64,000 nt of DNA from Pholiota molesta. Lineage: Eukaryota; Basidiomycota; Agaricomycetes; Agaricales; Strophariaceae. Under the pieces are notes generated by a model. It did not search any database and was not told where the DNA came from. It saw nothing but the letters and a program-made list of their open reading frames with translations. The stretch covers positions 113,593 to 177,592 of the forward strand of contig JACGCK010000095.1 of the NCBI GenBank assembly GCA_014925825.1, read 5' to 3'. This document shows positions 1 through 64,000 of this stretch, in pieces. Made by a program: the position numbers and the translations under genes. Position 1 is the stretch's first letter, and each line of letters begins with the position of its first letter.

Positions 1-364
1 CTCTCCCTAATCAAGGAACTCATTTATACGTAACTCTACGTAACTGCAGGTACTCTCCTGTTGCTCTGTTCCGATCATAACAGTTTACAAGGCAGAAACC
101 AAAATCCCGTCCTTCGTTCGCGGACCAGAAGTAAAGCAGCTCAACCTTGTACATTTCATCTGAAGGATTAGCAGATTGAGAAAAAACCAAACCACTATTA
201 ATCTCGATGAGCAATGACATGGACAGACCATTACGCGCCGAAAAGTTTGGCCTGTTAAGCTCGCTGCTAGAGCCAGGCTTGGAGTCGACTCGACTCGACT
301 CTCAAGGCTATAAACTATTATTTTACTTATCTCAATCCTTAAAGAAAATTACCGCGTCTATTCT
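1..364. other. Window edge, no gene recognised
   Basis: I see no recognisable gene. A 66-codon open frame on the minus strand has no family features. A short tandem repeat, GACTC three times, lies at 287-301. The HRI1-like gene ends just to the right. Confidence 0.4.
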
Positions 365-1171
365 TCAAAAAGTCAATTCCAAATTCATTCCAACTCCAAA
401 ATCTTCCAAACATCCCCATTCCACTCCACTTTCGTCCCCCCAGCCCACCCACACGCTCTCCCTCTCCCGGCAAAAAAGCCAGCTCCCCGCGCTCAACCCC
501 GTCGAAGACAGCACATCCCACCCTCCCGCCGCATTCCTCACCCCCTGCCACGCCCAAAACCGCCCCTCCCCCTCCCTCCCCATCGCCAGCTGCCGATCGC
601 CCACCTGCGCCTGCCAGGCGGATCCCGAGGCATTGCAGAGGAACAGCGCAGGGCATGGGTCGCGGAGAGGGTGCTCGTGCCAGATCTCTTCGTACGGTGT
701 CATCAGGCCCGTATCTGGATTGACCATTTCGCCTGTTTCCAGGGTGTCTCCGCTGTCTAGGACGGTATTGGTCCCTATGTCTGTAACAGAGAGAGGGTCC
801 TATACAGGATTTAGAAGCGCATCATTCGGAAAATTAGAAGATAGATTGATAATAAATCGATAAGTACTAACGAGCGTCCTCGAATCAATATGATGCTCGA
901 ACTGCACTCGACCATCAGACACTACATAACAATTATACCACAGCAAACATGAGTAGCGAGCACCATCGCAGAACGAAATACGAACAGACGTTGATGGCGA
1001 TACCCAGCAAACGCCCAGTCCAGCTGACCTCCTCCCCCCTTCAAGAACGCACGTCCAAGAACACCCCGTCTTCCCTCCGGTGAGCACAACAGTGTCCGTG
1101 GGCTCGGTGGCAGGGCCGGGCACCCAGCGGATCGAACGGCGAACGGCGACAGAGGATGATGATGAAGGCAT
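365..1171 (-). pseudogene. HRI1-family protein, apparently frame-broken
   Basis: The opening (MPSSSSSVAVRRSIRWVPG, then EPTDTVVLT) and a later block (LETGEMVNPDTG, then YEEIW) fit the fungal HRI1 family, small cytosolic proteins of poorly known role named for the yeast interactor of kinase Hrr25. An intron at about 873-798 would join HHIDSRTL to DPLSVTDIG and give a continuous family-like core. Upstream, VLTGGKTG, then FLDVR, then LKGGGGQLDWAFAG lie in three different frames within about 60 bp. That stretch is too short for an intron, so the simplest reading is small indels. The C-terminal part is open but does not obviously match the family, so another shift is possible. It may be a pseudogene or a gene with local sequence errors; the family call is moderate. 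Confidence 0.5.
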
Positions 1172-1800
1172 GAAGGCAACGGTATGGACAATTCTACGCC
1201 GCCCACGGCAAGCAAACGTGAGATAACGGGCTAAGGACCGAAATCATCCCATGGACCCACAGCAGTGATGTGCGGGTCATAACCATAACCGAATAGTTAT
1301 GGTTATCTTAACAGTTATGTAGAAGTTATGAATAGTTAGTAACTGTTATCCATCAAAATAACTTTCGCACCATTTATCTCCAGGGGTCCCACAGTGCCGT
1401 ATATATGTTGTCGTCAAAGCTCCGAAATGGTCTTTTGCGCGGATGAAATTAGGAGAGACTGAAAGATCTGTATTCGAATGCACGATAGCAGAGTCGATAG
1501 ATAAATGTCTGATAGACGAAAGAAGAGTGAAAACACGGGAAAAATACAAGCGCTCGAGCGGATCCGACAATTTGCCGACAATGAAAGAAAGAACCCCTTG
1601 ACTGTTAGTGTCAAGACCGAATAATAAATAATCGGTGACTGCCAGTGTACATGGAGCCTGTTATACTGATTCATACACGTATTATTGTATCTCATAGTAG
1701 TGGAAGAAAGCCATACAAGTGAATGAGAAATCATATTACAGCGTCAATAGCAGAATGGTGCACGATGCACCGACGGGACCCTCATTCAACGGCCAGTATA
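1172..1800. other. Intergenic, with inverted repeat and GTTAT-rich stretch
   Basis: No gene is recognised. It holds the likely 5' flank of the HRI1-like gene and the 3' flank of the FAD oxidoreductase. A perfect 11-bp inverted repeat with a 6-bp loop sits at 1279-1306 and is followed by further GTTAT copies to about 1350. Confidence 0.5.
1279..1306. repeat. Perfect 11-bp inverted repeat
   Basis: Arms ATAACCATAAC (1279-1289) and GTTATGGTTAT (1296-1306) are exact reverse complements around a 6-bp spacer. It lies about 110 bp upstream of the HRI1-like start codon, so it could be a regulator site, or a remnant of a small repeat element. Confidence 0.75.
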
Positions 1801-3776
1801 TTACAAAAGATCTTCAAATTTCGCAGCTTTCACTCTCTTCTCCGTGATCAGGAAAGGAGCAGGGAGAGCCGGCCCATCTCCAAACGCCATCTCCTCATCA
1901 TCAGATACACCCAAAACCATCCTCGCCACCGCCTGTCCGCTCAACCACGCGTGGACCATGCCCTCACCGGTATACCCAGCGCAGATCCACTCTCCAGGCG
2001 CTGCAAGCGGCGGACTCGACGCATCAACGTCAATGGTAGAGTGCATAGACGTGCTACACGACGGCGCCGTGCCCACCGTCGCGTCCTGCTGGGCGTACGG
2101 CCGGGCCGCCAGTGGCACCGCGCGCGGCTCCTTCCTCCCCGAAACGGACTCCGGCACGCGCCCGACCCAAGGCTGCATGTCCGCCGAGATGCCAATTATC
2201 CCCGTCCACGCGGCTTTCACGCGGCCCTTTCCCCATAAGACGGCCGCAGAGTGAGGTTCGGCCTTGCGGTCGGGGTCGGCTTCAGAGCTTTCTTGGCCCC
2301 AGTGCTCCGAGAAATATTGCTGCAGCGCTCCATTGAGATACGCCTCAATCTCGAAGTCGCCGGTGCTGTCGTCGACAACGCCGATATTCGCTAGCAGCGC
2401 CGCCTCGGAACGCCCGCCGAGCATTGCGCCTCCTCCAAACATAAATTCACCAGAGGTCGGGAGAGGCGTCTTTGCAGGATCGTTACTCGCGGGCAGAAGC
2501 TGGGAGAGGTAGTCGAATGCGAATTCTTGCTGGAGTTTACCGGACGCGAATTCTTGCGCGCTGGGGTAAAATAGAAACGCGCGCGTGCTGGCCCAATGTG
2601 AGTTGGGATTAGACTGGGGATTTGAGGATGCCGGCATGAGTCCAAGGCCAGGGCGCTGGGCAGACATATGAAGTCTGGTAGGTATGATCTTCTTTCGCAT
2701 TCCTGGGAGAAGATGCGAAGACCAAGCGTTCGTAGCATGGATTACGTGAGGCGTCCTAATGTCCCCTCTCGGTGTGGTGACTGTGTATATGCCGTCATGA
2801 GAGGCGATATTAGTACATGGTGTGTGGGTAAACAGCCCAAAGCTATCCGGTAAGATTAGATTAGCATTGACATGAGGGGTAGATATAAGGAGTGAATACG
2901 AACTTGGGATACTTTGTCAGTAATTTACGAAGGAGTCCTGTGATCAAGCGATATGGGTGAATTGAAGCGCCGGGCTTGAGTATACATCCATGGATAGATT
3001 TGGTTAATTGGAGTTTCTAGAAGCCAATGAGCGCCTGCACGGGGAAGGAATGTTTGCACACCTACGTCGATAGCTTCGCGTCCTTGTACGACATCGAATC
3101 CTTCAGCGAGGTCCTTGGGGACCTCCTTCAAATACGAATGGAGCTCTTGCTTTGCTTTGGCAAACATTTCTGGATGCAAGAACGCATCGAAATCATCCAC
3201 TAAGCGTGCTTGGGACTCGGCCAACAGTCCCTCGTCCTCTGCAAGTGTAAGAAGGACAGAAATATGTGACAAACGAAAACGAAGTATTTCTCGAGCCATT
3301 GCGGCGCCATATGTTTTCTTCAGCTGGAAATATTCCGTATACACGTTGGGGACGACATGTCCTCCATTTCTACGCGATTGAAATAGTCACTATATGGAAT
3401 TTTCGTGGCGAATAGGATAAATGGCTCACCTGCCGGTTGCACCTGAGCAAGCATCCCTTGCTTCAAGCATAACAACCTTCAACGGCTCGACAGATTTTGA
3501 GTCGAAATCGTCACGCACATGATCTAAAAGCGCCTTTGCAATAGACGTCCCAGAAATTCCGCTCCCAATAACGACGACGTCTGCGTACTGGGGAAGTTCC
3601 TTATCTCTCCCATGCTGGGCAATCGGAGATAAAGGAACAGTCCAGTACGGTACAGAGTCATTTAATTGAGGAATCCCAGGAGAGAGCGCAATGCGTTTCG
3701 ACAGCGTCTCGTAGCCATTGACGATTGCTCTAATCGACTGGAATGCATAGCGCAACGAAGAAAATAAGCCACCCAT
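1801..3776 (-). CDS. FAD-dependent oxidoreductase (DAO family)
   Basis: Predicted flavoprotein oxidase or dehydrogenase of the D-amino-acid-oxidase-like (DAO) fold; the substrate cannot be told from sequence. Exon 1 (3776-3430) starts at MGGLFSSL and carries the dinucleotide-binding motif VVVIGSGISGTSIAKAL and, across the first splice, SGATGRNGGH, which is typical of this fungal group. Later exons give PGASIHPYRLITGLL (about 2976-2915) and PHVIHATNAWSSHLLPG (about 2740-2700). The last exon ends near a FAD-contacting type motif, WICAGYTGEGMVHAWLSG. The second donor is uncertain (a GTAGGT near 3060 is the best in-frame choice). The protein would be about 560-600 residues. Five phased ACGCG sites lie 375-460 bp upstream of the start. 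Confidence 0.85.
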
Positions 3777-4392
3777 GGTCGGTCAGAGATAAGGGGACCC
3801 AGGCGGAGATGTGGGTGACAAGATAGCTGTCGCGTCAAGGTGCGCAAATGGGACTGTGGGTGAGAATAAAAGCTCTTCGACTTGATAACATCCTCGAGGC
3901 GCGGGCAGATGAAAAGTCCTAGTCGCGAAAAGGCCGCCTCGTTCCAACGTTCGCCGGAGGATGACGAGATGAAATCAGCTGGAGAACCTGGGGTGCAGAT
4001 TAATAGGTGTGCTATCAGCTTTAGGATTGATGCGGGTGGACTTGTCAGAAAAGCTCACCTGTGTCGGAGAGCCAGACGCAGAGTTGCCGGCAGAATAGTA
4101 TTTTAGGAATGCCCCGGCCCTGAGCAAAATTAAAGTCCCGTGACCGTTAGACGCGTCAATTTTAATCACGCGCCACTGGCATTATTCACGCGCTTCGTCA
4201 AATATCGGACGCGCTCCTTGCAATCATACACGCGCGCTCGTGCGGAGAAATGGAAAACGCAGAAAAACTTCATCTTCGGTGAATTGTGTTACATACACTA
4301 CACTTGCGCTGCAGGATCTTGGTACATGGTTTATTGCTACAGTTCTAATCGTCCCGAGTACTTCTAGTACTCCTCGGTCTCCTCTTGATCTT
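3777..4392. other. Intergenic promoter region of the FAD oxidoreductase
   Basis: No gene is supported; short frames on both strands have no conserved features. The right part holds the phased ACGCG cluster listed separately. The next gene ends tail-first at 4393, so this is probably promoter for the left gene plus terminator for the right one. Confidence 0.5.
4151..4234 (+). promoter_or_regulatory. Five phased ACGCG elements
   Basis: ACGCG occurs at 4151, 4168, 4188, 4209 and 4230, all on the plus strand and spaced 17, 20, 21 and 21 bp, close to two helical turns. The first is a full ACGCGT. In fungi ACGCGT is the MluI cell-cycle box bound by MBF-type factors; that role is an inference here. 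The nearest start codon downstream is that of the FAD oxidoreductase at 3776 on the minus strand. Confidence 0.45.
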
Positions 4393-5010
4393 CTACAACA
4401 AAGCCGGGTCGGAAGTGTCTGAGGCATCGGACTCACGACGGCCCCTGCTCATCGCGCCGCGACTCGCCAAATCCAGCTTGTAATCCCAATCGCCGTCGAG
4501 CTGCGCGTCGGGCGCCTTGGAGCGCCGGCTGCCCTTGGGCTTCTTGTTCTTCTTGGCGACCTTCCTGAACGGCGCGATGCCGTCGACGCGCTTGTTACTG
4601 CTCGCATCAGAGAGGATGTCGCGGTGCTCAGCATCGATGTCGCTCTCGCTGTCGGACTTGCCAGTGGTGGCGTCGAGCGCGGCGTTGGGGATCGCAGCGG
4701 CGACGTTGCCGGCCTCGAGGATGCGCGCCTCCTGGGCGATCATCTCGCGCATGTCGGCGAGGGAGGACTTGATGCTGCCCAGCTCGACTTCGCGCTGGTA
4801 GATGACCTCGAGAAGCTCGTTGTACTCGGCGACCTTGGCCTTGTGCTCGTTCGAGGCGCTTGGGGAGGGGACGAGACGTTCCTAGAATAACGATGGAATA
4901 GACCACGATCATATCGCGATGGTCAGCTTAGGGCGATATGATAAGCACGGCGTTCGACGTACATCTATGACGGGGATAATGGGGGCAGAGGTCTGGAGTG
5001 TGTCGGCCAT
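4393..5010 (-). CDS. Small charged coiled-coil protein, unknown function
   Basis: Two exons (5010-4963 and 4881-4393) separated by an 81-bp GT-AG intron encode 178 residues. The N-terminus MADTLQTSAPIIPVID is followed by a helical, probably coiled-coil segment (NELLEVIYQREVELGSIKSS) and then an Asp/Ser-rich and Lys-rich tail (KKNKKPKGSRRSK) ending in RRESDASDTSDPALL. The basic cluster could be a nuclear localisation signal, and the Ser/Asp tail looks like casein kinase 2 substrate sequence. Codon use is GC-rich at third positions, consistent with a real expressed gene. I do not recognise the family. Confidence 0.7.
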
Positions 5011-5706
5011 CGCAGATGGTAAAGAATAGAGTGGATGATGTGTGGGGTACAGTAGAAAGATAGTTTGAAGACAGTATCTGCGATCCCCTAGGAGGTCGAG
5101 ATGGGGGAATTATCTAGAGGTTGGTTACCTTTTTGTACTGTCAGACCGAGTCAGGCTTCACAAACAATGAGGCGTAGATCGATAACTCTGTCCTCGAGGC
5201 AGCCAACATGCGCTTAACCGACCATCTTGCCTTGAGATTGTTCCATGCGGATCACACGAGGCCAGCCTAAGAATGGTCGCACTCTCATACGAACTGCTTT
5301 TTTGTTATCCAAAATAAGGTGTTCATCATATTCTGTGTCTGAAAGAATCTATATGATATGATAATCTACGCCACGAACGCTGAGGAGTGATGAAATAGGT
5401 ATATATTAAAGATGATGGAGCCCTTGTCGAGGACATCTTCGCTCGCATCGTTCGCCATACTAAGCGAGCCCATTATAAACTCAATCGATGGCCGACATGG
5501 TATCTGTGAAGGGGGTGTGAATTCCGTCATATCCGCTGGGCATGTGCCCAGTCAAGCAGTGTTGAATGACGGTAGAAGGTAGCCGTGTTGGGATGGGAAA
5601 AAGCCCTAAGGAGCGAGGCGCCGAAGTCGATATCCGATGGTGATATGGGCAGAGGGTAACTGTGGACCCTGGTATAACGTGACCGCATTTGCCTTTGCGT
5701 GGAAAT
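5011..5706. other. Intergenic, nothing recognised
   Basis: No open frame has family features. This is the promoter side of the coiled-coil gene and the 3' side of the next minus-strand gene. Confidence 0.5.
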
Positions 5707-6239
5707 CTAATCCTCCTCCGGTATGGAGGAAAGAGAAGAGCGCTTTCGCCTGTGGCCGGGAGTGAAGGTGGTGGAGGGAATTTTGGGAGCAGGAGCAAAC
5801 GAGACAGCAGGCGCGCGCTGCGTGTTCTTTGAGGTGGAGTATATGACGAATTGTTCTTCGTCGGATGAAGACGTGAAGTCGTCCGACCCTAACATGATTT
5901 CTGCCGCCAGTCTATTGGCCATGAGTTCGATGGGGTCCCCATACGGCTCGGAGATGAGTTTCCTGCACTATAAATGACGATCAGTAAAGTGAAATATGTA
6001 GTGCACACAAGAAGATAACTTACAGGTGAAGTTGGCGAGGAATTGGCCGAGTTCAGACTGTCCACAGGCGAGCTGCTGCGCGACTTGGACGCGTCGATAA
6101 ACGCGATGCGTTCGAGGCGCTGAACCTCGGTTTCCTTGTAACTCATCTGTCTCCCTTTCGCGTCATATTGGATGTTGGAACTGGTGGTCAGGAAAGGAGA
6201 CCCAAAGTGGGATGGCAGGAGGAAAGACGCGGAAGACAT
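5707..6239 (-). CDS. Ser-rich hypothetical protein
   Basis: Two exons (6239-6024 and 5967-5707) with a 56-bp intron (GTAAGT donor, TATAG acceptor) encode 158 residues. The acceptor at TATAG rather than the nearer TGCAG keeps the downstream frame with KLISEPYGDPIELMANRLAAEIMLG, the part most likely to be structured. The rest is low complexity: SSSPVDSLNSANSSPTSP near residue 60, and a basic C-terminus HRRKRSSLSSIPEED. No domain is recognised. SP-rich segments suggest a phosphorylated regulatory protein, which is only an inference. Confidence 0.65.
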
Positions 6240-7899
6240 GTTGGTGCTGTGTATGAATCAAGGGTGCTCTGATGAAGGGCTTTGTAGTTCTGGGATGCTA
6301 CGGCGGAAGCGACTGCGGCTGTGGGCGCGGGTCTGGGATGCGATAGCGGGGCAGCCATGATTGCTGCGGTTATATAGGGCGCAATGGAAAATAAGCATCC
6401 TGTTGCAGCCGTGCCAAATGAGTCATGCAGCCGGAGAAAATGAGCTGATCACGAAGGGGACACGATTGCTTATGATTACACCGGCAGCCTGCCGGCAGCG
6501 CACGCGCGTCTCAGGCAATTGCCGGCCTTAGTATACATCTCTGGCATACCAACGCCATACTTACACGCTGACTCAAGACTCTATTTAAATTGAGCTTCTG
6601 CCTCGCCTGGTCGCGCCTCCAACTCAAAGATATCGACCCGCCTTTGAGATACTTCTAGCCATCGAACTACACCAGTCTCGAGAAATCAACTTGGACCGGG
6701 GAGGCGTTGTTGTTGAGATGACGTTGGGATGGCCCGACGACGGGAAGGAAGACTTGCCAGTCTGATTGCGCGGCTTGGCGGATGGGTCGCTAACCGTAGC
6801 CAGGATATCGCAGTAGTCTGCAGTAGTCATCTTGGAATTCACTGGTAACATCCGGCATACACGCTCAAGTCAGCAAGCAAGTCGCGTTTAGCCCAAACTT
6901 GAGTGATGTCAATGCCACTAATCCTCATAGCCGCGTCATCGATTCCTTACATCTCGGGGATATCTACAGTGCTCTGTCATCCAAAATAGTGATCACCACA
7001 CATTTTGGACTAATCTCGGTCGTTACACGCGTTACAAGTTACAAGGTTCTGTATGTTTTCTATTTTCTATCGACGTTAAAATAGTGATCAAGTGCCATGA
7101 CCCCATTTTCTCTTTCGATCGCATGCATGTATGAATAGACCGGGTGGGGTCGAAGGGGTGAGGTTGGGTGAGGCGGTCTTATTCTAGTGTGTGGAATCCT
7201 ATCTAGACCAGCGGAATGCCCGCATGTCGTGCAGATGTCCCGCATCCGCTTCTACAACACGTTTCTCAGTGGCTTCAAGCTCCAATTGATCAAAACTTCA
7301 AGTTTGACAAATGAAGGGCCACGGATACCTGTATATCGACATGAAGGCTCTGGTACACTGGGCTCGGACACACGTATACCTTGTTGGGTTGTGTAAAATA
7401 GGATACAATAAAATTGTCCTGCCGCACACTTCCCTCTAACATGCAGTGGTTTCCAGCGCATGATAACATTTTCGTCTTTCTGAAATCGCTTGGTTGGTGA
7501 TTGTGTCAAATTTGAGTGCTTTCTACCAGTGGAGAATCTTTCTAATTGAGTGCAAAGAATGCGATCAATTCTGAGATCTGATTTGGCAATAACGCATAAT
7601 GGCTTGAAATGATAAGCGCCCGGGCATCGCCGATCATTTAACCAATGAGCACTGAGCGCTTACTTATAGGCACCGGCGTATATAGCTTAAAAACATTATT
7701 ATTCGAGATGTATAGATAAATGATAAGTAGTTCCAGCCATTCGTGTCATAAAATAACAAAAAACAGTGCCAGCACATAGTAATATGAGGTAATGACCGGT
7801 ATCGTTTTATAAAATTCTCTTGATGCGCACGGCTAGGCAACACATTGATCAAACGTCCACGATTTAAGAAAAGATAACAGGCCAAGGCCACACGCCCTT
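6240..7899. other. 1.6-kb gene-free stretch
   Basis: Short frames on both strands (up to 85 codons) lack conserved features. I see no transposon ends. It contains the promoter of the 5.7-6.2 kb gene and the 3' flank of the 7.9-8.6 kb gene. Confidence 0.45.
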
Positions 7900-8633
7900 T
7901 TAGTGACGCAAGGTGGAGTTGGATGGGGGATACATAGGCGCCTGGTTGCGTGGATGCTGAGGATGAGTGGGTTCTTGACGAGATGGATATTGGGGACACG
8001 CGTTAGCATGACTTGGATGATTGTACGGGTGCGAAATTATTGCTGGAGGTACGGCCTCTTCGATCTGGCGCATTCGGGATCGGAGTTCTTGTTCGTCTCG
8101 TTCCCAAGCTTCCGTCACTTTTCGCTTGTCTATTTCTTCCCTACGTTTCTTAATGTTTGCTTGGTGGGACGAGTCCTACAATGGTAAAAAATATGAATGG
8201 CTTGTCATAGATTGAACCCGGATTGGAGCATGTGCTTCAACTTACCAGAACCGTCGCATGAAGTCCGCTGGCATCAGTATACAACTTCTTTGCAGCGTTC
8301 CGATACCTGACTGAGCCTATACATGTCTTGGTATGTTCGTCTAAATTGCGTCTTAATAAAACTAGACTGTCATTTGATGAGAACAACGAAATTAAGTGGG
8401 CCAAAAAATACTGACTGATCACCCGACTCGAGACAAGCTGCGAGAATTTCGTCGTCCAAGTTCTTGCCCTGTGGCCCATTGATAATTTCTAAGGCTGAAT
8501 CCAAATGCTCTCCGGCAGCTTTAGTGTACTGATAGCCTGTGAACGGTGTTATAGCAGCCCCAGTGCCATCAAGAATCATTTTCGTGGCGGCGAGGGAGAT
8601 GCTTGTTGCGGCAATTCTAACTGACACATCCAT
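7900..8633 (-). CDS. Small helical protein with charged coiled coil, unknown function
   Basis: Three exons (8633-8416, 8306-8246, 8175-7900) give 184 residues. Exon 1 begins MDVSVRIAATSISLAATKM, a predicted amphipathic helix, and continues to LEIINGPQGKNLDDEILAAC. Exon 2 adds YRNAAKKLYTDASGLHATVL. Exon 3 adds a highly charged coiled coil (KKRREEIDKRKVTEAWERDE). The tail is Pro/His/Asn-rich and ends NSTLRH. The exon 1 donor is a weak GTCAGT; the chosen acceptor CTCAGTCAG is the one that keeps the frame. I do not recognise the family; the exon model is moderate. Confidence 0.6.
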
Positions 8634-9518
8634 TATGATAGAATTTATGAATATGAAGAAGAAAGAAAGTGGTAGAGAGTTTGAGGGAATAATCGGCATC
8701 TTTGGATGTTAACTTCTTTTATAGTAGAAGCCAAGTAGAAGCGATGTTTTAATGTGGGTATCATGATAACAAGTGTACTTTGACGTCTCATAGCCTCTAA
8801 CTTACAGCCAACACGACGTAATAGTAGCTGTTTTGGTCGTCTTGTTGAGAACAATAATGATGCTGTAATTAATGGATCCCAGACTTCTCTTCTGTTTATC
8901 CTTGTGCTACTCCTCGAGTCCTCCGCCACTATCATGATTACTATCGGAAATCACTATCTTTAATACACTCCCCGGTGGTAGTAACGATTGGACCCACATA
9001 CCCACGACTTGACAGTCACAGCCGTAAAGTCTGTATTGTTTTCACTGGTTTAGAACAAAGGTTTTCAATTGAGCCGGGTAGTAACTGACAATGTGTTGTG
9101 AGGCGCCGTCGTGGCAAAACCAACTAGGTTTAATACATTACCTGTCTACTGCTTATGATCAAAGATTACAACATATCTATTGTCTTTTATTTGATTCTCA
9201 TGGGCCATGGGCTGGTGATGGGCTGGTGATTCGTGAAACGTGCAAGGGAAAAAGGTAAATATTACATACTGAAGGAAACGATGGTATCTGACAAATGGTA
9301 AATGTGCTTTAACCTTCATTCATTTATAGGATACTTGTAATGACCTTTTTTGCAAATTGGGTGAGAACAGAGAGCAGACGTGTGGGAAGTGATTGACGTT
9401 CCCATTTGGGAAGGTGAATGAAATGTTCTTAACGTTCATTGTTTATCAAGCTACGACTGACGTTGCTTAAACACACACTACCTGCACCCTACTCTCTGTC
9501 ATTGCGCCTTTGTATGCC
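8634..9518. other. Intergenic, short tandem repeat
   Basis: No gene is recognised. An 11-mer GGGCTGGTGAT is repeated twice at 9209-9230. It should contain the promoters of the divergent flanking genes. Confidence 0.45.
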
Positions 9519-10868
9519 ATGCCAGAAAAACATACCTCCGCAGAAAAGTACTGGAAAACCAAGCAAACATGGCTGAAATCACGCGGATACCAGCTTCGGC
9601 CACGCTATCAACCAGGTTGGACTCCATCTTGGGTAACCGATCCGCCAGCAGATACAATATTTGGGGCACTGGAACGGGAGGACTACCTAGGTATGAAAGT
9701 AAGGAATGCTTTCTTTTATCATTTTGTTGATAATTTTGTTGATTATCGCTGTAGGGACCGCGAATAATGGATGCCATTCGTATTAAGGATGGCGCACCTG
9801 TTATGTTGAAGAAGGTCGACAAATTAGGAAATGAATATAACCAAGAAGTAGAGATATCTCTGTATCTGTCGTCACCGGAGCGCTCAGAAGATCCTCATAA
9901 CCATTGTGTACCTGTCCACGAAATGCTCGAGATCCCTGACGACGATGGGTTCGCAATTCTGGTACTACCTCTACTTCGCTCCTTCAAATCTCCCCGGTTC
10001 GATACCATTGGAGAGTGCATAGATTTTTTCCAGCAGATTTTCAAGGTATGAGTGTTGATTTTGTCTTGTTTCGTTTTCCTTTTGCCATAGGTCTCTGCAT
10101 TTAGGGCCTGCAATACATTCACCGACACCATATCGCTCATCGGTAAGATTTCCTCTAGGGATAATTGGCTTGAGACTAATATGTTATATACGGCAGTGAT
10201 TGCACTGGTCCAAACGTTATGATGGACGGTTCAGGGCTATACCCAAAAGGTTTTCATCCCGTAGAACAAAATAACAATCGCGAATTCACAGGTCCTGCCG
10301 AACAAATGTATACGCGTACCCAACTCCCTCCAAAATATTATTGGATCGATTTTGGCAATTCTGCTCGCTTCGATCCATCGAATAGGTCTCCACGAATCGC
10401 GCCAGTTCATGGAACTGATAAGTCGGCTCCCGAATTCCAGGATCCGGACGCCTACGAACAAGAACAGGACCCATTCCCTACCGACATTTACTATCTCGGA
10501 AATCTTATGAGAATGCATTTCACGGAGGTAAGCTGGCGCCTTGATGCTACTTTTTTGGGAACCATGCTCATTTGCATTGTTTGCAGGGCAACGCTATGCT
10601 CGGTCACCCCAAAATATATGGGCTGGGTTTCCTGAAGCCCCTTATTGATGATATGGTTCAAGACGACCCAGAAAAGCGACCGACGATTGATCAATGCGTT
10701 GTCCGTTTGGATGACATTATTCGCAACCAGAGCTCTTGGACACTTCGCTCTCCAGTTTGGTATAGTAACGACCATATTTTTGGAATCATCTATCGTCTAT
10801 TTCCTCACTGGGGTCGCCGTATCTTCTACATTATCACCCAATCTCCTCCCATTCCACACAGGGAGTAA
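9519..10868 (+). CDS. Kinase-like protein, tandem copy 1
   Basis: Five exons (9519-9698, 9755-10045, 10105-10142, 10197-10527, 10587-10868) give 373 residues. Protein-kinase landmarks in order are a VAIK-like lysine (PVMLKKV), a catalytic loop HRDCTGPN split by the third intron, DFG in YYWIDFGNSARF, an APE-like SAPE, and the helix-F aspartate in PTDIYYLGNL. No glycine-rich loop is seen, so ATP binding may be weak or atypical, although the catalytic D and N and DFG remain. The C-terminus has a hydrophobic, arginine-bearing stretch (GIIYRLFPHWGRRIFYI). I chose ATG 9519 by similarity to the N-terminus of copy 2; 9510 is also possible. It probably belongs to a basidiomycete kinase-like expansion; the substrate is unknown. 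Confidence 0.8.
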
Positions 10869-11597
10869 TGTGGTTTTATCTGAATGCCGTTCTTTACCAT
10901 GACTCTGTGCTTCTATCCTTCCTTTGCTATGTGTGTTGCATGTATACTGTACTAATATATCTTTTATACAATTATTATGAATGGATTGATCCTGTCAAAA
11001 CTGTCAAGCGGAGTCAATAAGTCTAAGTGTTCGCGATGAAAGACGATGTTTCTTCATGTAAAGTCTACTTACCTGCATGATGTGACGCATTTCATCCTTT
11101 CCAGCTTCCTTCTGTATATAAGTAAATCAACCATAGCTCCCTCGTCTTCAATAAACATTGTACTGGCTACGCGTGAAGTGAAATAGCGAAGCTCAAAAGC
11201 CTGGCTCAAATCTTATGGCTATATGCTTGCCCTCAGGCCATTAGCCTGGTTGGATTCCGTATTTCAATTTGTTCCATCCAAGTTCCATCGCAGACTTCGG
11301 ACCCTGCATACCATTCTTGACTATTGATTACTTTGTCATGTACGTTGTATAATAAAATACTGTTAACAATGACAACCGAAACTTTTGACTAAAGATTGTA
11401 ATATAGATGGAGTCGATATTTTATCCTCCTTGTGCGGGATAAGTAAGTGATAAATAATCATGATGTTTGCATGATGTAGCCCAGCCTGAGCCCAGCCTGA
11501 GAGCGCACACCGGCTCTCACGGGCCGCGCATTGTGGGCGCTTACTTCCATTCTCGTTCGTTTTCACTCTATGCTCTTCCTCCTCACTCTGAACGCCA
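10869..11597. other. Intergenic between kinase copies, with relic
   Basis: It contains a decayed exon-1 relic of the same family at about 11186-11270 and an 11-mer CCCAGCCTGAG repeated twice at 11480-11501. Otherwise nothing coding is seen. Confidence 0.5.
11186..11270 (+). pseudogene. Relic of kinase-like exon 1
   Basis: This stretch resembles the start of copy 2 at 11629-11715: GCGAAGCT, TGGCTC.AATC.T.TGG and ATATGCTTG line up in the same order. Conceptually it reads close to the conserved opening (W-L-K-S-Y-G-Y-M-L), then drifts and stops. No other exon of the gene follows, so it looks like the stump of a third tandem copy. Confidence 0.6.
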
Positions 11598-12934
11598 ATG
11601 GATGACCTATCTCCGGTTGAGAAAGAATGGCGAAGCTTGCAAGTATGGCTCGAATCGTGTGGATACATGCTTCGTCCACGCTTTCGAGCCGACTGGGTTC
11701 CTTCTTGGATTACGAATCCACCATCTGCTAGCCAATATCCTTGGGCTAGAGAGGATTGGTTGAGCTCAAATGTACTTCTTTATTCCTTGTCTATATGAGT
11801 TGCATTTACAAGTATATCAGGCACAACCGGTCATAGATGCCACTCGGGTGCATGACAACACACCAGTGATGTTGAAGAAAGTATTTAGGCCAGGAGCAAG
11901 CGAGGACGACGAAGAAGAAGACATCGCCCTCTATCTTTCTTTACCAGAACTTTTGAATGATCCTCGAAATTATGCTGTACCCATTTACGATGTATTGCAG
12001 ATACCCAATGACAACAAATATGATCTCCTGGTAATGCCACTTCTGCGACCATTTGACTCTCCCCGTTTCGACACAATTGGCGAATGTATGGACTTCTTTC
12101 GACAAATATTTCAGGCGAGCACATTACTAGATGGGTTAAATGTTCTCTTATCCCTATTCAATACAGGGCCTCCAGTTTCTGCATCATCATCTTATCGCGC
12201 ATCGGTATTAACTATGGTTTCGCCATCTTCACTCCCTGATTAATTGTACCTGTTCTTATCAGAGACTGCACCGGACTCAACGTAGTGTTGGATGCATCCG
12301 GCATGTATCCAAAGGGATTTCACCCTCGACGACAGGACCGAAACATCGAGTTCACAGGCCCCGCAGAACAGAGATACACACGTACCCAACGGCCCCCGAA
12401 ATATTATTGGATCGATTTCGGTTTAGCGGCACGCTTTTCTCGAGAAACTGAATCTTTTCAAATTCCTATCTTACGAGGCAACGATAAAACTGTTCCAGAA
12501 CATCAAGATCCGAAATACATTCAACAATTATGTGACCCGTTTCCTACTGATATTTATTATCTTGGGAACCTCGTCAGAGAATTCTTTACTGAGGTATGAT
12601 GTATATTATTATCTTTGGTGGTCATTTAACCAGTTCTAACCACTCTCTTCTAGGCAATTCAGAGTTTGGATTTAGCCAGAAAATCGGCTTGGACTTCATT
12701 AAACCTCTCGTCGATGATATGGTTCAGGACGACCCTTCAAGAAGGCCTAACATTGACGAATGCGTCATTCGTCTCGATGAAATTATTCACTCCCAGAGCT
12801 CCTGGACGCTACGGTCTCAAGTGTGGCACAATACTGATAATATCTTTGGCTTTCTGTATCGCCTATTCCCTCACTGGGCGCGCCGCATTATCTATATTAT
12901 TACACAAACACCACCTATACCACAGAGAAAGTAA
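11598..12934 (+). CDS. Kinase-like protein, tandem copy 2
   Basis: Paralogue of the gene 0.7 kb upstream with the same exon plan: 11598-11771, 11821-12114, 12167-12204, 12263-12593 and a last exon ending at 12934. It keeps the lysine PVMLKKV, HRDCTGLN, YYWIDFGLAARF, the VPE segment and PTDIYYLGNL. Intron 2 has a GC donor (CAG|GCGAGC). The last intron's expected acceptor (CTTCTAG at 12653) would shift the frame by one relative to copy 1. Acceptors a few bases on, ending at 12664 or 12679, restore the conserved KIGLDFIKPL. With the 12665 start the protein is 368 residues. It is either functional with a shifted acceptor or recently broken. Confidence 0.72.
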
Positions 12935-13653
12935 TTGGTTGGTTAGTATGGTACTTATCGCAATGTAGTATATATATATGTATCTTATAGTCTGTTATAT
13001 TGCGCCATGCTCAGAATTTGAACATGACCATCTGAGTTTCTCCTGTAATGCAAGTATAACGAGCGATATCTGCACCCGATGCGCGGGCTCGCGCGCTTAT
13101 TACTGACAGATTCTTGTTGAGAACGAAGCCCATATGTGCTGTAAGTAACAAATTTGTATCCTTACTTCACAGCATACTTACAGTGGCAAGAGGCTTGTGT
13201 AGTAGGTAATCTGTAATGATATTGCATTGCCATTGAGCAATGAGCCGCTGCGCTCTCCCAAGCTTCAATTGAAGTCCTGCTATCAATCTTGGATTAATTG
13301 TTATCTTTCCGACATCTTTTGGGACGTTTACGGCAATCTCAAATGTCCTTTCTCGTCTCACATTAACTGTTTTGTGAGCCTTGACATGAGACTGGAAACC
13401 GTAGGTGCTATGGGTGGAGTTGGGTTCTTGATGAATGATCCGCCCATGGCGGAGCGCACGTTGGACGACTCGCAAGGATACGGATTCCTCAGATGCGACC
13501 CTGTCACACTCACACACACTTCAATGTTGGCGCCATATATAACCCAAACCAACCATGATTAACTGATTTACCATGACCAGAGTTTGTTCCTACCAACTGT
13601 CAAGCGAAATAATTTTCAACTAATTGCCTTGTGCTACTGAAAAGCACTAGAAA
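12935..13653. other. Intergenic, nothing recognised
   Basis: Open frames on both strands at 13167-13562 overlap each other and have no family features. This is the 3' flank of kinase copy 2 and the promoter of the calmodulin-like gene. Confidence 0.45.
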
Positions 13654-14665
13654 ATGGCCGAACTTATCGTATGTCTTTCCAAAGAGCCTAGATCAGGGAT
13701 TTGCTGAATGAACTGCTTTCTTTCTTTCTTTCTTTCTAGACCGAAGGTTAGTTAATCGCGTCGAATTTTCGCAGACAGCGCGTCTGCTACATAGCCAACG
13801 TTCAAACATGGTCTGACGATAATTTCCCTTGATCTGCAAACGTCCTACAGAAGAGCTTTTGAGTACGTTGTCTCAGTCTTGTCGTAGGGCTTTGGCGCCC
13901 ATCTGACCCTCTTTTCCTTCGATTCGAAAACCCCATCAGCCTATAAAGACGCTTTCTTATCGTTTGATAGAGGTGCGCCCAATTCCTGATCTGTCATCGC
14001 CTCATCGTACCCGTCCTCATACCACGCTCTACAGACGGAGATGGCACCATCACGACCTCCGAGCTAGGCACAGTGATGCGCTCCCTGGGGCGCAACCCCA
14101 CTAATGTCGAGCTGGAAGGGATACTGAAGAGTGTCGACAAGGACCAGAATGGAACGATCGAGTTCTCCGAATTTGTGGACCTGATGGGACGTAGCCAGCA
14201 AACGCTATCTCCAGGCGCCGAGCCTCAGGACGAGCTGTTCCAGGCCTTCAGCGTTTTTGATAAGGATGCGAGTGGGAAGATTAGCCTTACTGAGCTGGAG
14301 ACCGTAATGAATAACGTCGTAGGTAAGGATTTGCTGACTTCTTTGTCATACATCTATCTGCGTGTGGGCGTTTCGTTGATATCATTTCTTTTCTATGCAG
14401 GCGAGCATCTGACGCAAGAAGAGCTGGGAATTATGATTGAGGAGGCTGACTTGGATGGAGACAATGAGATCAGTTTTGCAGGTGCGTACATTCTATAATC
14501 TCACCTTTCGCATACTTCTCTACGAATAACTGAGCTAACGATCTATAATTTGACAGAATTCAAGAAGGTAGAATTCCGTCCCGATCTTTTGAAGAAAAGT
14601 AACTAATATGTGGGCCATGGATTTTATAGATGGTCGCAGGCACAGAACGAAGCACGTCTAGCTGA
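13654..14665 (+). CDS. Calmodulin-like EF-hand protein
   Basis: Eight exons (13654-13668, 13740-13746, 13851-13862, 13940-13972, 14035-14322, 14401-14481, 14557-14567, 14630-14665) give 160 residues with four EF-hands. The first 26 residues, MAELITEEELL onward, align without gaps to the calmodulin N-terminus. Loops are [36 protein letters not shown] and [12 protein letters not shown]. Loop 4 has Asn instead of the invariant Gly at position 6, which may lower calcium affinity. The interdomain linker ([14 protein letters not shown]) is longer and more divergent than in canonical calmodulin. It is likely a cytosolic calcium sensor, probably a paralogue rather than the main calmodulin. Exons of 7, 12 and 11 nt are unusual. 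Intron 1 ends in a TTTC repeat. Confidence 0.9.
13717..13737 (+). repeat. TTTC microsatellite in calmodulin-like intron 1
   Basis: About five TTTC units run directly into the CTAG acceptor of intron 1, so the repeat forms the polypyrimidine tract before the 7-nt exon 2. Confidence 0.85.
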
Positions 14666-14993
14666 ATGCATGCTCTCGTCTTGCTCTCATCTAATAAACA
14701 AGATACATACCCATATTATCGCTACCCAATTTATTGCTCCAGATGTATACCTCCTTTTTTGTTTGTTCTGTAATGAGTTCTCTCAATGATTTGGTATGAT
14801 CAAAGATAACCGACTTTCACAAGGCATCCTTCAAGAGAAACATATCCTGGTATTGATTAAGATATCGGAACAGGGATTGGGCGACAGTGATCAATTGTCC
14901 GCACGAACTCTATCCTAGGGTTTCTAGATAGTCATGTGTCTGGATATATAGCAAATAAAAGCAAAGAAATAATAAAAATTTACAAGATAACAT
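14666..14993. other. Tail-to-tail intergenic spacer
   Basis: This is the 3' flank of both the calmodulin-like gene and the ABC transporter; an AATAAA-like signal (CTAATAAACA) at about 14691 fits the former. No gene is present. Confidence 0.5.
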
Positions 14994-17900
14994 TTAACTC
15001 GAACCCGAAGCGCTGTTCTTGTTTTCTGCCATGGCATAGAGCAAGTTTTTATCGCCACTGCCATCCACAAGAGCCTTGAATTGGCCTCCTTTCTTTTGCA
15101 GTAACACTTGAGGAGAGTCGAACTCAACCTGATAAAAGTGTGCAAATGAGTATTGAGTTTATCAACTTCGAAGCTGAAAACCAAAAGACTCACAATGCGA
15201 CCATTATCCAATACCATCTGCGATAAATTATTGATTGTCAATATATGGCGCAACATTGTCAAAAACACCAGCGACCCACAATTTTGTCTGCGTCCATGAT
15301 GGTTTGCAGCCGATGGGCAACAGTTAGGACAGTCACGTCCGTCCCAAGTTCATGGCGCAATGAAGATTGGATAATTGCATCAGTCTTGTGATCTATACAG
15401 AAGCGATGGGTCAGTAGCAGACTCAAAGATAGATTTTATGCGTTGTTCCGTACCGATAGCAGAAGTAGCTGCATAATAACTGTCAGTAGTGATAACACAA
15501 ATTCACCAAGACAAATATGCACCTTCATCCAAAATTAGTAGCTTGCTGTTGCGAACAATAGCCCTTGCTAATGCAATGATTTGACGCTGGCCAACAGACA
15601 AGTTATTTCCTCCGCTGGAGATATCACTGTCCAGCGTGAGACGAGCATCATCGGTTTCGTTTTGCAGTGTGAAAAGGCCCGAAGCGCGCAGGGCATTGTT
15701 GAGTGTAAGGTCGTCATGCTGGTCAAATGGATCTAAGTTGCGTCTAAGGGTGCCTAATTCCAAAGTTTTATCAATTCACTGTGCATGTCAGTGGATAGCT
15801 CGCACCTACCGCTTAGAAGCTCTGGCATTTGGGGAATAATGGTGATATTGGACCTGAGGTCGTCCAAGTTGACTTTATTCGTTGGTAGCCCGTCGTAAAA
15901 GACCTCTCCATCAGTGACGATGCAACGCAAAAGAGAAAGAGTCAGAGAGCTCTTTCCGCTGCCCGTTCTTCCGACTGAGGAAATAACAACATGAAAATTA
16001 ATTTCCTCTCTGGATGTAGCAAAAACTTGCCTATGCCAACCCTTTCTCCAGCTTTGACGTGGAAAGAGAGGTCATGAAGCACCTTGGGACCAGTCTGATT
16101 TGAGAAAAAAGAAAAAAAAATGTGAGAATCATCAAAGAGCAGTCGGGAATGCAAATATTCATACTGAAGAATATTTAGCTGAGAGATTGTTAACACGGAG
16201 CTCTCCGCTGGTCGGCCATGCTGCTGGAGGCTTTCCAGCTTCCGTAGATTTTGGCTCATGATCAATGTCAATGTAAGCTTGAATACGCTCCAGGCTACAA
16301 AAACAAACAGTCACATTCAGTTCAGAAGGGGTAGGGGATCTTTTAGCACACCTGTTCGCCTGGACCTCAAATTCGTTGTAACATCTGACCAACCACAGAA
16401 TCATAGCGCAAAACTCGAGAGCCATGTTTAAGGAGAATCCAACATTAGCAGCGCTGAGGTTCTTGCGAATAAGAAGATATGATGCTAGACCGGTGGTAAG
16501 CGTAGCTCCAAGTGCATCAATCCTGATACCAATCCATCGATTGATGTTGTAGGACATTCGTGACATTTTCGTGAAATGGTCAATGCGTTTCAACGACTCT
16601 GCTTTGAAGGCTTCTTGAGCTCCATATGCGCGAATAGAAACTATAATCACGCATGTTAACGAAGATAATACACAGGTTCAAGAGAAGAGCACTCACTCAA
16701 CCCAGCAATAGCAGCACCAAAATGGGCCAAGACGGGTGAGCGTGCATTGCTCATCTCGCGCTTGACAGACATCTGAGCTTTCAAGTAAATGTTGCCAATA
16801 TAGACGCCCAATGCAGCAACCACGATTCCGGGAATAAGAAATAATGGCGTGAAGATGACAGGCCCCATAAGTCTGACAAACATGCATAATGCGAGTTCGA
16901 CAACAGCAGCGAAAGTCTGTGCAATACTGCCATCAATGGACGCGATATCTTGAGTGCAGCGAGCAATGATTCGAGAGGCAGGTGTCTCATCCAACCAGCT
17001 ATTAGTGGCGATTAAGTAACTTTTGTGCGATAAACATTGAAAATGAGCTAACCGAAGGGTAGATCCAAGCACAGAATCTATCAGTTGAGCATTGACTTTT
17101 CGAGAAGCTCGTAGAGTTCCGAGATTGTAGATCGTTGCGGCGACAACATAGATGAGTACAGAGGCGACTAGTATAGTAGAATACAAGGAAAGATAGCTAT
17201 CATAAAGGTGCGAATATTAGCAACTCCGACCTCTCCGTAAAATGAGTTCGGAACTTACAATGGTACCCGAACATCTTCAGGTGCATGAGTTTCGTATTGT
17301 GAGCCCCAGAATCCGAGGAACCAGAGCGCAACCATACTGCCGCCGTGCATGAGAGCGAGGCCCAACATCCATGCAGCCAAGAAGAAAATGGGGTTGTCTC
17401 CTCCGAGGCCTTTCAGGAAAAGCATGAGAGACTTCCGAGTTACGCGGCCCTCAGCAATTTCTTCGGCCAGGATTAGTTTTCCATCTGGTTGCCCACCTTC
17501 TTTCTTCACAGTGTCAATTACTTCCTTCTCGATTTCAGCTTCGTCCTGTTCCTGTTCGACTTCATGTGCGAGAGTTGGATCAGCAAGAACGGCTGATATA
17601 TCATTTCCAACGGCATGGGCAACGCCATCTGAGCCAATTGTTACGATGTGATCCGCGATAGATGCAGTAAGGGCAATATTGTGCGTCTGAATGAACAGTC
17701 AAAGATGGCAGACAGGGAGATCTGAGTAGCGACAACTCACCACAAGCAATATAGTTCGTCCGCGGATCAGATCTCCTTTCAGACATTCCTCAACGATCCA
17801 TTTTGACCTACATATGGTTGAGAGAAGTTAAGGGTCTCAAACGAGCAAAGCATACGTATGGACATCGAGCGCTGCAAGGACGTCGTCGAGCAAAATGATT

Positions 17901-20900
17901 TGCGCCGAGGAGTAAACCGCGCGGGCCAAAGTCACTCGGGCCTGTCTTCGTTAGCAAAAGACTATGACTCAGAAAGTATGAATACCTTTTGTCCTCCACT
18001 AATGAGTATACCGTGTCAGTTTCAGAGCACGCGGAAATTAGCAACAGGATATTACCTGAGAGTCAAACCCTTTTCACCAACTTCCGTCTTATCGCCCGCC
18101 TCGAACAATTCGAAATCACGCTTAAGAGCACACTGATGGATGACTAAGAAAAGAATTGAAATTAGTATGCGTAAAAGTTGGAAATCATGTTTTGAGGGTT
18201 GTACCTTTTTGATATCGTTCTTCGTCATACGGGGATCCAAACAAGATGTTATCTCTGATCGTCTCGTTTTGAACCCACGATTCTTGGGCAGCATATGCGA
18301 TTCCTCCGCTGCGTGGAAGGCTATACCACGAATCAATTGTAGATGGTATAAAGTGCATTTCACCTAGGAAGGACTCCAAGTGAGATCAATTTCACATGAC
18401 GATAATGACAATGAATTTACCAAGTAGCGCCATCAAGATTGAAGTTTTACCAGACCCACTGGATATTTTATTGTCAGCAAATATGTTTCAATCAAATATG
18501 TTTTTACTCACGTAGGTCCAACGATGAGGTTAATGGTATTTGGCTGGAAGGTGAGATCACCTTCAATTTTGAGCTTGAACAATCTGGACGACGGAGTTTG
18601 CGTCCCGTCTTCATCTTCCTTTGACCACGTAAACGCAGCATTCCTGAATCCGATCACGCCTTCAGGCGCCGATGCTTGAACAAGATGAGTGTTACTCTCA
18701 ATGTCGTCAGCAAATTCGTCCAATAGTTCTGTCTCCCGTAGGAAATTGCCGACGCGGTCCAACGACACTTTGCCTGATCATTCATCAGCGTCATTGAATA
18801 AAGCAAGGGGCTTTAGCATGCTAACCTTTCATCAAAAGGCTAAACATGTAAGAAGAACGATGAAGAAGACTTCGAACAATGTCAAAGACTGCCATGCTGG
18901 AGAATACTTTTGATGCTATTAAGATAGACCATTGAATACTTATAGACGTATTTAATAGAGAATTTTGTTGACATACCGTTCAAACTCTGTCCCATTATCA
19001 AAGTATACGTCCCGTACGTGACCAACATAGTAACCGTTGGGATGATGAAGCTAATGCATGGTAAATATACTGAATTAGCATAGATTCCGAGGTCAACTTA
19101 CTTGATAATGTCATTCATTAAATTGATGACCTATACGAGGGTCAATACATCGCCTAGACATATGAGAACCTAACCCACCTTATCTTTCCATAGCCACGTT
19201 AATTCATCTTCTCGTTTGCCGGCCAGACTCTTGCTCATCTTCGTTTCCCAGCCAAATAGCTTGATCATCCTAAGAACTCCGACAGCTTCATAGTATAGAT
19301 AATTAGATTTGCGATATTTAAGAGAAAAAAACACAAACAAGACTAACTTTCTGTGACCGCTTCCACTCGAGCGTCAGTCTGAGAGTAGGCGTAAATTGTC
19401 AGTTGTCAGCCCATGTTGTACAAAGACGGTTATCCCCACCTTCTCCATTTTCTCTGTCTGAATCTTTTGCATCCTGCTGGCAAGATAGCCCGGAGCGGGA
19501 AGGAGTAGTATGATGCTAGCAAAACCAACGATGGCACTAGAGATGAACTCTCGAGTTAAATTCTGTTATTGCGACGATTAGCATTCCGGTCTTACCTCCA
19601 TCCGAGAACGATATATAGGAAAATGACGGAAAGGGCCATTTCAAGAGGAACCTGAACAACTGATTTTGCAAATTGGTCATTCGAAGTTCTGCGTAAACCA
19701 CATGAAAGCCGACGTACCGAGCATGAGGAAATCTTTAGAACCTATGATGTTGTCGACATCAACGGTGACCAGTGTATTGATCTTGCCAATGAGATTGTCT
19801 TTCTTTTTCTTCTCTTTCGCTGAACCTTCTGTGGTTGTAGAACCTGCTTTTGATTTACCTTTAGCAGTGGTCGATTGCGATCTAGTAGACTCGGAATCGC
19901 TACTATCAACAGCAGCAGTGGATTCCTCGATAGATCCGGTATCTGGTGTCTCCGCGGGCGTAACAGCCTGACTAATTGTGGAATCTTTTTCATTCGACGA
20001 CTCGGCCTTGAATCGAATGCGGAGACTGTGTTCAAAGACGAGTTCCGTGATGATTCCTTGCGTCCGAGCGAGGGTCCTGGTACCGATGTAGATATACCAC
20101 TGGAAGCATATCGATACGAATATGGGGCCAAGGAATAATGCAACAACCCAAAGCCAGGGCCGGATGTAGTCGTCATTTCCCGATGTCTCCAAAGACCTGT
20201 GGTAGATATGTCAGTTTACGTGCTGAATCAAGGATCAAGGCAAGCGAACGCTAGGATCCGATTCACGGCCACTGGAGATGCAAAACTCGCAAAGACCATA
20301 AGAACGATAGAGGTGGTCATGGAAATGTACTCCCAAACTACGTCGAAAGATTTAACGATATTCAGTCGGATTATAAATTGGAGGAGCTTACAGAAAACGC
20401 GCAGGAAACTGAAGGCTAGATGCTCCTTCTTGGCGCCCTGGAAAGGATCGAGATACTTTGGAAATAAAATGCGTTAAATTTAAGAGCGGTATAGGTATTG
20501 AATTTCTCTTACAGGGAATGCATCCGCGGTAAGTTTCTTTGAATAATCATAATCCGCAAGGGGAGGTAGCCGTTCGTGGGAGAGATGAGGAACTCTGTAG
20601 GCTTCAAAAATGACAGGATCCAAGAACGTAAAGAGCAGCAACGAAATTATGGAAGCCGTTTGTTCAGGATTAGGGACTTTCATTGGGTTCTAAAACAATT
20701 TCATTATCTTCACACCCTATTGCGCAACCAAATGAAATTGGATATACCTTGGGATCCACAGGAATATATTGCCTAGGTATGAACAAGGGAATGACCACCG
20801 CAACCGTGGTCAAAATGCCAAGCTTTACCCATAAAATAGGTCCTTCCGCTGCATCCACAGGTCCATGTGAGTATGTAGCAAGAGGCCAGAAATCCCTATA

Positions 20901-21578
20901 TGCATAAACTACAAAGGTAGTGAGGAGAACAAGATTATTATGCCGCGTAATTCGTTGATTCCAGCCACCAGCTACCAGGGATAGCGTGGCAAAGAATGAA
21001 CTATACAACTACACGTTGTTTTTAGTGAGATACATGAGCTTAAAAACGATTGACTACGCACAAATGTAATTGTGACAGCGACGTTGGGGAGGATATCGGC
21101 GTGAAAGGTGACATCCCATCCCAGATTCCGTGGTCCGTTCTTCTTGGCGAGAACACCGACGAGTGATAGAGAGAATAATGCCAGACAGCCTAGTAGCCGT
21201 GCTATTTTGAACGCGTATATAGTTAATCCTCCATGTGTACTCGCATGCTCCCTTATCCTAGCGACAATGCCACAAGTAGAAACCACGCCCGCATCTGTTG
21301 TAACCGCGGACTTCACTTCCGGACTGTTTTCCTCGTCTGAAAAGAACCTTCGATGTAATATTTGCACAAGCAGTATCACAGCAGAGAGGAGGGTTGCGAG
21401 AACGGGGACGAGCAGGAGTTGTTTCCATCTGAAGAATTGCATCGTTAGCTATTTGAAAGCGAGTCCACGAACTGGATACGTACCCGTCGTCGCTGTAGGT
21501 TGATTGCAGCCTATTCCACGTGAACGCGTAAAATGCGCTGGGATTGGTCTGGTCGAGGAATGCCGCCGTCGCAGGCAT
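14994..21578 (-). CDS. ABCC-type (MRP/YCF1-like) ABC transporter
   Basis: A full-length ABC exporter of subfamily C, expected to move glutathione conjugates or xenobiotics across the vacuolar or plasma membrane. The order is TMD0-TMD1-NBD1-TMD2-NBD2. Five hydrophobic N-terminal segments begin at QLLLVPVLATLLSAVILLVQ. NBD1 has Walker A VGPTGSGKTS, signature LSGGQKARVTLARA and Walker B IILLDDVLAALD, with Asp in place of the catalytic Glu, as is usual for ABCC site 1. NBD2 has Walker A GRTGSGKSSL, signature LSVGQRQIIALARA and LLILDEATSAI. A Ser/Glu/Lys-rich insert sits in the TMD1 part at about 19.8-20.0 kb. There are more than 20 short introns. I place the start at ATG 21578 (MPATAAFLDQTNPSAF); its first exon splices to GWKQLLLVP. 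Expected length is about 1,450-1,500 residues. Confidence 0.9.
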
Positions 21579-24500
21579 CGCAAAAGTAGGAGCTTTGGAA
21601 GCTCGCAATCTCTAGAAGCCCTAGGAGCTGTGGAGTGGCAGCAAACCAGATCGTTTGGTTGTAGTGGAAGTTATGTAGAATAATTATTGATGCGGCCGTA
21701 TCTGGCCGTACGTACATACTGATAGAGTCATTCGGAGTTTGTATGGGTTTGGTCAATCTTTGGCGCTGCAGATTCTGATCCACACGGTATGTCAACGATA
21801 TGTAATTCTGCCCGCATGCATCCATTGATGAAGATATGTGGAGGTTGTGATAATCCACCACGATTGACGGCAGACCACAGCATTCAATATGATCAATCCA
21901 CCATTTCTGTCGGGACTCGGCGGTGACCAAAATAGCTACTGATCCTGACTCCTCACTTGCTCTGACCATTCGCAAGATATATATCAAAGGCTACCAGTAA
22001 AATCAAGAGAAATGCCTTGAAAGTCACTGACAATATGAATTTTCGCTGTCCTCGAATAATCATCGAAGAGGAGATGGAAAAGCAAGGTATATTTCTAATA
22101 ATCGTCAATCTGTGAGTCATGTACCCCACGGGCCCGATCGTGAATGCCACGCGCGTCGCGGATCCTGCCGATCCGAGTGGGATTCAGAGTCGTCGCAACT
22201 CTCTACTTTAACAACGGCAAATGTACAGTACTCCCCCAAACTCGCAATAAGTAATACCGTTAACGTATTGGGAATACTAACCAGTAACTGCATGCAATAT
22301 TGCATTTTTGGTTAAATATATGTATGTACTCCCGAACAATTCACGTATAATGTCAATGTACAAGTCTTGGACGTTGAAGGAATGCCATAAGAGATGAGTA
22401 TCATAATGGAAGACAGTATACAACGGCACGAGACTCGCGAAAATGCCTTTATCTTAGCAATGATATACATTATAGATACCATCTATCTGCTGCCATAAAT
22501 GCTATCTGCCCAAATTGCGGAAATTCGGGATTCAGCACCCTCCAATATGAGCCCGTCGCCCGATAGCCTGAGGTTATCAGAGGTACTTTAGTGACATTCG
22601 TGCTATTAATAACTTCAATGCACAGCCACAACCAAGTACAAGCGTCAAACAAGCAGCAAGTCTAAGTGCATTTGTCTATTCAAACTTGAGATACTACAAC
22701 CGAGCGCAACACCCTTAGCTATATTCTAGCATCTCAATAGGATTCTCTGATTCAAACATGATCATTAATGGACTGGTCAACGACGTCATCGTAGCTTGCG
22801 CGCAGCGGCGCCTATTGACAATTTTTTGGACCATCGTGCTTATATATGAACGTGCTGATAATCGAATATAGATTCGTGTACCTTATAGCGCTATTAGCGC
22901 TCCAGTTATCTTCGGACGAGTCACCCCACTGCAGTTACTAGGAATCGAATGATACAGATGCGACTTGACGAAGTAGCAGTTGTAAACTTGTATGAATAAA
23001 AAAGCAGCCGAAAAGAGTATGGCACTATGACAGTACCGTAGCTAGAAAAAGCGCAAATCGACAAAGCGATCTCAAAACCCGTAGACGATGTTTTTTAGAT
23101 ATTTAGTTGTCCGCTTAGGGACCGCAAAGATGTTAGGCGCCCGCCGGGCCGGACGATCAGTTCCACATTTCAAGTCCCAATTGTACTAGGTGACCCTGGT
23201 GCCATGGTGAACATCGCCGTAATTTCGTCAAAATAAAAATCAAGGCAATGGATGATTGGATTGTAGATGGACCCAAGTAAGCTACTAGAAAAGGTAAAGG
23301 TACAACACTATGTGGGCGAAAATGATTGTGGGATGATCTGAAAGGTTATTTGATTATTGATTCGCATGTGGCATGTCCTCAAATACATGGACCCCAGATT
23401 CCCTACCAGCTGACCGAGTAGAAGCGATAAAAAGAGAAGAAAGGAAACTTCTTACAAACAGAAATTGGAAAGCGTATAACATTCAGTTGACTCGAATATT
23501 CAAAGGCAAAATATTCAAAATAAACTGATGTGCCACACGAACGTGTCTCGGCCGATATGGGATAGCTCTTTAGACCAGAAGACAGTATTTTACAGACAGG
23601 CCAGATAGGTAAATTTATAGGCTTATGCTTGCACATTATACACGTCGAGTATCAGTTTATGCTTGCTGATTGTTTCATATCAATGAAACCTACAATCAGC
23701 ACACGAGCAGGGAAAGTGTATGTATCCTGAAAGCACTGTCTTATCTGAGTTATGAAGGTAGGCATGCGCTATCTAAGTGAGCATCAAGGGGGGCTCTTGA
23801 AGCTCTTGTGAGCGCTGGACTGCGTCAAACACTGGGAGGCGCAGCTCGACAGCATAAAAGTGCACCGACAATATGGCGGATCACTCCTACTGAAGAATCC
23901 AAATCACATTCTCTTTTCTGCTCTTCTACTCTGATCTAAGGGTAGTGGCGCTAAAGCCTTTGCCTTGACGCCATCCTTTGACATGGGAATCACACCTCGC
24001 TCCTAGGGGAAGGCAGTCCATGTAAAAAGCCTTCCGAATGCACGGACATTTTCACTATTCCAGACGACTAAACTAGTACACTCACCAATCCTCCGCAAGC
24101 ATTCATGCTAACTGCTTCCGTTCTCTAAATTAACAACCGCCACCTCATCCAATGCTGGTACTTTTGACGCACTCATTTGAAGTGTCTCCATGCTATCCGA
24201 CTGGTGGGTTCAGATACCTGGGACAAGGCAAGTGAGCTATAGCATGCAGCAGACGAAGGACATCCGCGGAGAATTTGTGGATCCAGTTTGTAGGAGAGAC
24301 GACGGAAGGCCATGCATTCAACGCGCTGCTCAGGTCGTTATGAGGCGAAATGCGGCTGGCGGAGAATGGTTGAGAAACTACGTCGGATCCTAGGAGAGGA
24401 ATGCACACGATGAGTTGATGGAATATAACAAGAACTCCGACGACTGATACGTTCGGTCCACTTCTATAGGAAATAGATCAACGTGAAAACCGGGATGAAA

Positions 24501-26790
24501 GTCCGGCGGGAGGAAAAAATAATAGACACTGGATAATGGGCAAAGATGAAGAAAAAAAACGGTAACTATCGACATACAGAGGTTACAGAGCTTTTCTCAC
24601 GAAAGCGACAGAGGGAAAATAGCAATTTCGTTCTAAGGGCGGCGCTCTCAGTGCCACCAGCTGATCATATCAGTGAATGAAATTTGGAAGATCCCTGTCG
24701 GCCTTTGAAGGTGAATTCATTCATGTTAGATAGTAAGCTTTACCCAAACGATTACCTCTCATTTCCGCGAGGCCTCAGCAGTTATAGGACGCGGAAATTA
24801 GTTTGGAACGCGGAAAGAGGAGCTGAATATCCCCGACGAGACAAACGCCGTGCGCCTGTCCATCGGACGACGTATATGGGCAAAGTAAAGATCTAGGCTA
24901 GAAGTCTGTTAGACACGCTGTATAGACGCTTAGGAAGCACTGCACACTTTGAGGTCACTTTGAGGTCTGTATCGCCATTCTGCAGTGGAGTCACTGCGTT
25001 TGGAGAGTGAAAAGGTCCAAGGCGGTCTGGCCGGGTGCGGCGACTTTGGAAGAACAATAGACTTCCCGTAGAGAATCCGATGGACGGGCTTTAATGAGTA
25101 GCTGCACGCACATCAGTATTGGTTGGTCGAGCGTACGTACATCCAAAAAATATTTTTGTACGACGTTCACTGTAATTCCTTGAAGACATCCGAGTTATCC
25201 GAAATCAAATTATCTGCGCCAATGGCTATAATCCCTTTCATACCGGGCGCTTCACGGCGGTCAGGACATATATGAGGTAGGGCATTATGTCTGCCAATCA
25301 GCTAAGATCAATAGCATTGCCCCGCTCCTGTCCAACGGGTTATAAAATTCTTCCCCATACCCAAGAAGATTGGCCGAAATCACCGGTGGCAGATGCTATT
25401 GATTCACGCTAGTGACGACATTGACCTCAACGGTTGATCGAGCCGCGCCATCGAGAATACAACAGAAGATGAGACTGCTGATGGGTCTGTTCGCTTTTCA
25501 TATTCAGATTAGTACCCAATCAACCTCAACAATACTAAAGATTGACTTAATTGGAAGCAGTGAGCCCTGTGTTCAGCGTACTCTAGGGTCCGGCGGCCTT
25601 GAGTACTTAATAACGTTGTGAGTACTCAGGGACTCTTCGGGAAGAGTGATCAAATCATCAAACCTTCAACCTCTCCAAGCTCAGCTTTCAGACGGCGTCC
25701 TCGAAGGATCGAGAGACATAGGCGCGGCGAGTGATTTTTAGAGTTATCCTGATCTCGCAGTGATGTGAGGGGACGGAGTCATTGAAGTCTCTCGAGTGCC
25801 AGCAGGGAGTGGAAATCACGAGGCAAGTTGCATGTTATCCTGTAGTTTGGAATATTTTTAGCAGATCATACATAGATTAAAGTAAAATGATATAAGTACC
25901 ACTGACGGTCATTCGCATTGCAGTGAGCCGATTCCTGAAGGTCGTTCAGAAGCCAACGTAAACCAGCTGAGTTTGGCACGAGGTAATCGCGGTTGGTTCG
26001 CTGCCTTTGAAGAATCTCGTGATGCTTGATGGATTGATGCCTCTGACGCGCCTGGCTGTTGGTGCTTGACGAAAACCTTTTCCATCGCCTTGCTTTCCGA
26101 AAATGTCTGGCCGCTGATACTCGTGTTGTAGGGCCCAGGGCTTCCTTTCGCTTCCACTAGAGTTGGGTCTGCCTTATCGCTCGAATGTTCGTGATTTCGA
26201 GAGATTGGGTCTTGGAATAGCTCTCAATCCACTGGATCCGTCGACACAGCTGTAATTTCCTTTACAGGCAACGTATGTCCGCCAGGACTGTAATGTCCGT
26301 CATGGTACTATCAAGCAGGTCAACAGGTGGCCTTACCTACGCTATCATCTTAGAAGCTCCTCCGGTATACGTCTACTATGCATGATTTCCGCTCCGCTCC
26401 TTTTTTAGCATTAAATCTTCGCCCTCGCCAAACTCTGGCCGTTCTCCGGATCGACTCGCCCTCGGATTCATAGTTTTCTGGTACTCCACGCACAATGTAA
26501 TGGTGTGCAACGATTCCGCGCCAGGGGTGTGTTCCTAATTTTTATGAGTTTATTTTCCCATTCTGACAAGCCGCAACGTTTACGACAGCATTTCATATCC
26601 GTTACGGAATAGTATGCTATTGAAATCATGGTTTCCTTGCTGGTCTTGTCCCGATAGACTTCATTCTGCCTCTACACAGTACCCTGGCCATGCGTATAAA
26701 AGCGGTCGAGTCTTAAGCGCTGTCCTTCAAGCCCTCACAGAAGAAACAACTCCTCAGCACATCACACCGCCTCCTCGACAGCATTCACAT
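21579..26790. other. 5.2-kb gene-poor region
   Basis: No recognisable gene family. Frames of 60-160 codons at 21.5-22.3, 24.2, 25.4 and 25.9-26.2 kb have no conserved motifs, and a hydrophobic segment at about 22.0 kb (minus) could be chance or an upstream ABCC exon. An 11-mer CACTTTGAGGT is repeated at 24945-24966. No LTRs, transposase or reverse transcriptase motifs were seen. The right end carries the TATA box of the next gene. Confidence 0.4.
26695..26701 (+). promoter_or_regulatory. TATA box of the Cys/His-rich peptide gene
   Basis: TATAAAA lies 90 bp upstream of ATG 26791. A start site about 30 bp downstream would leave a 5' leader of roughly 60 nt. It supports a promoter here and argues against the longer upstream open frame from 26614. 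Confidence 0.6.
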
Positions 26791-27083
26791 ATGAATAAAT
26801 CAAATTGCTCGTGCGAACATGGAGGCAGCGAACACTCTTTGCACCCCTGCAGCTGTCCTAACGATCGGCCGTCTACCCACCCTATGCACCACTACAAAGA
26901 CGCATTTCACCATGTTTGGTGCTACCTTTGCGAAAAATATTGCGAGAAGTGTAGCCAGGATTCGAACTCATCGGGGAGTGTCGAGTTGAATTTGCCAGAT
27001 TTCCGAGGAAAATCGTGAGTTTTATCTGATTCTTCTCATTCTGATCATCGCCCTGACCCATTTGTTCCAACAGTAAACTTTGA
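26791..27083 (+). CDS. Cys/His-rich 77-residue peptide with spliced C-terminal SKL
   Basis: Two exons (26791-27014 and 27074-27083) encode 77 residues. Eight cysteines are arranged as C-x-C at 6/8, C-x-C at 20/22, and C-x2-C-x3-C-x2-C at 44/47/51/54. Histidines cluster at 10-18 and 30-41, so metal (zinc or copper) binding is likely. The 59-bp intron has donor GTGAGT, a CTGAC branch site at 27053-27057 and acceptor CAACAG. Without splicing the frame stops at once in the donor (TCG TGA), ending ...RGKS. With splicing it ends ...RGKSKL. SKL is the canonical peroxisomal PTS1 signal, so splicing would decide location. The neighbouring convergent gene is an SCP2-type thiolase also ending in a PTS1. 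I do not recognise the family. Confidence 0.65.
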
Positions 27084-27875
27084 AGTTTGAACACACCCTG
27101 ATTCATTTCGTTCGTCCACACTCCGCTTTCTGTGGATCGATCGGGGCTCGGTACTGGTACCCACATATAGCCTATTATCCTACCAGTTTCAGGGAAACCT
27201 AGCGCAAGGACTGCACGGTTTGACCTGATAACGAAATATGCGACGAAGACCCGAACATATGCTTTTTATCTATGTATATACATACCATAAACGTCCAGAT
27301 TAGTACATATGCGCTCATATTGCCCTTTCTGTAATACGATGTATGATTGGCCTATAAGTATAGCACCTAATTGTCGAGAGTCGAATACTGGCATTTTTAT
27401 ATATATTGGATAAGTATGTGTGCGGGACATTCAAGTATAGTTGCAGTCGTTCGAGGCCTTCCCACCAGCATCGGCGGAAATGTCTTCTCATAATCTTTCT
27501 TGACACCGTTCCGAAAACAAAATTGCCAAAAGGCCTTACTTACTCACAGTACCCACACTCACTTACCACAGCATCTACTTGGGTTGTCCTTTGCGGTGAG
27601 ATTTTTTCTTCTGCGCGGATCAGGCTGTACCTGAGATTGGATTCTGCGACATTGATCAATCAGCGAAAATGCTACGAAGCTCAAGCTCCAGTGGATTCAT
27701 GCATGCAATCCCCTCCCCGAGCGAGGTCAACATAGTTATACAACACATTGCCGCGAAAGGCATGCTAAGCTTTCGAATCTTCCGGTACGCGCGAGAGTTA
27801 CATGCTCAGATACGAAGTCATAAGTGGTATACATGTTCACATGGAGAAAGGCTTCCCCTTTAATACATGGACCCC
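27084..27875. other. Tail-to-tail spacer between two PTS1-bearing genes
   Basis: No gene is recognised; the open frames here have no family features. It is the 3' flank of both neighbours. Confidence 0.45.
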
Positions 27876-29848
27876 TCAGAGTTTGGCGTGCCGAAGGACA
27901 AATTCAGAGGCGCTCTTCGATTTGACCTTGTTGACGTCGTCCAGGGTTATCGGACGACATTCGTGGGCATGATTATAGCCGAGTCTGAATGCGAAAAGTC
28001 AGCGAGGTGATTGCAGAGGCACGGTCGTTATCACTCGCCTTGTGCGTCCATCGATGCCCCCTGGTTTGAAGAATTCCGGTCGTCGGAGCAGAGAAACGAC
28101 GACTGCTCCTCCAAGGCCCACGTTGTGGACAAGACCAAGCTTTCCACGCTTGTCAGGAATGTCGAATAGCCCCGGGGCTTGCATGGGGCCCGCCCAGTTT
28201 CGTAGTTGCACTGCGATACACAACCATTCGTAAGCCACACAAATAGGAATTTTTTGATCTGGTGATCAACATACTCATTATATAGAAATGCATCCCGAGC
28301 CCAGTAGCTCCAAGAGGATGGCCCTTGGCTTCGAGTCCACCGCTCGGATTGACGACGTACTTGCCGCCATACTGACGACGCGACAACGATACGATGCGTG
28401 AATTTAATAAGAACTAGGATCGAATCTAGGAACGCACGGTATTGTCACCACGTTCCACGAGTTTATGAGCTTCGTCTACAGCGCACAGACCCAAAGCGGG
28501 ATATGTGATAAGCTGTATCAGGGCTGTCATCATGCTGATACTATTCAAAGTGCAGGATGAAGTCATACCTCATTGGCCGCGAAGCAATCATGGAGTTCAA
28601 CGACACCGACCTGATCCCGGCCCTCGCCTTCAGAAAACCCGGCATCTTTGAACGCGCGATCGGCGGCGTTCTTGGACATTTCGTAACCCACTACGTCCAT
28701 TGCGCTACGGCCCTCGAAAGTGGAAACGCCGTCAGTAGCTAGCACGTTCGCCACAATTTCAATGGCTTGATTCTCAAGGCCGTGAGCGTGTACGAAATCC
28801 TCAGAAGCAATGATACAAGCCGCAGCACCGTCCTTCGAAGTTGATGAGTCCGTTGCACCTTTGATCACAGTAATTAAGGATTACGATTACTCACTGAGGT
28901 TGGACTGCACATGAACTTGGTCAAGTTTTTGGTGATTTTGGGCGCCGCCAGGACCTTCTCAACACTCCATCCGTCTCTAAATTGTGAATAAGGGTTGTTC
29001 AACGAATGCTTGTGGTTCTTAGAAGCTTCATTTTATTTAGTATTAGGAGAATATTTGCACAACAAACCCGTATACATACCGATTTTCGCGAGATGTTCGA
29101 CATTACCACCATACTTGTCGAAATATTCTTGACCACCGTTGTCAAACAAGCGGGGGGCATTAGGCCCATGATTCTGACCCAATTCTATCTCAAGCTCTTC
29201 CGAACGCTGCGAGAAAAGGCCTATAGGCGAAGGTCGATCTGGGAAGTTGGTTCCAAGACTGCCCGGTTTCATGCGTTCGAAGCCCAAAGCAAGACCGCAT
29301 TCAATTTGGCCGTACTTGACGGCGTTATTCACTTGATAGAGAGCCGTAGACCCGGTCGAGCAATTGTTGTTTACGTTAACAATAGGAATGTGCGTCAGAC
29401 CGAGGTTGTACAATGCGCGCTGTGGGTTGGAATAGCCCTCAGCTTTCAAAGCTTGTTGAGCATCTTGGCGATGCATACCTGACCACTTGTTGAATCGCCG
29501 TAGCAATATCCTACAGCTGCGGTTTCAATCTGGTCATATGTAATACCTGTATCAGATAGAGAAGCCATTGGTCAGTGAAAGAAGCCTCGCGATAGTCCCG
29601 ATAGGAGTACGGACCAGCATCGAGGAGTGCCTTTGTGGCAGCTTCAAGGCCCATCTAACCGTGCTCTTTAGAATCCTGCCCACAATCTATGAATAGTTTA
29701 CACACATCCTCGGTAGTACGAGTAGCCCTTGGCTATATGGATGAATCAGTACGCTTCTTGGGGGATTTCTAACTAGAGAGAATGGTGTGCTAACCTTGAT
29801 GAACGCAGTGCACCCACCGCCGATGAGGAAAGTTCGTCGTGCTGGCAT
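27876..29848 (-). CDS. SCP2/SCPx-type peroxisomal thiolase
   Basis: Predicted 3-ketoacyl-CoA thiolase of the sterol-carrier-protein type, expected to cleave ketoacyl-CoA in peroxisomal beta-oxidation. The start [18 protein letters not shown] and PRATRTTED fit the family. The nucleophilic cysteine is in [14 protein letters not shown], and the histidine motif is [14 protein letters not shown]. The C-terminal block [17 protein letters not shown] is also typical. The protein ends RHAKL; AKL is a PTS1 signal. About nine short introns interrupt it. The last intron (28038-27985) has a GC donor (AAG|GCGAGT), required to join DGRTR to [10 protein letters not shown]. There is no C-terminal SCP2 lipid-transfer domain. 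The protein should be about 450-470 residues. Confidence 0.9.
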
Positions 29849-30249
29849 GATTGCTTGTGATGGTTACCGAGGGGAATAGGTTACAAGTATAAGAAGAATG
29901 GATTGTGGGGAAGCAACTAGAGAAATCATGGGTTTATAAATGATGTTGGCGTCTGAGTGAGCAGATGACTTTTTGGCCCAAGCATGTTTATACGAAAGCA
30001 TCAACATTCGGCTTTTGTATTGCCGGTACTTACGTACGCCAGAGTAACAGGCTGGTAACAGGTTGGCTGCTGTGAGGCCGTAGCGAGGTTCAAAAAAACA
30101 ATCTTTTAAGCTGAAGGGTAGTGCAGAGCAAGTCGGAAAATGTTGTATTACATTGGCAAGTGAGCTAACAGAAACTCTGAAACTGTAATAATTTTGGATG
30201 CAGAGCGCAACATGACAGAGGATTTTTTCTATGGGGAAATGGAACGCGT
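29849..30249. other. Intergenic, thiolase promoter side
   Basis: No coding features. It lies between the thiolase start and the A49 stop codon, both on the minus strand. Confidence 0.5.
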
Positions 30250-31934
30250 CTACTTCTTCCTTAGTCTGGGCTTGGGGAATTCTACAGGCGCAGAAAGGAC
30301 TGCCCGCTTCTCATCAGCAGAGCTATCGGACTGGCCTAGTCTTGCGCGTTCACGTTCGCCGAGCTTCGTGATTTTGCAGCCTATAAATTGTTTTAGTAGT
30401 GACAATTTACGAAAAGTATCATATGCCATACCAAGTGACTTGAAGAGCTGATTAATTCTGCAGGTGCATTGTTTAGTTCGCAAGTAAACATTAGAAAGGA
30501 TGAATGTGCTTACTCAGTCACAGCCATGCTCAGGTCATGCGCAACGATGGTGGTGTTAGTAGCGTATTCATCCAACTTGAGACACAGAGCAAAAATATGT
30601 GTCAAGAGACTCGTTTTAGTTGCAGATGTAGGTTGAAATCTGGAGAATCTTAGTATCAGAGAGGGATTTAACAAGGAAAACAGCAAGAGATTTACGTCGA
30701 AGAACCCCTCGCCGTCTCTGTAAAGCGAGCTAGAAGACTGTCGACGACAATAGTGGGTACGGCACTGAGTCGCTCATAAAGTTTGTCTTTTTCGAGATTT
30801 CTTGCAAAGCATGCTTGTCGGAAAGCAAGCATCGCCGAAATGTAAAGCAGAATTTTGCTGAGCGATGTCCTGTCAATGCAAGCCTTCACAAGATTGCAAT
30901 CTTGAATACGTACAAATTCTTTTTCTTTGACTTTCCAGTCGATTCTGCAATCGCTTTGAGGTGATCATTGACCCATGTCGACTTTCGGTATGGCAACATA
31001 GCGATCCTCTCTCTATCGCTCTGGGCAGCATCAAACGAACTGATAGAAAGGGCTTTCCACTCTGCTTCGGGAATGATGTCATGAAGAGGATAGACTTCTG
31101 CAGGATCCGTTGCGGTCAGAGAGAAAGGGGGGATGAGCCTGTTCTTGTCTGATGCCTCTTTAGCTGCTTCTACAATCGTCAAGAAAAGATTTAGCACCAT
31201 CCTTGCGAAGAGAAAAAAATTTCTGCGAACCTGGAGTCATTAATCCTTCAGCACCCTTGTCGATGGAATCCATCACGTAGCTCATGACACCTTCCATAGC
31301 ATTGACATCGATGCGATTGCGCTCTTGGGCACGAATGTTTGCCTTTTGCTTTTTGGTTCCGAAGGTCTCGCCGAGCGTGGTCTTCGCTTCTAGGTATTGG
31401 AGTTTCGAGGGAGCAGCAGAAGGAGGGATGGATTTCAGAGCTTTGACCGTCTGGCCCAATATATGAGGAGTTTTCGTGGTAGGCAACATAGATATGGTCC
31501 CCGTTCGAGTATTGCGAACGGCGATAATATATCTAGAAGAGCTTAAATATTGAATCTATATAAATTCAAATGTTGGTGCTCACCGACAGCCTGCTTCTGC
31601 CACCTTCCTAGTCTCATCGTTGGAGACGAGCTCAATACTAGGCGTCTCTCCCACCACCAGTATGTCTGTTTCGCCTTCTTCAACTTTATCCTTCGATTTT
31701 GACTTTTTCCGCGAATAACATTTGAAGGACGTTGAAGCAGGGGGTTGGATCGCTGGATAGCTAACTGATACAACGGAGGACGTATAAGGCCCAACGAACG
31801 CGTTGACTAACAACAAGAAGCGCACCGAGAAGTGGCCCTACTTTGCCGGTTTCAGCTGTGGAAAGTTCAAAATGCGCTTCCGCCGCAGTTTCTTCACGTT
31901 TTCTCTTTTTGGAGGCGGACTTGGCCGTCGACAT
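30250..31934 (-). CDS. RPA49: RNA polymerase I subunit A49-like
   Basis: Predicted homologue of yeast Rpa49 and human POLR1E, the Pol I subunit that forms the A49-A34.5 heterodimer and aids initiation and elongation on rDNA in the nucleolus. Exon 1 starts MSTAKSASKKRKREE, a nuclear-localisation-type basic patch, and splices to NAFVGPYTSSVVSVSYPAIQ. The dimerisation domain is recognisable by the family-like GPY...SYPAIQPP and the AVRNTRTGTISM segments. The middle has EAKTTLGETFGTKKQKANIR. The C-terminal tandem winged-helix part contains LPYRKSTWVNDHLKAI and INQLFKSLGCKITKLGERER. It ends PVEFPKPRLRKK. The length is about 450 residues, near the yeast protein (415). The start lies 374 bp from that of SET2 in divergent orientation. 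Confidence 0.88.
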
Positions 31935-32308
31935 ATCTATATGTTGTCCTCAGACTATCGATGGCGGCGCGTGAGTCGGGAGTATGGAGGTGTTTGCGAG
32001 AGACAGACGGGATGGGTGGAATGGAACGGAGATGGGAGTTGAAGACAACAGGTTGGAGCGCTTTTTTACTATTACACTGTTTGTTGCTTGAACCACTACA
32101 TGCGCGGATGTGCTGCTAGGGCATCTTCCTCATAGCTGTCCTCTATTACCCAGTCGATAATACTAACTTCTGCTAGGGCACAGAGTGGCACTGCGGTGGG
32201 CACCGTTTTTACGTTGTCAGTGTTCCTGTCTCAATTGCTGGGAACACAGACAAAGCCCTCCGACCCGACCACCTCAAATAATAGCTCAGCCATTGCGTAT
32301 CGACGGCA
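31935..32308. promoter_or_regulatory. Divergent promoter, RPA49 / SET2
   Basis: 374 bp separate the two start codons. A 10-mer TGCTAGGGCA occurs twice (32114-32123 and 32171-32180). TACTAAC at 32161, followed by CTGCTAG, could be a branch site and acceptor of a 5'-leader intron of SET2. No TATA box is evident. Confidence 0.5.
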
Positions 32309-35300
32309 ATGGCGGACGTATATCCGACGCTGAGGCAAGGGCGAAGTCAGAGTTCGTCCCTTAAAGCCAACCGAAGTAACAAAAGCGCTGCTGATCTGTC
32401 GGCACCACCCATGGCCAAAGAAGAGTGCTTGACTGCAACTCCTTCGTTTTCTCTCTCGGTCACGACAACAACGACAATGGACCTCAACATAAAGTCAGAA
32501 CCGGATCTCAAGCTCGAAGACGATGCTTCTCCCTCGCAGTCCCCGACACTCGTGGCCGACATTGCTGCCCAAAATTTCAAGAGGTCCCGCTCCCCCAACA
32601 CTCCGCTGACCACCACAGATGGCACCAAGTCCAAATCTTCCACTCCATCCCTCCCAGCACCAGCGAAGGGCTCACGGAAAGCTGCTCGTGCAGCTGTGCA
32701 GCTCATTGGTGACCTTCCCATTGCCCGAGAGGAGGCTGTGAGAACGTTCACTGAGATTTATGACAACAATTATCAGTACAAGACCCTGGGTCTTTCCAGG
32801 GAGGTTCTTGAAAGTATGACGTGCGATTGCACCTATGAGCATGGTTCGTCCTCCATTTTCCTCGCAAATTGTAGTCTTTTGCGTAGATAGCGACTCGGTC
32901 GACTTGTTCATGGGCCGTTATGCTGTGCTGTGCTCTGCAGATTTGTCTTACGTGTCCTTGCAGGTGTTGATAGTCAGGACAAAGCATGCGGGCCATATTC
33001 CGACTGCATCAACAGGCTAACTCAGGTCGAATGTCTCGAAGACGACTGTCGGTGTCGGTCATATTGCCAAAATCGAAGGTAAGAGGTGGAAATTTCTTGC
33101 ACGGCTAGAAAATCTGATATTTTCCCTTCTTAGGTTCCAACGAAAAGAGTATGCTAATATTGAGATTGTTCTTACCGAAAAGAAAGGATATGGTTTGCGC
33201 GCTGAAGAGGATTTGGCCAAGTAAGCAACAGTAGGACTTGGCTCATCAGCAATGCTTACCTTTTGTGCAGAGACACTTTCATTTACGAGTACGTCGGCGA
33301 CGTGGTCAATCCTATTTCTTTCAAGAAACGTATGCGGGATTACGCGGAAGATGGCATAAGACACTTTTACTTCATGATGCTACAAAAGGACGAGGTGCGT
33401 CTCAACTAGTCTGCTTAGCCTACAATTCTCACCTCATCCATCCAGTTCATCGATGCGACAAAGTCTGGTGGAATTGGGCGCTTTGCTAACCACAGCTGTA
33501 GTCCCAATTGCTATGTTGCCAAATGGACCATTGGTAATCACGTTCGGATGGGGATTTTCGCCAAACGAGATATCCAGAAACATGAGGAGCTGACATTCAA
33601 TTACAATGTCGACCGCTATGGGTTCGTGTCTTCTTATTCTGCCACCTATCTGTATGCGCTATCTAACGTTTTTCTGCAGCCACCAAGCACAGGAATGTTT
33701 CTGTGGAGAGCCTATGTGTGTTGGATATATCGGTGGCAAGACTCAGACCGATATCGCGACGATGGATGATCTCTATCTTGACGCGCTCGGAATCACCGAT
33801 GAAGATGATCTCATGGAGCTTAAAGGCACCAAGAAGAAGAAGGGCAAGAAGATCGACGATCCCGACTTTATGGTTAGCCTCCTCCGCCTCTCTTTATGTC
33901 AATTAATAACGTATGGGCTTCAGCCAACTATGAAAGCCGTTATGGAGAAAGAAGTGCCTAAAGTTGTACAGGCCATTCGGCAGACCACGAGTCGCAAAGT
34001 CCTCTCCAAATTGCTTACTAGGATCAAGGTGCGTTGTAAGCTTCATTTGTTGTCAGAAATCTCATCCACCACTGCGCCCGTATCAGATTACGGAAGATCA
34101 AGCGGCTCTGCGTCAAATAATGCGATTGCGTGGATATAGCTTAATGACGAATGTGCTGCAAGATTATGCCACCGACATGGAATTGATTACTTTGGTCAGT
34201 TCTTTTTCAAATCATTCTACCAGATCGCACATTGTTGATAGCCCATTAGGCTCTCGACTGTATGCAATCATGGCCTCTTTTGAATCGAAACAAGGTCCAG
34301 GATTCCAAAGTCCATGTTCCTGTTGAAGCTTGCACCAAACTTGACCATGAAAGCGTGAAAAACAAAGCTCAAGCCGTGGGTTTCTTCCATATAAGAATAG
34401 CAGGATAAAAGAATTGATCACAATGATTTTAGTTATTGGATCATTGGGCGTCCCTTCCCGTTTATAATCGAATACCGAAGAGGGTCATTCAGGTATGCCC
34501 TCCAAAGCAACCATCGGAAATCCATGGCTTACGTTTAGCTCAGCCGATGGAAATGTTGCCCATCGTCGTCGATCCTCGCCCCTTTGTATACCCAGTAGAG
34601 CCTGAAGAGCCCCCGCGACAGAAGCGACGAAAATTCGTTTTCGCCGAGACAAGGCCTCCTATTGTCCACAATGAGCCATTGCCTCGAGAACCAGAACCAT
34701 ATCAAGAGACCGTGCAGTATAACAAACGGATGCAAGAGATTCGAGAAAAAATGGCCCAGGATGTATCTGTGAAAGCTATCATTGCTCAGGCTGCCGCCGC
34801 CGCCCAAGCCCAAGAGGCTGCTGCAATGGCTGCTGCTGCAGAGGCACAAGCGAAAGCTGAAGCTGCCGCTGAAAAAGCAGAGCGAAAGAAAGAGCGAGCA
34901 CAGAAAAAGACCCATACCACGCCCGAGGACAAGGAGGCTCTTAAAGAGAAGAGGCTGATGAAGCTAGTAGGAGCTGTAGTCGTCAAGTGTATGTCGAAAC
35001 ACTCCAAGACGTTTGATCGCGAGTCATTTAAGAAGCACGCGAAAGAGGTGAGAATGTTCTACGTCTTTCAATTGTGAATTGAATATAACACTCTGACAGC
35101 TCACAGAAATCATATCCGAAAAAGAGAAAAAATCTTCAAGTTACCGCGATGGAAAATTGGATAGTCTCTCGGAGGAGAAACAGATCAAGATCAAGAAGTT
35201 CGCTAAGGAGTACATCGCGAAAGTGGTTCGAAAGATTGAGAAGTCTAAGCGGCCACACGGTTCATCGGCGTCAATGTCAGCTTCCACATCACATAACACA

Positions 35301-35594
35301 CCGTCCACTTCAATGGATACACCAAACTCGAACGATGGTATCGACGGCCAAATGCTGGAGAGTACAATGTCGGTCGAGGAGGCGATGGGGATGAATTCTG
35401 ATAGCGAGGACGAGGGAGGCGACGACATGCAGGCAGACTCTAACACGTCCCCAGCAGGCTCGAGCAGTATGCCTCCGCCTCAGTTGCCCTCGCTGTTCAA
35501 ATCCCATGAGACTGATCAGGATATTCCGATGGATATGGACGTCGACTCTTTCCCTTCCGATCTACGTCCTCGACCTCCAATGGATATTCACTAA
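32309..35594 (+). CDS. SET2: Histone H3K36 methyltransferase SET2
   Basis: Co-transcriptional H3 lysine-36 methyltransferase that rides on elongating RNA polymerase II. A disordered Ser/Thr-rich N-terminus of about 150 residues is followed by an AWS zinc region (CDCTYEH, then [16 protein letters not shown]) and a SET domain with [29 protein letters not shown] and ELTFNYN. The post-SET motif is [15 protein letters not shown]. After a Lys/Ala-rich coiled coil comes an SRI-like helical domain ([20 protein letters not shown] to [10 protein letters not shown]), which binds the phosphorylated Pol II tail. I see no WW domain. The acidic C-terminus ends RPRPPMDIH. About a dozen introns; roughly 870 residues; the frame is continuous under GT-AG splicing. 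Confidence 0.93.
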
Positions 35595-36015
35595 TTTTTC
35601 GCCACACTCTACAACCTGTACTTTAATTCTAATAATTTAAACAAGCCACGGACAATGTTGCTTTATTGTTATCCATGTTGTCGATACCCTCTTTTGGTTA
35701 AATGTTGTGATAATCTTGGGTCAGAAGGTTGGTGTATTGGATATGGATGTGGAAATAGCAGAAATGAAAGCTTGGTACAGATGCGAAGAGCCCAACGATA
35801 ACAGCAATGTACAATGTACAATGAGCTTGTAATTATGTAGTCTGAATGGCGGGAATGATGTATACAATACTATACTTTAAATATGATAAATGGTTTTTAG
35901 AAAGTATGAAAATGCGTGTGGTGTAAAAATGGAGGGATAAATATGAATTGCAAAACGACATGTATACAAGTAATCAAAGCAAAAACGATAAACAATGCGA
36001 ATTAAATTCGATAAA
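35595..36015. other. Tail-to-tail spacer
   Basis: AT-rich 3' flanks of SET2 and of the next minus-strand gene; ACAATGT repeats occur at about 35808-35822. No gene is present. Confidence 0.5.
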
Positions 36016-38475
36016 TCATGAAAGAAAGTCGATGGGATCAGGGTCATTGTCAATAATATGAGGCTCGTTTCTGGCCTTAAGTCGCTCGAGAACACTTTTT
36101 GGAGGCCCTCTCTTATGTGATACGGCGTTTGCCTAATGAAGGATTAGTGAACCGGAGATGAACTAGAAGATGAAGACATACAACAGTTGTTTCCGACTCC
36201 GTTGTATTCTCTTTCAGTCTACTAGATAATATTCGATCAATCAAGCTGGGCATTTGTGGCAAAAGGATAAGCACGTACGTAGTTTCCGTTGCCTTTCTTG
36301 ATGACAAAAGCTTGGCTACTTTGCTGGAAGGCTTCTTAGACTTGGGTTCTCCCTTTTTCGCCTTTGAGGCTTTTGCCGGTGCTTTGGCTGCGAGCCCAGG
36401 AACATCCTCGTTTTCGGACAAGGGTTTTTTCCGCTTCGTTGACCTCTTATCAGCTTCTGCAGAACTAGCGCTATCGTCCTGCCCGAGAGGGCGTTTCTTT
36501 GCAGCTGGCTCCTCGGGCAGGGTAGTCTTGGTTTTTGACAGTTTGAAGTTCGAACTGGATGCCGTTTTTCCATCTGCGATCGCCTTTGCATGCTTAACAG
36601 GAGGTCGAGAAGATTCATCTGGAGACTCGTCCTCCGGAATGCTGCGCTTCTTGCTCTTGGCTACCGCAGTCGCCGTCTTTGATTTGGACTTTGGTGGCGT
36701 TTTCGAAGACGATTCGTCATCCAAAGTTGCCTTGGAGCGTTTAGTCGGAGGTTGAGGATCATCCAGTTCAGAACATCCTCTGGGATGCTACGTTTCTTGC
36801 CTTTAATAGCTTCATTTGCCGGAGCCTTAGATTTGGATTTGGATTTCGCATTTGGATTGGCTTGTTTTCCAGCGTCCTCAACACCTTTTGTTCGTTTAGC
36901 GATGATTGACAGGCTCTCATCCTCAGATACATCTGGGCCGAAGTTTCTTGCTCTTCGTGGGTTCAACCGTTTTGGATTGTCTGACATCGATGCCTTGGAA
37001 TTTTTCGCAGAAATTGCCGTGGAGGCGACCAGTTCCTCGTTGGCGGCGCCTCTTCTTCCTCCTCATCTTCTTCCAGAATGTCGGAAAGATCACCGCTCGC
37101 TTTCGTCTGCTTCGCGGTGGCTTCTCCGCGCCTTTGGCTTTATTCGAGGTCGAAGACGTGGCGGCTGATGCCTGAGCTTTGGATTTGCGTTTTGGTCTGC
37201 TCTTCGGCTGTTTGGGCACATACTCATCTTCGGATGCGCCAGAGTAGAGATCAGAAGCCTTTGCGCGGGACTGCTGGGTTTGATATGGGTTTCGAAGCTG
37301 TTGAGGATAAGGCGACATCGGTAGAAGTTGCTTCTGGGAGGGGGTTCGAAGATTTTGGTGGAGGTTTGCTCGGTTTAGGTCTAGGATTTGCGATAGGTTT
37401 ATCTGTTCCGCAGGTAATTAGTATGAATTGGCAGATTCGGTAGAGACAAAATCAACCTAATGTTTTGGGGGCTTTCGTCTTGGTAGCCTTAGTGGTTTTG
37501 GTAGCTTTATCCTTAGGCTTGAGCGGCACATCGTCATCTTCCGTCTCTTCGAGTACTTTCGGCAGGGATTTGGATGATTTTGAAGAGCCTTTCCTCTTCG
37601 TCTTCGGCTTTAGTTTGGGAGGCGCAGCACCGGTTTCATGACCACTTTCGTCTTCAGAATGAGCATTTTTGGATATAGGTGGTGCTTTTGCTTTTGGTGG
37701 CTTTGCTGCAAGTTTAGCTATGCATGTCATTGGTCAGGGCTTAAGCCTAATTCAATAGGGATAATGCATACCTTTAGGCTTCACCGTTGACGCACTTGCA
37801 ACAGGCTTTCGCGGAGACTGTGATTGCGACCGTTCTATAGAGGATTAAGACTCAACATACAAGAAATAGGATAGTTAAATGATGTAGAACACGTACCGAT
37901 GATCGATTCTGCCTTTCCGCCTCCATGATTTGACTTGCGACTCTGTTTCTGCGGACTCCTTGAACCCTTCCTAGCAGGAGTAGTGCGTTTTGTGGGAGAA
38001 GAAATCCTCCTGAGCTGCGTGACAGAGGGCCCTTTTTGTAGATGTCCCAACGGCGACGCTGATACACTTCGACGGGGTTTCTTCAGCGGTTCTGCCTTCC
38101 CGAGCAGGATGTCCGCGAGAGTGTTTCTATTCGAAGGCACGAATATGCTTCCAATTTTAAAAATCACGTATAAGTTTCGTTATCTGTAAGTTTATCTGAC
38201 AAGAAATATTCTACTTACCCGCCTCTATCACGAAACCGTGCTTGCGAGCGCTGCTGCCGTTGTGCGCGACTTTCCTCTACATTGAGTGGCGTCGCAAGAA
38301 TAGCCTTCGGCTTCGGGGGTTCCCTGGTAACAGGACCATTGTTCATAGCGTTAGAGTCCTGCGTATATGTACAGAGGCAAGTGCATTGAGAAAGTGTCGG
38401 AAGCAGATCTTCGGAATTAGCACGAGTAGGGAAAGCACTCACGTGACCGCGCAGCGCGTAGGTGTTGTTTGGCAA
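36016..38475 (-). CDS. Lys/Ser-rich low-complexity nuclear protein, frame uncertain
   Basis: Exon 1 encodes MPNNTYALRGH and splices to DSNAMNNGPVTREPPKPKAI. The most structured part, RSQARFRDRGGIFVPSNRNT followed by LADILLGK, is joined across an intron whose acceptor is GGAAG|C. The rest is highly basic and Ser/Pro-rich with many KK and SPxK patches, suggesting a chromatin or nucleolar protein. A unit KKRSIPED followed by an acidic stretch and a K/R patch occurs twice (about 36.6 and 36.8 kb). The C-terminus GPPKSVLERLKARNEPHIID, ending PIDFLS, looks conserved. Between about 37.1 and 36.75 kb the best-looking coding sequence changes frame at least twice without a clear intron (an acidic DLSDILEEDEEEEE lies in a different frame from its flanks). 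Function unknown. Confidence 0.6.
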
Positions 38476-39079
38476 GGACGCGTCTACCAGATATCGATAA
38501 TTGTGCTCTCAAAATGTACTACTTATACTGCGCTTCAACTTTGCTTCAACTGCGCGTTCAGCTCATAACAGATGACTTGACAATTTTGGTCTTAGATGCT
38601 TGGGAGACATTCAATAGATCCTCGGATTTCTGTCTCTAACTGCTCGCGACGAATTCGCAAATGCCCTCGTATTCCAGATTATGTAAGTAGTCGTCTTCAT
38701 CATCGGCGTTGGATCGCACGTAGGCGCCGTGGCAGTAGCTACCAGCTTGCGCGACAGAGGATATAGTGTAGCGCTTGAAACCAACGCACCTACTTATCTT
38801 AGTATCCAACCAAATTATGTCTTTGGAGGATATGTATGTCAATGGAAATACTGTGCCATTGATTTGCGCTTTGGAAGGTAGACTGGATCCTAATAATCTC
38901 ATGGGCCTTGCTGGGGGACGAAAATTTCGGTCTCTCTTACTTGGCTCCTTCCAGTTAGAATTGCGTATAATAGATGCGTTGTTTTAATGTAGTGTGATCC
39001 AATAAGTATATGGTCTCATGAATATACTTATTACTCATTTAACCTATCTAGACAAGTTGTTCGTTTCCTAACATCTAAA
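38476..39079. other. Intergenic, one unsupported 88-codon frame
   Basis: An 88-codon minus-strand frame at 38636-38902 (ending YEGICEFVASS) has an overlapping plus-strand frame and no family features. It could be a small gene or a fragment; I do not call it. Confidence 0.4.
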
Positions 39080-40564
39080 CTATACTCCTTTGGCTCCATA
39101 ATACTGTTCAACCGCAAGATCAATCCCATCTTTTCTGGCCCGGGAATCCTCAAATTGAACCTCCAGCTTCACACCCGCCTCTCTCAACTGCAGTATCTTC
39201 TTCAGTGTCTCCTCATGGCCTTCATGAACCAAGTCCGGAACCAACGACCTTGAGCCCACCCGTGCAAAAATCATAACAGATTCAAGCGAGTGTCTATGGC
39301 GTTCCAATTTGATTGAATGTAAAGTGGAAGTGCCAAAAATATTCGGGAGCATCGTCCACTCTGAAAATGTGTGAGAATTCAAAGTCAACGAGCGGAGGGC
39401 TGGAAGATATCGGGGTTCCTTTCTGCCATCGACGGTTGAAAATTCCTCGAGGTGCACAAGCAAACCTGTCACGCTTGCGCAAGCATCGTAAAAATGAGCG
39501 TCTAGATGCTGGAGTGTCGGTATCCCATGGCACAATGAAGCGACATTCGCCAAAGTTGATAATTGCGGGTGTACAAGCAACAGCCTCTCCAAAGAACATC
39601 CGGATTTCCTCAGAAACTCGACAATCACAGACATCTCAACCCCATCCCAATCGTAATTTGCACCGTCGAGAAAAAGGGTCTTCAAAGAGGGGCATGACAA
39701 ATGACGAAAAATTCTCTCGTGTAAAATACCCGCATGAGAAATTTCAAGATATTGGATTGTGTCGTGCACGATGGGGTTTTGTGGCAGAAAAAATTCATCG
39801 TCCTCTGGACCTTGACGAGAGTGTCGAAAAGTGTAATGCGTGAGGCAGCGGGCTTTGAGTAATGCCTCAAAGCATTCCGGGGGAGATGCGTATTCCATCA
39901 CCAGGTGTGTGAGATGGTTCCAGTCGAAACTTATCCATGCGAGCCTAATGTGAGTGATTGAAAGCGCAATTAGCCGCTTAGCACGTATGTTGAGTGCCTC
40001 TTCGGTATAAACAACCACGTTGCCATTTATGTGAAGCGTGCGCAGTTGCGGAAGGTCTTGTTCATGGCCCAAAATATACGACAATACCTCGGCAGGCCCA
40101 TCGTACTCCAGGTTTATCCAGCGATTGGAGCAGTGCCTAAGCAGATTGATTATTTTGTCCGTGGTTGTTCCTAACATTCGGTCTTTGAGGATTACATTGA
40201 GTTTGATTGAGAGCGGAAGCTCGCCAGTGCGGTTTATCCACTCCTTGAGGAGGAGGGGAAGTGTGGACTGTGTAGGCGAGGAATAGCTGGAAACTTGCAA
40301 AAGGAGGGAAAAGGTATTCCAGAGTCGAGGCGTTGAATGTGCTATGATTCTCCACCTTTGGCAGACTGCCGTAAGAAGGAATGGAAGAGGAGTCTTGCGT
40401 TTGTTCCAACGTAAGGAGTCGTGGCCTTCAGCAATGCACACTTGGAAGATATGCGCCACGATTTCTGGAGGCAGACCGTGTGTAATGTCAAAAGAATGGT
40501 CGTGATGCTGATCAGCTTTCTCCTTCAGTACCTGACGCTCGTCGTTCAAGCTAGCAAGTAGCAT
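39080..40564 (-). CDS. F-box protein (basidiomycete type)
   Basis: An F-box protein, expected to serve as the substrate-recognition subunit of an SCF ubiquitin ligase. The conservative start ATG 40564 gives 494 residues. A short coiled coil (MLLASLNDERQVLKEKAD) precedes the F-box: LPPEIVAHIFQVC, then LPFLLTAVCQRWRIIAHSTP followed by RLWN. The remainder is leucine-rich, fitting degenerate LRRs (for example LRTLHINGN, LSCPSLKTLFLDGANYDW and FLRKSGCSLERLLLVHPQL). The same frame stays open upstream to 40951 without an ATG and includes Cys pairs (YVCSTC, CGPC), so an upstream exon is possible. A single long exon with no frame break contrasts with its neighbours. Confidence 0.82.
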   Translation of the reverse strand: MLLASLNDERQVLKEKADQHHDHSFDITHGLPPEIVAHIFQVCIAEGHDSLRWNKRKTPLPFLLTAVCQRWRIIAHSTPRLWNTFSLLLQVSSYSSPTQSTLPLLLKEWINRTGELPLSIKLNVILKDRMLGTTTDKIINLLRHCSNRWINLEYDGPAEVLSYILGHEQDLPQLRTLHINGNVVVYTEEALNIRAKRLIALSITHIRLAWISFDWNHLTHLVMEYASPPECFEALLKARCLTHYTFRHSRQGPEDDEFFLPQNPIVHDTIQYLEISHAGILHERIFRHLSCPSLKTLFLDGANYDWDGVEMSVIVEFLRKSGCSLERLLLVHPQLSTLANVASLCHGIPTLQHLDAHFYDACASVTGLLVHLEEFSTVDGRKEPRYLPALRSLTLNSHTFSEWTMLPNIFGTSTLHSIKLERHRHSLESVMIFARVGSRSLVPDLVHEGHEETLKKILQLREAGVKLEVQFEDSRARKDGIDLAVEQYYGAKGV

Positions 40565-40966
40565 CCTGAGTTCCTTAATTTTTTTATCCAGCAGCAAAAC
40601 CTTTTGGCATGGACCGCACACGTAGGGCTCTGTGGGATCGCAACGGTATTCGCTTTCGGCAGAACAAGCACAGACTCCGAATTCACAAGGAGGTTTTAGT
40701 AAGATGGTAGAGGTTGGGTCAAGGTTGCGTGGCCTCCGAGTCCAGATGGCCGCACACGTTGAGCAGACGTATTTCTCACACGCTGCCAACCACAGATACC
40801 ACAAACGGTAATAACAGTGACGCGTGACAGCGCGTGACGCGAGCACTTGAATTAATGCCACCGAGATGGTGGGCCATGATCGCGACCTGATCGCGACCCA
40901 CGACGGTCGTCTAGACTGGCGGCGTCGCTTGCATTGCAAGCTTGTCCACAAACTACATATTCTAGG
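40565..40966. promoter_or_regulatory. Divergent promoter with CGCG-rich repeats
   Basis: It holds an exact tandem 11-mer TGATCGCGACC at 40877-40887 and 40888-40898, and CGCGTGAC twice at 40821 and 40831, the first within ACGCGT. It lies between the F-box gene and the DUF1365 gene. The left part may also contain 5' coding sequence of the F-box gene. Confidence 0.5.
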
Positions 40967-42751
40967 ATGTCGCTAAACCCGCTCGACGCCTTTGTAACCC
41001 TGGCTTCTCTCGCTCTTTCTGCTTTTCTGTACAAATCTCGTGTCGGATCTTCTGCTGGAAAGAAGAAACAAAGTGTACATTCAAGACCCCAAGGTTATTT
41101 ACTGCACAACCAAGTCACCCACGCACGCTTTGTGCCCAAGGAAGCCGCGCATGCATTCACGTATCCGACGCTTGCGTATCTTGTCTCTCTAGATGCTTTG
41201 GAGCACCATAAACTTGACTTGGGCGGAGGATGGGTGTTTGGATACGGGGGCCTGTGGGGCAGAATCACTGGGCTTAGGTCGACACCTTATCTTACTCAGG
41301 AATCTGGCTCGATTAGGGGGAAGTTGGAGGGGCTTTTAATTAGGAATGGGTTCAAGGCCGGGAAGTTTCAGGATGCGTGGATGTTGACGATGCCAAGCTT
41401 TCTGGGGTTCGAAGGCATTAACCCGCTGACTGTGTATTTTGCTACGATTCGGAAAATATGTTCTGGTTGACTGTACTGGAGGTTCGTGGTAGATTCACAT
41501 TTTAATTTGTTCGTTGACTTGATTTCCTAGATTCATAACACTTTTGGTGAAAGTCATGTACATATTCTAGAGCTGGGCCGCAATGAAGACGAGTCTCCGT
41601 CTACCGGGTACTTATCTTGGTCTCTGACATAGACGTTTACTTATATTCGGCTAAAGCTACGACCATCAGTGGACATTCCGTCGTCAATTCCACGTTCCCC
41701 TTCAACGACCGTTCTGGCTTTTACACCGTCTCATTAAATCCCCAAGTCACCCACCTATGCTCGGCAATGAAATACAGCTACCCTCCAAGCCTTCTGTCCG
41801 TGTACATCAATACACCGCGTCAGAATCTGACCCAACAAAACCCGGCGTCCTCAAACTCACAGCCCTCTTCGCCCAACCATGCTACACCCCTCACCGCGCC
41901 CTCCCTTCTGCTCGCTCTGGTGCAAGCACCGTTCGCTCTCCTCTCACCTTCCCACGCATCCTCTACGTTGCATGGGTTTTACACTACACGAAACGGCTCA
42001 ACGTCTACCTCCGTCCGGACCCGCTCCCCAGCACGCCTGACTGGGACACGCGTGATTCGGGCGAACCCAAGTCTGCACCCGCGTCTCTGGGCGTCAAGTG
42101 GTTGGGCGAAGGGAACATGGAACGCTTTGCGCGTCTGCGCGTGGAGGAATTCCTCGCAAGACGGTCGGAAGAAACAGGCGTAAGGGTCACACTGATCGCA
42201 GCAAATCCTCACGCACCGAAGCTCGTCTTCGTGCCTACTGCACATAAGCTGGAGATTCTAAAGAGTTGATTGTCTGGTACACTTCGTCAAAATTCTTTAG
42301 TGTACTTTTTCTGTGTCCTTCAGCTGCGCATGCGTTGCTTTTGGGATGCGAGACGGAACAAATCTTCCGCGTGTCCTCAAAGGAAGTCTTTCTCGATATA
42401 TTTTCGCCGTCAATTATATTGAGTCAACCAACTCCCCAATCTCTGAATAACATCACGAAAGTGCATTGGCTTCAACGTTTGCGGGCCCGCCACCTTCCCA
42501 ACGCTCTTGGCCTCCCCATTCCTCCGACACACTACTTGGACCAGCTGGATTCAGGAAAGGCAATGATATCATCGGCCATGGTAATCAGTGCTAGCCAGCT
42601 CCTTGATGGTGTTGAGAAGACGGTGTTTGGTCTTGCAAGTGCGCGAGTGGTCGAAGGCCAGGAACCTTGGAAAATGTGGGAGAGGGCGGAAGCGAGATGG
42701 AGGGGTGATTCGGGGAGCTTGTGGGAGGGAGTGGAGTTGGAAGTGTTGTAG
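40967..42751 (+). pseudogene. DUF1365-family protein, multiple frame breaks
   Basis: The N-terminal segment MSLNPLDAFVTLASLALSAF is a probable membrane anchor. It is followed by NQVTHARFVPKEAAHAFTYP and LAYLVSLDAL, the signature of DUF1365 proteins, a widespread family of unknown function. After NPLTVYF the expected CYDSEN lies one base off (four Ts where five would keep frame, near 41439). A splice then gives TVLEIHNTFGESH. Near 41695 QFHV and PFNDRSGFYTVSL are in different frames. LTALF, then PLTAPSLLLALVQAPFALL, then FPRILYVAWVLHYTKRLNVY switch frames again, and the end (LFLCPSAAHALLLGCE) is in another. At least four small indels are needed. It is a pseudogene unless the sequence has local errors. 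Confidence 0.75.
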
Positions 42752-43044
42752 GAAATACATAGCAAAGTAATCATTTACTTAGGCGCAGAATAATAAACAC
42801 GGACAACACGATTTCTGCATTAGAAATGATGTAAATTAATTATAGTACTTCTGTATCTGCTGAACGCAAGGTCTTATCAACTCACGGGCGCCTGTATGTA
42901 CAACGAGAAAGACGGCGAGAGAGAGCGTCCATAAATAGCCGCGGCTGTACTATCCCATTTGGGGTATTGGGACCCTGGATGATGGTATTGCCTGAACTTG
43001 AATTAGCACCTCTTGACGCCTTCATGTAGTCCTGTGCGTCCTCC

Positions 43045-43728
43045 ATGCACCACCACTATCCGTACCCACCGCCTGGACTCCTCTATTATCCACCACTCCA
43101 GCCACCTCCAGGTCCTCCAGCGCCAGCTGCATCCCAATATGGGCCCCAAATTCTGCCGCCTCCAGGCCTAAGCTTGAGCTTAAATGGCCACCACCCACAT
43201 CCGCACCTTCACATCTATGCTGCGGCTCAGAACACGATGCGGTATCCGCAGCGGAACTCATATCACGTCGATATGAATGGGTGGTACACCCCACCCATCC
43301 ACAGCCACCACCACCACCAAGCGTGGCTCTGCCGCCACCGTCACCATGTATCCACCTGGCCTGGCGCTGCCTACGCGCGCGGCCTCAGCTGTTTCTGTGG
43401 AGGCCAGCACGACGGGCAGTCTTGATGTCGCGAACATGGATGAGTATTGGGCAGGTCGTCTGGCACCGTTGCCTGGGTATCAGTCGCCCCCGATTCTGCT
43501 GCCAATGCGAGGAAAAACGCCACCAGTCGAAAGCCAGCCAATCAGAAACAAGAACTCGCCCCTAGTCCCCGTGGATTGTTACCGCCTCATTCTTTCTTCG
43601 GGTCTTCATATGAGAGAGGGATCATTTCCCCTTCTACTACTTCTGAAAAAACCCTGATAGACGAAGTGAGTGTCTCTGATCAGATTTACAACGATCTAAT
43701 TTCTTCGGATTTAGAAAAAAGATAATGA
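43045..43728 (+). pseudogene. Pro/His-rich hypothetical ORF with frame changes
   Basis: It starts MHHHYPYPPPGLLYYPPLQP and is very rich in Pro, His and Tyr. After about residue 85 the best-looking sequence moves to other frames (MYPPGLALPTRAA then MDEYWAGRLAPLPGYQSPP, then SFFGSSYERGIISPSTTSEK), ending SSDLEKR at 43725. No good introns explain the moves. It may be a separate disordered protein or the broken 5' part of the helicase gene downstream. Function unknown. Confidence 0.35.
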
Positions 43729-44077
43729 AAGCGTTGTAAGTTCAGTCGATATGACAGTGAAATGGCCATGCGACGTTTGAGAACGTCTCATCTTATCTCC
43801 TAGGCCATGCGCGCTCTGCTCATTTAAGTTTGTCGGATATTAATGCATCGTGGTAATCGCAGGTCGATACGTTGATAAAATTGTCTCCATCTCCCACTTC
43901 AACCAAAAATGACGAAAATGTGCGTAGAAACTTCTTTTTGAGCAGATAAATAATCCTGACAATTTTGAAGAAATCAAAAAAAGAATTTCAGCTTGATAAA
44001 TATGTAAGCCACCCACATAGATCCATGCTGAAGTAAAATTAACGTCCATCCAGGCAGATTCGTTCATTCCTCAATAT
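43729..44077. other. Intergenic, nothing recognised
   Basis: AT-rich; no coding features. It may contain the promoter of the MOV10-like gene. Confidence 0.4.
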
Positions 44078-47000
44078 TTGTACAACATCCAAAAAGAAAC
44101 ACATCCATTGAAACCACTGCCCCCCATCCCTGTGTTCCCATCTTTGTCCTATCTACAAACTTTTCTTATACCCAAACTAATCAATCAATCCACTAAAAAT
44201 GATGTCCCATCCCTCTTGCGTGCTACGCCCATTCAGAAGGATGCCCAGCCGACACGCCTAGGCCTTGACACGTATCACGACCACTGGACCCAGATATTAC
44301 GCTGGGAGCTCGACGCCGTCGCCCACGACAAGGAGCAGATCGTGCTGTGGAAGCTGGTCCCGAAGGTCGCGGTGTGGAAGGAGGCCGAGTTCCTGTTCTC
44401 CGTCCCGGGGATAAGGGAGAACCACCCGCATCTTGAGGTCGGAGATCTGGTGCATATGCGCGGGTCATTGCGAGTGAGAGGCGCGGCAGTCAGCGGGCCC
44501 TGGAGGGTCGGGTTGTTGGGCTGGTGAAGCGGGAGGGGCTTGTGCGTGAGTAGGCCCATGGAATATACTAGATGACATGCAACTGATTTTCTGCCTCTTT
44601 CACAGGCATCCGCAGCGCCCCGTTGAAGGAGCACGTTCAGACATATGTACCACTCACCCTGAACAACATCAAAACAGAGAACGGCTTTGTCGTCTTCGGG
44701 ACGGATGAAATAGTCCCATTCACCTTCAACGTTTCCTTTATGACCAACGCGGGCCCTTTATGCACCATGCAAACGGCGGTGGCCACTGTTGCAAGTTTGC
44801 TTTCTTCAATAGAACCTGACGGAAATAATTTGGCGAAACATTGGACATTTCCAGATATACCAGACTTCGCTGATGCGGAATGTGTGGTATTGCGGAATGG
44901 TACGATTCAGGAGGAGCAGTGGGTAGATGCGGGGTTGAATGCAGAGCAACGGGTAGAGTTTTTGGTTGATTCTCTCAGGAGATACTCACTTTATTATCTT
45001 TTAGCTCGCGGTCACTTCCATTGCGCTTTATCAATCTCCGGTTCCGCGCCTCATCAGCGGGCCTCCCGGAACAGGAAAGACAAGGTCCGCCATTTGAACC
45101 TTTTCATCATCCTCAATATATAAACGCCTCTTATTCTATCTAGAACCGTCGTTGAAGCAGTTCTGCAGATATTCCGTGTCCAGCGGAAGCCTGCATCCTA
45201 GTCTGTGCCCCTTCGAACCGGCCACAGATACGCTGGCGTTGCGCCTGCTGCCCAATCTCCTCCAGCACGAGATGTTGCGCTTGAATGACCCTAATAGGAC
45301 ATTTGCGGAGGTTCCTGATTCTCTCAAGCCTTATTGCTGTAAGAATTCTTATACGTTTTCGTGCTTTTTCCAAGGTTAATCCTGATTGGCGCTTATTTTA
45401 TTATAGATGTTGAGGACAATAAATTCGCGCTACCACCTTGGAAGCAGCTTATGAAATACCGCGTCATCGTACAAGCTGTCTCGACGCCGCCATCCTCGTG
45501 CGCGCGCAGTGCACCAAACCACACTTATGGCGATGGAGGAGGAGGTCATAGCGGTTTGCATCCCCATCGTCCGCAGACCCATTGTGCAGCCGCATTGGAC
45601 GCACCTCCTTATCGACGAGGCCGCGCAGGGATCAGAGCCGGAGCTGGCGGTGCCGATTTCTGTGGTTCTCCCCGAGGTGTGCGAAGAGGTTGGGGAGGGG
45701 CGGTTGTCCGCAGTTGGCGCTTTGTGGAGACATCAATCAACGTGCGCTTTCTGTCAGAGAATTCGATTTTTGTAATTTTCGCTGACTTCAGACCTGGTCC
45801 TTATTTTTCAGTTGGGCCAATGTTGTCTCGAATGAGGCAAGAGCAGCGGGATTTGAGATTTCCTTGCTCGAGCGCTTATTGGAAAGGCCTCTCTATTCCA
45901 GCTTTGTGGGGATGTCAACTTGCAGTTGACTATTCAGAGGAGGCGATAGTTCACTCCCGTACACTAGTCTTGTCAAAGTGCGTATTGTTCTCATTTTCTG
46001 AACACATTTCTAATGCTTTTTCTATCATTCCATAGAACTACCGCAGCCATCCAGTGATATTAATGCCCCCATCCGCGCTATTCTACAACGATACCCTGGT
46101 GCCTGCCAGCGCCAATGGCAAGATCGTCTGGTCTGGACTACCCAAGCCACATCTGCCACTGAAATTCATCGGCACAGATGCCGTCGAGTTATCCAACGAC
46201 GACCGCGCGTCGTGGTTCAACCAGGGCAGATCAATATCGTCGTTGAGGTCATAAAGTCGCTGCTAGAGAACCGCGCCTGTGCGAACCGCCGTTACGCCCA
46301 GGGGAGATTGCCGTGATGGCACCGTGGCGGCAACAGGTGTGGGCGATGCGGAAGAGGCTGAGGGATGAGAAATATGGTGCTGTTGACGTCGGCACGGTTG
46401 AGGTTAGTTGTTCTGTTTTGATATTCTGGATGTTTAGGGTTCTTTGCAGCAGTGAATTGGAAGGGTTTATGTTTCCTTCTCGGAATGCGATTGGATCCAC
46501 TGCCAATGTGTATGTTGTATCTCTGTCCTTTTTTCTGACGCGTGTGGCGGTATTTTCCTTTCTCAATTATAGGACTATCAAGGTCGTGAAAGCCGTGTCG
46601 TGATTATTTCTTGCGTCAGGTCATCCACGCGGTTCTTGGAGGAAGATTACAAGAAAGGAATGGGTTTCATGATGCAGCGGAAGCGGTGCGTGAGGTCCTT
46701 GATCTCATCTCATTGACTCAACAGGATAGTTCTGTTATTAAGGATGAATGTAGCCATAACGCGCGCTAAAGAACTTCTATTGTATTGGGAGCGGCGCCCT
46801 TCTCCACATGATCCATATTGGAAGAGCTTTCTGCAATTTACCATCAGAACGGGCTGTATGTCTTCCTCCTACGATTTCCCTGGGCTCGCGTTGTATTCGC
46901 GCTCGCCAGAGAATTGCGCCAGGCTAATATGTTCTGAATTCCTAGATACGAAGGCCCGGAGCTTTCACTCGAGATGGATGGCAGTTATATTTCTCGCTTG

Positions 47001-47184
47001 GAGTGAGTATCGCACGCAACTCAGCTGCCATTTCTCATGTCTTCCTTGACCTCTTCTGACGCTGTTTTGGCATCTCTCATCCATTTAGGTCGACGCTGAT
47101 CCATTCGGGAGACCATACGCTTGACCCTGAGCAAGAAGGGTTGATGATCGCTGGAGGGGTGGCCCGAGAGGTACTGCGAGAGTA
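44078..47184 (+). pseudogene. MOV10/SDE3-like SF1 RNA helicase, frame-broken
   Basis: A superfamily-1 helicase of the Upf1-like group, closest in appearance to MOV10/SDE3/Armitage proteins, which act in RNA silencing and RNP remodelling. Recognisable parts in order are YHDHWTQILRWELDAV and VGDLVHMRGSLRVRG; motif I ISGPPGTGKTRTVVEAVLQI; motif II HWTHLLIDEAAQGSEPEL; motif III LALCGDINQ; EARAAGFEISLLERLLERPL; NYRSHPVILMPPSALFYND; MAPWRQQVWAMRKRLRD; YQGRESRVVIISCVRS; MNVAITRAKELL; and SGDHTLDPEQEGLMIAGGVA, ending AREVLRE. These pieces lie in changing frames. Breaks are needed near 45477, 45516, 45710, 46225 and 46785, and one or more around 45.2 kb. None has intron borders. Confidence 0.78.
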
Positions 47185-47650
47185 ATGAGGCATGGGGTGG
47201 CATCTCTGGTACATGGGAAGATCACTTTGATCAGGAGGTTGGGATGATAGCGAATTTTCTGTTCGCTGAAGATTCTCTCATTTTGCATGCCTGATAAACG
47301 GCGGAAATCGAGCATCCGTCCGTTGAAATCTTTCTTATGGACAGTGGAGCTAATGCGGGGCGATATGGGGCGATAGTCTTTAGGTTTTGACAGTCGAGTT
47401 ACGGCCGCGGATGGCGATATGTTTCGAAGACTCATAATTGAATGTATAGAGGGAGTAAGACCATATGTAGTGACATCTTTTGTCCCAGCACTGTGGTCAT
47501 GCTTTCTTATACACTCTCGAGTCCTCGAAAATATAAAATATGTAATTCAGTGTCCGAAGTGCTCACATATGTTACTTCAATGGAGGTACGGGAGTCTACG
47601 TTCCTGAAGGGGACTCATTTGTAGAGCGTAATTATCGATATGGGTGGATC
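47185..47650. other. Tail-to-tail spacer
   Basis: 3' flanks of the helicase remnant and the SPRY gene; no gene is recognised. Confidence 0.5.
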
Positions 47651-48642
47651 TCAGAATTGGTAGGCTGGTAATTCATCGTCGTCCCCAAGCCCTCTTGAGC
47701 TACCAGAGAGACGTCCTACGTGACCCTCCACTCTCCATGCCCACTCGTTCCCTTCTGTCCATCTAAACGTCTCTCCACCAAAGTTGACTTGAAATTCACA
47801 ACGTCCCTCGACCCCGATAGCAGCGAAGACATCTTGATTCTGACGAGGCATGTAGACTCCACTAAACGCGGGTGGTAGTCGAAGGCCGTTGTAGGTGTAG
47901 AAGATCGTGCCCGTTCGAAATTCGTATCCGCAACCTATCGTGTCCCCTGCGTTGATGCGGTTTATAGCATCGGTGTAGTCTCGTCCGCCGTCAGAATCTT
48001 CGAAGAACTTGCGGAAGTCGTCTAGATGAAAGCCTGCGCTCATCCTGTTCCAGCCCGGAAGGCGCCAAGAAGGGTACGGTCTGCACGCGGTGCCGACGGC
48101 TATAATTCCGTCCATTCTCGAGATGTAGATTTCATAGTATATCCCATATTTGCCTTGGATGTCGTATAGACCTGCGATTATGGGGAGGTCGCTGAGGAGG
48201 CAGACGTCCTTGCAGGAGGAGCGTGTGTTCACTGTAACTACTCCGGGCCCGCCTTTCGAGTCGTTCTGGATGTGGCCTACAAAGCGGGGGTTGATGGGCG
48301 CTTCGATACCCCAGGCCTTGCAGCCTACGGCGTTGATCCTGTCGATAGCATCTGAGGGTAGGAGCCTGGGAGCGTTCAAGGGATAGGTGTCGCAGAAGTC
48401 TATGGCTGCGGCGAGCTCTTCCTCTGGTGCTTCGTTCCATTTACCATATTTATGCTTGAATTTTTGGTCAGTCGTTGACATATGGGCGGTACAGAGGTCA
48501 ATCTTACAGATATTTCTGGCGCCGGAGCCCATTGAGGGGGTGTCTCCTGGAAAAGAGTGCTAGAACTTGTTGCTGTCGATTCGGAACTTGAATGTAGGAC
48601 TGAGAATTTGCCCTTCAACGACTTGAAGAAATGCATCGGCAT
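47651..48642 (-). CDS. SPRY-domain protein with C-terminal LPxY
   Basis: Exon 1 (from ATG 48642, MPMHFFKSLKGKFSV) joins by a GTAAGA-AAG intron to HKYGKWNEAPEEELAAAIDF. The B30.2/SPRY core runs from about residue 105: VVTVNTRSS, LPIIAGLYDIQGKYGIYYEI, IAVGTACRPYPSWRLPGWNR, SAGFHLDDFRKFF, GDTIGCGYEFRTGTIFYTYN and QVNFGGETFRW. This order resembles the SPRY domains of Ssh4/Ear1-type ubiquitin-ligase adaptors, but no transmembrane segment is present. The end DDDELPAYQF contains LPxY, a variant WW-binding motif recognised by Rsp5-type ligases; the adaptor role is an inference. It starts 207 bp from the Pol III subunit gene in divergent orientation. Confidence 0.82.
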
Positions 48643-48849
48643 CGACTACACAGTGGACGACGTGGACGGTGATAGAGATAAAGGATTGGCAACTGGGAGC
48701 GCCATTATAATAGGTGGTGGGCCAAGTCCAAGGTGGCTGCATTGGCCCTTGGTAAATCCGAGATCACAGAATGTAGAGATTAGATTAGATCCTAATCACA
48801 GGGCACGAACGAATATTTGTGTTTCTGACATTGACCACCACCATCCCCG
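48643..48849. promoter_or_regulatory. Compact divergent promoter, SPRY gene / RPC11
   Basis: Only 207 bp separate the start codons of the two divergent genes, so they almost certainly share regulatory sequence. A CCAAG-TGG-type block at about 48721 is the only notable motif; no TATA box is seen. Confidence 0.5.
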
Positions 48850-49420
48850 ATGCTCTTCTGCCCCACTTGTGCCAACCTCCTTGTCATATCTGCAGAAACT
48901 GGACTCAATAAATGGGCATGTAACAGCTGTCCATACGAGTTTCCTATAACTAAACAGGTGCTTAGACGAAAGGCTCCTCCAATGTGACGGACATGTGTTT
49001 GATTTCTGACAACTTGATTTTTCGTGACAGATGACCTCGAGGACGAAGCTCAAGCGCAAACAAATTGACGACGTTCTTGGAGGAGATGAGATGTGGGCTC
49101 ACGCAGATCAGACACAAGGTGAGTGCTTCCGACGATTTTCTGAGAGAACGGCCTTTTGATGCATTGTCCTCCCTCAGCTTCTTGCGACAAATGCAATTTC
49201 AACAGCGCCTATTTCTACCAACTACAGATTAGATCTGCTGACGAACCTATGACCACATGTGCGTATTTCCTGGCTATATCCAAGAAGTTTATCATTGATG
49301 CGTACTCCATTGCCTATCCTCAAAGTCTATCGGTAAGCAACTCCCCTTCTTACTCTTGAGTCCCACTGAAACACAATATACAGATGTGTGAGTTGCGCTC
49401 ACCAATGGCGTGAAAACTAA
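48850..49420 (+). CDS. RPC11: RNA polymerase III subunit C11 (RPC10/Rpc11)
   Basis: The TFIIS-like RNA-cleavage subunit of RNA polymerase III, acting in termination and reinitiation in the nucleus. Five exons (48850-48957, 49031-49118, 49178-49258, 49326-49332, 49384-49420) give 106 residues, close to the 108-110 of yeast and human. The N-terminal zinc ribbon is MLFCPTCANLL...ACNSCPYEFP, the linker IDDVLGGDEMW, and the C-terminal ribbon CDKCNFNSAYFYQLQIRSAD through EPMTT. The next residues FYR come from a 7-nt exon (TCTATCG, between AAAG and GTAAGC), followed by CVSCAHQWREN. The acidic DE of the cleavage hairpin is intact. Introns are 73, 59, 67 and 51 bp. Skipping the microexon breaks the frame (stop soon after MTT). 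Confidence 0.92.
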
Positions 49421-49951
49421 GATGGGCGCGGTCACTTGCACTCTCTACATATGCCATTTCAAGATTGGTCGTTCATTCGGATCCTGCGCTAGCGGTCCAC
49501 AGCGTTTTCTCCGTCGAAGGATGAAAGTCGTTCGGCTGCTACCTATGTGGTCAACTTTTCGCCACTGCCTGCGCTATCTTAGGTCGCTCCGCTCCCTTAC
49601 GCCATGGTTCTGGTAGGAAGGGTCTGAATGACGCGGCCCTGGGTCACTGTACGTCGTTGTACCCTTGCTTTTGAAATACAACTGTCCAAATGCTTAACCC
49701 GGGTGAACTTGTATCGTATCCCCTCTACACTTTTGAAAGAAGGGCCATCAAGCACGAAATGGGATTCGTGTTTCGCGGCATGCGCGTATTTCACACTTTC
49801 GTGATCTTCAAGATTGATGACTATTATTGATTTGAAATGGACATGGGCGCTTATTCAATCAATTTAATTTTGACCAATCGTTAAAGTCGACCATTCATAG
49901 ATTCCTACGAATGCTTGTCCATGGCTTGGGAACTGATCATTCTCCGGCCGT
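49421..49951. other. Tail-to-tail spacer
   Basis: No gene is recognised; frames on both strands lack features. 3' flanks of RPC11 and ICMT-like copy 1. Confidence 0.5.
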
Positions 49952-50761
49952 CTAGTAAATGCCAGGAACAAGTCGATATGGAACCTTCTTCGCCCATTCG
50001 TCCCACTTCTTCCCGAATTCTTTCTTCAGCATTTCATCCTCCACTATAAGTCTACGGTAATACATGACCAATATTGAACCCACTGCGTAGAGGGCGGGAA
50101 AAATAACAAGCCATGTTGCCGTCTTCGTATAAACCTTGCTTTCTCTTAGCCATGCTCCCGATGATGCATGCCATACGACGAGCCCGACCTGCACTAAGTC
50201 ACCCCCGATGTAGGCTGGATGGCGAACGATGCTGTACGGGCCTGTCGTGACGAGATGGTGGTTCTGAAGGAGGGATACGTGATAGGTGAAGTGTCGTCCT
50301 AGTTCTCGGTAGCACGCATAACGGATCAGACTTCCCAGCATGACTGAAATTCCTCCAATAGTTCTCGAAGGTGACAAAAAGACGGACATCCCTTCTTTGT
50401 TGTTAGGAAGGAAAAGGTGCGGAATGTTATTGTTCAGCCACTGTGTGAAGTCTGTCGAGGGGGACTTCAAAACCAATTCGGACACTAAAATAATGAAGAG
50501 TTCGATCGTTGCATGGGCCCAACAGGAGTACTAGAACAAGGGCAAAAGCGAAAGTTGTCTTATCTCTGTAAGTAGTTCTCTGGAAATATGTAAGTGGCTC
50601 ACTTTTAGTATAAGGAGTGCAATATAGAGAATCCCGGGATAATCTCCCATGACACGGCGGTTCTTAGGCGCCGTTGGAGTAGGAGACGTCAAGGAAACAT
50701 GGATGCCTACTGCCACGGAAATGATTAGGCTGAGATACAATGCTTGGGACATGTAAAGCAT
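49952..50761 (-). CDS. Isoprenylcysteine methyltransferase-like, copy 1
   Basis: Ste14/ICMT-family membrane methyltransferase, expected in the ER, where the family carboxyl-methylates prenylated C-terminal cysteines. Two exons (50761-50603, 50530-49952) give 245 residues, close to yeast Ste14 (239). Exon 1 carries a hydrophobic segment and TSPTPTAPKNRR. Exon 2 carries YSCWAHATIELFIILV, the RYACYRELGRHFTYHV helix, LVTTGPYSIVRHPAYIGG (the family's AdoMet/substrate motif), and a C-terminal block EDEMLKKEFGKKWDEWAKKV then PYRLVPGIY. First of four tandem copies; the most divergent of them, with exon 2 one codon shorter. Confidence 0.85.
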
Positions 50762-51032
50762 TTGGGGTGAGCAGTTAATCTACTAAACCTCTTTATAGTA
50801 TTCTCTTTCCCAAGCGTCATGGCTGAGAATCTATCACTGATTCATAAGGTTTATGCAGTACCATTCTGACTGGGAATACTGTTCCAAGGGAGGCAGTTGT
50901 TTTTTTGAACCCTCAAGCTGACTGCGTATGTCTGAAATTCACTATCAAATGTACAAGATGTCACAGCAAAGGGGAGCTTCTTCTATATTATATATGGTGA
51001 CCATCTGAGCATGCAATCATGTGTTCTACCTA

Positions 51033-51833
51033 TCAGTAAATCCCAGGAATGAGTCGGTATGGAACCCTTCTTGCCCATACATCCCATTGCTTTCCAAACT
51101 CTTTCTTTAACATTTTGTCCTCCTCTTTAGGCCTTCTAACTACTATAGTAGCGAATATACCCATAGTTATAAACATTGGGACGATTCCGATCCATGTGAT
51201 TGGCTTGGTATAAAACCTGCTTTGCCGGATCCACGCCCCTAACGTTGAGTGCCAAAGAACAACGCCGATGTGTTGGATAACTCCACCGGAATAAGATGGG
51301 TGCCGAACGATGCTATAGGGGCCTGTCGTAACGAGACTGTGGCCGTCGAGAATAGCGACATGGAATGTGAAGTGCCGTCCCAATTCACGATAGCATAAAT
51401 AGCGAATGGTGCTCCCGAAGATTATCAGAAATGCGCCTAGCATCCTTAATGGTGGGAAAGATATGGTTGTATCGTTCCCTACGGAAGTGGGCAGAAAGTA
51501 ATGGAAGACAGCGTTGTTCGCCCATTGCACCGCAGTAGATTGTGGAAATTGTTGAGCGATGGTAGGTAGGACAAGGATGAGGATTTCAATTATACCATGA
51601 ATCCAGCAGGAACACTTCGTCGTTAAGTTGACGCTATCAGTATGCGCTGAGTTGTAGCAGAAGCGAGGATAATTGACTCACTTTGTAAAAAGGAAATGCA
51701 AGGTTGATTATTGACATGTCGTTTAACCTCCGCCTTTCCTTGGATGGTGGGGTGTTGGGGATGTAAGCGAGACATGAACGCTAATTGGCACAGACAGGAT
51801 CAGCAATAACGCTGAAAACATCATACGTAGCAT
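51033..51833 (-). pseudogene. ICMT-like copy 2, frameshift in exon 1
   Basis: Exon 2 (51614-51033) is intact, 582 bp, with RYLCYRELGRHFTFHV, LVTTGPYSIVRHPSYSGG and KMLKKEFGKQWDVWARRVPY. Exon 1 starts MLRMMFSALLLILSVPIS as in copy 3. A one-base deletion near 51750 (relative to copy 3) puts TSPTP and PSKERRRLND in different frames and creates an early stop. An internal ATG (MSIINLAFPFYK) could still yield a protein lacking the first hydrophobic segment. The intron donor (GTGAGT) and acceptor (CGAAG) are the same as in copy 3. It is a recent break, or a single-base sequence error. Confidence 0.75.
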
Positions 51834-52192
51834 GAGAGTAGGTACTACGCGTAGCCTGAGAGCAGTTACTTTTCAGAACCGCGCTATTCGCTTCCTTCTC
51901 AGAGAAAATTAAAGAAAATTAAAGCTCGCAGGCTTTCAATTATCTGTTTCGATTCTCCTTCATATTACTGCATGACAGCATCAGCAATATTTCTGGAAAC
52001 ATGAGAGTAGTTGATCTGTTTCTGTATGATACTTTCTCAAGCGGCTGAGAGTACTATTTATATGCAAGTCGTTTTCTTAATTCTCAAGCTCAATGCATAT
52101 TTATGTAAAGAATTCGCCAACCAAGGGGATGTTTCTCTGGAAAATATTCGGTGACTATCTCATGAGCACAGTGCAATCATGTGTTCTACCTA
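51834..52192. other. Intergenic with ICMT-like relic and duplicated flank
   Basis: A stretch at about 51875-51960 (GCTATTCGCTTCCTT, then GTTTCGATTCTCCTT) is repeated at about 53105-53160 upstream of copy 3, showing that the duplicated unit includes 5' flank. An exon-1 relic lies at 51976-52002. Confidence 0.6.
51976..52002 (-). pseudogene. Relic of ICMT-like exon 1
   Basis: Reading the minus strand from ATG 52002 gives MFPEILLML, nearly identical to the start of copy 3 (MFPAILLIL), then similarity ends. The flanking GAAACATGAGAGTAG is also shared with copy 3. This is the stump of another tandem unit. Confidence 0.65.
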
Positions 52193-52982
52193 TTAGTAAA
52201 TGCCAGGAACGAGTCGGTATGGAACCCTTCTCGCCCATTCATTCCACTTCTTCCCAAACTCTTTCTTCAACATTTTGTCCTCCTCCATAGGCCTCCTAAC
52301 GAGCATACCGGCGAATGAGCACATACCAATAAGCGTTGGGACGATTGCAATCCATGCAACTGGCTTAGTATAAAACCCGCTTTGCCGGAGCCATGCTCCT
52401 GACGTGGAGTGCCAAAGAAGAGAGCCGATGCTTAGGAGAATCCCACCGGTATAAGAAGGGTGTCGGACAATGTTATAGGGGCCCGTCGTAACGAGGCTAT
52501 GGTTATCGAGAAGAGCGACGTGGTAGGTGAAATGTCGTCCCAATTCGCGATAGCATAAATACCGAATGGTGCTCCCGGAGAACATCAGAAAGGCACCCAG
52601 CATTCTTAGTGGAGGGAAAAATATGGTTTTATCTTTTCCGAGGGAAGACGGCAGAAAGTAATCGAAGAAACAGTCGTTGGCCCATTGAGCTGCGGTGGAT
52701 TGTGGAAATTGTCGAGCGACAGTAGGGAGCACAAGGACGAGGATTTCAATTACGCCATGAATCCAGCAGAAACACTTCGTCGTCAAATCGATCCTATGAG
52801 TACGCGCTTTGTAGCAGAGGCTAGAATGATTGACTCACTTTGCAGATGTAGACTGAAATTCTGGTAGCTATTGCAAAGTCATTTAACCTTCGCTGCTCCT
52901 TGGGTGCTGGAGGTGTTGGGGGTGTAAGCGCGACATAAGCACTAATTGGCACAGACAGGATCAGCAATATTGCTGGAAACAT
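52193..52982 (-). CDS. Isoprenylcysteine methyltransferase-like, copy 3
   Basis: Two exons (52982-52839, 52774-52193) give 241 residues with no frame break. Exon 1 is MFPAILLILSVPISAYVALT then PPTPPAPKEQRR. Exon 2 starts CFCWIHGVIEILVLVLPTVA and holds RYLCYRELGRHFTYHV, LVTTGPYNIVRHPSYTGG and EDKMLKKEFGKKWNEWARRV, ending PYRLVPGIY. It is the closest relative of copy 2, including introns and flanks, so these two are the youngest duplication of the array. Confidence 0.86.
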
Positions 52983-53261
52983 GAGAGTAGGGAATCAGAG
53001 GGAATCAGGCGTAGAGCTAGTCTCTTAAAACAGACCTTATAAATCAAATGATAGTCGATTTGATATAATGCGTAGAGCAGCTGATAAAGTTCCTTTTCAG
53101 AACCACGCTATTCGCTTCCTTTTCAGAAACTTTTTTCGTCACTTGTTTCGATTCTCCTTTATTTTAAGTACTGCATTGCTAGTACGGAGTATGTCAGCTG
53201 AACGGGCACTTAGTGGAGTGATCAACATATGCATGCTCTTGATCACTGTGACTAGTAAGTA

Positions 53262-54048
53262 CTAGTAAACGCCAGGGATGATTCGATAAGGAACTCTCTT
53301 TGCCCATTCATCCCACTTCTTCCCAAATTCTTTCTTCAGCAGTTCATCCTCTATCTGAGGTCTCACCATTATACCCAAAATGATTGATCCGCCTATAACC
53401 ATGATTGCTGGAAGGAATGCTGCGACCCACACAATTGTGTTCATATACAGCCCGCTCTGCCGGAGCCACGATCCAGGAGTGGTATGCCATAGAATAATCC
53501 CTATATTCACGATCACTGCGGCGGTATAGGAGGGATGTCGAACGATACTATAGGGACCCGTCGTGATAAGGGCATGCTTTTCGAGAAGAGCGAGATGGAA
53601 TGTGAACTGTCGGCCCAATTCACGAAAACACATGTATCTAATGGTGCTGCCAGATATAATGAAAAATGCCCCTACTATCCGCAGCGGAGGAAAGAAGATA
53701 GCATTGTCGTTTCTAATGGATGAGGGTAGAAAGAGTTCGGAAGAGGTATTGTTGATCCAATGAATGATGAAATAGGATGGCAGTTGTCGAGCGACATCAG
53801 GTAGGACCAGCATTTCGATTAGGCAATGAATCCAACAGGAATACTTCGAGATGTAAGTACTAGACGACAAGCGAATTTGAATACTTTGATTGACATACTT
53901 TGTAAACGTCCGCTGCCAACATTATAACCATAGTAAAAAACACATGCGCTACCCGTCGTTCCTTGGGTGCCGCGGGTGTAGGAGATGTAAATGCAACATG
54001 GGTCCCAAAGGCTACGGAGAAGATCATAAGTAGTGCTGCAAACATCAT
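53262..54048 (-). CDS. Isoprenylcysteine methyltransferase-like, copy 4
   Basis: Two exons (54048-53899, 53843-53262) give 243 residues. Exon 1 is MMFAALLMIFSVAFGTHVAF then TSPTPAAPKERR. Exon 2 starts YSCWIHCLIEMLVLPDVARQ and holds RYMCFRELGRQFTFHL, LITTGPYSIVRHPSYTAA and EDELLKKEFGKKWDEWAKRV, ending PYRIIPGVY. The frame is open throughout. Hydrophobic segments in both exons suggest five or six membrane passes, as in Ste14. Substrates of these extra copies are unknown; the fungus presumably also has a canonical STE14. Confidence 0.86.
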
Positions 54049-54812
54049 GTTAGTGAGGCAGTAGGTGAAAAAGGAACGATGCGCATGCAATCACGCCACA
54101 GGCACTCGTTTATGTATAAGAGAACAGGATTTCGGAATGGTCCGTTTCGATTGACCACCTTCTTAATGGAAAAGTGGCCGTAGGGTGATCCGGCTTGTAT
54201 ATAGTGCCACCAGAAAGTATTCGCTATTCTATGTAAGCCATAGATTATCACAAGATTTATCAGGATATATTTTCGCATCCTCCGTCAATGGAGGAATCTA
54301 GTTTTATCTGGTACGAAACCCACTTGGTATCATGCTATCCCGAACCTGGGCAGATATTCGAGAACTATCATCTGGTCCATCTGTTCCTGCGTTTTGCATA
54401 AGTATTCGCAATTTTCAATCGATTAAAGCTCACTGACGCCCAGAAAGTAACCTTTGGACCAGCCATAAGGGACTGGGCGCTTAAATGCAAAGTTCAGCGT
54501 CTGCTGAGTGCTCATCCAAAAAGTTCTCATCCAATTCAATCAACTAAAATCTCTGAATTCAAATACTGGAAGCCAGAGAAATCGTATTGTTTGTATTCAT
54601 TGTTCTAGAATTGTGAGATAGCCAGGCTCAAGGCTTTCCGCGCTCCAACATCACCCAGTGCCACTACACGTTGATGGAAGTGAGGCTTCGAAAAGGAAAG
54701 TGACCTTGACTTATGTTGTGACCAACTGCATTGACAGATTTAAGTCTACGGTCAGTTAAAGTACATCGTGCGTATTCGAAAGGACCAACTTGAGGAGCCT
54801 TCCACCGGCATT
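54049..54812. other. Intergenic, nothing recognised
   Basis: Promoter side of ICMT-like copy 4 and 3' flank of the pseudokinase gene; no coding features. Confidence 0.5.
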
Positions 54813-55577
54813 CTAATAGGCTTGTATAGGCTTGTATCCGAAAGCAAATTCTTCTTCTATCGCGACGAGCTCCCGACATGCGGGTTCACCTTTTATATTC
54901 TGACTCCTAATCTTAGCTGGCATCGAATTAAGGGCAGGGAGTGCGCCAGGGCAAACGTGCGTTGTAGCCTGAGCGAAGTCGATGATCCTTGGCTCACGGT
55001 TTTGACGAAGGACTTGATGTTTGCCTTTGTGGTTCAAAAATACGCCCAATTTATGGATCTTGCATATGCCTGAGATAAATCTGCGACTACGAGAATAATT
55101 AGGTAAAACATTAGTAAACATTAGCTGGGAGAGGGCTTACATGTATTCGTCTTCATCATCTTCGAAGTCGGTCAGAACTTTTATGCGCAACTGGGTTTCT
55201 TGGCAATGCTCCAAGACGAGACACCCAAGCGTCAGGTTACAGGATGTGCCTTTGAACAGACCGAAGCACTTTGGGATCACGCTCCCTTGCAAGGAAGCCA
55301 GCTGCTGTGCGTAGAAGCTGTACTCGCGCTCCAGTGACGCGAGTGCCTGAAGGTTCCTTGAATACTTGAGTACCACCCACTTATACGCCGAGGGCTCGTC
55401 AGCGGTTTCAAATCTCCCTAGGACAACGGTCGGGTGTGTAGCGTCTTTGTGACACCGAAGGACATTGACATAGCGAATTATTTGCCGTACTGGATGATCG
55501 TATGCGTTGCTTTTGGAGTACAGAGTTACATCGTTCTTGTTCTCGAAGCCGAGCAGCTGGATCGATGCAAGGGTCAT
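54813..55577 (-). CDS. Pseudokinase-like protein
   Basis: Two exons (55577-55141, 55080-54813) give 234 residues. The N-lobe has a VAIK-like lysine (KWVVLKYSRN) and an alpha-C-like helix (LASLEREYSFYAQQLASLQG), then the hinge GCLVLEHCQE. The C-lobe reads ICKIHKLGVFLNHKGKHQVL, where the usual H-N/R-D catalytic aspartate is replaced (N-H-K), followed by EPRIIDFAQATTH in place of DFG. The activation segment and the rest of the C-lobe are missing or very short. It is therefore probably catalytically dead. It belongs to a small-kinase-like group common in mushroom genomes. The donor GTAAGC overlaps a stop codon in the unspliced frame. Confidence 0.65.
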
Positions 55578-56189
55578 GGCAATGCTCGTAAATCGGAATG
55601 CGTGATGTCAGGAAGAGAGGTACGCTGGAGCTAGGCGTGAGCAGGAGAAACTGAGCAAGATGGCCATGTCTGCGTCCGAGTCTCCTCAATTTATAGATGT
55701 ATAGATGAGTGCCACTTGTGGCCCAGGAGACCTATAAGCAAGACCAAGCGGTGGCAGTGACAGTGGAGCCCAATGTGCTTGCCAATGTGTTGAACGAGAT
55801 AACTGTTTCGGAGAGAGTTACGCTTCTCGAGACAATGAAAAGATCTAGAGCTGGATGCAGAAGTTCAACCCCAGTGGCAATGGAGGACAGCTGATGTTTG
55901 AATTCAACAAAATGCTAGTCGCAGTCACTGGTCGGGTTGGGATGGCAAAAATTGGGTACACACTTGGACCGGAGAAAGAATGCGGGCCGAAATGCAAAAG
56001 AGCTAATCATAACATAAACTGTAGAGGTGTTGAACTGTCGTTCAACTTCAAGTTGAGGTCAAGTGGCAGGAGCAGAAGCAGAAGCGCTGAAGACTAAGAA
56101 GTAAATTTGGCGAAGGGTAACAGAACGGCACTGCCACCCACCTATACATGGAACACGTGATGTAGGCAGCTGGAAGAAATTGGAAAAAG
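55578..56189. other. Intergenic with possible small gene fragment
   Basis: Two short plus-strand frames (55709-55894 and 55855-56097) include NPSGNGGQLMFEFNKMLVAV and a Ser/Arg end, and could be part of a decayed gene. I do not recognise a family and do not call it. Confidence 0.35.
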
Positions 56190-59100
56190 ATGCGAACCTT
56201 GCAAGCTCGCAACTTGTTCGCTGACACCATAATCTGCCGACCGCTGTCGTATCAACCTTCCTTTCACCACCTTTCCTTCACGCTGGCTAATATATACCAA
56301 CGGTCAGCTAAAGCATTTCCTAGAAATGCACATATCCCTATCGACAAAGTCGTAGCATCGCGTTCGGTGCGGCCACCGACGCGGCCACGCTCACACGCGA
56401 ACCAGCAATCTTCTGTCTTCGCCTCAGAAACTCCCTCACATCACTCTCCACTACGAAAATTCTGCCTCCAAACCCAGGGATGCCTTCAAAGTTCCCCAAT
56501 ACGATCTTTTTCCACATCGACGCGTCGTAGAAACGCGGTTACTTTAGAGGACGAGCAGGAAGCCCTCTTTTCGAGCACAGAGGTCCCAACGAGCACAGGG
56601 ATCCCAACTCAGACGCGTTCTGTACCCACGCGGACCGCTAGATCCAGGAGTTCTCCTTTTGTTCAGACGGTCGCAGAAGGCGAATGGCTACAAGTGTCCG
56701 CAGAAGACGAGTATGCACTAGAGCAGCAAGCATTAGAGCCAATTATGGCACCCAAATCGACTAGACGTTATGGCAAATCTATCTTCAACACCAATTCGTC
56801 AGAGGCCTCCAATGGGAACGGTATAGAATACAAAAGACGAATACGAGCGGTAAATGTGCTGCACAACAATAACCATGCTGTGCGCCATGCCATTCGCACT
56901 TACTCCGACAAGTGAGGCTTAAAATTTCTTTTGCCGTATTCTATTCATTGCTCACGTTTGAAATCTAGATTTCTAAAACTTCTATCCCTCGAAGAAGCGG
57001 AAGACGAAGCAGCCTTGAGAGACCGCTTGGCGCAATGGAGTCTCACTCGCCTTCAGGAGGAAGGCTATTGTGTGACTGGGCTGGGCGGATATTGGTTAGA
57101 AGCGAATCAATTTGGGCGTCCAGTCGCGTCCTTTTCTCTAGGCCCTGGGATCCTGTTGCCTGAAAACAAGTTCGAGTGAGTGCTATACAGCAATCTCACC
57201 AACACCACCGCTAATGAGATAATCCTAAGAAATGGAACTCAAGTCCTGATATCTCGTCTAGACCCATTGAAAGAAGAACCGGTTTCCGGATCGATCCTTT
57301 CTCGCTCTCAGACTCAACTACGGGTGTGCTTCACCAACCAATTCGACTTGGACGAAGGCACCTGGCGGTTGGATTTGGGTCGTCCCAATCTCATATACAA
57401 TCGTATGCGCACGGCCATTAGCCAACTTGAAGCTGATCCTACGGAAATCATGAAGGCAGACCCACCGCAACGCTCTTCAGAATATATTCTGGAAGGTACA
57501 CAAGTGCGGGATGTCATCCTCAACTCATTTATGCCTCCACCGGAAGAAACTCCCGAGCTCGATAAGGAAAACGTGGTAGCCATTGATTCAACTGCGACCT
57601 CTTCCATTGGAGAAAACAGCAGCGCCCTGACTGTCAGTCCTCTTGCGGGCGAAGGAATCTTCAAAAATGATGAACGGATCCAAGGTTGGGCTAGAAGATA
57701 TTCCCACGCTGACCCTGTTGCCCTGGAAGATGATCCCCCGCTCGACGGCTTAAATACCTCCCAGAAAAAAGCAATGGCGGCCATGATTGGGCAACGGTTC
57801 AGTCTTATTCAAGGGGTACGTTTGATTTACGCTGATCCACATTTACAATAGCTAACTGTTCACTCTAGCCGCCAGGAACCGGTAAAACAAAGACTATCAT
57901 TGAGACCGTGAAGCTGCTGAAAGTGAGCTTCTTCTTCTTTCCTGTTCTCTCTATATTTATTCTGGATCCAAGGGCCACTTTAAAACTACTTACCCGCTTC
58001 TTATATGCACGTATACCAATGTCGCTGTCGACAATCTCGTCGACGGGCTCATCAAGGCGGGTGTGCAACCTCTCCGCGTCGGATACCATGGTAGCATACG
58101 AGACTCTCTCCTCGCATATACCCTCGACTACAAACTGGAACAACATCCTCTCAACGAAACACTGAAGAAGTACGCGGACGAAGTGGCCACGATACCTTCG
58201 AAAATTGCGGAACTCACGGAGCGGTGTGAAGACCTAGAGGAGAAAATGAGCAACGTAGTTCGCTCGCCGCAGAAGAAAACGTTACAGAGGATGGCGAATA
58301 TGAAGGATGCCCTTGTGAAATTGGAGACCCGGCACAGATTCCTCAAAACCAGGGTTTTTGCGACGCAGCAAAAGATGCTTAAGGATGTTGTATCAAATGC
58401 GGATGTGGTAAGTGGCGTCACGTTTCCTATATTTTTGGTTGTTAATGAAATATAGATTTGCACGACGTGCATTACTGCTGCTTGCCATGCATTGAATATC
58501 ATGGATTTTCCTGTCGTGTTCATCGATGAGGCGTCCATGTCGACAGAACCCGCTTCGCTTATTCCAATCATGAAAGGGGTGAGTTCCATTTCGATCTTAC
58601 TTGAACGACTGAAATGTTGACCGGCCGTTGCTTCGGTGTAGTCTGAACATGTTGCGCTCATTGGAGATCACAAACAATTGCCACCTGTCATTATCAGCCA
58701 CCAGGCAAAGGAAGAAGGCTTCGGTATCAGTCTCTTTGAACGTCTGATAGAAGAAGGGCGTAAGTTGTTTGAATGCACTCGTTCGAGTGCGATCACTGAT
58801 TTTTATTGCTTTGCCTAGATGTTCCCTCGGTTATGCTGGATATTCAATATCGCATGCATCCCAATATCTCCCGATTCCCTGCGAAGGAGTTCTATGACCT
58901 TGCCCTGTTGGATGGCACAGTCGATGCTGGAGGTCAAGCCCTGCCGGGACTGGAGCCTTTGAACTCGAAGCACACAGGCCACCATGAGACGCACAGGCCC
59001 TCGGTTATTTTCCTCGACCATGCTGGAGCAGAGACGTACCATGGGAGAAGTCTTCAGAATATTACAGAGGCAGACATAGTGGCGAGCGTCGTTGAAGATC

Positions 59101-59699
59101 TTCTACTAAACAATCCAGTAAGCCTTAACCTGCACGCTAATTGGTGTAGCGATTACTGATATGAATACCTGTAGCATCTCAAAGGACAAGATATCGGCAT
59201 TATCGCTCCCTATGTGGCGCAGATCCGACTCCTGACACGGTTTTTAAACACAGACGCAGAGTACCGCAAGCGTTTCCATTCCGTACTCGGTCCTCGCGCG
59301 CGCGAGGTCTCTCTCATCGAGATCAAAACTGTCGACGGTTTCGAAGGCCGCGAGAAGGAGGTCATCATCTTTTCGACAGTGCGGAACAACCAGTCAGGAC
59401 ACATCGGGTTCCTCGCGGACAAGAAACGCCTCAACGTTGGCCTCACGCGTGCGAAGCGGGGGCTCTTCGTCGTTGGCAGCCTCTCGACGCTCCGGGAAGG
59501 CAAGTTGCGGAAGGGCGCGGCGGTCGCGGGCAAGGGCGCGGAGTCGTGGCGGCGCTATGCGGAGTACTTGACGGAGGGGGATTTGGTGGTGACGTTGTCG
59601 GGCTCCGAGTTGACGAGGGCGCTGTATGACCACTTGGAGTTGGCTAAGAAACGGGTTGTCATTGCAGACGAGGCCGAAGGCATGAGGATTGGGGTCTGA
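56190..59699 (+). CDS. UPF1-like SF1 helicase with mitochondrial-type presequence
   Basis: Superfamily-1 RNA/DNA helicase of about 1,000 residues. The basic, Ser/Arg-rich, acid-poor N-terminus ([20 protein letters not shown]; later [14 protein letters not shown]) suggests import into mitochondria. Motifs in order are [20 protein letters not shown] (I, after the Q-motif region LNTSQKKAM), [14 protein letters not shown] (Ia), [20 protein letters not shown] (II), [13 protein letters not shown] (III), [15 protein letters not shown] (IV), [20 protein letters not shown] (V) and [18 protein letters not shown] (VI). A 1B-like coiled coil ([17 protein letters not shown]) sits between Ia and II. Introns are short GT-AG and the frame is continuous. 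Resemblance is to UPF1/IGHMBP2-type helicases; the substrate is unknown. Confidence 0.88.
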
Positions 59700-62600
59700 G
59701 GATGAGGGCGAGCGGGTCACCTGTATATCATATCCGCGGTTCATCTGTTTTCTATCTTCCGCCAACCCATCATCCAGACGCCAACCCACCCCCACTCCTC
59801 TGATTCTTCAAAACGCCAGTTGTCACTTTTTCTGGGCCGTTCGGATATGACCCTTTCCGAGCTCTCGCATTGTTAGCGGCGTTGCGGACGCACCGCCACC
59901 ACACGTTCTCTTGCGGATGGATCTCCGGTATCGAAGTCGACAACTAGCCAGGGCCAAAGCGCTTTGACCCTTGCGATAGCGCATGTTCGGGTGTTTCCTG
60001 GTGTTTCAACCTCGGATATGAGGCGCTCGCCCTGCGCCCGGAGAGGTGAGAAAGGCGCCGGAGACCGGTGGTGGTTGGTATTATGCTTATGCGACTTATT
60101 TAATTGACCCTTGGTATGGGCCCAGAGTCTTTTTCTTTTCCGCGTCCGCGCCGCGATGAGCGGTGGAGGACGCATTATGACGGGTATTGGTTTGTTGTCT
60201 TAATTCTACCGCATTGTAATAATTGTTGAGTTCGGAATGCCGCAGAGGTTTAATGCATGTGTACATATCATATACCTGGTTAACTTTATTGTTACATATT
60301 ATACATTATTACCAATTGCAATCCAGGAAATGAGTGATGAAAACAGGGAACATGAGCAATAATTAATAAATCCTAAAGCATCCAAAACCGATACGTTGCA
60401 ATATTCAGTTTCCATGCATGTCCTGTCCGTGAGGTCCGGAATCCGGATTTTGCAGCCGAATATATGAAAGGGTCCAGCTGGCGATGAATCGAGGATGCGT
60501 TAGAAGCTAAAAAAACCTTAACTGCAGCCCTGATCCCAAGTCAAACTTACAGGAGTGACTCTGAATCGAGTCGCCTTTTCCGGCGGTCCTGGACGGGCCG
60601 CTTGGGCGTCTAAGTCAACACCGCGCCACAGCGCGCCAGTTGCCCCTGGGATGTCTGTCGATGAAGGCGGCGATCGAACATGTTGCGCGATGGGATGGAT
60701 AGCGCATTTTCGGTATGTTCGACGGGGATGGATCGTAAAGAGAGATGGATCGCGTCCATATTTGCTATGTTATTCCCTGGACTAGGACTCGGAAGATGAA
60801 TAGTTTTGGCGACATTCAACTAAGCTTTGAGGACAATTAACCGCGATAGTTGGAGGATCGGGTTTTGGGGAAGATCTAATGGATTTTTTGCTATACACAT
60901 GATGCATATTAATCTTATAAGCTCGACATGGTCTATGTAAGGTGTCAGAAGTAAATAAAATTGACGGGGCGGTGATTGTCGTGGTCATCACAAAGACATC
61001 GATCGGTCAAGCGTTTAGCGTCCCACATTATGAAAAGTTGGAAACCACAGATCGTTATTGTATGTTGCAAGGCGCTAATACTTAAGCAGCTCGAGGCAGT
61101 TGGGAATGAACTGCATCTTGCAGTCGTCTACATCTTGCAAGACGAGTGTACTAAGTGATTTGGGGTGTCGAGAACGATTGGCGCAAAGGGGGATTCAAAA
61201 GCTTGTTATTCAGATTGGCCTCGAGCTTGATAGACAGTAGTAATTTAGTTTACGATAGATCGAAGCCCCAGATATGGACACATGCGATGTATAGTACTTC
61301 GTAGATTTGGGAAGGAAATATACATAGACAGAGGCGTAGAAGGGCTTATCGGACTTCAGATCAGATTCGAATTCAGGGCCTTCTGCGAGATCAAATTGAT
61401 AAATTCGAGATGTTGAACGACGAGAGAAGGAGAAGATCGGTGTAGAGCAGATGCCGTCGATGTCATCCGTTTTAGCTTCCAAGCAGCAATGCAGGCCATC
61501 GATCGTATCTGCTACGTTTTTGCGTCTAATCAGGTCAAGAGCTCGAGGGTCGACCAGAGTATTCTCCCAGACTGCTGGAATAAATACTTGAAAGCTCGAG
61601 TCATGTATAGACTTATATTCAACACATTACACACCATGACCATAATATTGTTGGCGATACTCCACCGATGATATCAAGAAATTATGTACTCTGTAATAAC
61701 AGAATGCAGAGCGAAAGCGACGTAGTGAGTTCCGCCCCTAATTCGCTACCATCTTCTGGGCAACGCCAGCAGGACCGGTCTTAGTCCGGACTTAGGCGGA
61801 GCCTTGGGCGCCAATCTTATCTAGGCAATTAGTCATCCATTCATCAGGCCCAACAGTGCGCGCCAACTGCCCATCGCAGAGGTTTCAGACAACCTCCATG
61901 TCGGGATCGCGCTGCAGCGGTGCGCGCCGCTCGCGTACATACTCGAAGCTGCAACGAGTAGCGCTGGGCCACCGCTGTGAGGCCACCGCCTCCGCCGACG
62001 CCTGGACCCACCACACCGTCCCGACTTTGCCCTGCATCACATTATTCACCGCGCCTCATTGGCTGGCGTCTTTGGAGTACGTATGTAGTCCTTTCCGTGT
62101 ACACCCTGCTCCGCGGTCGTCCTCGGATACCCGCCCATCGCACACGCAGGGATTTTGCTTCCGCGCCCGGTCACCAGCGGGCACCCGCCATCGATGGGAT
62201 GTGCGTGATCGGTTATCGATGGTTGCATATGCGTCTCAGGCTGGGATCCCGCTGCCGCAGTACAGATGCGCGGTGCCGGTGTCCGGGAGAGGGATGTTCA
62301 TGGGTGAGAAATTAGAATGGACAGTGGGGTTGGTGGAGTGGGGTGCTGCGTCGCGTTGGGATGATGCGGGGGGTTGTTGCTGCTGTAGACTTTGGGGTAG
62401 GAGGGTCTGTTATCAGGGACAGGGAGGGGAGAGGGATCGAATAACGCGCTAGCTTATATTGTAAGTTGATACATAGATGCTCGCCGGTGGCACAACTTTG
62501 ACCTTTTTGCTGGGTTATTTTTTGGATGTCAATCCCGGTGTGTATATCATCGGCAAACATATCAAGATCTGGAACTGGATTACTGGTCGGGATATGTCAG

Positions 62601-64000
62601 GACTGAGAATTTGTCGTGTGACCGCTAAAACAGCGCGATCCGCCCGCTCCTGCCCGCTCACGTCTACCTACCACCGCCTGCCAGTGCCACCACCTCACTG
62701 AATGCCTTTCCTCGCTTCCCAACACCCGCCGAGGCACCTCTGTATTCGCCATATCCCCCGCAGCTCTGTTTCTACCTTGCGTAGTAATAGCTGTGAGCGC
62801 GGCGATGGTGACGAGTGATCGTGCTCGACGGAAGCAAAAATGCAACCAAAAAAAAACATACGTCGTGTGCGCGCGTTCGGTTATCGTTTCCGAGACCCCG
62901 ATTCCCGCTCTTCATATCGCTGATACATACGGCCTGTGACAAAGGCGGATGTATATCCATACAGAGTGATATTGCGCGCGTGCCGAGGGGGGGTGAGAAT
63001 GGACCTGAAGGCGGGAGTTTTGGGGATGCGGAAGAGGCTTTTTTTTGTGCTGCTTTCTGTATGTTGGGATGGGGACGCGGTGCGGGTAGGGGAGGGAGTA
63101 GGGTTGGAGGTGTGGGCGTGGGGAACGCATCGAGGCGCGGTGGGTCGCGCCGCCAGTGCGCGCCCCTGCTGTCCGTGTTATTAACGTGGCTTCCTGTTTG
63201 GGGTCTTGAGGAAGCTGGATGCTGGAACGGTGTGGTGGTTCCTTTCATGTACATTGTATTGTTGATATCATTCACGTTTACTCTATGCTTGAATGACAGC
63301 TCGTGATACAAGCGATATGTATTTGGGCTAGCGTGCGCCTGCCTTGTGTAAGTAGCGTTGGTATGCTGATGCTGGTCACTGGTCAGACATATGCTTAAGA
63401 TATGATGGACGCATTGCGTTAGTTGTAGTCTTTAGCATAAGTTAGAGGCCCTCTAGAAGACGAAGGATGTGATATGCATGTGTGCCATAAATGATACGTG
63501 CTGTAATCATTGGCACCAACGCCCGGCGGCCTGAGTCTAAGCAGCAGCATACCGTCACACGACCACAGATTGCCCACAAAGCCTCCTCGACGTCGGGCGC
63601 ACCGATCTGCGCCAGCAATTGCGCATCGCGTCCCTGAACGGGGCAGGGAATTTGAATCGCCCGATCGCCCACGGCCTCGGAGGCGAGGGCGGATCATGGT
63701 GGGTGGATTTCTGCTTTTCTTGGGGCTCCGTAAGCACCGTGCTGCTTACATCACGGAGGAAGGCGATTGGTGGGCGGGTGCCGGTGTATCGGGTTCCCTG
63801 ACGGTCCTGACCGATTCAAAGCGGGAGGCGCGCCCGCGCCGCTCCCGCCCTCGCGTGGCGCGGCGGCTGGGCAAAATTTCTGGGCGCGATATCGGTTGCG
63901 CCATTCGCTTGCTGGTGTGGACTAGAGGGCGGGTGTTGTGGATGCACACAATACGAACTGATTATGCATGAATGTTTGATCAACGTAACTCTTGTGGACG
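59700..64000. other. 4.3-kb region without recognised genes
   Basis: Frames of 60-200 codons occur on both strands at 59.9-60.2, 61.9-62.5 and 62.8-63.97 kb, but they overlap each other, are low complexity (Pro/Arg/Gly) and show no family motif. GC content rises after about 61.8 kb, which by itself opens long frames. No transposon ends or RNA genes were recognised. Confidence 0.4.

Follow-up and report, generated by a model that had tools for sequence, protein, structure and literature searches.

The locus lies in a 64,000-nucleotide stretch of the Pholiota molesta genome (the window; contig C621, positions 113593-177592, from an assembly of 65.6 Mb in 625 contigs). It carries a small gene, predicted to have two exons, for a Cys/His-rich mini-protein, and a convergent neighbour encoding a thiolase whose stop lies 792 bases beyond that of the mini-gene (Table 1).

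Table 1. Features of the mini-protein locus, numbered by position in the window.
Feature	Position	Strand	Basis
TATA-box-like TATAAAAG, putative core promoter	26695..26702	+	Sequence; function presumed
Exon 1: encodes residues 1-74 of the Cys/His-rich mini-protein, with two bases of codon 75	26791..27014	+	Sequence, homologues
Phase-2 intron, 59 nt, GTGAGT...CTGAC...CAACAG	27015..27073	+	Signals and conserved KSKL end; splicing predicted
Branch-point-like CTGAC, with 17 nt from its A to the intron end	27053..27057	+	Sequence; function presumed
Exon 2: completes Ser75, then Lys-Leu and the TGA stop; SKL PTS1	27074..27083	+	Sequence; C-terminus conserved in P0002
Thiolase gene, convergent neighbour; start codon presumed	27876..29848	-	Pfam Thiolase_N

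The thiolase assignment comes from a Thiolase_N match to one of the two exon frames tested, the other frame being without any match, and from its sequence features we take the enzyme to be of the SCP2 type. Its last intron is of the GC-AG class (27985-28038, reverse strand; GCGAGT...TTCAG), the exon upstream of it ends in GIDGRTR, and the last exon ends in LRHAKL, of which AKL is also a PTS1. With that intron retained, the frame continues for twelve codons to a stop (27876-28246, reverse strand). The two genes may thus form an adjoining pair with PTS1 ends, which we offer as a lead and no more. CCTCGG boxes, counted on either strand, are found at 26460, upstream of the mini-gene, and at 29867, just upstream of the thiolase start. 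FarA/FarB presumably recognize this motif as a fatty-acid response element in fungal fatty-acid genes; with 27 such sites in 64 kb it was set aside as a locus-specific signal, and we claim no enrichment. Elsewhere in the window, four similar-looking membrane-protein frames stand in tandem at 49952-53921 (reverse strand). The one tested, 51033-51677, gave Pfam matches to ICMT, PEMT and ERG4_ERG24, so that methyltransferase-like genes may form an array here. A frame for an FAD-dependent oxidoreductase (DAO) occupies 1801-2916, also on the reverse strand.

Exon 1 of the mini-gene runs for 224 nt from its ATG and exon 2 consists of ten bases, as read directly from the sequence and spliced by script. 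With the intron removed, GGAAAATC is followed directly by TAAACTTTGA, and the product has 77 residues, MNKSNCSCEHGG...FRGKSKL*, ending in GKSKL. The unspliced product has 75 residues and ends in GKS, its stop being the TGA at 27016-27018 inside the donor GTGAGT. An earlier note on this DNA had proposed just this splice and had pointed to the overlap between the donor and the stop of the unspliced frame; re-reading and re-splicing bore out the splice to the base, and the overlapping TGA was read directly. The new C-terminus is SKL, the prototype PTS1. It satisfies the formula [SA][KR][LMI] given for the C-terminal signal (PMC12316961), in agreement with the earlier proposal that splicing creates a canonical PTS1. 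The ATG lies 96 bases past the start of the TATA-like box, a direct scan found no other ATG between 26700 and 26790, and the start of the only independent homologue aligns with it. The peptide contains eight cysteines, arranged as C6/C8, C20/C22, C44/C47 and C51/C54, and eight histidines, so that Cys makes up about 10% of the residues and His is as frequent. From the splice signals, together with the conserved KSKL end described below, we infer that 27015-27073 is spliced in vivo.

Three protein searches, covering about 5.8 billion proteins and including a two-sequence profile and a longer frame of 134 residues as queries, each returned the same two proteins. One of these (P0001) is that 134-residue frame, taken from a JGI record whose contig measures 1265 bases. 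It corresponds to the mini-protein gene read without splicing and extended upstream, and it ends in GKS. The source of the record is probably a metagenome. The other (P0002) is a hypothetical protein of 82 residues from Pholiota conissans, BDN70DRAFT_885649, with 53% identity over 91% of the query (E 6.5e-16). It begins at the corresponding Met and keeps C6, C8, C20, C22, C44, C47, C51 and C54, as well as seven of the eight aligned histidines, H34 being replaced by Ile. The P. conissans protein, known here as a protein only, is thus like the window protein in length class, in its start, in its Cys and His positions and in its KSKL end, but differs in having CxxC rather than CxC as the first pair, two extra cysteines and a longer linker. 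We also looked for the DNA of its gene in viral and prokaryote contigs, where a fungal gene would be unexpected, and confirmed none of the 76 and 38 pattern matches obtained.

Past the last Cys and up to the closing R-x-KSKL the two proteins share little, yet the C-terminus reads LRFKSKL in P. conissans and RGKSKL in the window protein; in both species the residues at -4 and -6 are basic (K and R, respectively). Chance agreement of the four final residues would have a probability of about 2.6e-5, taking a per-site identity of 0.071 from the pooled composition of the compared sequences and treating sites as independent. A diverged linker followed by an unchanged PTS1 is the pattern that would be expected of a targeting signal under selection, as judged from one homologue. 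Because the P. conissans protein ends in KSKL, the spliced form is the conserved form. The intron gains support in turn, since SKL was predicted from the DNA independently of that protein and splicing of 27015-27073 restores the conserved end. The earlier note had named homologues lacking SKL as evidence that would count against it; conservation of the C-terminus among independent homologues stands at one of one, P0001 being the same gene in its unspliced frame.

A second copy of the locus is present in the assembly at C244:33962-34412, 98% identical over the stretch searched, and the similarity continues into the thiolase gene as far as the fetched locus reaches. The ATG, the exon and intron lengths and the SKL end are all kept. 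The two copies differ at 3 of 224 bases in exon 1 (one silent change, L46V and E48K), at 1 of 59 in the intron and at none of the ten in exon 2; in the flanks the counts are 2 of 320 on the 5' side and 10 of 407 on the 3' side. Exon 1 is therefore no more similar between the copies than the 5' flank and gives no sign of protein constraint, on numbers too few to weigh selection in either direction. The C244 copy appears to be the second haplotype, from the other nucleus of a dikaryon. Residues 46 and 48 of P0001 are V and K, as in C244, which makes it probable that the JGI record comes from this fungus or one closely related to it. Among the best candidates scored, protein searches of the assembly for further paralogues gave the two copies only, and the exact HPC-x-CPND DNA pattern occurred at no other place in the assembly. 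An additional exact match to the HHVWC pattern, at C146:55828-55851, has no Cys/His core in its surroundings and was taken to be an out-of-frame reading of some other gene.

No Pfam family scored above cutoff for either the window protein or its P. conissans homologue, and no NCBIfam model matched. Pfam matches at E 0.028-0.24 fell below cutoff and none was common to both homologues; these were set aside as chance. A PDB search with the single sequence gave no matches, and a PDB profile match to adenylylsulfate reductase (E 0.021) was likewise taken as chance. With its paired cysteines, conserved histidines and an H-x2-C-x2-C motif at 41-47, the protein resembles the RING, LIM, MYND and B-box zinc fingers. 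However, the window protein fits none of the four spacing patterns tried, and neither do the other two of the three sequences compared. It also resembles the metallothioneins (PF00131) in being small, Cys-rich and probably metal-binding, but its score, 11.9 bits, falls short of the cutoff of 23, it has only 10% Cys with His equal to Cys, and it carries aromatic residues in its conserved core. An AlphaFold model of the 75-residue unspliced form, made with three sequences, had a mean pLDDT of 43 and was unusable. Among the titles and abstract openings of the matches listed from open-licence papers, we found no description of a similar fungal Cys-rich or small PTS1 protein, which is weak evidence of absence, and the locus prefix BDN70DRAFT was not mentioned in the open-licence literature found. 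The earlier remark that no described family like this peptide was known agrees with what Pfam, NCBIfam and PDB returned. A core of about fifty residues in which eight Cys and seven His are invariant makes metal binding the most likely property of the mini-protein. The suggestion that the peptide may carry metal keeps its factual part, the eight paired Cys and the eight His as counted, and metal binding itself is probable.

Taken together, this locus most likely holds a genuine gene that is spliced and encodes a Cys/His-rich mini-protein, so far undescribed, whose PTS1 is conserved. We consider it reasonably probable that an ordinarily spliced gene yields a 77-residue, metal-holding protein that is imported into the peroxisome matrix by its KSKL end, with splicing in vivo, metal binding and import each predicted from sequence. 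Removal of the 59-nt intron would be a routine step of expression, and the ten-base last exon would complete the PTS1 (KSKL). The conserved Cys and His clusters would probably hold a fold around zinc or copper, and the Pex5 receptor would bind the C-terminus and bring about import into the matrix, where its role might be, as a guess, that of a small partner protein that holds metal or serves a structural purpose. In the basidiomycete Ustilago maydis, mCherry-SKL is reported to enter peroxisomes and the enzyme um03158 to end in KSKL as well (PMC9133605). The starting points of this reading, namely the splice signals, the conserved residues and the conserved KSKL end, are observed directly. Counting against it are the single independent homologue obtained from about 5.8 billion proteins, the low mean pLDDT of the model, the failure to match any of the metal-site patterns tried or any Pfam family above cutoff, and the two genomic copies, whose few differences show no protein-level constraint.

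Could the locus be no gene at all, its tag arising from a chance open frame and a chance intron? The frame is short, and neither Pfam (above cutoff) nor NCBIfam recognizes it. We therefore scanned the window for donor-acceptor-frame combinations behind an ATG-started frame of at least 50 codons, with a stop at most 12 codons past the join; here the mini-gene frame was taken to start at the upstream ATG, position 26614, and hence gave 136 residues. An end of the form [SAC][KRH][LM] appeared in one of five combinations with a strict donor and in one of ten with a looser donor, in both cases the mini-gene intron, and in 3 of 124 with any GT donor. Among 4461 six-frame stops in the window, SKL precedes 4 and [SAC][KRH][LM] precedes 10, and none of the 634 stop-to-stop frames of at least 50 codons has such an end. 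Added to these counts, the conserved C-terminus of the homologue means that chance is not a reasonable explanation. An annotated homologue at the identity and E-value given above, with conserved Cys and His, contradicts a chance origin, and only the splice restores the C-terminus that this homologue conserves; we regard a chance origin as extremely improbable. It is far easier to imagine, although still unlikely, that the gene exists and its intron is spliced, with KSKL going unused for import, for example because the C-terminus is buried or bound to metal. Residues before the PTS1 tripeptide are reported to affect recognition too (PMC12316961, PMC9133605), and the peroxisomal localization proposed here rests on sequence. 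Against this, the PTS1 follows a linker of variable sequence, and the two species have the same two basic residues in front of it.

The earlier note went further and proposed that intron retention gives a cytosolic form and splicing a peroxisomal one. On such a reading the cell would set the ratio between a 75-residue cytosolic form and the peroxisomal form. In favour of this, the retained frame stops at once and lacks the last two residues only, which would leave the whole Cys/His domain in both forms. Splice-made peroxisomal forms have been reported in fungi (PMC4207609, PMC3798809), where differential splicing yields peroxisomal GAPDH in Ustilago, PGK in Aspergillus and malate dehydrogenase in Yarrowia (PMC3798809), and in the agaric Coprinopsis cinerea intron retention and alternative 5' and 3' sites are described as the major splicing events (PMC10532568). 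The gene is like the dual-targeted enzymes of the Freitag type (Ustilago GAPDH, Aspergillus PGK) in that the peroxisomal signal is confined to one splice form. It is unlike them in that those are established enzymes of the cytosol that have been reported from both compartments (PMC4207609, PMC3798809), whereas the window protein is of no known enzyme kind and one isoform is predicted. Moreover, the anatomy is what would be expected of any phase-2 GTGA intron before a PTS1. A phase-2 intron that starts with GTGA reads NNG TGA, so the overlap of stop and donor follows as a matter of logic, and any PTS1 encoded behind a last intron is lost when that intron is retained. Both features being automatic, they leave the proposed division between retention and splicing unsupported. 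The donor, branch site and acceptor are all canonical, and the sole annotated homologue is the SKL form, though its annotation shows a single form only. Around the intron, a scan for GT[AG]NG donors with acceptors 45-120 nt apart gave one alternative combination, with an acceptor ending at 27085, whose product ends in LNTP and loses the PTS1. A PTS1 made by stop-codon readthrough was not found, the retained frame ending in VNFEV past its stop. A regulated switch is possible but, with nothing found that favours it in particular, we rate it as unlikely, slightly more so than an unused KSKL. The fuller version, in which keeping or removing the 59-nt last intron would shift a metal-binding mini-protein between the cytosol and the peroxisome, with the splicing state setting the peroxisomal supply, appears slightly less likely again.

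Returning to the reading we prefer, an ordinarily spliced gene with a PTS1, its most immediate meaning concerns how such proteins are found: overlooking a ten-base last exon loses them, and the other database frame of this gene indeed stops at GKS. A splicing switch, if true, would add a case outside metabolic enzymes and is unproven. To our knowledge, little is known of how peroxisomes are supplied with metal. If import and metal binding both hold true, the mini-protein would add to the peroxisomal matrix a family without description in the databases searched.
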